A stretch of DNA of 41,032 bases. Source: Candidatus Omnitrophota bacterium. Lineage in GTDB: Bacteria; Omnitrophota; Gorgyraeia; Zapsychrales; Fredricksoniimonadaceae. A program made the translations under genes and the position numbers. The stretch spans positions 111 to 41,142 of the forward strand of contig JABDCU010000014.1 of assembly GCA_013287965.1 (NCBI GenBank). Direction: 5' to 3'. Within the stretch, counting starts at the first letter, position 1; each line of letters starts with the position of its first letter. Below the pieces are notes generated by a model that was not told the DNA's origin, searched no databases, and worked only from the letters and a program-made list of their open reading frames with translations. Positions 1 to 41,032 of this stretch are shown one piece after another.

Positions 1-121
1 CTTTTTGGGCTTGTTCCGTACGCTTGTGGCCTAAGATGCGGTTGAGAAAAAATCCGACAATAACGCAAACAATGCCGGCAAAAATAAAAATAAATGCCTG
101 GCCGAGTGTATTGCTTTCCAT
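1..121 (-). CDS. rny: Ribonuclease Y N-terminal fragment (truncated by window edge)
   Basis: Reverse strand reads MESNTLGQAFIFIFAGIVCVIVGFFLNRILGHKRTEQAQK: one TM helix then a charged start typical of RNase Y; next to 5-FCL as in many genomes. Only 40 residues visible. Confidence 0.55.
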   Translation of the reverse strand, partial: MESNTLGQAFIFIFAGIVCVIVGFFLNRILGHKRTEQAQK

Positions 122-156
122 GGCAAACTCCTTGAATTAAGAATCTATTTTAGAAC

Positions 157-711
157 TTACCCTGCGATGACCTGATGAAGGCGCATATCATGCGCTTCTG
201 TGGGAAGGCTTTTCGGGTGAAGCTGAAAATCAAAGGCAAGACCAACAGTGATTACAGTCTTAGGAAGTGTGCTTAAAAAACGGTCATAATACCCTGCGCC
301 CCGGCCCAGACGATTGTGGTGCTTGTCAAAAGCCAGCCCCGGAACGACGACCACATCAATGTCCTTTACAGCAATGGCCTTGTCAGGGTCAAGATGGGGT
401 TCGAAAATACCGTGTTTTTTCTTATGTACATCTTCCATAGATGAAATTAGTGTAGGAATCAATTTCCTTTGATTTTGTTCAACAATGGGCAAACTTACCC
501 GTTTCCCGTAAAAAAATGCCTTCTCGATCATCGCCAAGGTATCCACTTCGCCTGGCATAGATGCAAAAAACAGGATGCTCTGCGCCTTTTGAACGGCCGG
601 CAATTGCCAAAATTGCTCCGCGATCAAACGGCTTTTGCGTGAGAGCTCCTCTTTGTTCTGCTCTTTAAGGAGCTTTAAATAATGCGTTCTTAAAGAGCCT
701 TTATCCTTCAT
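157..711 (-). CDS. ygfA: 5-formyltetrahydrofolate cyclo-ligase
   Basis: MKDKGSLRTHYLKLLK..., LPIVE, VVVPGLAFDKHHNRLGRGAGYYDRFL motif. Confidence 0.93.
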   Translation of the reverse strand: MKDKGSLRTHYLKLLKEQNKEELSRKSRLIAEQFWQLPAVQKAQSILFFASMPGEVDTLAMIEKAFFYGKRVSLPIVEQNQRKLIPTLISSMEDVHKKKHGIFEPHLDPDKAIAVKDIDVVVVPGLAFDKHHNRLGRGAGYYDRFLSTLPKTVITVGLAFDFQLHPKSLPTEAHDMRLHQVIAG

Positions 712-726
712 GTGCTGCGTATGTTA

Positions 727-2040
727 TCATTTTTTCTTTAATTTGTCCATTCTCTCTTTGATCTTGGCCTCATAGCCCTGCAGGGTTGGCTGATAGTACG
801 TTGCGTCATGGGGCATATATTCCTGCTCTACATAATGCTGCGGGTAATCATGGGCGTATTTATATCCGGCACCATGCCCTAATTTATCCGCCCCTTTGTA
901 ATGGGCATCTTTGAGGTGGATGGGGACCCCGTGAGTGCGCTGTTCTTTGACATCGGCAAGAGCGCGGTCAATGGCTACATAGCTTGCATTGGATTTAGGG
1001 GCGCAGGCAATATAGACCGCGGCCTGGGCTAAAATGATCCGTGCTTCAGGCAGTCCGATAAATTCCGCGGCCTGGAAAGCGGCATTGGCCAATACTAATG
1101 CTTGCGGATCAGCATTGCCCACATCTTCGGCCGCGCAGATCACAATGCGCCGCGCGATGAAGCGCGGGTCTTCCCCGGCATAGATCATCTTGGCCATCCA
1201 GTAGAGTGCCGCATCAGGATCAGAACCGCGCATGGATTTAATAAAAGCTGACGCCGTGTCATAATGCGCGTCGCCATCCCCGTCATAGTTCACTTGTTTT
1301 TTCTGGATGGATTCTGCCGCGATGGCTGTTGTGATGTGAATGCTGCCGTCTTTAGATTTAGGAGTTGTCAATGCCGCCACCTCCAAAGCATTGAGTGCCT
1401 TGCGGCCATCCCCATCGCTGATGGTGGATAAGAATTCTAAAGCCTTGTCCTCTATGTCAACAGGCAAAGCGCCTAATCCGCGTTCTTTATCCGTAAGAGC
1501 ACGGCGCATTAAAACCATCAGATCATCGGGCGTTAATGCTTGGAGCTCAAAGATCAGGGAACGCGATAGTAGCGGTGCCACCAGGGCAAAAAAAGGATTA
1601 AAGACCGTGGCCCCGATCAAAATGATATTACCTTCTTCAATATCAGGCATCAAAACATCTTGTTGGGCTTTATTAAAACGATGGATCTCATCAATAAAAA
1701 GAATGGTCTTGCGGCCTGAAGAGGTCCTGCGGTTTTGGGCACCGGCCAAGATCTTGCGCATTTCCTCGACGTTGGAAGCCACGGCATTGATCCGTTCAAA
1801 ATGGGATAGGGTTTTCTGCGCGATGCATAAGGCCAGGGTGGTTTTACCAACACCCGGAGGGCCGTAAAGGACCAGCGATGAGATCCTGTCCGCTTCAATG
1901 GCACGGGTAAGTAATTTCCCCTCGCCTAAAATATGTTTTTGCCCCACATACTCTTCAATGGAGCGCGGACGCATGCGGGCGCTTAGGGGAGAATCCGCGA
2001 GAATGACTTTTTCATCGGAAGTAAATAAATTGGCAGACAT
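727..2040 (-). CDS. rarA: Replication-associated recombination protein A (AAA+ ATPase)
   Basis: LADSPLSARMRPRSIEEYVGQKHILGEGKLL, GPPGVGKTTLA Walker A, FIDEIHRFNKAQQD Walker B. Confidence 0.95.
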   Translation of the reverse strand: MSANLFTSDEKVILADSPLSARMRPRSIEEYVGQKHILGEGKLLTRAIEADRISSLVLYGPPGVGKTTLALCIAQKTLSHFERINAVASNVEEMRKILAGAQNRRTSSGRKTILFIDEIHRFNKAQQDVLMPDIEEGNIILIGATVFNPFFALVAPLLSRSLIFELQALTPDDLMVLMRRALTDKERGLGALPVDIEDKALEFLSTISDGDGRKALNALEVAALTTPKSKDGSIHITTAIAAESIQKKQVNYDGDGDAHYDTASAFIKSMRGSDPDAALYWMAKMIYAGEDPRFIARRIVICAAEDVGNADPQALVLANAAFQAAEFIGLPEARIILAQAAVYIACAPKSNASYVAIDRALADVKEQRTHGVPIHLKDAHYKGADKLGHGAGYKYAHDYPQHYVEQEYMPHDATYYQPTLQGYEAKIKERMDKLKKK

Positions 2041-2057
2041 GGGAAGCCCTGTGATGT

Positions 2058-2220
2058 AAAAAAGCCCCGCTTCTGCCGTTGGATCTGGTGTAAATGAGAA
2101 CCATCATTCTCAAGTGGGGGCCAATATGAGGCCGCCAAAGGCGCGCCACAGATTACCGGCTCCCGTAGTATTGTTTTGTGGTTCAATACATCCGAGATCC
2201 TGTCGAACAGCGCAGGGTTG
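2058..2220 (-). ncRNA. ssrS: Candidate 6S RNA
   Basis: Reverse strand has an extended -10 (TGCTATAAT, 2226-2231) about 6 nt before the predicted 5' end. Long closing stem CCUGC/GCGGG + GCUGUU/AACGGC + GGAUCU/AGAUCC, central bubble with small hairpins GUAUUG..CAAUAC and GAGAA..UUCUC, apical GC-rich arm, then U6. Sits beside rarA and 5-FCL, both known 6S neighbours. Ends approximate. Confidence 0.72.
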
Positions 2221-2225
2221 AATTA

Positions 2226-2231
2226 ATTATA
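2226..2231 (-). promoter_or_regulatory. Extended -10 (TGnTATAAT) of the candidate 6S RNA gene
   Basis: Reverse strand TGCTATAATTAATTC. Confidence 0.55.
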
Positions 2232-2236
2232 GCACA

Positions 2237-2300
2237 AAAAAACCGGGACACATTGACTTTTTAAAAAGGATAACAAAAAGTCAATGTGTCCCGGTTTTTT
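2237..2300. repeat. Perfect 26-bp inverted repeat with 12-nt loop (terminator or REP/MITE-like element)
   Basis: AAAAAACCGGGACACATTGACTTTTT (2237-2262) and AAAAAGTCAATGTGTCCCGGTTTTTT (2275-2300) are exact reverse complements. Confidence 0.9.
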
Positions 2301-4323
2301 ACCGACGGACAGCGCCAAGATCGCGCGTGAGGGCTTGCAGGATGCGTTCGTGGGCGGCGTTTACTTCATCTTCGCGCAGGGTCCTGATATTGGATTGATA
2401 GTGGCAGGAAAATACCAGGCCTTTGTGGCCGGATTGGATCTTGTCGCCTAAATACTGTTCAATGAATTGCACGGACCTTAAAATGTCCCCGCCCTGCTGT
2501 AGACATATCTCTTCTATTTTTTTATACGGGACTTCCTTTTTAACAGCCAAAGAAACGTCACGGATAATGGCCGGGAATTCTGAAATAGCCTGGTATCTTA
2601 CGAATTTGCCGGGCTTGGATAGAATTTCGTCCAGGTGAAGTCCGGCAAAATAAATATCCTGGTTTTTTATGTCCCAGTTATTCAAGGCTTTTCGATCGAT
2701 CTTGCCTAAAACGCCGATCTGCTTGCCGTCAACGATGATCGAGGCGGCACAACCAGGATCAAATACCTGCATTTCAGTCTTTCCATAAATAACGCTGACG
2801 CTGATATTCTTGAAAATGCGCTCCAAATTCCCTTTCAGGTCAAGGACCTCGACGCTGTCTTTCTTGGACAAACGCCAATCATGCGTGCGGCGGCCGGTCA
2901 ATAATATCCCTAAGGTCTCTTTTTCCTTGTCTTTAAAATACGTCTTGCCAATTTCAAATATGCGCAGGTCTTTTTGACCACGGTTAAAATTCGTCACCAC
3001 CGCCTGCAAGAAGGATGGTAAAATGACCGGGCGCATCAATTCCTGGTCCTGATTTAAAGGATTAAAGATCCGTAGTGCCGGCATATCTGCCATGTTGCTT
3101 TTGACCAGGGCCTTGGTGTTGATCATGGAATGTGTGATGATCTCATCAATGCCGCCTGCTGTTAAAGTCCTGCGGATCTGGTCCTTGATCTCGCGCGGCC
3201 TTTTATTGACGGGAATATTGGCTGCTTTGATCGTCGGTAATTTGGATGGCAGGTGATCAAAGCCTATCATGCGAGCGATCTCCTCGATCACATCCACGTC
3301 CTGCCCGATATCCACCCGATTGGCCGGAGGTGTGACTGTCAAAACACCGGCCTTGGCTGTCACTTTAAATCCTAACCTGCTCAGCCATGTTTTAATTTTG
3401 AGCGGGGTTATTTTCAAGCCCAAAAGGGATTCTATGTCGGAAACTTTGACCTTTATTTTGATGGCAACGCTTTTGGCTTTGGATAAGATCTCCCCGCGGC
3501 CGGATAACTGCCCTCCTGATAACTGGAGCAATAGCTCCGTGGCGCGATCAGACCCAATGGCAACGCCTGCAAAGCTCACATTGCGCTCAAAACGATAGGA
3601 AGAATCGCTGCGAAGTCCCAGGGTGCGTGAAGCCCGCCGGATAAGTCCCATGTCAAAATGGGCACTTTCCAATAAAATATTTTTGGTCGAAGATGTGATC
3701 TGCGAATCCCTGCCGCCCATGATGCCGGCAATGGCCACTGGTTTTTGAGCATCCGCGATCACTAAAATGGAGCTGTCCAGCTTTCGCTCAATGCCATCGA
3801 GCGTTACAATGCTTTCCCCGGCTTTTGCCCTGCGCACGTTTATTTTGCCGCCGGCTATTTTGTCATGGTCAAACGCATGCAAAGGCTGGCCTGTTTCCAT
3901 CAACACAAAATTGGTTATGTCCACCGCATTATTGATGGCATTGATCCCCAAGGAAGCCAGACGCACCTTCATTTCCGGCGGCGCATCCTTGATCTGCACA
4001 CCTTTAATCAAGGTGCCGATATAGCGACTGCAATCCTCTTTGCTTTCAATGTGGATCAATTCTTTAAGTTGTGCCGTCTTGGCGCTTTTGATCTTGGGCG
4101 GGTTGACTGCCTGTCCCGTGATGGCGCCAATTTCCTGGGCCAATCCTAAAATGTACAAGCAATCCGGACGATTGGGCGTGATCTCGATCTCAAGCACAAT
4201 GTCCTTACCAATATATTCAACACCCTCGACCTCAAGCCCAGCCATGGTCAGCCGTTCGATCAGCTCTTCCGTCGAGATCTTGGGGTCAATATAGTCTTTT
4301 AACCAGCCTAAAGAAAGTTTCAT
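2299..4323 (-). CDS. pheT: Phenylalanine--tRNA ligase beta subunit
   Basis: MKLSLGWLKDYIDPKISTEELIERLTMAGLEVEGVE..., C-terminal FDX-ACB domain; downstream of pheS. Confidence 0.96.
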   Translation of the reverse strand: MKLSLGWLKDYIDPKISTEELIERLTMAGLEVEGVEYIGKDIVLEIEITPNRPDCLYILGLAQEIGAITGQAVNPPKIKSAKTAQLKELIHIESKEDCSRYIGTLIKGVQIKDAPPEMKVRLASLGINAINNAVDITNFVLMETGQPLHAFDHDKIAGGKINVRRAKAGESIVTLDGIERKLDSSILVIADAQKPVAIAGIMGGRDSQITSSTKNILLESAHFDMGLIRRASRTLGLRSDSSYRFERNVSFAGVAIGSDRATELLLQLSGGQLSGRGEILSKAKSVAIKIKVKVSDIESLLGLKITPLKIKTWLSRLGFKVTAKAGVLTVTPPANRVDIGQDVDVIEEIARMIGFDHLPSKLPTIKAANIPVNKRPREIKDQIRRTLTAGGIDEIITHSMINTKALVKSNMADMPALRIFNPLNQDQELMRPVILPSFLQAVVTNFNRGQKDLRIFEIGKTYFKDKEKETLGILLTGRRTHDWRLSKKDSVEVLDLKGNLERIFKNISVSVIYGKTEMQVFDPGCAASIIVDGKQIGVLGKIDRKALNNWDIKNQDIYFAGLHLDEILSKPGKFVRYQAISEFPAIIRDVSLAVKKEVPYKKIEEICLQQGGDILRSVQFIEQYLGDKIQSGHKGLVFSCHYQSNIRTLREDEVNAAHERILQALTRDLGAVRR

Positions 4324-4328
4324 AGTAT

Positions 4329-5342
4329 TTAAAACTGCTTCAAGAAGCGCGCGTCGTTTTCGTAAAATAAACGGATATCATTGATGCCGTACTTAAGCAT
4401 GGCCATGCGCTCGACACCCATGCCGAAAGCAAAGCCTTTGTATTTGCCCTTGGGGTATCCGACAGCTTCAAATACTTTAGGGTTGACCATGCCGCAACCT
4501 AAGATCTCAAGCCATTTCTTGCGTTGAATGCCCAAAATTTCAGCATTAATATCTACTTCCGCTGAGGGTTCTGTGAAAGGAAAAAAGTGCGGGCGAAAGC
4601 GCATCACGACCTTGGGGCCAAAGAACCGCCTGCAGAATTCCGTCAATAAACCTTTGAGCTCGGAAAATTGCACTTTTTCATCCACCAAAAGACCTTCTAT
4701 CTGATGGAACATGAACGAGTGACTGGCATCTACAGCGTCGGGGCGATACACGCGGCCAGGCACGATCACCGCCATGGGAGGCTTGTGCTGTTTCATGATC
4801 CTCACCTGTCCGGGAGAAGTATGGCTGCGCAATAAGAGACGGCGGCCTTGGGCCGAAGGATCTTCGGCATCTAAATAAAAAGTGTCAAAGGCGTCGCGGG
4901 AAGGATGGTCGATCGGGATATTTAATCCCGTAAAATTATTAAATTCCGTTTCTATTTCCGGTGTCTCGATCGTTACAAAACCCATCTGCTCAAAGACCGC
5001 AATGATCTCTTGCATGGTTTGGGTCAAAATATGCGTGTGGCCTAAAACCTCCCCGGTGCCTGGCAAAGAAAAGTCCACCTGCTCTCCGGAAACCTTGGCC
5101 GTGCTGATACCTGCGGATTTTGCTGCAATGAGTCCTTCAACAAGGCCTCTTAGATCATTGGCCCCTTTGCCTATGGCTGCTTTCTGGGAAGGGTCTGCTG
5201 TCCCCAAAGAGGCAAACACAGCAGCAACGAGGCCTTTCTTGCCTAAGTATTTAAGGCGAAAGGCTTCCAGGGCCTGCGGGCTGTTGATGGCCTGGGCCTC
5301 AGTTTGGGCCTGCTGATGAATCTCTTGGAAGTTCCACTGCAT
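4329..5342 (-). CDS. pheS: Phenylalanine--tRNA ligase alpha subunit
   Basis: HPSRDAFDTFYL, LLRSHTSPGQVRIM, GFAFGMGVERMAMLKYGINDIR motifs. Confidence 0.97.
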   Translation of the reverse strand: MQWNFQEIHQQAQTEAQAINSPQALEAFRLKYLGKKGLVAAVFASLGTADPSQKAAIGKGANDLRGLVEGLIAAKSAGISTAKVSGEQVDFSLPGTGEVLGHTHILTQTMQEIIAVFEQMGFVTIETPEIETEFNNFTGLNIPIDHPSRDAFDTFYLDAEDPSAQGRRLLLRSHTSPGQVRIMKQHKPPMAVIVPGRVYRPDAVDASHSFMFHQIEGLLVDEKVQFSELKGLLTEFCRRFFGPKVVMRFRPHFFPFTEPSAEVDINAEILGIQRKKWLEILGCGMVNPKVFEAVGYPKGKYKGFAFGMGVERMAMLKYGINDIRLFYENDARFLKQF

Positions 5343-5360
5343 GGAAGGGCCCCGCCGTGG

Positions 5361-5750
5361 TTACGCCTTCTTAACTGTTTTCTTAACTGCCACCTTGGGC
5401 TTAAGTATCTTCGCTTTTTCGATGAGCAGGGCGAAAACTTCAGGCTCCGTCACAGCCAGGTCCGCCATCACCTTGCGGTCAAGGACGATCTGCGCTGCTT
5501 TAAGGCCGCTGATAAAACGACTGTAGGTAATGCCTGATTCACGGCAAGCCGCGTTCAGACGGATGATCCACAGGTTCCTGTAATCACCTTTTTTCTTCTT
5601 GCGGTCAAAGTACGCGTATTGACGGGAACCGATCAGCGACTTGATGGCTTCTTTATAACGTTTGCTGCGATCGCCAAATTGGCCCTTGGCTTCTTTTAAA
5701 ACGCGTTTTTTACGCCTATGGGAATAGACGTTTGTTTTAATTCGTACCAT
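5361..5750 (-). CDS. rplT: 50S ribosomal protein L20
   Basis: MVRIKTNVYSHRRKKRVLKEAKGQFGDRSKRYKEAIKSL; infC-rpmI-rplT order. Confidence 0.95.
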   Translation of the reverse strand: MVRIKTNVYSHRRKKRVLKEAKGQFGDRSKRYKEAIKSLIGSRQYAYFDRKKKKGDYRNLWIIRLNAACRESGITYSRFISGLKAAQIVLDRKVMADLAVTEPEVFALLIEKAKILKPKVAVKKTVKKA

Positions 5751-5958
5751 ACGGCAACACCTTCCTTATACGCTTGGCGTCCGTCGCTGATATGTATCCG
5801 CTGTGGCGCAATTGGCGTTTATGTTTGCGTGTCTTTTTGCCCAAAATATGCTGACGGCCGGCATTGCGCTTTTTTAACAGACCGCTCTTGGTCATGCGCA
5901 AACGCTTGGACGCCGCTTTCTTGGTCTTTAATTTTAGTTTCTTGACCTTTTTAGCCAT
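5737..5958 (-). CDS. rpmI: 50S ribosomal protein L35
   Basis: KLKTKKAASKRLRMTKSGLLKKRNAGRQHILGKKTRKHKRQLR. Confidence 0.95.
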   Translation of the reverse strand: MAKKVKKLKLKTKKAASKRLRMTKSGLLKKRNAGRQHILGKKTRKHKRQLRHSGYISATDAKRIRKVLPYGTN

Positions 5959-5986
5959 ACCCTTACCTTGATCCCTTCGTTAGTAA

Positions 5987-6502
5987 TTACTTTTCTGATT
6001 TAGGCGATAGCACCATGGAAACGATACGCCCTTCAGCCATGGGTGATTTCTCAACGATCGCGTACTGCGCGGTGGCCGCCACTACTTTTTCCAGAACCGC
6101 TTTCCATTGGTCACGGAAACTCATCTCCCTGCCCTGGAACATCATATTGATCTTGACTTTATCTTTTTTGCTCAAAAAAGCAATGGCCTGGCGCATCTTG
6201 GTTTCCAGGTCATGATCGTCGATGTGGGGCTTGATACGAATCTGCTTTAAGTGTGTCACGTGCTGGTGCTTCTTGACCTTGCGTTCTTTTTTCTGCTGGT
6301 CATATTTATATTTACTGAAGTCTATGATCCGGCATACCGGCGGGGCCGCGGTGGGGGCCACTTCAATAAGATCAAGCCCATACTCCGCTGCCAACTCCAT
6401 GGCCCTGGTAATGGTGACTACCCCTAATTGTTCGGAATTAGGCCCGATCACCCTGACTTCTTTGGAACGAATTTGATTGTTGATCCGTATATTCTTTAAA
6501 AT
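5987..6502 (-). CDS. infC: Translation initiation factor IF-3, predicted AUU start
   Basis: Upstream extension of the tracked ORF: AGGAGG-7nt-ATT TTA AAG AAT ATA CGG ATC AAC AAT CAA ATT CGT, reading ILKNIRINNQIRSKEVRVIGPNSEQLG, the canonical IF-3 N-terminus. Confidence 0.92.
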   Translation of the reverse strand: MLKNIRINNQIRSKEVRVIGPNSEQLGVVTITRAMELAAEYGLDLIEVAPTAAPPVCRIIDFSKYKYDQQKKERKVKKHQHVTHLKQIRIKPHIDDHDLETKMRQAIAFLSKKDKVKINMMFQGREMSFRDQWKAVLEKVVAATAQYAIVEKSPMAEGRIVSMVLSPKSEK

Positions 6503-6561
6503 AGTTAATCCTCCTAATATATATTCTTTTTAACTCAAGAGCGTACTATTATCCCTAATTT

Positions 6562-8292
6562 CTATTGCTTGTCAATAATCTGTTGTTTTAGGCGGCCAAG
6601 CAAAGCATCTGGGCTCATAGCGCCTAAATCGCTTCCATTTTGCAGGCGCACCGTTACCTGTGATGATTGTACTTCCTTATCTCCTATGATGATCTGATAG
6701 GGGATCTTTTTGACAGATGCTTCCCTGATGCGCTTGGATAAAGATTCATTACGATCATCGACGACAACCCTGATGTCCGCCTGCTGTAACGCTGTTTTGA
6801 CCTGCGTGGCAAAACTTTGATGTTCATCCTTAAGAGGAATGATCGTCACCTGATTGGGGGCCAGCCATAATGGAAAATTGCCCGCGTAATGCTCGATCAG
6901 GGTGCCGATGAATCTCTCGAGACTGCCCAGGATCGCCCGGTGCAGCATCACCGGTGTGGCCTGATTCCCGCTTTCATCCACGTAATTAAGTTCAAAACGC
7001 TCAGGCAAGAGAAAATCGCATTGGATCGTTCCGCACTGCCATTGACGGCCAATGGCATCTTTTAATTTAATATCTATTTTAGGACCGTAAAAAGCGCCGT
7101 CGCCTTCATTGATGTCATATTTTAAACCCTTGGTATCCAGCGCGTCTTTCAGGGCGGCCGTGGCCTTGTCCCAATTGGCAATGCTGCCCATGAATTTCTC
7201 GGGGCGGGTTGAAAGTTCAATGTGCAGGTCATGAAAGCCAAAATCATTCATGGCGTCAAAAACAAAATCAATGACGCCAATGACCTCATTTTTGATCTGT
7301 TCCGGGCGCAGGAAAATATGCGCGTCATCCTGGGTAAACCCGCGCACGCGCAAAAGCCCGTGCAGGACCCCTGCTTTTTCCTGACGATAAACCGTGCCTA
7401 ATTCAAAATAACGGACAGGCAAATCGCGGTACGAGCGCGTCTGGGACTTATAAATAAGGATGTGTCCCGGGCAATTCATGGGCTTGACCGCGTAATCTTC
7501 TTCATCCACTTTAAAGTAGTACATGTTCTCGCGGTAATTCTCGGCGTGACCGGAAATGTCCCAAAGCTTGCCCTTTAAAATATGCGGGGTCATGACCAGC
7601 TGATACCCGCGCTTTAAATGCTGGGCGCGCAGGTAGTCTTCCATGATCTTGCGCAGCATGGCGCCGTTAGGATGATAAAAAACAAGCCCTGCCCCGGCGG
7701 TGTCATGATAAATATGAAAAAGATCAAGCTGGGTCGCTATTTTACGGTGGTCGCGCTTGGCTGCTTCATCAAGCATTTTCAAATATTCATCCAGCTCTTT
7801 TTGCGTAAAAAAAGCCGTGCCGTAAATGCGCTGGAGCATGGGCCTTTTTTCATCCCCGCGCCAATAGGCACCTGCCACGGACAAAAGCTTCAGGCCTTTA
7901 ATGGCGCCTGTGGCCGGGATGTGCGGACCTTTGCAAAGGTCCAGGAACTCATCGCCCGTCTTAAAAATGGAAACTTCCTGGTCAGGAAGGTTCTCAATGA
8001 GTTCAACCTTGTAATCTTCCTTCATGGAGCGAAAAAGCTTGATGGCCTCATCGCGCTTCATGGAGGATTGTTTCATGGGCAAATTTTTATTGACGATGCG
8101 GTACATCGCCTTTTCGATCTTGCGCAGATCATCGTCGGTAAATGGCTCTTTCTTATCAAAGTCATAATAAAACCCGTTGTCAATGGCGGGCCCTATCGTG
8201 ACCTTGACATCCGGCCATAACTCTTTGACCGCCTGGGCCAAAACGTGGGAAGCCGTGTGACGTAATTTATCTATGTCTCTGCTGTAATCCAT
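6562..8292 (-). CDS. thrS: Threonine--tRNA ligase (lacks TGS domain; begins at the HTASHVLAQAV region)
   Basis: MDYSRDIDKLRHTASHVLAQAVKELWPDVKVTIGPAIDNGFYYDF, MNCPGHILIYK, GTVYRQEKAGVLHGLLRVRGFTQDDAHIF. Confidence 0.95.
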   Translation of the reverse strand: MDYSRDIDKLRHTASHVLAQAVKELWPDVKVTIGPAIDNGFYYDFDKKEPFTDDDLRKIEKAMYRIVNKNLPMKQSSMKRDEAIKLFRSMKEDYKVELIENLPDQEVSIFKTGDEFLDLCKGPHIPATGAIKGLKLLSVAGAYWRGDEKRPMLQRIYGTAFFTQKELDEYLKMLDEAAKRDHRKIATQLDLFHIYHDTAGAGLVFYHPNGAMLRKIMEDYLRAQHLKRGYQLVMTPHILKGKLWDISGHAENYRENMYYFKVDEEDYAVKPMNCPGHILIYKSQTRSYRDLPVRYFELGTVYRQEKAGVLHGLLRVRGFTQDDAHIFLRPEQIKNEVIGVIDFVFDAMNDFGFHDLHIELSTRPEKFMGSIANWDKATAALKDALDTKGLKYDINEGDGAFYGPKIDIKLKDAIGRQWQCGTIQCDFLLPERFELNYVDESGNQATPVMLHRAILGSLERFIGTLIEHYAGNFPLWLAPNQVTIIPLKDEHQSFATQVKTALQQADIRVVVDDRNESLSKRIREASVKKIPYQIIIGDKEVQSSQVTVRLQNGSDLGAMSPDALLGRLKQQIIDKQ

Positions 8293-8299
8293 GATTTTC

Positions 8300-8376
8300 T
8301 GGTGGACTCGACAAGGCTCGAACTTGTGACCTCATCCATGTCAAGGATGCGCTCTAACCAACTGAGCTACGAGTCC
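8300..8376 (-). tRNA. tRNA-Val (GAC), CCA encoded
   Basis: GGACTCG...CGAGTCC acceptor, anticodon stem CATCC-TTGACAT-GGATG, T-arm ACAAG-TTCGAGC-CTTGT, 3' ACCA. Confidence 0.94.
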
Positions 8377-8388
8377 CTTAATATTTTA

Positions 8389-8475
8389 TGGTGGGCGGGG
8401 AGGGACTTGAACCCTCACAACCTTACGGTCATAGGATTTTAAGTCCTACGTGTATACCAATTCCACCACCCGCCC
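8389..8475 (-). tRNA. tRNA-Leu (TAA), CCA encoded
   Basis: GGGCGGG...CCCGCCC acceptor, anticodon loop CTTAAAA, variable arm ACCGTAAGGT, T-arm GGTTCAAGTCC, 3' ACCA. Confidence 0.94.
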
Positions 8476-8536
8476 AAAAAACAGATGACGGATACACCTC
8501 AACCGCGGCACTTCTTAATGTTTCCACCACCCGCCC
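8461..8536. repeat. 15-bp direct repeat of the tRNA-Leu 5' end (8461-8475 and 8522-8536)
   Basis: ttccaccacccgccc occurs as the tRNA-Leu 5' end and again 46 bp further on. Confidence 0.85.
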
Positions 8537-8557
8537 TGAATCTCTATCCATATATTA

Positions 8558-8632
8558 TGGAGGCGTGGAGCGGAATCGAACCGCTGAATAGTGGTTTTGC
8601 AGACCACTGCCTTACCACTTGGCTACCACGCC
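8558..8632 (-). tRNA. tRNA-Cys (GCA), CCA encoded
   Basis: GGCGTGG...CCACGCC acceptor, anticodon stem/loop AGTGGT-CTGCAAA-ACCACT, T-arm GCGG-TTCGATT-CCGC, 3' TCCA. Confidence 0.94.
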
Positions 8633-9151
8633 AACAATATCTTCCACTTCCGCCAAATGGCCGATGCCGGTGGTGCCGCAGGCTAATTTGCCTTTCACAG
8701 GCTCAATGAATTTAAACCCGTATTTTTTAAGTTTGGCACAATTGTCCTTGACGATCCGGTTGGCATACATCTCATCGTTCATCGCCGGTGCTATAAAAAT
8801 GGGGGCACGGGTGGTTATCACAAAGGTGGTCAGCAGATCATCACTTACACCATTGGCCAATTTCCCTATGACATTGGCCGTCGCCGGCGCGATAAGGACA
8901 AGTTCCGCGCTGCGGGCAAGTTCAATATGCGCCATGCGCCAGGAATCTTTATCAAACATGTCGCTGTGCACAGCCCTGCCTGACAACGAAGACAAGGTCA
9001 ACGGTGTTATGAACCGTTCCGCCTCCCTGGTCATGATCACTGTCACTTCACAGTGAGCGTCCTGGAGCCGGCGGATGATGTCCCCCGCCTTATATGCCGC
9101 AATGCTGCCGCAAACGCCTAAAACGACTTGTTTAGTCTTTGGACTTGGCAT
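8612..9151 (-). CDS. coaC: Phosphopantothenoylcysteine decarboxylase-type flavoprotein (CoaC domain only)
   Basis: MPSPKTKQVVLGVCGSIAAYKAGDIIRRL, APATANVIGKLANGVSDDLLTT, APAMNDEMY; no CoaB domain. Start reset to the M of MPSPKTK. Confidence 0.85.
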   Translation of the reverse strand: MPSPKTKQVVLGVCGSIAAYKAGDIIRRLQDAHCEVTVIMTREAERFITPLTLSSLSGRAVHSDMFDKDSWRMAHIELARSAELVLIAPATANVIGKLANGVSDDLLTTFVITTRAPIFIAPAMNDEMYANRIVKDNCAKLKKYGFKFIEPVKGKLACGTTGIGHLAEVEDIVGVVAKW

Positions 9152-9392
9152 TCTTTTTATTTTTTGCATCGTTATACGCGGTAAAGATGTCCCCGCCTTT
9201 TTCCGTGACCTTACCGGCGCGGATCTCATCTAACGCTGTCGTCGCTAATTTCTGGTCGGCAGGCACATTGACCAGCCTGACACCTGTCGTAGCCAACTCG
9301 GTGGCGCGCATTGAAGCCAAACGCACCAAACGATAAACACTCATGCTTGCCTTAGGCAATAATTCTTCGAGCGGCTGATAAGCCATACGCAT
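9132..9392 (-). CDS. rpoZ: RNA polymerase omega subunit-like
   Basis: MRMAYQPLEELLPKASMSVYRLVRLASMRATELATTG; AGGAGGTAAC Shine-Dalgarno before ATG at 9392; gmk-rpoZ-coaC order. Confidence 0.85.
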   Translation of the reverse strand: MRMAYQPLEELLPKASMSVYRLVRLASMRATELATTGVRLVNVPADQKLATTALDEIRAGKVTEKGGDIFTAYNDAKNKKNAKSKD

Positions 9393-9490
9393 GTTACCTC
9401 CTATTTTGAAACATAAAAACAAAGACAGGGATACCTTCCCTATCTTCCGAGAAAACAATCTTTATATCATACTAACCGCCTATTGTCTAC

Positions 9491-10096
9491 CTAAAAACCG
9501 GGACCTATCCCTAAGTCATGGTAAACAATTTGCTCCAGCTTTTCCAGGGCCCTATTTAAGTCCGCATTAATGATCACATGGTCGTAATGCTTGGCTTCTT
9601 TTAATTCCTTGCGGGCCACTTTTAAGCGCAGGCTTAAGCTTTCCCTGCTTTCAGAACCCCTTGCTTTCAAACGGACTTCCAGGACTTTCAGAGAAGGCGC
9701 TTTAATAAATATTTTCAAAGCCTGAGGGAATTCGCTGGCCACGGTCTTGGCCCCCTTGACATCAATGCATAAAAGGACATTAATGCCTTTTTTAAGCAAA
9801 TTCAGCGCCTGCTGTTTAGGCGTTCCGTAATAATTATCAAAAACCCTTTCCCACTCCAAGAAATACCCTTTTTTGATCCTCTCCTCGAAGATCTCTGTGC
9901 TTAAGAACAAATAGTCGCGGCCCTCGCGTTCTCCCGGCCTTTTGGGCCTGGTGGTGGCTGAGATGGATTTGACTAATTTGCCCTTTAACAACGGGCTTAA
10001 CAGCAATGCTTTATGCAGGGTTGTCTTGCCGCAGCCTGAGGGGCCGGATATAATGACGATCTTGGCTTTGGAGGGCGGGGAGTTTTTATTCGACAT
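9491..10096 (-). CDS. gmk: Guanylate kinase
   Basis: IVIISGPSGCGKTTLHKALL, SISATTRPKRPGEREGRDYLFLS, YGTPKQQ. Start set to MSNKNS. Confidence 0.95.
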   Translation of the reverse strand: MSNKNSPPSKAKIVIISGPSGCGKTTLHKALLLSPLLKGKLVKSISATTRPKRPGEREGRDYLFLSTEIFEERIKKGYFLEWERVFDNYYGTPKQQALNLLKKGINVLLCIDVKGAKTVASEFPQALKIFIKAPSLKVLEVRLKARGSESRESLSLRLKVARKELKEAKHYDHVIINADLNRALEKLEQIVYHDLGIGPGF

Positions 10097-10907
10097 TGTT
10101 GGACTGTTCGCGGATCTTCTCAACCTTGCTTTTGATGGCGATCACCGCAGCGGCAACCACCTTGTCCTGCACCTTGGAGCCGATGGTATTGGTCTCCCGC
10201 TGCATTTCCTGGGCGATAAAATCGAGTTTCTTGCCTGACCCTTCAACTTGCTTTAAAAGCATTTTAGCCTCATCAATATAATGCGCCAGGCGGGCTGTCT
10301 CTTCGTTGACATCATTGCTTTTTTGATAAGAGGAAAATTCATCCGGGCCCATTTTAGATTTACTGTCTTTTAAAAGAGCGCTGGTGCGCGCTTTGATGAG
10401 CCTGATCTGCTGCTGCATGAGTGATAACTGGCCGTTGATATCCACGCTCAAGGCTTTGCCTTCCCGTTGGCGCATGACCACGACCCCCGCCACGGCCTTG
10501 CGTAAGGACTTCTCTAAAACAGGCCAAAGCTCGCCTGCCTGCACGAAAACTTCCTTGGCTTCGACCACTCCGGGCAGGCGCATAATATCAGCGACGGTAA
10601 TGTCATTTTTTATGTGGTGCTTTTTCCCCAGGCTCCTGGCGAAATCCAAATAACGCTTAACAGCATCCTGGTTTAATATGATGTTCGTGTGCGGCCTGTC
10701 AGTGATCTTGACGGATACCGTGACCCTGCCGCGCTTGACGCGGCCGGCAATGATCTTTTGTATCTTGTCCTCCAACGACGAGAATCCTACCGGAAGATAG
10801 AAAGCCACGTCCAGATAACGGTGGTTGACTGTCTTTATCTCCGCAACACCCTTGATTTTTCCAAGGGTAACTTCACAAGCTCCAAACCCTGTCATTCCTG
10901 TTATCAT
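10086..10907 (-). CDS. yicC: YicC family protein
   Basis: MITGMTGFGACEVTLGKIKGVAEIKTVNHRYLDVAFYLP...; C-terminal KLDFIAQEMQRETNTIGSK. Confidence 0.95.
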   Translation of the reverse strand: MITGMTGFGACEVTLGKIKGVAEIKTVNHRYLDVAFYLPVGFSSLEDKIQKIIAGRVKRGRVTVSVKITDRPHTNIILNQDAVKRYLDFARSLGKKHHIKNDITVADIMRLPGVVEAKEVFVQAGELWPVLEKSLRKAVAGVVVMRQREGKALSVDINGQLSLMQQQIRLIKARTSALLKDSKSKMGPDEFSSYQKSNDVNEETARLAHYIDEAKMLLKQVEGSGKKLDFIAQEMQRETNTIGSKVQDKVVAAAVIAIKSKVEKIREQSNNVE

Positions 10908-10915
10908 AATGTCCC

Positions 10916-11365
10916 TTATTTTAATATTTCATTTTTCTTAAACCACAGTGCTATTTCCCGGCGAGCTTCTTTCACGTCCGAGGAAACATGGACTAAATTC
11001 TCAAATACACCCTTGGTGGTCACGCGTCCGAATTTGCCGCGCACAGACCTGGGATCAGCTTCTTCGGGGTTGGTGGCACCGGCGATCTTGCGGCACTTGG
11101 ACACCGCCTGGGGGCCGGTAAACACCATGGCCACCACGGGGTTCTTTGCGTGCAGATCCCCCATTAAGTAAGTGACAATTTCTTTAAAGAAAAATTGCCC
11201 GCGCAAATGCCCGTAATGGGCTTGTGCCAGCCTCGGGGAAACCTGTACCACCTTCAACCCCGTCAATTTCAGGTCACCGGCTAAAAATAAACCGATCACG
11301 TCCCCTGCAATGCCTTTTTGCATCCCGTCGGGCTTGATCAAAACTAATACCGACTCCGCTTTCAT
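10916..11365 (-). CDS. ndk: Nucleoside-diphosphate kinase
   Basis: ESVLVLIKPDGMQKGIAGDVIG, MVFTGPQAVSKCRKIAGATNPEEADPRSVRGKFG, ENLVHVSSD. Confidence 0.93.
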   Translation of the reverse strand: MKAESVLVLIKPDGMQKGIAGDVIGLFLAGDLKLTGLKVVQVSPRLAQAHYGHLRGQFFFKEIVTYLMGDLHAKNPVVAMVFTGPQAVSKCRKIAGATNPEEADPRSVRGKFGRVTTKGVFENLVHVSSDVKEARREIALWFKKNEILK

Positions 11366-12240
11366 TGACGTAAGATCCCTAAAATACGGTCCAGGTCATC
11401 CAGGGTATAATATTCAATAACAAGCTTGCCCTTGCCCTTTTTGTCCTCGACAAAAACCTTGGTCCCTAGAATTTTCCGCAGCTCTTCTTCCAAAATTTCA
11501 ATATCACGGTTTTTAGGCTTGGCCGCTGCCTTAATAATGTTTTGGCCTTGATGGGCTTTTTTCACCAGGTCTTCCACCTGGCGCACGGAAAGGCCGCGGT
11601 CAATAATGACCTGGGCCATTTTTTTCTGGATGGCAGCGCCTTCGAGGCTTAATAAGGCACGGGCATGACCCATGGAAAGCTTGGCGTCAGCCACTTGTTT
11701 TTGAATTTCTTCGGGAAGGCGCAAGAGCCGTAATAAATTAGTGACCGTAGAGCGGTCTTTGCCGATAGCTTCCGCAACAGCTTCCTGGGTGAATTGAAAC
11801 TCTTCCATGAGGCGCTTAAACCCCAGCGCTTCTTCAATGGCATTTAATTCTTCGCGCTGTATATTCTCAACTAAGGCCAATACCAGAGCTTCCCGGTCCG
11901 TAACATTTTTAATAATTACCGGCACTTGTTCCAAGCCAATGGCCTTTGCTGCCCTTAAACGCCTCTCCCCTGCCACAACTTCATAGCCATGCTCATGCTT
12001 GCGTACTAAGATCGGCTGCAGAACGCCTTTTTCTTTAATTGAAGCCTTCAAATCTTCTAATTTGGCTTCATCGTAATTTTGTCTTGGTTGAAATCTATTT
12101 TCCAGAATGGACATTGTTTTAACATAGGCAACATTTCCAGATGAATTAATTTCCAAACTGGAAATATCATTATTTGAAGATTCAGATGGCTTACTTGATA
12201 TAAGCGCTGATAATCCCTTGCCTAAAGATTTTTTTTCCAT
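11362..12240 (-). CDS. parB: Chromosome-partitioning protein ParB
   Basis: LGKGLSALIS, RFQPRQNYDEAKLEDLKASIKEKGVLQPILVR, VAGERRLRAAKAIGL. Confidence 0.96.
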   Translation of the reverse strand: MEKKSLGKGLSALISSKPSESSNNDISSLEINSSGNVAYVKTMSILENRFQPRQNYDEAKLEDLKASIKEKGVLQPILVRKHEHGYEVVAGERRLRAAKAIGLEQVPVIIKNVTDREALVLALVENIQREELNAIEEALGFKRLMEEFQFTQEAVAEAIGKDRSTVTNLLRLLRLPEEIQKQVADAKLSMGHARALLSLEGAAIQKKMAQVIIDRGLSVRQVEDLVKKAHQGQNIIKAAAKPKNRDIEILEEELRKILGTKVFVEDKKGKGKLVIEYYTLDDLDRILGILRQ

Positions 12241-12251
12241 TCTGAACTCTC

Positions 12252-13028
12252 CTATGGCGTTAATGCCCTATTCGCCAATAAAAACTCTTCTGCTAACTCT
12301 TTGTACTTTAAAGAACCTGCCGAAGCGGCGTCATAAAAATTGATCGGTTTGCCAAAACTTGGCGCTTCGCTTAGACGTATGTTCCTGGGAATAATTGACT
12401 TGTACACTTTTTCCTTAAAATAATTCTTGATCTCATTGATTACTTCATTGGTCAAATTAGTCCTGAAATCTGCCATGGTCATTAAAACACCTTCAACGTG
12501 CAGATCAGTATTAAGCCCTTCTTTGACCAGGGCTATGGTATTTAATAGCTGGGACACGCCTTCCAAGGCATAGAATTCACATTGAATCGGGATCAAAATG
12601 GAATCTGCGGCGACCAAAGCATTGAGCGTTAAAAGACCTAAAGATGGCGGGGAATCTATAAATATGAACTCGTATCTGTCTTTGATAGAGTCCAGGGCTT
12701 TTTTAAGCCTGGTTTCTCTAGAGAGAACTCCGACGAGCTCTATTTCTGCTCCGGTCAAATTGATATTGCAGGGAATGATATCTAAATTATTAACACCTGT
12801 TTTGACCAGGCCTTGGGTAACTGCGATACGGTGAATGAGCACATCATATAAAGACTCTTTAATCTCGTTCTTATTGACCCCTACCCCGCTGCTTGCATTG
12901 CCTTGGGGATCCATGTCTACAATAAGGATTTTCTTGCCTAAAACAGCCAGGGCTGATGCCAGGTTGATGGTTGTAGTGGTTTTGCCTGTCCCGCCTTTTT
13001 GATTGCAAACAGCGATAGTTTTAGCCAT
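12252..13028 (-). CDS. parA: Chromosome-partitioning ATPase ParA/Soj
   Basis: MAKTIAVCNQKGGTGKTTTTINLASALA. The tracked GTG start lies inside parS, so the ATG at 13028 is preferred. Confidence 0.96.
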   Translation of the reverse strand: MAKTIAVCNQKGGTGKTTTTINLASALAVLGKKILIVDMDPQGNASSGVGVNKNEIKESLYDVLIHRIAVTQGLVKTGVNNLDIIPCNINLTGAEIELVGVLSRETRLKKALDSIKDRYEFIFIDSPPSLGLLTLNALVAADSILIPIQCEFYALEGVSQLLNTIALVKEGLNTDLHVEGVLMTMADFRTNLTNEVINEIKNYFKEKVYKSIIPRNIRLSEAPSFGKPINFYDAASAGSLKYKELAEEFLLANRALTP

Positions 13029-13043
13029 GCGCGCCTCTGGTGC

Positions 13044-13061
13044 CAGTTTCACGTGAAACTG
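13044..13061. promoter_or_regulatory. parS: parS site
   Basis: CAGTTTCACGTGAAACTG, perfect 18-bp palindrome containing the GTTTCACGTGAAAC parS core, immediately upstream of parA. Confidence 0.93.
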
Positions 13062-13064
13062 ACC

Positions 13065-13256
13065 TTATTTGATGGTCACCTTAATTTTAGCAGATTTGGC
13101 TCCCCGCATACCAAAAAGTCCACGCTTTTCTTCACAGACAATTTTAATATCAAGCTTATTTTTAGGAAGGCCGAATTTTAAAACAGCCTTATTAATAGCC
13201 TCATTTAAGGTGTTTCCTTCAAACTCACTGGCCTCTGATTTAATCACCATGATCAC
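13065..13256 (-). CDS. Jag N-terminal domain-only protein
   Basis: EASEFEGNTLNEAINKAVLKFGLPKNKLDIKIVCEEKRGLFGMRGAKSAKIKVTIK matches Jag_N; KH and R3H domains absent; adjacent to yidC. Confidence 0.8.
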   Translation of the reverse strand: MIMVIKSEASEFEGNTLNEAINKAVLKFGLPKNKLDIKIVCEEKRGLFGMRGAKSAKIKVTIK

Positions 13257-14848
13257 TTTTTACCCGCCATTTTGGCTATTTTCCATTGTGTTGCCGTTGA
13301 AAGGATATAAAAAACCAAAAAGTATATCGCCCAGGAGCTGGCAAATTTATAAAACATGCATGTCATCATTACCGGCAAAATGTACATCATCATCTTCTGC
13401 TGCATGGCTTGTTGCTCATCCGTGACGACCATGCTCTTGCTTGATATCTTCTGCTGCATGAACATGATGCCGCCTGTCAAGATTGGTAATATATTAAGCT
13501 CATTACCAAATAAAGGCAAATAAAAAGGAAATATTATCAGGCGGTCCGGCTGGGAAAGATCTTTGATCCACAAGAATCCTTGTCCCTGAAAATATTGGGC
13601 GCGCCACAATATTTGGTATAAAGCCATAAAAAATGGCATTTGTATTAAAAACGGCAGGCAGCCGCCAAAAGGATTGATCTTTTCTCGACGGTAAATCTCT
13701 ACCATTTCCGTATTCAATTTTTGAGGGTCATTCTTAAATCTTTCCCTTAATGCCGCGATCTTGGGTTGGACTTCCTGCATTTTACGCATGGACATCATGC
13801 TTTTCATGGTCAAGGGATAGGTTATGCCATAGATCATCATGCTGATCAAAATAATGGCCACCCCCCAAGATTTAAAAACACCATGCAAAAATGGTATCGT
13901 ATAATAAATAGCCTGCCCTATCCATTCAATTATAGGGAAACTGCTAAAGGCAACGATCTTCTCAAAGCCTTTTTGGTATTTTTTCATGAGCCAAGGATTT
14001 TGGGGGCCGGCATAAATACTAAAATTATAGGTTACACTTTCGCCTGGCGCCAAATTTTTATCTTGAGGCGTAACAGAAACCTTCAGCTGTTTATCGCTAT
14101 CTGATTTGATTTCAAAGGATTTCGTCTCAAATTCGGGTTTAACAATAAAGGCGTGGTAATGGTCCCTAAAGCCAAGCCACTTGACCATTGCTGATCCGAT
14201 TTGATTGTTTTTGTCATTGAATTTATTAGCATTGCCCTTGCGAAATATTTTATTATTTGAATAAACGGAATATTCAAATAGAGCAGTTTCTCTGTTATTT
14301 TGATTAATTTCCATTCTGGATTCATCGATTTCAAATGCTGTGAAACTAAAATTGCTCAGAATGGAAATTTCTGATAAATTTTTAATTTCCATTCTGACAT
14401 TTATTATATACTTATCTTTGATTTCATACGTTTTTGTTATTTGCCAGCTTTTGTCCTTATATACAAGGGAAACTGTTTTGTCATTTAGTTTTTGGCCTGT
14501 GTATGGAACATTTTCAAGACCGCTAACGCTTAATACGTCAGTTATAGGAAAGGGGCTGTTCCTAATAAAATCTATTTTGTGGAGTGAACCGCCCACATTT
14601 GTGTATGAAATATCTTCATTTGTGGTTTTTATTTCATAATCTTGTGTCTTATTAACCGTACTTGTGGTTTCTACGCCGCTGTTTGGGACAATTATATTGG
14701 GGGAGATTGATTTTTCTGTAACATTTTGTGCTGCAGATAGTTGTGAGTTTTTTAACAATTCTGCTTGTTTGGGAGCAATAAAGATCGCTTGATAGCTGAA
14801 TAAAACTACTGCAGATAGGACAATGGCTAAAAGGGTGTTGCGTTCCAT
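13253..14848 (-). CDS. yidC: Membrane protein insertase YidC
   Basis: MERNTLLAIVLSAVVLFSYQAIF; KSMMSMRKMQEVQPKIAALRERFKNDPQKLNTEMVEIYRREKINPFGGCLPFLIQMP. Confidence 0.96.
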   Translation of the reverse strand: MERNTLLAIVLSAVVLFSYQAIFIAPKQAELLKNSQLSAAQNVTEKSISPNIIVPNSGVETTSTVNKTQDYEIKTTNEDISYTNVGGSLHKIDFIRNSPFPITDVLSVSGLENVPYTGQKLNDKTVSLVYKDKSWQITKTYEIKDKYIINVRMEIKNLSEISILSNFSFTAFEIDESRMEINQNNRETALFEYSVYSNNKIFRKGNANKFNDKNNQIGSAMVKWLGFRDHYHAFIVKPEFETKSFEIKSDSDKQLKVSVTPQDKNLAPGESVTYNFSIYAGPQNPWLMKKYQKGFEKIVAFSSFPIIEWIGQAIYYTIPFLHGVFKSWGVAIILISMMIYGITYPLTMKSMMSMRKMQEVQPKIAALRERFKNDPQKLNTEMVEIYRREKINPFGGCLPFLIQMPFFMALYQILWRAQYFQGQGFLWIKDLSQPDRLIIFPFYLPLFGNELNILPILTGGIMFMQQKISSKSMVVTDEQQAMQQKMMMYILPVMMTCMFYKFASSWAIYFLVFYILSTATQWKIAKMAGKK

Positions 14849-14854
14849 AGAATT

Positions 14855-15067
14855 TTACCTTACTGGGTCATACCCGCCGTCGGTTATCGGAGAACAGCGC
14901 AAAATGCGGACTATCGCTTTTTTCGCTCCCCGGGCAACGCCAAAGCGCTCAATGGCCTCAATGGCGTATTGCGAACATGAGGGATAAAAACGGCAGTTTC
15001 TACCAAATAACGCGCGGCTTAAACACTGATAGGCTTTTACGCCTGAGACCAGGATCTTCTTGACCAT
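14855..15067 (-). CDS. yidD: Membrane protein insertion efficiency factor YidD
   Basis: YQCLSRALFGRNCRFYPSCSQYAIEAIERFGVARGAKKAIVRILRCSPITDGGYDPV. Confidence 0.95.
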   Translation of the reverse strand: MVKKILVSGVKAYQCLSRALFGRNCRFYPSCSQYAIEAIERFGVARGAKKAIVRILRCSPITDGGYDPVR

Positions 15068-15086
15068 TTGTTAAGCCTGCGTGCTT

Positions 15087-15224
15087 TTAGGGGATAAGTT
15101 TACGGCGGCCTTTGGCGCGTCGACGGCTGAGAACCTTTTGGCCGTCAGAACTCGCCATGCGCTTACGGAATCCGTGTCTTTTTTTCCCAACAATATTGGT
15201 TGGTGTTTTTAAGTGCTTCTTCAT
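15087..15224 (-). CDS. rpmH: 50S ribosomal protein L34 (missing from ORF track)
   Basis: [45 protein letters not shown], 45 aa. Confidence 0.95.
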
Positions 15225-15233
15225 AGTTCGGAA

Positions 15234-15261
15234 ATTATAACACAGGAATGAATGAAGTCAA
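15234..15261 (-). promoter_or_regulatory. rpmH promoter
   Basis: Reverse strand TTGACT-16 bp-TATAAT; -10 ends 9 nt before the rpmH ATG. Confidence 0.7.
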
Positions 15262-15271
15262 CAAAAAGAGA

Positions 15272-15299
15272 TTGCAATCAAACAAAGCTTTGTTATAAT
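15272..15299 (+). promoter_or_regulatory. dnaA promoter, divergent from rpmH
   Basis: TTGCAA-16 bp-TATAAT upstream of dnaA. Confidence 0.6.
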
Positions 15300-15357
15300 G
15301 ACCCATCGAAAAACAAAAACAATCCACAGCTGTTAATAACTTGTGTTCTCGTCAATA

Positions 15358-16689
15358 ATGACCCTCAACGACGTCTGGCAAAAAGCCCAAACCCCCATCA
15401 AGGCCTCTATCGGCGAGACTTCCTACGACACGTGGTTTTCTCATCTGAAGATCTGTGAGACCAATCCAGGGGTCTTGACCATCCAGGCCCCGGATGAATA
15501 TTTCAAAAACTGGATCGATGAACGCTACCGCGCCATCATTGAGCGCTGCCTGCGCACCGAGGCAGGGCAGGGGATCGATATTGAATTCGCCGTTAATTCT
15601 GAGCTGCTGAACAAAAAAACCCAGCAAAAGCTTGACCAAATTGAAAAGTCTTTCGCGCCGGCGGACAAGAACATCCATTTAAATCCGCGTTTCCTTTTTG
15701 AAAATTTTGTCGTAGGGGCAGGCAACCGTTTTGCTTTTGCCGCGGCCCAGGCCGTGGCGGAGAATCCCGCCAAGTCTTACAATCCGTTTTTTATCTACGG
15801 GCCCGTGGGTCTGGGCAAAACGCATTTACTGCAGGCCATCACCCATGAGGCCAAGCGCAAAAACCCTGCCCTTAAAATTTGTTACCTGTCGTCTGAACAG
15901 TTCACCAATGAATTGATCAATTCCATCCGCCACCATTCGTCAGAAGCTTTCCGCCAAAAGTACCGCCACGTTGACATCCTTTTGATCGATGATATCCATT
16001 TTATCGCCGGAAAAGTCTCCACCCAGGAAGAATTTTTCCACACCTTTAATACCTTGCATGACCACCACAAGCAGATCATCATCTGCTCGGACAGGCCGCC
16101 TAAAGAGATCGCCAACTTAGAAGAACGCTTAGTCTCACGTTTTGCCTGGGGGCTGATCACTGATATCCAGCCGCCGGACTATGAAACAAGGGTGGCTATT
16201 TTACGTAAAAAATTAGAATTAGAATCCGTGATAGTCCCTGATGATGTGGTATTATTTATTGCCCAGGAAATTAAAACCAATATCCGTGAATTAGAAGGGG
16301 CGCTGATCCGGGTGGTGGCTTACGCGCTCCTGGAAGATAAATTGATCTCTTTGGCCGTGGCCAAGCAGGTCCTTAAAGACATGGTCAAAGAAACCATCAA
16401 GACCATCAGTGTTGACATGGTCCAAAAAGAAGTGGCTGCCCATTATCGCGTAACCCTGGCTGACCTGAAAACCAAAAAGCGTCATAAAAACGTGGTTTTG
16501 CCCAGGCAGGTAGCAATGTACTTGACCCGCAAATTAACGACACATTCCTTGCCGGAGATCGGGGCGGCTTTTGGCGGTAAAGACCACACAACTGTTTTAC
16601 ACGCTTATAAAAAGATAGAAAAGGACTTTATAACCAGTCCGGAAGTAAAAAAAAGCATTGATTATTTAAACTCGATCCTTTTGGAATAA
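15358..16689 (+). CDS. dnaA: Chromosomal replication initiator protein DnaA
   Basis: TLNDVWQKAQTPIKASIGETSYDTWFSHL, FFIYGPVGLGKTHLLQAI, GGKDHTTVLHAYKKI. ATG at 15358 preferred over upstream GTG. Confidence 0.97.
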   Translation: MTLNDVWQKAQTPIKASIGETSYDTWFSHLKICETNPGVLTIQAPDEYFKNWIDERYRAIIERCLRTEAGQGIDIEFAVNSELLNKKTQQKLDQIEKSFAPADKNIHLNPRFLFENFVVGAGNRFAFAAAQAVAENPAKSYNPFFIYGPVGLGKTHLLQAITHEAKRKNPALKICYLSSEQFTNELINSIRHHSSEAFRQKYRHVDILLIDDIHFIAGKVSTQEEFFHTFNTLHDHHKQIIICSDRPPKEIANLEERLVSRFAWGLITDIQPPDYETRVAILRKKLELESVIVPDDVVLFIAQEIKTNIRELEGALIRVVAYALLEDKLISLAVAKQVLKDMVKETIKTISVDMVQKEVAAHYRVTLADLKTKKRHKNVVLPRQVAMYLTRKLTTHSLPEIGAAFGGKDHTTVLHAYKKIEKDFITSPEVKKSIDYLNSILLE

Positions 16690-16858
16690 ATGAGTGTGGA
16701 TAAGAAATGGATCTTGTCCCAGGCTTATCCACAGGTGTTAATACCCGTAACACATTGAAAACATTGGTGATTTCTTTCTAATTCAACTTATCCACAAGTA
16801 CTAATACGATTACTGCTGTCTTTCAAGGTTAAACAAAAAGTACTAAAAGCAGAGGGTT
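16690..16858. other. oriC: Candidate oriC: dnaA-dnaN intergenic region with three perfect DnaA boxes
   Basis: TGTGGATAA at 16695-16703 (reverse), TTATCCACA at 16725-16733 and 16788-16796 (forward); gene orientation diverges around this locus. Confidence 0.85.
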
Positions 16859-16864
16859 GTGAAT

Positions 16865-17953
16865 ATGAAAATAAAGACTAATAAAGAGGAAATCCAGGCC
16901 GCGATCGCAACGGTAAGTAATATAGTTTCTCCAAAAACAACCTTACCTATTCTCTCCAATATACTTTTAGAAACAAATAACAGTTCTTTGAAATTAAATA
17001 CCACCGATCTTGATATCGGTATATCCTGTGAATTGCCTGTGCATGTCTATGAACAAGGGGCCATTACCATCCCTGCCAAGCGTTTTAGTGATATTGTCCG
17101 TGAATTACCAAGCGGAGAAGTGATTATTGTTGCCCGCAAGAATAATCAGATCGATATTGAAGGTTTAAATTGCCGTTTTAAGCTTAATGGCTTGCCTAAA
17201 GAAGAATTCCCTAAATTTCCGGAATTTAAAGATAAAGATGCGGTTTTAATTAAGCAGGCGGATTTAAAAGAAATGATCCGTTTGACGAATTTTGCGGTTT
17301 CTTATGAAGAGTCCCGGTATGTCTTAAATGGTCTTTTGTTGGAAGTGGCAGGGGATGTGGTGCGGATGGTGGCCACAGACGGCAGGCGTCTGGCTAAAAT
17401 TGAAAAGAAATTAATACATCCTTCACATAAAGATTTTCATATCATTGTCCCTGTTAAAGCGATCAATGAGATCAACCGTAACCTGAAAGAAGAGGGACAG
17501 GTCAGCATTATCCATGGGACAACCCAGGTCCTGTTTAATATTAACGGGGTCCTGATCGCCACCCGTATTATAGAAGGGGAGTTTCCTAATTATAAGCAGG
17601 TCATCCCCAAAGAAGGCAATAATAAGGCCAAGGTCAAGACCCAGGACCTTTTGGCAGCTATCCGCCGGGCGAATTTATTGTCCACCCCGGATTTTCAGGC
17701 GATCAAATTCGAACTTTTTAAAGATAAACTGGTGATATCCAAGACCACCCCTGATGTGGGCGAATCCCGCGAAGAAGTGGCGGTCGAATACGGGCAGCAG
17801 GAACTGATCGTGGGATTTAATCCGCAGTTTTTCATTGACGTGCTTAAGAACATTGACGAGGAATATGTGCCCATGGAATTTTTAGGGCCGGACAAGCCCT
17901 GCGTCTTGCGGCTCAAAGAGTATCTGTATTTGGCCCTTCCCATGCGGCTTTGA
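16865..17953 (+). CDS. dnaN: DNA polymerase III subunit beta (sliding clamp)
   Basis: MKIKTNKEEIQAAIATVSNIVSPKTTLPILSNILLET..., C-terminal YLYLALPMRL. Confidence 0.96.
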   Translation: MKIKTNKEEIQAAIATVSNIVSPKTTLPILSNILLETNNSSLKLNTTDLDIGISCELPVHVYEQGAITIPAKRFSDIVRELPSGEVIIVARKNNQIDIEGLNCRFKLNGLPKEEFPKFPEFKDKDAVLIKQADLKEMIRLTNFAVSYEESRYVLNGLLLEVAGDVVRMVATDGRRLAKIEKKLIHPSHKDFHIIVPVKAINEINRNLKEEGQVSIIHGTTQVLFNINGVLIATRIIEGEFPNYKQVIPKEGNNKAKVKTQDLLAAIRRANLLSTPDFQAIKFELFKDKLVISKTTPDVGESREEVAVEYGQQELIVGFNPQFFIDVLKNIDEEYVPMEFLGPDKPCVLRLKEYLYLALPMRL

Positions 17954-17965
17954 TCCGGGGTAAGA

Positions 17966-18238
17966 ATGGATTCGATCAAAAATATCGTTTCAGGGGTCAT
18001 GGGACGCATGTCATCAGGGGATGGCGGGAATTTTAAGGACATCCAGGCGGTTTGGGCCAAGGTTTCCGGTGATAAAGGCAGCCGTGTGGCGGATTTCAAG
18101 GATGGGTGCCTGACGATCAATGCGGATTCGTCCATGCGCTTAGTGAGGCTTAACTTGAACAGGGAAGGCCTTTTAAAGGAACTAAGACAAGAGTTTCCGT
18201 CAATTGTAAAAATTAGTTTTAAAGTAGGAGCCAAGTAA
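17966..18238 (+). CDS. DUF721/DciA-like protein
   Basis: Small protein, IQAVWAKVSGDKGSRVADFKDGCLTINADSSMRLVRLNLNREGLLKELRQEFPSIVKISFKVG; between dnaN and gyrB. Confidence 0.75.
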   Translation: MDSIKNIVSGVMGRMSSGDGGNFKDIQAVWAKVSGDKGSRVADFKDGCLTINADSSMRLVRLNLNREGLLKELRQEFPSIVKISFKVGAK

Positions 18239-20683
<2,445 letters not shown>

Positions 20684-20702
20684 TAAGAAGAAAGGCAGAA
20701 GC

Positions 20703-23162
20703 ATGTCACGTGATTTAAACAAAAAAGAACACATTGTTCCGGTTTATATTGAAGAGGAAATGAAGAATTCGTATCTTTCTTATTCCATGTCTGTTATCGT
20801 CGGCCGGGCCTTGCCTGACGTGCGCGACGGCCTAAAGCCCGTGCACCGGCGCATCCTTTACGCGATGAAGGAGCTTAATCTCGAGCACAATAAGAAATAC
20901 AAGAAAAGCGCCCTGATCGTCGGCGAAGTGTTGGGTAAATACCATCCGCACGGGGACACGGCTGTTTATGACACCATGGTGCGCATGGTGCAGGATTTCT
21001 CGCTGCGGTATCCTTTGATCGACGGGCAGGGCAACTTTGGTTCCATAGACGGGGATTCAGCTGCCGCGTACCGTTATACCGAAGCGCGCATGGCCGCGGT
21101 TGCCGAAGAAATGCTGCATGATATTGAAAAGCAAACGGTTGACTTCAGTCCTAATTTCGACGGATCCCGCGAAGAGCCGGATATCCTCCCGGGCTTAGTC
21201 CCCAACCTTCTCGTTAATGGGTCCGCGGGTATTGCCGTCGGCATGGCCACCAACATGGCGCCGCACAACTTAGGCGAGATCATTGATGGCATTGTTCATT
21301 TATTGGAGAACCCCGAAGCTGTCATCAAAGACCTGATGAAATTTGTCAAGGGCCCGGATTTTCCCACCGCTGGCATTATTTGCGGCAGGGAAGGGTTTGT
21401 GGACGCGTATAACACCGGCCGCGGCAAGGTGACGATCCGCGCGCGCGCCAGCATTGAGGCGCAAAAAAGCAATAAAGAAGCCATCATCATCACCGAGCTT
21501 CCTTATCAGGTCAATAAAGCAAACCTGATCTTAAACATAGCTGATCTGGTCCAGAATAAACAGATCGACGGGATCACGGATATCCGCGATGAAAGCGACA
21601 AGCAGGGCATCAGGGTTGTTATCGAACTTCGCCGTGATGTTGATGCCAATATCGTGCTCAACTATCTTTTTAAGCACACCCAGATGGAGACGACGTTCGG
21701 GATCATTAACCTGGCGCTGGTCAATAAATCACCGAAAGTCCTGAATTTAAAACAACTGATGTTCCATTACATTGCCCATCGCCGCGTTGTTATCCGCCGC
21801 CGGACACAATTCGACCTGGACAAGGCCCTGCGCCGCGCGCATATTTTAGAAGGCTTGAAAATTGCCTTCAAACATTTAGACGAGATCATCAAAACGATCC
21901 GCGCCTCCAAGAGCACATCGGATGCCAAAGAATCGCTGATCAAGAAATTCGATCTTACCGATGTCCAGGCCCAGGCTATTTTGGAAATGCAATTGCAGCG
22001 CCTGGCAGCGCTCGAGCGCGACAAGATCGAGGCGGAATACCAGCAGCTTTTAAAAGACATTGATGACTACCGTGCGATCCTGGCCTCAGATAAAAAGGTG
22101 GATGCCATTATCAAAGAGGAATTAGCGGAATTGAAAAAGAAGTACGCGGACAAACGCCGCACGGAAATTGCCGCGAAGGCGGAAGACATCGAGATCGAGG
22201 ACATGATCGCCGACGAAGACATGGCCATCACCATCAGCAATAAAGGCTATATCAAGCGTTTGGCGCTGGATGGCTACCGTTCGCAGAAACGCGGCGGCAA
22301 AGGGGTCACGGCCATGACCACCTCGGACGAAGATTTCGTTGAGCGCATGTTCGTCGCGTCTTCCAAAGATGTTTTGTTGATCTTTTCCAACTCGGGCACC
22401 GTACGCTGGCTTAAGGTATACGAAATCCCTGTCGCCTCACGCACGGCCAAGGGCAAGGCCATTGTTAATTTGCTGTCTTTCAAGCCCGAGGAGAAGATCA
22501 GCGCTATTGTGGCGGTCAAGGAATTCAGGGAAGATCAATTTTTAGTGTTTGCCACCAAATTGGGATTGGTCAAAAAGACCAAGGTCTCGGCGTATAATAA
22601 TCCGCGCAAGGGCGGCATCGTCGGTATTGGCTTAGAAAGCGGCGATGAGCTTATCGGGGTGGGATTAAGTAACGGCAAGGAAGACGTCCTTTTAGCCACG
22701 CGTCAGGGCATCTCGCTGAGGTTTCCTGAGAAGCAATTGCGCGACATGGGGCGTTCCGCCAAGGGTGTGCGCGGCATCAATTTAGAAAAGAAAGATTTTG
22801 TCGTCGGCATGCTGGTCTTTGCTCCGGATGTTGATAAGACCGGCGCCAAGCTATTGTCCGTTTGTGAGCTGGGCTATGCCAAGCGCTCGGACTTTGCGGA
22901 CTACCGCACGCAATCACGCGGGGGCAAGGGTGTCATCAATGTCAAGATCACCGAAAAAAACGGAGCAGTCGTGGGGGTCATGACAGTTTCCGACGGAGAT
23001 GAAATCATGGCCGTGACCAAAAAAGGCATGGTGACGCGTTCTTCTCCCTCCGAGATCCGTGAGACCGGCCGCAGCGCGGTGGGCGTGCGCTTGATTTCCA
23101 TGGGAGAAGGTGATAGACTTTCTTCCGTTGCCCATGTAGTGCTAGCCCAAGAAGAAGAATGA
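20703..23162 (+). CDS. gyrA: DNA gyrase subunit A
   Basis: [75 protein letters not shown] GyrA-box. Confidence 0.97.
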
Positions 23163-23169
23163 TTTTTTA

Positions 23170-23243
23170 GACCCCATCGTCTAGCCTGGTCAGGACACAA
23201 GCTTTTCAAGCTTGCAGCGCGGGTTCAAATCCCGCTGGGGTCG
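23170..23243 (+). tRNA. tRNA-Glu (TTC), CCA not encoded
   Basis: GACCCCA...TGGGGTC acceptor, anticodon stem/loop CAAGC-TTTTCAA-GCTTG, T-arm GCGGG-TTCAAAT-CCCGC. Confidence 0.93.
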
Positions 23244-23277
23244 CTTTCAGTTTAACTTCTACAGAGGAGGTCTACAC

Positions 23278-23925
23278 ATGCTCACTATCTACGGTTCAGA
23301 CCTATCAGGCCCTGCCATTAAGGCCCGTTTGACAGCCAGTTGCCTGGGGTTGAATTATAAATGGCAGCTCGTTAATCTGCGGGAAAAAGAACAAAAGCAG
23401 GAATGGTTTTTGAAGATCAACCCGGTGGGCAAGGTGCCTGCCATGGACGATGACGGCTTTCACTTATTTGAAAGCAATGCCATCTGCAGGTACCTTTGTG
23501 ACAAGCATAATTCTTCCCTGTATCCCAAAGATGTCAAGAAGCGCGCGACTATCGACCAATGGATCGACTATGTCTCGTTTCACATCGGAGCGAATTTCGT
23601 ACCTGTTGTCTATAACCGCCTTTTTGCTCCGCTTAGAGGAATGCCCGTCAACGAGAAAGCCATTACCGACGGGCTCGAATTCCTTAAACAATATTTTCCC
23701 ATTGTTGAAAAACAACTGTCCCAACACAAGTATATTGTCAGCCAGGAAATATCCGTAGCAGACATCATTTTGTTGGCACTCCTTGAGCCGACGGAGATGG
23801 CCAAGATTGACCTGGGCGCCTATCCTAAATTAACAGCCTGGCGCGCGGAGCTTAAAAAACAGCCTTTTTACACGAGCTGTTATAAGGAATACGGAGAGAT
23901 GCTAAAAGCACCAGCTTCCAAATGA
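23278..23925 (+). CDS. Glutathione S-transferase family protein
   Basis: MLTIYGSDLSGPAIKARLTASCLGLNYKW, NPVGKVPAMDDDGFHLFESNAICRYLCDK; AGAGGAGG RBS. Start reset because the tracked ORF runs into tRNA-Glu. Confidence 0.85.
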   Translation: MLTIYGSDLSGPAIKARLTASCLGLNYKWQLVNLREKEQKQEWFLKINPVGKVPAMDDDGFHLFESNAICRYLCDKHNSSLYPKDVKKRATIDQWIDYVSFHIGANFVPVVYNRLFAPLRGMPVNEKAITDGLEFLKQYFPIVEKQLSQHKYIVSQEISVADIILLALLEPTEMAKIDLGAYPKLTAWRAELKKQPFYTSCYKEYGEMLKAPASK

Positions 23926-24716
23926 AAGTAGCTCTTTTACAGTTTTGTGCAGGTGAAAACAAAGAAACTAATCTCGCCCGGGCAATGGCCATGTCCCAAG
24001 AGGCCGTGGGAGGACGGGCTAAATTCATCCTTTTGCCGGAAGTCTTTAATTTTCGGGGCGATGCAAGAAACAAGGGATTATTTGCAAAGGCGACGGAAAG
24101 GATCCCGGGCCCCTCGACCGATGTCTTCATATCTTTAGCTAAAAAACACAAGGTCTCATTTTTGTTAGGGTCTATATTAGAGAAGGCCCCTCAAACCCGC
24201 GCGTATAACACCTCAGTCCTCATTGGTCCTCGTGGGACCATCACTGCTAAATACCGCAAAATTCACTTATTTGATGCCCGTATCGGTGATAAGATAGTCA
24301 AGGAAGCGGATTGTTTCCGTGCGGGCACAAGGCCCGCGACGGCAAAAATAGGGGAATTTAGGGCAGGGCTTTCTGTTTGCTACGACCTGCGTTTCCCCGG
24401 GCTTTATCAAGATTATGCGCGCGAAGGTGTGGAAATTTTGACAGTACCGTCGTGCTTTACCCGGAAAACAGGAGAGGCCCATTGGGAAACGCTGCTTCGC
24501 GCCCGGGCGATCGAGAATTTGTCTTACGTGTTGGCGCCCAACCAGGTCGGCACAGACTCTCGCGGTATGCAGGCCCATGGGCATAGCATGATCATCTCCC
24601 CGTGGGGCGAGATCATTGCCCGTGGGAGCGCCGGGGGGCAAGAAATTATTTTTGGCGACATTAACATGGAAGAAGTGCGCAAGGCAAGACGGATATTGCC
24701 TGGAATCATAAAATAG
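23922..24716 (+). CDS. Carbon-nitrogen hydrolase (nitrilase superfamily)
   Basis: ILLPEVFNF (Glu), KYRKIHLFD (Lys), [14 protein letters not shown] (Cys) catalytic triad motifs. Confidence 0.92.
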
Positions 24717-24727
24717 GGGAGATCATC

Positions 24728-25708
24728 ATGGCTAAACGGGTTAAAGTAGCGGTCACAGGCGCGGCAGGCCAGATCGGGTATGCCTTATTGTTCCGCATTG
24801 CCGCCGGAGAAATGTTTGGGAGCGACACAGAAGTTGACCTAAGTTTATTGGAATTAGAAAAAGCCCTGCCTGCGCTGCAGGGAGTAGTCATGGAATTAGA
24901 TGACTGTGCCTTTCCTTTGCTGCGTTCCGTGTCCATATCAGCGGACCCTAACGTCGCGTTTAAGGACATTGACTGGGCCCTGCTCGTCGGCAGCGTACCG
25001 CGCAAAGAAGGCATGGAGCGCGGGGACCTCTTGAAGATCAATGGCGGCGTTTTTACGGTACAAGGCCAAGCGATCTCGAACAATGCCAAGCCGACCTGCA
25101 AGGTGCTCGTCGTTGGGAACCCGTGCAACACGAACGCTTTTATTGCCAAGAGTGTTTGCAAAAACATTCCTGCCAAGAACTTTTTTGCCATGACCATGCT
25201 CGACGAGAACCGGGCGCTGACACAGTTGGCGCAAAAAGCTTCCGTGGCGGTCGATGCTGTCAAGAATGTAGCGATCTGGGGGAACCATTCAGCCACCCAG
25301 TATCCGGATTTTTATAATGCGACCATCAACGGACGCCCCGTCGCAGAAGTGATCACGGATGAAGCGTGGCTAAAAGGTGCCTTTATTGAAACAGTGCAAA
25401 AGAGGGGGGCTGCCATCATCAAGGCCCGCGGCCTTTCTTCCGCGGCTTCGGCCGCCAACGCGGTGATCGATACCGTGCGCAATATCACAACCCCGACACC
25501 CGCGGGTGAATTTTTTTCAGCGGCCGTTTCTTCAGATGGCAGCTATGGGGTTGAGGCAGGGATCATGTTTGGCTTTCCGTTGCGCTCCAACGGCAATGAA
25601 TACACCATTGTTACAGGCCTGAAGCACAATGAATTCGCCCAAACCAAGATCAAGGCCACGCTGGATGAATTATTGTCTGAAAAAGAGGCCGTAGCAGAAT
25701 TAGTTTGA
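24728..25708 (+). CDS. mdh: Malate dehydrogenase
   Basis: [47 protein letters not shown]. Confidence 0.94.
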
Positions 25709-25814
25709 TTTTTTATTGCTCTTAACAAAATTTTAATATATGATTTTATTTGTTGAAATATAACAAGTTATGATAAAAAAATCAGGAATTATTGAGAAAT
25801 TTAAGGCCGTGGAC

Positions 25815-25843
25815 TTGCTTTTTTAAAAAAGAGCAGGTATACT
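25815..25843 (+). promoter_or_regulatory. Putative promoter of PPIase/pilus operon
   Basis: TTGCTT-17 bp-TATACT, 29 bp before the lipoprotein ATG at 25873. Confidence 0.5.
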
Positions 25844-25872
25844 TAAGAGATTTTATTTTTTGGAGAATATTT

Positions 25873-26859
25873 ATGAGAAAACCAGGACCGGCAATGTGCG
25901 GGACTATGTGTTTTACTTTGGGACTTGTTTTCTTGACAGGCTGTGACCTATTGGGCTTGGGCCCTAAGAAGCAAGAGGAACTTAAAAAACAGCCTGAGGC
26001 AGCAGTGGTTGCAACAGCTGTTGTTGCTCCACCCATTGTTACTCAAAGTTCGCCGGCGTTACCGGGTCCTTTGCCCGGCAATGCTTTAGTGCGCATCGGC
26101 AGCTGGACATTGACGGCGGAAGATTTTAATAATCGCCTTGGTCTTTTAAAACAGCAGCTCCCTGATTTTAAAGAAAATGACGCCAATACCAAAAATGCCG
26201 TTTTAGATGAACTTGTCCGCCAGCAGCTTTTAGTTAAAGACGCAGAGGATTCCGATATTGGCAATACTAAAGAGATCAAGGACGCTATTGAGGATTTTCG
26301 CAAAACACTTTTAGTCCAGGAATTAGCCAGCCGCCTGACCAAGCAAGTCGCGGCAACCGAAGATGATGCCCGTGCTTATTATGACGCAAATAAGGATAAA
26401 TTCACTGAACCGGTCACATGGCATGTCCGTCAAATCGTTGTAGGTGATGAGGCTTCTGCCAAGGGCATCCTGGTACAAATTTTACAGGGAGGTGATTTTG
26501 CCCAGATCGCCCAGGCCCAGTCCAAGGCTTCAAACGGCACAGACGGCGGAAAACTAAAACCATTTGTCACCGGCAAGGCGCCCTTTGACGCCATGCAAAT
26601 AGCCATTTCCAATCTGGACGCAGGAGGCATCAGTGGCGTATTTAAAGGCCCGGAAGGCTACTATATCGTTAAAGTTGATTCCAAGGCAGGCGGCACACCC
26701 AAACTTTTTAATGACGTTAAAAAAGACCTGGTTTATGGACTGACGATGCAAAAGCAGCAAGCCGTCATCCTGAGTCATCTGAGGGACCTAGCTGAAAAAA
26801 ATAAACCGGAATACAATAAAGAACTCATCGAACAGGTCGTCGGAAAAGTAAACCCGTAG
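25873..26859 (+). CDS. Peptidyl-prolyl isomerase (parvulin/SurA-like) lipoprotein
   Basis: MRKPGPAMCGTMCFTLGLVFLTGC lipobox; VTWHVRQIVVGDEASAKGILVQILQGGDFAQIAQAQSKAS... PpiC domain. Confidence 0.85.
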   Translation: MRKPGPAMCGTMCFTLGLVFLTGCDLLGLGPKKQEELKKQPEAAVVATAVVAPPIVTQSSPALPGPLPGNALVRIGSWTLTAEDFNNRLGLLKQQLPDFKENDANTKNAVLDELVRQQLLVKDAEDSDIGNTKEIKDAIEDFRKTLLVQELASRLTKQVAATEDDARAYYDANKDKFTEPVTWHVRQIVVGDEASAKGILVQILQGGDFAQIAQAQSKASNGTDGGKLKPFVTGKAPFDAMQIAISNLDAGGISGVFKGPEGYYIVKVDSKAGGTPKLFNDVKKDLVYGLTMQKQQAVILSHLRDLAEKNKPEYNKELIEQVVGKVNP

Positions 26860-26892
26860 TGGTTTCTTACAGAGTTTTTTAGGGAGTGAAAA

Positions 26893-27726
26893 ATGCCAGT
26901 TGAAAATAAAAAACAAGTTGTGATCATCCTCTTTGCCGCGGTCATTGGGATCGTAGCGGTGATCTTGATGAGCAATTATGTCAAAAGCAGCATTGAAGGC
27001 CAGACCTCGGCCTTGGCAGAACAGTATAATGCCAAGCAAAAAGAGATCGTTTCCCAGATCCAGCAGCGCAGTGACCAGCAAATGGCAGCCTTGGCCCAGG
27101 AATTAGAACGCGTCAAGAGCGAACAAGCAACAGCCATGCAAAAGCAAATGGAAGCCTTGCAAGCAGCCCAAAAAGCCCAGGCGCAGCAAACAGTCCAGGT
27201 TAAAAAAGTCCGCAAGCCGTCATTAGCCCTAAAGACACCGGTGGGCAAACGCGCGGTGACGGTGATGATCGATTCATTGGCAGCCGTCGGCGGATTGCTT
27301 AACGCGGGGGACTTTGTGGATGTGATAGCTCAACTTAATGTCCCTTCCCAGGATCCGGACAAGAAAACAGTGACAGCCATGATCTTTCAGGGTCTGCAGG
27401 TCTTGGCCATCAATACCAATGAAGATGACCCGGGCGCTTATGACGACCAGCAGGCATCCGCCAGTTTAAAGATCACCGTTGCGGTTGACCCGCAAGAAGC
27501 AGGGCTTTTGGCTTTTGCCAATAAAAACGGAAGCTTGGAATTAGCGTTGCGTTCCCCTGATGACAGTGACCACCAAATGGTCAAGGCAGACACATGGAAG
27601 ACCCTGGCAGACTATGTTTTGAAAAATCAGGGGCTTGATATCCAGAACCCTGACGGGGAAAGTGCTGGCAAGCCAATGGAGAATAAACCAAGCATCCAGA
27701 TTTTCAGAGGCGGCAAGGAGTTATAA
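26893..27726 (+). CDS. cpaB: CpaB/RcpC-like Flp pilus assembly protein with coiled coil
   Basis: N-terminal TM, Q-rich coiled coil, RAVTVMIDSLAAVGGLLNAGDFVDVIAQL, TMIFQGLQVLAI, ITVAVDPQEAGLLAFANKNGSLELALRSP. Confidence 0.8.
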   Translation: MPVENKKQVVIILFAAVIGIVAVILMSNYVKSSIEGQTSALAEQYNAKQKEIVSQIQQRSDQQMAALAQELERVKSEQATAMQKQMEALQAAQKAQAQQTVQVKKVRKPSLALKTPVGKRAVTVMIDSLAAVGGLLNAGDFVDVIAQLNVPSQDPDKKTVTAMIFQGLQVLAINTNEDDPGAYDDQQASASLKITVAVDPQEAGLLAFANKNGSLELALRSPDDSDHQMVKADTWKTLADYVLKNQGLDIQNPDGESAGKPMENKPSIQIFRGGKEL

Positions 27727-27729
27727 ATA

Positions 27730-29496
27730 ATGGGACGCACCTTTTTAAAGAAATTTCTTATTATCGCGCTGGGCCTTGTTTTAGCGGTTGTTTACATGCC
27801 GCGACTATCCGCCAATGAAAACATATCGGCGACAAGTGACATCATTGACATGGTTGCAGGGGATATTGAAACGGTTCCGGCCAGCAATTTGGTCCGTGTT
27901 TCGGTGACCAATCCTGAGGTGGCGGACATTTCAGATGCCCAAGGCGATAAAGTTTCCATCTTGGCCAAGAAAGCCGGAGAAACTGTTTTGTTTTTATGGG
28001 ACACCGGCGGCAAGCACAGCGTTAAGGTGCGCGTGGTCAACGAAGACTTAAGCGTTGTTAAGGCCCGTGTGCAAAAACTTTTGGATGAAGCGAACATTAC
28101 CGGTGTTTCTTTGGAAGCAAACCTGGATGAAGGCAAGGTAGTGGCCTCAGGGTCTTTGTCCAAAGAAGACAAAAACCGGATGGACAATATCATGCAGCCG
28201 TATAGTGATAATTTGTTGAGTTTGGTCAAAGAAGAGAAAAGCGAAGATTTGATCCAGGTGGACATGCAGATCGTGGAGATCAGCACATCCATGGAAAAAG
28301 ACCTGGGGATATTGTGGGGGAACTCAACGGCTAACTCCGGCGGCAGTTCAAGCAACACTACCCCCGGACTGACCGTTGAAACTGAAAAGCTCCCTAAAAC
28401 CAACGGTAACGGCGAGATCGGCGACTTTTTTAAGGTAGGAAGCTTTGGCAGGACGGCATTACAGGCCACGGTCAATGCCTTTATTCAGGAAGGCAAGGCC
28501 CGCCTTATTTCCAAGCCCCGCTTAGTGGTCCTCAGCGGCAAGCAAGCTTCTTTCCTGGTGGGCGGGGAAATACCCACGTTAACCACGACCACCAATACTA
28601 CCGGAAGCACCTTGACCCAAAATACGAGCTATACGCAATATGGCGTTAATGTGACAGTGACGCCCACTATTCGCGAAGGGAAGATCGATGTATTGCTCAA
28701 TGTGGATATCAGGGACATTGATAATGCGAATGCGTCAAACGGGAACACTGCTTTTATTACACGTTCAGCTTCGACAAATTTGTTTATGGAGAATAGACAG
28801 ACCATTGCCTTGGCAGGGCTGATCAAATATTCGGAAAGCGAGAATTTGACTTCAGTCCCGTTTTTATCAAAGATACCTATTGTAGGGGCATTGTTCAGGA
28901 ACCGCCAAACACCTTCACCGGACACCAATACAGAAATGGTGATCATTTTGACGCCGACGGTGCTGGCGGACAAGAAATTTGCGGACAGCCAATTGGTGAT
29001 GCCGACACCTTCGGAGCGTGATTCGTATAAAGAGATCGACTCACGGTATGAACATGAGCCCTTGACGCCGTCGGTTGTAAAGGTGACGCAGTGGGCGGCT
29101 CCCAAGGACCCGGTCACGGCCCCCAATCCAGTCTGGTCGGTGCCGGCAGCAAATTCTTCAGCGATAATGACAGCCTACGCGCGCATGGTGCAAGAGAAAA
29201 TTTCTAAAGCCATCTTCTATCCTCAGGCAGTCATGGGCACGGCGCTGGCAGGCACGGTTAAATTGAAATTACGCATACTCAAAGACGGGTCATTGGATTC
29301 AGCAGAAGTGATGGAATCTTCAGGGAATGATATTTTAGACAAAGATGCCATCCAAGCCGCTAAAACAGCCGCTCCTTTTGAGGCTTTTACGACGGGAATG
29401 GACCAGCAAGACCTGGCCTTCACGATCCCCATCGTTTACAATAAGCTTATTTCAGGGACCCAGGTCCCTGCGGAGAAAGCCATTGCTTCGTATTAA
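27730..29496 (+). CDS. cpaC: CpaC/RcpA-like pilus secretin with C-terminal TonB-type domain
   Basis: N-terminal pilus/BON-like region; secretin core KARLISKPRLVVLSGKQASFLVGGEIPTL...VPFLSKIPIVGALFRNRQ...TEMVIILTPTVL; C-terminal AYARMVQEKISKAIFYPQAVMGTALAGTVKLKLRILKDGSLDSAEVMESSGNDILDKDAIQAAKTAAPFEAF. Confidence 0.88.
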   Translation: MGRTFLKKFLIIALGLVLAVVYMPRLSANENISATSDIIDMVAGDIETVPASNLVRVSVTNPEVADISDAQGDKVSILAKKAGETVLFLWDTGGKHSVKVRVVNEDLSVVKARVQKLLDEANITGVSLEANLDEGKVVASGSLSKEDKNRMDNIMQPYSDNLLSLVKEEKSEDLIQVDMQIVEISTSMEKDLGILWGNSTANSGGSSSNTTPGLTVETEKLPKTNGNGEIGDFFKVGSFGRTALQATVNAFIQEGKARLISKPRLVVLSGKQASFLVGGEIPTLTTTTNTTGSTLTQNTSYTQYGVNVTVTPTIREGKIDVLLNVDIRDIDNANASNGNTAFITRSASTNLFMENRQTIALAGLIKYSESENLTSVPFLSKIPIVGALFRNRQTPSPDTNTEMVIILTPTVLADKKFADSQLVMPTPSERDSYKEIDSRYEHEPLTPSVVKVTQWAAPKDPVTAPNPVWSVPAANSSAIMTAYARMVQEKISKAIFYPQAVMGTALAGTVKLKLRILKDGSLDSAEVMESSGNDILDKDAIQAAKTAAPFEAFTTGMDQQDLAFTIPIVYNKLISGTQVPAEKAIASY

Positions 29497-30520
29497 GCTT
29501 TATCCCGCCCCGGCATTTTTATTCTTTTTGATCTTTACTTATGATGCCTCAGCCCAGAGCCAAGACCAGAGGACGGAGGTCGTTAACCAACAATTGAACA
29601 TGTTTGAAAGTTCTCGGTGGGGCGCCGATGGAGCGTCCAAGGAATTTTCCAATGCCCAGCCCGAGGAACAGAGCGCCGGCACCACGCTTAAAAGTTTTTT
29701 AAGTCCTGATTTGTCAGAAACCCCTAAACCCAAGGTCCCGTCAAATGTCATAACAAGGGTGCATAGCCTGGACATAGGGTCGGAAATTTCTTATTACCGC
29801 TACGAGGAGCCTGATCTGGGGGTCAAGATCTTTGGCCCCATGTACGGGTTTTATGCCGATTACGCGTACCGTCCCGCGGACCCCAATTTCTTTAATAATT
29901 TTTTGACCAATGTTTATATGCTGCAGGCGCGATACGCGATGAGCTACAATTTAGACTATAAGGGCTCAGGAACTTTCAGGAACAAACACGATGATGTCAT
30001 GGAGTTTCGAGGACTTATAGGCAAGGATTATTTTATCGGCACAGACTTACGCGTGACCCCGTATATTGGTTTTGGGTACCGCTATTTGTTTGACAGGGGG
30101 AATGGTGAAATTACCAGCAGCAATAATTATTTATATGACCGGAAATCCCAGTATTATTATCTTCCCTTGGGGGGAGATGTGGTAAGGGAAATGCCTAATA
30201 ACTGGGAAATCGACTTTAATGCCGAGTATGATATTCTTCTTCGAGGCCAACAGAACAGTTTCTTAAATGACGGAAATCAGTTTGGGTTCAATAATCCGGA
30301 GATCGTCAATCATCAGCACCATGGTTTTGGTTTGCGCGGCTCCGTCAAATTTCTCAAGCGCGGGCCCGTGGTGGATTTTTATGTGGAGCCGTATGTCCGT
30401 TTTTGGAACATCGAACAGTCCAGTGTCGTGACAGCTTTTGTTGACGGGTCATTGGGACAATGGGTGGAGCCTAAAAACAATACCACTGAAGTCGGCTCCA
30501 GATTCGGCATTCAGTTTTAA
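29483..30520 (+). CDS. Predicted outer-membrane beta-barrel-like protein, TTG start
   Basis: Signal-peptide-like (TTG)LRIKLYPAPAFLFFLIFTYDASAQS; aromatic alternating strands (ISYYRYEEPDLGVKIFGPMYGFYADYAYRP...); overlaps secretin by 14 nt. Confidence 0.65.
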   Translation: MLRIKLYPAPAFLFFLIFTYDASAQSQDQRTEVVNQQLNMFESSRWGADGASKEFSNAQPEEQSAGTTLKSFLSPDLSETPKPKVPSNVITRVHSLDIGSEISYYRYEEPDLGVKIFGPMYGFYADYAYRPADPNFFNNFLTNVYMLQARYAMSYNLDYKGSGTFRNKHDDVMEFRGLIGKDYFIGTDLRVTPYIGFGYRYLFDRGNGEITSSNNYLYDRKSQYYYLPLGGDVVREMPNNWEIDFNAEYDILLRGQQNSFLNDGNQFGFNNPEIVNHQHHGFGLRGSVKFLKRGPVVDFYVEPYVRFWNIEQSSVVTAFVDGSLGQWVEPKNNTTEVGSRFGIQF

Positions 30521-30579
30521 ACCTTCCTAACATCAAATCATCAGTGACAAAATCAGAAAAAATGGTAAGATAGAAAACT

Positions 30580-32751
30580 ATGTTTTCTAAAGTTATCACA
30601 GTATTCAGCAATAAGGGTGGCGTTGGCAAGACCTTTATCGGGGTCAACATTGCCTGCGCGCTGGCTTTAAGGGGCAAGAGGGTGCTGATCGTGGACTTGA
30701 ATTTGCAGGCGAGCCAGGACATGGCGCGCATGCTTAACCTGCCTCCCACCCATTGCCTGGTTGATATCCTGGCGGACATGGAAAGCTCCACTGACGTGAT
30801 CAAGAACAATATCGTCACGCACAGCAGCGGCCTGCATTTTTTACCGGGCATTAAATCCCCCAAGCAGATCGGGCACATCACCTCGGACAACCTGCGTTTA
30901 TTTTTTAAAAAAGCATCCAACCAGTATGAATACATCATTGTCGACGGAGGCAGTACCTTCAGCGAGATCTTTATCAGCATCCTGGACTGCTCCAACCTGA
31001 TCCTTTTGGTGAGCACCCCGGACATCCTGGCCGTGTACCAGGTAAAAACCAGCCTGGAGATCCTCCAGAGCTTGCATTTTCCCTTAAAGATGGTGCTTTT
31101 GATCTTAAACCGGGCGGAGTCGCGCGGCGGCGTCGCCTGGCAGGAAGTCAAAAGTGCTTTGGCCTGCGAAGTTTTTGCGTTGATACCTTCGGATGGCAAG
31201 ACAGTGGGGGTCGCGCTAAACCGCGGCGTGCCCTGTGTCATTGACAGCCCTAAGACAAAGGTATCGGAAAGTTTTTTTGCGATCGCCGACAGCTTGAATG
31301 ACGAGAGCATTTATGTGCAAGCCAGTGATGTCATCAAGGTGCGCGCCAGCGAGCACACTTCTAAAAAAACCGATGCCTTCTGGGAAAAATTCGGCATCAC
31401 GCCCAACGTGGCCGAAGCGGCGATGGATTTTAAAAAAGAAGAAGATGAGGTCATTAAAGTAAAACGGGCCGTGCACCACTTGCTGGTTGAGCGTATGAAT
31501 TTACAAAAGATGTCGCAGGAAGTCCTGAATGATCCTTCTCAAGCGGCCAATCTGCGCAAGGCCGCCCAAAAGGTGGTCACGGAACTTTTGGCGGAAACTT
31601 CGGGCACATTCCTTTCCAGCCATGAAGAGCGCGCCCGCTTAGTCAGGGAGATCGTCAACGAGGCCCTGGGGCTCGGGCCCCTGGAAGATTTTCTGGCCGA
31701 CGATACGATCACCGACATCATGGTCAACAATAAGGATGAGATTTTCGTGGAAAAAAACGGGAAGATCCTTTTGACCAACAAGAGGTTTATTTCCAATGAC
31801 CAGGTCCGTGCCACGATCGACCGGATCATTGCCCCTTTAGGCCGCCGCGTGGATGAATCAACCCCCATGGTGGACGCGCGCCTTCCCGACGGGTCTCGTA
31901 TCAACGCGATCATACCGCCCTTGTCCCTTAAAGGCCCCATGATCACGGTGCGCAAATTTTCCCAGGACCGCTATACCATTGAAGACCTGCTCACCCGTTT
32001 TAAAAGCATCTCACAGCCGATGGCGGATTTCTTAAATGCCTGCGTCATCGGCCGCAAGAACATGATCGTCTCCGGCGGTACAGGGGCAGGTAAAACCACC
32101 CTGCTTAATATTATTTCACAATTCATTCCGGATAATGAGCGCATCATTACTATTGAAGACGCGGCGGAGTTGCGGCTGGTCAAGACACATTGGGCCCGCC
32201 TGGAAAGCCGCCCCGCCAATATTGAAGGCCGCGGCAAGATAACGATCAGGGACCTTTTTGTCAATACCCTGCGCATGCGTCCGGACAGGATCATCATCGG
32301 CGAGTGCCGGGGCCCTGAAGTTTTGGACATGTTGCAGGCGATGAATACCGGCCATGACGGCTCTTTGACCACCTTGCACGCGAATACGACACGGGACACC
32401 CTTTCGCGCATGTCATCCATGGTCCTGCTTTCGGGGATTGAACTGCCATTACGAGCCATTTATGAAATGGCTGCTTCAGCGATCAATATCATTGTGCAGA
32501 TCAACCGTTTTTCCGACGGGTCGCGCAAGATCACCGCGATCTCCGAGCTTACCGGAAAAATGGTAGATAATCTGCCGGAGATCATCGACGTGTTTACGTT
32601 TGTCCATAAGGGGGTCAATGCCGAAGGCCAGATCATGGGAGAATACGCAGCCACCGGATACATCCCCAAGTGTTTTGAAGACTTGAGCACCCGGGGCATA
32701 CCGCTTAGTAAAACCGTTTTTGAAAATCATGATCGCAAATCTCACCCGTAA
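30580..32751 (+). CDS. CpaE (MinD/ParA-like) - CpaF (type II/IV secretion ATPase) fusion protein
   Basis: VITVFSNKGGVGKTFIGVNIACALALRGKRVLIVDLN N-terminal; IVSGGTGAGKTTLLNIISQFIPDNERIITIEDAAELRL...RMRPDRIIIGECRGPEVLDMLQAMNTGHDGSLTTLHAN C-terminal; 723 aa without a stop. Confidence 0.93.
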   Translation: MFSKVITVFSNKGGVGKTFIGVNIACALALRGKRVLIVDLNLQASQDMARMLNLPPTHCLVDILADMESSTDVIKNNIVTHSSGLHFLPGIKSPKQIGHITSDNLRLFFKKASNQYEYIIVDGGSTFSEIFISILDCSNLILLVSTPDILAVYQVKTSLEILQSLHFPLKMVLLILNRAESRGGVAWQEVKSALACEVFALIPSDGKTVGVALNRGVPCVIDSPKTKVSESFFAIADSLNDESIYVQASDVIKVRASEHTSKKTDAFWEKFGITPNVAEAAMDFKKEEDEVIKVKRAVHHLLVERMNLQKMSQEVLNDPSQAANLRKAAQKVVTELLAETSGTFLSSHEERARLVREIVNEALGLGPLEDFLADDTITDIMVNNKDEIFVEKNGKILLTNKRFISNDQVRATIDRIIAPLGRRVDESTPMVDARLPDGSRINAIIPPLSLKGPMITVRKFSQDRYTIEDLLTRFKSISQPMADFLNACVIGRKNMIVSGGTGAGKTTLLNIISQFIPDNERIITIEDAAELRLVKTHWARLESRPANIEGRGKITIRDLFVNTLRMRPDRIIIGECRGPEVLDMLQAMNTGHDGSLTTLHANTTRDTLSRMSSMVLLSGIELPLRAIYEMAASAINIIVQINRFSDGSRKITAISELTGKMVDNLPEIIDVFTFVHKGVNAEGQIMGEYAATGYIPKCFEDLSTRGIPLSKTVFENHDRKSHP

Positions 32752-33091
32752 TCTTGTTATCGCTTCCCGTATTGAAATTGCCCAAAACCCTTGGGCACGG
32801 ATGAAAGGCCTGCTTGGGAGAAGTGATCATCCCCAAGGGAACGCCTTGATCATAACGGGCTGTCAATCCATCCACATGTTTTTTATGAAATTCCCCATTG
32901 ACGTTATTTTTTGTGACCGTCAGAATAAGGTGGTCGGCCTTTGCCAAAACATTAAGCCTTTTTCTTTGTCCCCGGTATTTTTTAAGGCTTCCTATGCTAT
33001 TGAATTGCCTTCAGGCAGTATTGCCGCATCAAAAACACAAATAGGCGACCAAATAGAACTACCGTTGACGCCCCACAACACAGTGTTATAA
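32729..33091 (+). CDS. DUF192 family protein
   Basis: ASRIEIAQNPWARMKGLLGRSDHPQGNALIITGCQSIHMFFMKFPIDVIFCDRQNKVV. Confidence 0.85.
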   Translation: MIANLTRNLVIASRIEIAQNPWARMKGLLGRSDHPQGNALIITGCQSIHMFFMKFPIDVIFCDRQNKVVGLCQNIKPFSLSPVFFKASYAIELPSGSIAASKTQIGDQIELPLTPHNTVL

Positions 33092-33092
33092 T
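33065..33092 (+). promoter_or_regulatory. Putative promoter of the HTH gene, inside the DUF192 3' end
   Basis: TTGACG-16 bp-TATAAT. Confidence 0.65.
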
Positions 33093-33095
33093 ATT

Positions 33096-33114
33096 AATGT
33101 CCAGACTGGACATT
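33096..33114. promoter_or_regulatory. Perfect 19-bp palindrome, candidate operator
   Basis: AATGTCCAG-A-CTGGACATT between the -10 and the HTH gene ATG. Confidence 0.75.
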
Positions 33115-33116
33115 CT

Positions 33117-34133
33117 ATGGGCGTTACCTATAAACTCAAGGACGAGGTTGTTCATTTTATTATCAGCCAAAGACAAGACAACCCTCTTGCCTCTTGTCGC
33201 CAATTGGCTGAATCCGCATCTCAAAAATTCGGGCTGCATCTTTCTAAATCATCGGTCCATGATGTCCTTAAAGAATCAGGCATTGTAACGCCGCGGGGCC
33301 GTAAGCCCAATGGCAAGTTCGAGATCCCCCAGGAAAAAAAGAAGCAAATCCAAGACAGCTTCTCCCAAGTCAAGTTATTGCCAGACCCAGTTGTTTTGCC
33401 CGTCATCCTGAGCGAAGCGAAGGATCTTAATGTGTCTAAAGATTCTTCGGCTACGCCTCAGAATGACATGGAGACTTCTCCCGAATACGACGGCGCGGGA
33501 AAGATTTTTCTTAAGGCAGCGCTTTGGGACCTGGGCATTTTTTCCGAGGAGGACATCAAAAAAACGGATTGGGATTATTATTTGACCTATAGCAAGGGTA
33601 TTAAGGTGGTTTTAGAAAGTAACAAAAGTTTTTTCATTGATCTGCCGCTGCCCCTTGAACGTTGCATCAGGGAAGTGGCAGATGGATTAATTAATAATGT
33701 AAAGCCGCTGATTGTCCATAAAGTTTCAGATGAAGGGCTTTTTAAAGTATGCATGGATGCTCAGACGGGATTTAAAATCAACAAAATATCAATAGTGGAG
33801 CAATATGACCACATTATACTAGAATTTGTCGATATAATGGAGTTTAAAAGGAATTATTTTATGAGAAATAGAATGTTTGTGGATAGCAATGATGTAAATG
33901 CCTTGGCAAGATCAATGGCACTATTTTTTCCACAAGCAATTGATAATAATAATGTTATAGAAGAAATATTGAATTTCAAAGGATTTAACACCACAAGCAA
34001 AGAAGAAAATGTTGTAACGCTATTATTTGATGATAGTTATAAAAATAAAGCTCTGCTCAAAGAAGCGGTGGAGAGGTTAAATGGGATGTATTTGCGCGAT
34101 GAACAAGATAGGCTGGTGAAGGTTAAAATTTGA
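33117..34133 (+). CDS. Uncharacterised protein with N-terminal helix-turn-helix
   Basis: KDEVVHFIISQRQDNPLASCRQLAESASQKFGLHLSKSSVHDVLKESGIVTPRGRKP HTH; remainder no recognised family; REP-like insertion at 33402-33467. Confidence 0.6.
   Translation: MGVTYKLKDEVVHFIISQRQDNPLASCRQLAESASQKFGLHLSKSSVHDVLKESGIVTPRGRKPNGKFEIPQEKKKQIQDSFSQVKLLPDPVVLPVILSEAKDLNVSKDSSATPQNDMETSPEYDGAGKIFLKAALWDLGIFSEEDIKKTDWDYYLTYSKGIKVVLESNKSFFIDLPLPLERCIREVADGLINNVKPLIVHKVSDEGLFKVCMDAQTGFKINKISIVEQYDHIILEFVDIMEFKRNYFMRNRMFVDSNDVNALARSMALFFPQAIDNNNVIEEILNFKGFNTTSKEENVVTLLFDDSYKNKALLKEAVERLNGMYLRDEQDRLVKVKI
33402..33467. repeat. REP-like imperfect palindrome inside CDS
   Basis: GTCATCCTGAGCGAAGCGAAGGATCTT ... AAGATTCTTCGGCTACGCCTCAGAATGAC; translated as VILSEAKDLNVSKDSSATPQND. 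Confidence 0.85.
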
Positions 34134-34312
34134 ATATAAAGATATCGTTAATTTTTTGGATTTTCAGCCTCTCGGGGTTGACAGTCCTTATTATATATGG
34201 CATACTTTCATTAAGCATCAATAAATCGTATCAACAGCCCTTATGGGGCTTTTACATAAATGGAAGACCCTTTTCAGAGGAAGTGGGTCTCAATCAATCT
34301 TCTGGCATGTAA
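34130..34312 (+). CDS. Small predicted membrane protein
   Basis: TTG start, 60 aa, hydrophobic IFWIFSLSGLTVLIIYGILSL; overlaps the stop of the HTH gene. Confidence 0.4.
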   Translation: MNIKISLIFWIFSLSGLTVLIIYGILSLSINKSYQQPLWGFYINGRPFSEEVGLNQSSGM

Positions 34313-34323
34313 GGTGAACAGCG

Positions 34324-34479
34324 ATGATCCAAAAATTAAGAAACAGGAACGCGCAAAATCTCATTGAATACGCGATCGTCGTTGCCTTGATCTCAGCAGC
34401 TGTGGCTGCTTTGAGCACCTACGTGTTTCGTTCCGTTCAATCACAGCAGAAGATGATCACTGAAGATTCTCTAAATTAA
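34324..34479 (+). CDS. Flp-like small pilin P0 (missing from ORF track)
   Basis: MIQKLRNRNA/QNLIEYAIVVALISAAVAALSTYVFRSVQSQQKMITEDSLN, 51 aa, class III prepilin signal. Confidence 0.85.
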   Translation: MIQKLRNRNAQNLIEYAIVVALISAAVAALSTYVFRSVQSQQKMITEDSLN

Positions 34480-34491
34480 AATGGAGGCATT

Positions 34492-34764
34492 ATGAACCAT
34501 ATAAAAAATAAAAGAGGTCAGAGCACGGTGGAGTATGTCTTGCTTGTGACCGCGGTAGTGGCGGTCATCATCGCCTTTGTAACCGGCAATAAGGGGAGTT
34601 TTCAATCGCAGATGAATACGACCCTGAACACGGCAACTGCAGATATTGGGGTTGTCGGGGAACAATTACAAACATCGCATGTAGCGCAGGGCAAGGTAGG
34701 TAATGGTACGCCCGCGTACACGGTCCCTGTTTGTGGCGGAGCTGGTCAGCCGGCTTGTAAATAA
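34492..34764 (+). CDS. Flp-like pilin, family A copy 1
   Basis: NKRG/QSTVEYVLLVTAVVAVIIAF. Confidence 0.88.
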   Translation: MNHIKNKRGQSTVEYVLLVTAVVAVIIAFVTGNKGSFQSQMNTTLNTATADIGVVGEQLQTSHVAQGKVGNGTPAYTVPVCGGAGQPACK

Positions 34765-34819
34765 TTTTATAAATCCATATAGTCCCCGCAGGATGCGTGG
34801 GACACACAAGGAGAGTAAA

Positions 34820-35182
34820 ATGTTAAGAAACTTCCTTAAAAATAGAAAAGCTCAAAATACCGCGGAATACGCGCTTTTGATCGCCTTGGTGGTTGCCGGG
34901 GTCATCGGCATGCAGACCTACGCCCAACGCGCCATGCAGGCCCGTATCCATGATGCGGCACAGTATATGGCTTCTGGCGGCGGGGCAGCCTTGCCTGCCG
35001 GGTTAGGCACTAATACGCAGTATGAACCGTATTATACGCAGAGCAATTATGACGTGAACAGCAATAGCGTTGATAATAAGCGCTTGGGGCAGAATTTGAT
35101 AGGGGCTGATTCCCAGAGTAATCGCACAAGGACCGGTTCCCAGAATTCTACCTATAACGCTGAAGACATGAATAATAAATGA
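34820..35182 (+). CDS. Flp-like pilin, family B copy 1
   Basis: MLRNFLKNRKA/QNTAEYALLIALVVAGVIGMQTYAQRAMQARIHDAAQYM...QYEPYYTQ; start reset from the tracked 34703. Confidence 0.88.
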   Translation: MLRNFLKNRKAQNTAEYALLIALVVAGVIGMQTYAQRAMQARIHDAAQYMASGGGAALPAGLGTNTQYEPYYTQSNYDVNSNSVDNKRLGQNLIGADSQSNRTRTGSQNSTYNAEDMNNK

Positions 35183-35212
35183 TCTTAACAAAATATCTTA
35201 AGGAGGAATCCT

Positions 35213-35539
35213 ATGTTGCAATATTTTAATCAAAAACGAGGTCAAAGCACCCTGGAATACGCAGTGCTGATAGTTGTCATTATCGGCGCCTTGCTGACCA
35301 TCCAGGTTTATATCCATCGCGGGGTGCAGGGACGCCTGAAAAGCGCCGCGGATGATATCGGCGACCAGTATTCCGACGGCAATACGAATTCAGTCAAGAC
35401 AACCATCAGGAATAGTTCCACGGAGGAGACGTTTAACGCGGGGAATTCCACATCCAGTCTGCTGAAGCCGGAATTGACCAACACCACGGAGAATTCCGTT
35501 ATTGTCAATGCTCAGCAGGAGTTCTGGGGGATCAAGTAA
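35213..35539 (+). CDS. Flp-like pilin, family C copy 1
   Basis: QKRG/QSTLEYAVLIVVIIGALLTIQVYIHRGVQGRLKSAADDIGDQY; AGGAGG RBS. Confidence 0.88.
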   Translation: MLQYFNQKRGQSTLEYAVLIVVIIGALLTIQVYIHRGVQGRLKSAADDIGDQYSDGNTNSVKTTIRNSSTEETFNAGNSTSSLLKPELTNTTENSVIVNAQQEFWGIK

Positions 35540-35553
35540 AAAAGGACAAACGC

Positions 35554-35760
35554 ATGCGCGCACATAAAGGTCAAAGCACGGTGGAGTATATCTTACTCGT
35601 CACGGCGGTCGTCGCGGTGATCATCTTGTTTACGACCACCAAGGACAGTACGTTTCAAAACCGCCTGACCAGCGTGTTTAATAATGCGACCCAGGACATG
35701 CTCAATGTGGCCTCCCGCTTGCAGGACAATGCGGCGAGTTCAAGCACGCCGGCGAATTAA
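35554..35760 (+). CDS. Flp-like pilin, family A copy 2
   Basis: RAHKG/QSTVEYILLVTAVVAVIILF. Confidence 0.87.
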   Translation: MRAHKGQSTVEYILLVTAVVAVIILFTTTKDSTFQNRLTSVFNNATQDMLNVASRLQDNAASSSTPAN

Positions 35761-35775
35761 GAAACGAGGCGAGCC

Positions 35776-36234
35776 ATGGACAATAAGGGGCAGGCAATCC
35801 TGTCAGAGTACGTGATGATCTTTTTCGTCGTGGTCGCGGCCGCGGTGGCCGTGACCACGTTCGTACAGCGCGGCTTTGAGGCGCGTGTCCATGACGCGCG
35901 CAACTTTATGGTCGATTCTGTCAATAGCGCGTGTGATGCCAATTGCCATGCCGCCGCCGGCGTAGTTGCCGGCGGCAATATTCCGCATGAGTACGAGCCG
36001 TATTATTCGCAAATGCTTTCAGATGTCCAGCAGAATGAACAAGACAATCTCGGAGCAGCTCGGGGCAAGGCGCAGGTCCTGGGGGCCGTGTACTACAAGT
36101 CGATCAATGAAGCGACTAAAACCATTTCGACCAGTGATCAACTGCCTCCATGTGCCAGCGCCAACCCTGTGCCGGACTGGTGTAATAAGATGCCATTGCA
36201 CGACCCGGTCATAATTGATAGGGGGGCAAGGTGA
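35776..36234 (+). CDS. Flp-like pilin, family B copy 2
   Basis: MDNKG/QAILSEYVMIFFVVVAAAVAVTTFVQRGFEARVHDARNFM...EYEPYYSQ. Confidence 0.85.
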   Translation: MDNKGQAILSEYVMIFFVVVAAAVAVTTFVQRGFEARVHDARNFMVDSVNSACDANCHAAAGVVAGGNIPHEYEPYYSQMLSDVQQNEQDNLGAARGKAQVLGAVYYKSINEATKTISTSDQLPPCASANPVPDWCNKMPLHDPVIIDRGAR

Positions 36235-36590
36235 TGCCCGCGCGTTATGGCCAGACCATAGTTGAATACACCATTATCGTCGGTATTGTTACCGTGGTTC
36301 TTTTCTATATGGGGACAGGCGTCAAGCGCGGGGTGCAAAGTCTGGTGAAGGTCACGGCAGACCAGGTGGGCAGTCAGCAGAACGCGGACCAGGATTTCAA
36401 TGACACCCGGCAAGGGTATATGGTCAATTCCACCACCGAAACACAGGAAGCCAAGAATAGGCAGGTCACGGAAACAGGGTATATACCGGTATCGGGTAAC
36501 GCGATTTATGTGAGTAATACTTCCGTTAACGAAAGCACTGACACGCAGACAAACACCTACACCAACGGAGGGTTCACGCAGACGAATTAG
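36231..36590 (+). CDS. Flp-like pilin, family C copy 2 (divergent)
   Basis: PARYG/QTIVEYTIIVGIVTVVLFYMGTGVKRGVQSLVKVTADQVGSQ. Confidence 0.83.
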   Translation: MMPARYGQTIVEYTIIVGIVTVVLFYMGTGVKRGVQSLVKVTADQVGSQQNADQDFNDTRQGYMVNSTTETQEAKNRQVTETGYIPVSGNAIYVSNTSVNESTDTQTNTYTNGGFTQTN

Positions 36591-36596
36591 ATATGG

Positions 36597-36646
36597 ATTC
36601 CCGCGAGCAACTGCGAGTGTCGGTCAATACGACCTTTCGCGGGAAT
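36597..36646. repeat. REP-like palindrome between pilin genes
   Basis: ATTCCCGCGA (36597-36606) and TCGCGGGAAT (36637-36646) exact inverted arms, with inner GGTC-AATAC-GACC. Confidence 0.75.
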
Positions 36647-36671
36647 GACATTGAGTAAAGGGATAAAGCTT

Positions 36672-37001
36672 ATGTTAAACCGCAAAGGACAAACGCTCAT
36701 AGAATACACGGTGATCGTGATCATTATCATAGGCGTCATGATCGCCATGCGGGATTATATCAAGCGGGGTGTCCAGGGCCGCTGGAAATCAGCGACGGAT
36801 GATTTTGGCGAACAATATGACCCGCAAGCCGTTAATTCCAACATCATGTATGCCACACAGGCCAATTCGGCATCTACTGTCACGGTGGAACCTGGAAATG
36901 ACAGCAGCAACGGCTCGACACAGCTGGGCCAATGGACAAAACGAGTGGACATATCTAATTCTGCGGAAACAAAGACAGGCTCTACGCAGATAGGGAACTA
37001 A
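36672..37001 (+). CDS. Flp-like pilin, family C copy 3
   Basis: MLNRKG/QTLIEYTVIVIIIIGVMIAMRDYIKRGVQGRWKSATDDFGEQY; start reset from the tracked 36645. Confidence 0.87.
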   Translation: MLNRKGQTLIEYTVIVIIIIGVMIAMRDYIKRGVQGRWKSATDDFGEQYDPQAVNSNIMYATQANSASTVTVEPGNDSSNGSTQLGQWTKRVDISNSAETKTGSTQIGN

Positions 37002-37002
37002 C

Positions 37003-38586
37003 ATGGACCCATTTAAAAAAGGGCAAGCGGCTGTTGAGCTTGCCGTGTTCGGAGCTATCCTGGTCTTTATTTTAGGGACAATTGTGCGCTCCGCCGTGGG
37101 CAACAGTTATACGCAAGAGCACAATTTCAAAGCCATGCGCATGGCCATGCTGGAATCCTGGCAAGGCTCCGATGCCGCGAAAGGCTTGGCGGGTGTCCCC
37201 CAAATATCACACAATAGCGCCTCGGTCCTTTTTATCGAAGACCGCCTTTCCCCTGACATTAATAAGTACGGAAGCCTGGAACGCAATCCTTTTATTGCCA
37301 ATGGAGCAGGAACATTTTCCTATGAGTTGAACTATCCTTTGGATAAAGGTGAAGTGTCTTTAAATTTGCCGGTCATGGATGTTTATATTAACGGACAGCA
37401 TTTTCCTTTTACCACCGCGTCCTATGTTGCGAACAGACCGATCACGCGGCCCGCTTCGTGCAATTATCCGGCCGGAAGCTGTTCACAGAACCAATGCCTT
37501 CGCAATCAAAGGGAATGGGTGACGGACCCGTCGGACAGCACTAAAAAATACAAATTGTTTTATACAATGATACCCAGCAACGGAGATTCCCGGTTTAGTG
37601 TGATCCCCCCGGTTTGTGCTGATCCGAACAATGTTAAGTGTAAGGACAAGGCATTATCTTTGAGCCTACCCTTGCCGGACGGGAGTGGGGCTTTCAATAA
37701 CGGAGAGATGCAGTATGACCTTTTGCGCAACGGGAATTATGCTGCAGTGGACAGCCAATTCCCGGCGGCCCCCCCAGCACTGATGCGTAAAAATATTTCC
37801 TGGCAATGGGCAGCTACCTTGGGCACCGTTCAAGGAGACACTACTGACGGGGCTGACCCTATGATCGGATTGGACCCTGATAATAACCAATTTCCCAGCT
37901 ATGATATAGACGGCAGGTTAAAGGAAGTGACCATTTATGGGATCAGCCAGAATTCGGATGGGTCGCCAACGGTGACCTATGAAGATAATCAGGGCGGGGA
38001 CATTGATTCAAGCTGGGACACCAATTCCTGCGGCCCTAAGCCCGGGCTGCAGAGCGACTCACACATATTGACTTTCACCAGCATATGCCCTTCAGATGGT
38101 TCTTCGTGCCCGGCTTTCGGCAGATGCGCGGATGGAAGCGCTTGTCAGCCCACGTATTTACAAGTCAAGGAAGGGAAGATGTACAATCCTGAAACCGGCC
38201 AGGAGGTGCGTAGTGTCAGCCGGCGTAGCAACGTAGATTTAATAGAACGCAGGATCCAATTAAGTAATAATACCGGACGGTTTTGTAATGGCGCTATGCC
38301 CCAGCCGTGCGTTGCGAATTGCACGACCCCGTCGAATTGTAGCTGCCCTGCTCTCGCTGACCCCAGCTTTGTCCCAAATCCGGTGGAAGTTTGCGTTGAT
38401 GGCAATACCTGCAATTGTTTTATGGGCAGTACGGCGAATGGCCCGACCAACCCCGCGTGCGGGAACACTATCGCAGAGACATGTTTTGATGCCAGCAATA
38501 ATCTCATTTATGTCCGCAGCCGTCTTCAGGACCGCCGCGGCAATGCCTGGATGACCAATGCATCAGGGCAACTGAAGGTGCAATAA
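37003..38586 (+). CDS. Large cysteine-rich pseudopilin-like protein
   Basis: MDPFKKG/QAAVELAVFGAILVFILGTIVRSAVGNSYTQE class III signal; about 20 Cys in the 527-aa protein. Confidence 0.7.
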   Translation: MDPFKKGQAAVELAVFGAILVFILGTIVRSAVGNSYTQEHNFKAMRMAMLESWQGSDAAKGLAGVPQISHNSASVLFIEDRLSPDINKYGSLERNPFIANGAGTFSYELNYPLDKGEVSLNLPVMDVYINGQHFPFTTASYVANRPITRPASCNYPAGSCSQNQCLRNQREWVTDPSDSTKKYKLFYTMIPSNGDSRFSVIPPVCADPNNVKCKDKALSLSLPLPDGSGAFNNGEMQYDLLRNGNYAAVDSQFPAAPPALMRKNISWQWAATLGTVQGDTTDGADPMIGLDPDNNQFPSYDIDGRLKEVTIYGISQNSDGSPTVTYEDNQGGDIDSSWDTNSCGPKPGLQSDSHILTFTSICPSDGSSCPAFGRCADGSACQPTYLQVKEGKMYNPETGQEVRSVSRRSNVDLIERRIQLSNNTGRFCNGAMPQPCVANCTTPSNCSCPALADPSFVPNPVEVCVDGNTCNCFMGSTANGPTNPACGNTIAETCFDASNNLIYVRSRLQDRRGNAWMTNASGQLKVQ

Positions 38587-38876
38587 TGATCTTACATGAA
38601 AACACAAAAGCGCAATCAACCCTGGAATTCACCTTTGCGATGATCGTCATTATGTTTTTGATCTATGGCATGGTGCAGGTCTTTCGCTGGGCGGGCATGG
38701 ATTTGGCCCAGCGGCGTTTCGCGCAGGACAGTGCAATAACAGCGCCTATAGCGGTAACTGCGGGTAATCCCGGCGGGGACCCGGCGGGGCAATTGTATAA
38801 TGAGAATGCCGACCGCTTCCTGCCGATGGCCGCAGTGTATAACGGAAGTGTTGCTAATGGGAATACAAGTCAATGA
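38586..38876 (+). CDS. TadE-like minor pseudopilin
   Basis: ENTKA/QSTLEFTFAMIVIMFLIYGMVQVFRWAGMDLAQRRF. Confidence 0.75.
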   Translation: MILHENTKAQSTLEFTFAMIVIMFLIYGMVQVFRWAGMDLAQRRFAQDSAITAPIAVTAGNPGGDPAGQLYNENADRFLPMAAVYNGSVANGNTSQ

Positions 38877-41032
38877 ATAAAGAGATAAACAAGAGATTGC
38901 TTCGCTTCGCTCGCAATGACACGTCGGGGCAGACGGCTTTGATCCTGATCTTATTGTCAGCGGCAGCGCTGATCTTTCTTGCCATCACGTTAAATTGGGG
39001 GCGGATCTCCCAGACAAAATCCATGTTGACCATAGCGGCTGACCAATCCGCTTCGGTACTGGCTTCCGACGCGGCCAGTTATGGGGAAGAGATGAAGCAG
39101 GCGAATTTAGGGGACCAAAATTCATACGGGGACTGGGGAGGGTCTATTTTAGCTTTTTTTGCTCTTATATTGGCGATAGCTGCCTGTGTCATTCCCGGAC
39201 CGTGGCAGGCGATAGGCCCATTTTTGCTACATTTGGCGATCGCTTTAGCAGCAGCCACCTTTGCCCTTAATTTAGTGGTGCTCCAGCCGATGATATCAAA
39301 TCAGTGGAATAAAATGCAAAGGAACCAACCGATAGAACAGCAGTTTGTTGAACAGGGCATCAGCTCGGCCCTTCAAGGCACGACCACTGATCAAGTCAAT
39401 ATCACGGATTATTATGATTGGAATTCCAACGGCAAATTGGGAAGTACCAGCGGGGACACCTTCAGCCGTTTCGCGCTTTTTTACGGCGACCGTATAAAAA
39501 TGCTCAATCAGCCGGACATTCCCCAAGTGGTGTTTTTTTATAATCGATTGGGGACATTATTAAGCGGGGGGGAAACCTGCGCCCAAAATGCGTTTGATAA
39601 CAAAGTTGACCCGACGGACATTCCGCTCGACCCGACTTGTCCCAATGATTGTCTTGCCGTTCCTTTAACAGATCCAGCTTGTCAAAATCCAATAACGAAT
39701 AGTTTTCAATTAAATGATGCGTGTAACGCTACAGATAATCCTTATTGCGACCTATGCTGTCAGACGAAGGACGTGCCGGACCCGCTCTATTGTGATCCCG
39801 CCAGACAATGCACGGCCACTGTCACAACTAATTGTTGTAAGCCTAATCCGTTACATCCTAACCCGACTAAATCTGTGCGGCCTTCTAATTGTCCGGCAGA
39901 CGTTACTGCGCGGTGCCTGACCAATAATCCATACATAGGACTACCGAGTCCTCCTACGCTTATTTATGACCCAACGTATCAGAACTACGCGGCCAAGAAA
40001 TCATTTTTAGCCCAGTTCGGCCGTGACCAGCAAGCCCCTTTGCCGGGACCGCCGCCGGAGCCGCCATTTACCCCCCTGACGCTACAGGGAGATTTTCCCA
40101 ACGGAATATATCCGTTTTTTTGGCTGATGAAAGATTATAGCCCGCAGGTGAATGCCATTGATCCAACAACCACGGCCTATAGCGTAAATTCACCTGAACT
40201 TCACTGGTGTTCCCCCGCGACGGCTGCTGCCAATGGGGTGAAGGCGGATATTCCAGTTCTTACGCCTCCGGCCGGCTTTCTTACGCTGGCCCAGTTAAGC
40301 CTGACGGCACCTGGCTATATCTGTCAGGGGAAAGATTGCTGTGTTGATTATTTAGGCGGCAGCTTCAACACTGTTCCCAGCGCTACTCTTAACAGCAACG
40401 GCAGCCCTATCAGTTATCTCTCAGGCGGTCCTACTAATGTTCCATCTCCACTCACCCTCAATAATAACGTCATCGATATAGTGGGCTCGCCCAGCCCAAA
40501 TCCAAATCCTGTGTTTGATCCAAAATTTGGAGAAGGCGGCTCAGGGGCATGGCTGGAAGGGGACAACCAGTTTTGTTCAACCACCTGGCCGTATAATGGA
40601 GCTGCTCCGGGCGTTCCGGACGGCACCTGCGAGTGGAATAATAGTACGACACCTCCCAATAATATGCCTCCTCCTGATATAAATATCAGCACTGTGGATG
40701 GCTTGGATGACGCCATGCACACCTTATCGGATTTCGTTAATTTTTCCAGCCTTATTCTTAATGCCAATGTGGACAAATTAAGCGGGACTTTTAAAACATG
40801 GTACCCTCAGGCCGCCACGTGGATAGCGCCCAAGAGCGGCATACCGGCTTGTGATATAGATCTTACGACCTGCGGCAGCCGTAATATGGGTTGTATTGCG
40901 GAAGCTGAAGCAGAGCAACGAGCGAATTGCGCGGCTTTGGCAGCTAGCTTTGGCATGGACGGCCGCTTGCTAAGTATTTACAATCCAACCACTGGTTTGG
41001 ACAGGCTTAATGATTGGAACACGGTGATCACA
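38873..41032 (+). CDS. TadG-like (Tad_N-type) protein, 3' end beyond window; missing from ORF track
   Basis: ATGA overlap with the previous stop; MNKEINKRLLRFARNDTSGQTALILILLSAAALIFLAITLNWGRISQTKSMLTIAADQSASVLASDAASYG...; 720 codons open to the window end. Confidence 0.8.
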   Translation, partial: MNKEINKRLLRFARNDTSGQTALILILLSAAALIFLAITLNWGRISQTKSMLTIAADQSASVLASDAASYGEEMKQANLGDQNSYGDWGGSILAFFALILAIAACVIPGPWQAIGPFLLHLAIALAAATFALNLVVLQPMISNQWNKMQRNQPIEQQFVEQGISSALQGTTTDQVNITDYYDWNSNGKLGSTSGDTFSRFALFYGDRIKMLNQPDIPQVVFFYNRLGTLLSGGETCAQNAFDNKVDPTDIPLDPTCPNDCLAVPLTDPACQNPITNSFQLNDACNATDNPYCDLCCQTKDVPDPLYCDPARQCTATVTTNCCKPNPLHPNPTKSVRPSNCPADVTARCLTNNPYIGLPSPPTLIYDPTYQNYAAKKSFLAQFGRDQQAPLPGPPPEPPFTPLTLQGDFPNGIYPFFWLMKDYSPQVNAIDPTTTAYSVNSPELHWCSPATAAANGVKADIPVLTPPAGFLTLAQLSLTAPGYICQGKDCCVDYLGGSFNTVPSATLNSNGSPISYLSGGPTNVPSPLTLNNNVIDIVGSPSPNPNPVFDPKFGEGGSGAWLEGDNQFCSTTWPYNGAAPGVPDGTCEWNNSTTPPNNMPPPDINISTVDGLDDAMHTLSDFVNFSSLILNANVDKLSGTFKTWYPQAATWIAPKSGIPACDIDLTTCGSRNMGCIAEAEAEQRANCAALAASFGMDGRLLSIYNPTTGLDRLNDWNTVIT
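38893..38920. repeat. REP-like sequence translated near the TadG-like N-terminus
   Basis: GAGATTGCTTCGCTTCGCTCGCAATGAC, arms ATTGC/GCAAT; encodes RLLRFARND. Confidence 0.7.

Follow-up and report, generated by a model that had tools for sequence, protein, structure and literature searches.

Organization of the Tad locus

The window, i.e., the whole stretch of 41,032 nt analysed here, contains a Tad locus downstream of dnaA, dnaN, gyrB, and gyrA. In window coordinates, the locus comprises the following genes (energies of ribosome-binding sites in kcal/mol, see below):

26893..27726, + strand: rcpC/cpaB-like gene (Pfam RcpC 84.1 bits, cut-off 28.8)
27730..29496, + strand: RcpA-like secretin with a C-terminal TonB_C domain (Secretin 126.9 bits, TonB_C 54.2 bits)
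30580..32751, + strand: TadZ-TadA fusion, 723 aa (AAA_31 62.9 bits, T2SSE 201.4 bits)
32720..33091, + strand: DUF192 protein, conserved neighbour (70.2 bits)
33117..34133, + strand: HTH protein, candidate regulator (weak HTH_Tnp_Tc3_2/HTH_32 matches)
34324..34479, + strand: pilin P0, 51 aa; weak ribosome-binding site (-4.8)
34492..34764, + strand: pilin A1, 90 aa, with C-terminal extension; strong site (-9.3)
34820..35182, + strand: pilin B1, 120 aa, QYEPYY motif; strong site (-8.9)
35213..35539, + strand: pilin C1, 108 aa; strong site (-12.1)
35554..35760, + strand: pilin A2, 68 aa, lineage-limited extra A copy; weak site (-5.3)
35776..36234, + strand: pilin X, previously 'B2', 152 aa, Glu at +6, four Cys
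36231..36590, + strand: pilin D, previously 'C2'; start at GTG 36231, overlapping the X stop, or at ATG 36234
36672..37001, + strand: pilin E, previously 'C3', 109 aa, deep paralogue of C
37003..38586, + strand: large pilin, 527 aa, putative tip subunit; signal GQAAVEL, region with 20 Cys
38586..38876, + strand: TadE-like pilin, 96 aa; signal AQSTLEF (TadE E=0.0068, below curated cut-off)
38873..41032, + strand: TadG-like protein, at least 720 aa, running off the contig (Tad/TadE-G-like E=0.013, below cut-off)

A TadA-type ATPase, a TadZ-like ATPase, an RcpA secretin and RcpC are thus all recognized by Pfam, which identifies a Tad (type IVc) system, and the eight small pilin genes belong to one Tad-type (type IVc) pilus operon. 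Within the fusion protein, the AAA_31 (TadZ-like) match covers residues 3-164, and the T2SSE (TadA-type) part lies behind it; homologues of equal length are found across the order, and that of genome G108 (see below) measures 740 aa. The DUF192 gene follows tadA in the relatives examined, and the HTH protein holds a conserved position between DUF192 and the pilins, with a homologue in all relatives examined as well as in G108. The contig, nearly all of which is taken up by the window, is 41142 nt long and ends inside tadG, upstream of the place where tadB and tadC are expected; in the relative L115, the array continues with a further pilin, F, followed by tadB and tadC (T2SSF 63.7 and 63.4 bits). 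The core order of the class is rcpC-rcpA-tadZ-tadA fusion-DUF192-HTH-P0-A-B-C-X-D-E-large pilin-tadE-like-tadG-like-F-tadB-tadC. Matches to promoter consensus sequences within the pilin array are weak, and terminator-like sites in it are no commoner than in shuffled sequences. A prepilin peptidase was not found in the genome to which the window belongs (70% complete); one is present in 30 of the 33 genomes of the search among relatives.

The eight small tandem open reading frames between 34324 and 37001, to which a first-pass annotation had drawn attention, are confirmed, all of them with ribosome-binding sites. The prepilin signal ascribed to all eight, (G/A)↓Q-x-x-x-E-Y followed by a hydrophobic helix, is present in seven; in 35776 (X) it reads G↓QAILSEY, with the Glu at +6 instead of +5. 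This spacing is common to the X orthologues in the window's family and in family f5, and is absent from those in f3, f7, and one of the two f6 genomes, while the X orthologues of L126 and L129 carry Asp or Asn in place of the signal Glu. Pilin-like genes extend beyond the eight to those at 37003, 38586, and 38873, relatives adding F before tadB-tadC, and the window holds a single set of large pilin, TadE, and TadG. Since the small pilins score below the curated cut-off of Flp_Fap (PF04964; P0 comes closest, with 20.0 bits vs 32.2), locus and signal, and not membership of that Pfam family, are the grounds for naming them Tad pilins.

Concerning structure, a sequence search of the PDB with the B, A, and P0 profiles gave marginal matches only, P0 and A matching weakly to Geopilin domain 1, and the NCBIfam search gave no match of weight. 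The AlphaFold model of the C pilin exhibits a helix and four low-confidence strands, confidence being low past the helix, and no PDB structure matched it. That of the large pilin (pTM 0.60) consists of a long N-terminal helix (H3-57) and a beta-rich, Cys-rich part, for which no similar fold was found in the PDB.

Pilin families and gene order in related genomes

Around tadA homologues of related genomes, 29 stretches were sampled, and pilin families P0, A, B, C, X, D, E, F, and TadE were defined by profiles built from clear members. All seven families from P0 to E occur in 21 complete loci, which represent six families of the order, and in 20 of these the order is P0-A-B-C-(extras)-X-D-E, the exception being L134 with extra B copies before A. 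Conservation of the pilin set and of its order is far beyond chance. Five named Omnitrophota loci of more distant families exhibit a similar but looser layout; an array beside tadA is not universal, tadA occurring without an adjacent array in G016 and G030.

The assignment of the window pilins was examined with profiles from which either the window's genus or its entire family had been omitted, and each pilin was placed in its own family by a wide margin. With the genus left out, B1 scored 147 bits for B vs 84 for X, 35776 scored 108 for X vs 55 for B, C1 scored 156 for C vs 88 for E, 36231 scored 115 for D vs 37 for E, and 36672 scored 127 for E vs 86 for C; B and X, and likewise C and E, are each other's second-best profile matches. 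The earlier grouping of the eight genes into families is therefore retained for A (34492 and 35554), whereas its B and C families dissolve, 35776 belonging to X, 36231 to D, and 36672 to E. Judged from the sequences, the seven pilin families are old and separately conserved rather than a recently copied set, and the A-B-C block forms a true unit within the class.

History of the copies

The array had been read as a duplicated A-B-C triplet with one additional C copy. For the window, this reading is wrong, as seen from synteny, left-out profiles, and full-length trees alike. Related genomes that lack A2 still hold X, D, and E in unchanged order. Full-length trees separate B from X at a support of 99, and unite C in one group at 99 and D in another at 100. 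The supposed sister relationship of 34820 and 35776 (B1+B2) is rejected with full-length sequences (AU test, p=0.0004), and so are C1+C3 (p=2e-5) and the trio C1+C2+C3 (p about 1e-115). In the tree from a shorter alignment of 110 pilins and 65 columns, a single branch sets apart each of six families, the seventh, B, needing one extra change; the tests on these 65 columns are weak, rejecting neither B1+B2 (p=0.60) nor C1+C3 (p=0.31), but rejecting C1+C2+C3 (p=0.002). Both outcomes named beforehand as refuting, a tree without sister pairing and a gene order unrelated to triplet duplication, were obtained.

From the tree tests, what had appeared as a second set (A2-B2-C2-C3) consists of one lineage-limited A copy and three old genes. 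The resemblance noted among the pilins is real but old, because B/X and C/E are deep paralogues, and a tempting misreading is hereby corrected: similar adjacent pilins represent old paralogues and not fresh duplication. As B/X and C/E are next of kin, an ancient, undated doubling of a B-C pair is plausible.

The paralogy of A1 and A2, in contrast, is upheld; they share 47% amino acid identity over 64 residues and 74% DNA identity over 91 nt, and the sister test (p=0.097, full-length) neither establishes nor rejects a pairing of the two and does not fix the exact timing. In the window and in L113, L114, L115, and L116, which possess both copies, A1 carries a C-terminal extension (e.g., GNGTPAYTVPVCGG), whereas A2 keeps the short form seen in single-A genomes. 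By sequence comparison, A2 (35554) was added later to the A family within part of the window's family, and it is the only lineage-limited extra among the window pilins. More than one copy of A occurs in nine of the 21 complete loci, of B in four, and of C in five, but never of P0, X, D, or E. True tandem repeats of A-B-C exist in L122 and L131; the repeat in L112 may reflect an assembly error, as one of its copies contains a stretch of N and P0 is degraded there.

Concerning function, either heteromeric pili or switching between pilin sets had been suggested. Switching finds no counterpart in the sequence: no invertible or recombining repeat pair flanking the pilin sets and no recombinase gene among the pilin genes were found, and the only strong direct repeat at the array is the similarity of the A1 and A2 coding regions. 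Heteromeric pili are the better half of the suggestion, their composition being considered below.

Translation signals

The strength of ribosome-binding sites was expressed as the energy (kcal/mol) of the duplex between the leader and the anti-SD sequence. Mean energies amount to -10.1 for A, -10.8 for B, and -10.2 for C (-10.3 for the three together), and to -6.3 for P0, -5.6 for X, -5.5 for D, and -6.4 for E (-5.9 for X, D, and E together); TadE (-4.9) and F (-4.1) lie higher still. In each of the 19 genomes compared, A, B, and C have stronger sites than X, D, and E, a division that is robust to the choice of start codon (best of all possible starts, or ATG nearest to the signal). The D site of the window also scores -11.0; 17 of 18 other window genes checked lie above -8.5 (rplT, -9.7). 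The same pattern of strong A, B, and C sites is found in five named genomes outside the order.

As a held-out check, 40 loci from other orders or families of the class were fetched afterwards. Consecutive A-B-C genes are present in 32 of them, with a triplet mean of -12.1 vs -6.7 for the remaining pilins. The triplet has the stronger sites in 31 of the 32, and in 24 the top three sites are precisely those of A, B, and C. Extra B-C pairs, as found in L165, L171, L173, L177, L182, and L037, keep strong sites. The genomes are related, therefore these counts do not represent independent trials; as the energy is moreover only a proxy, the data support A, B, and C as the abundant subunits without demonstrating it. 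The downstream genes may rely on translational coupling instead (the median D-E gap is 8.5 nt).

Distribution and probable biology

Among 235 Omnitrophota genomes searched, 104 have matches to the B profile, commonly 5-11 each, and almost all of these 104 belong to the window's class. In 45 Tad-bearing genomes from outside the Omnitrophota, there were isolated weak matches to the signal/helix region only, and small pilins are far fewer in the scanned Tad loci of other phyla, with at most five pilin-like open reading frames.

Within the window's class, Candidatus Velamenicoccus archaeovorus LiM has been characterised best. In G108 (a contig of 1974201 bp), rcpC starts at base 12382, which is the start of the published LiM Tad locus; from these coordinates and the single contig of closed-genome size, we infer that G108 is V. 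archaeovorus LiM. A-B-C is part of the G108 array, the three sites measuring -12, -13, and -13. The Tad system of LiM was reported to be expressed in co-cultivation with Methanosaeta, and most of the class Velamenicoccia has been proposed to be possible epibiontic predators (PMC10066038). The class shared with G108 and the origin-proximal Tad locus suggest that the window belongs to the Velamenicoccia. The class comprises ultra-small, mostly uncultured bacteria that are probably predatory or parasitic on other cells. The main texts of two further publications (PMC12583861, PMC13153191) contain no mention of pili or Tad.

Proposed composition of the pilus

The best explanation of these observations, to which we assign a probability of roughly 0.55, is one Tad operon with a rich, anciently diversified pilin set, in which A, B, and C would be co-major subunits of the shaft and the other pilins minor or tip subunits. 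A shaft built from three different proteins is suggested because A, B, and C carry unusually strong translation signals. Polymerisation of the processed pilins, through the RcpA secretin, would fall to the TadZA ATPase together with TadB and TadC. A, B, and C would be produced abundantly and at comparable levels, jointly forming a heteropolymer shaft, whereas P0, X, D, E, F, the large Cys-rich pilin, TadE, and TadG would be made in small amounts. These minor pilins may prime or cap the filament, or adapt its tip, which would meet another cell. A more far-reaching version is tentative and stands at rather less than even odds: an obligate A/B/C heteropolymer in about equal amounts throughout the class, specialised for epibiotic predation and bearing a fixed tip of P0, X, D, E, large pilin, TadE, and TadG. 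The whole class keeps at least seven pilin families in fixed order, and the translation signals single out three of them; if the proposal is true, it would give a tangible starting point for understanding the way in which Omnitrophota attack other cells.

The usual description of Tad pili is that of filaments made from one small Flp pilin. With this in mind, A, as the most Flp-like family, might form the shaft on its own, B, C, X, D, E, and P0 all being minor or tip subunits. Such a filament would conform to known Tad pili with their one small major Flp pilin and to the Kil pilus with its one major and many minor pilins (PMC12075869); A2 just reaches the cut-off for class III signals (23.8 vs 23.7), and A is the family most often duplicated. 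The B and C sites, however, are on average as strong as those of A (-10.8 and -10.2 vs -10.1), the duplicated B-C pairs of the six loci named above have kept their strong sites, and conservation is higher in C than in A (mean column identity 49% vs 36%), such that we regard a shaft of A only as unlikely, albeit worth serious consideration.

Distinctly less probable is that the extra pilins are loosely constrained paralogues and that the strong sites of A, B, and C merely reflect spacing and a lack of coupling. The X-D and D-E gaps (medians 22 and 8.5 nt) are indeed shorter than those of P0-A, A-B, and B-C (34-45 nt), but the C-X gap is as wide (median 69 nt) and yet followed by weak X sites (-5.6), and P0, though first in the array, is weak as well (-6.3); nor does loose constraint agree with families conserved across six families of the order. 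Finally, a recent triplet duplication yielding two alternative pilin sets, switched or differently expressed, could appeal to the paralogy of A1 and A2, to the matching relative order of the deep paralogues B/X and C/E, and to the true A-B-C duplications of L122 and L131, but it is already refuted by synteny, left-out profiles, and full-length trees, X, D, and E predating the order, A2 and X as first genes of the second set having weak ribosome-binding sites, and neither invertible repeats around the sets nor a recombinase gene being found, and is thus highly improbable.

Comparison with known systems

The organization of the locus is most similar to that of the LiM Tad locus (CP019384, 12382-29832), which shares the order of the machinery genes, the TadZ-TadA fusion, the DUF192 and HTH neighbours, further pilins followed by A-B-C with strong sites, the large pilin, TadE, TadG, tadB, and tadC; in contrast to LiM, the window's family possesses the extra A2 and a clearer X-D-E set. 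The LiM pilin genes lie near 20.7-23.3 kb of CP019384, and the publications consulted contain no description of their families.

As a working parallel for many minor pilins at the tip, the Kil system of Myxococcus xanthus appears to be the best available: it is a Tad-like pilus with a large pilin repertoire, used by a predator, and consists of the major pilin KilP and 14 minor pilins, with disulfide-rich large pilins proposed to be situated at the tip (PMC12075869). There are, however, differences, since Kil combines one major pilin with four interchangeable KilLMN tip sets at several loci (PMC12075869), whereas the locus described here is a single operon comprising seven to nine families of small pilins, in which no tip set is repeated. 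Kil-type predation pili are further marked by an associated needleless T3SS. Among predators, several non-interchangeable Flp pilins are also known from the Tad/flp loci of Bdellovibrio and like organisms, but there four to six flp genes per genome are found, part of them outside the Tad locus, and no A-B-C array (PMC5430801).

More than one major subunit in one filament, encoded by genes situated side by side, as is proposed here, is described for PilE1/PilE2 of Streptococcus sanguinis (PMC10628169) and for ArlB1/ArlB2 of Methanocaldococcus villosus (PMC8821640). Neither of these is a Tad system and both have two major subunits, whereas three are proposed here. If A, B, and C do share the shaft, the pilus would go past the two-subunit cases found and be a type IV filament with three subunits.

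Features within and around the pilin array

The features of the Tad locus considered here are located in the window as follows:

27730-29496, RcpA-like secretin gene
30580-32751, tadZ-tadA fusion gene
33117-34133, gene of a helix-turn-helix (HTH) protein
33402-33422 and 38900-38920, copies of a dispersed repeat
35776-36234, pilin X
36591-36671, D-E spacer segment with palindrome

The HTH gene is flanked by DUF192 and the pilins, a position kept in all relatives read (loci L112-L136, L034, L037, and L188), in which the protein comprises around 330-645 aa and starts with MGVxYKLKxEVV. It is a candidate regulator or domesticated transposase HTH.

The dispersed repeat (core GAGCGAAGCGAAG) occurs in 11 exact copies genome-wide (reversed control: 0). 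The repeat is inserted in frame twice in the Tad locus, once within the HTH gene and once at the TadG-like protein's N-terminus. Short in-frame insertions (GQTPRLRSGQ, GQALRHCSGQ, and GQTLRCHSGQ) are found immediately 5' of the prepilin cleavage site in the B and large-pilin genes of L115 and in A1 of L116; they give the impression that a repeat element inserted itself at the Gly-Gln site and rebuilt it. The genes of pilins D and E are set apart in the window by a spacer bearing a GC-rich imperfect palindrome (ATTCCCGCGAG...CTTTCGCGGGAAT), whereas elsewhere they nearly overlap.

Concerning the prepilin signal, X pilins (window copy and orthologues) frequently exhibit the Glu at +6 instead of the normal +5, or Asp/Asn in its place, followed in most members of the window's genus by His; a Cys pair is shared by the X pilins of this genus and of two neighbouring ones.

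TadZ and TadA form a single protein of 723 aa, with homologues of equal length throughout the order; the homologue in G108, the presumed Candidatus Velamenicoccus archaeovorus LiM, comprises 740 aa. Two genomes, G016 and G030, possess a tadZA homologue that the pilin array does not adjoin; in G016, the B-type pilin is located on a separate contig (C68). Outside the window, the same genome (G000) has on its contigs C36 and C11 another TadA-like ATPase, this one unfused (43% identity), along with a match of Flp_Fap type.

The secretin ends in a C-terminal TonB_C domain (54.2 bits), which is unusual for RcpA.
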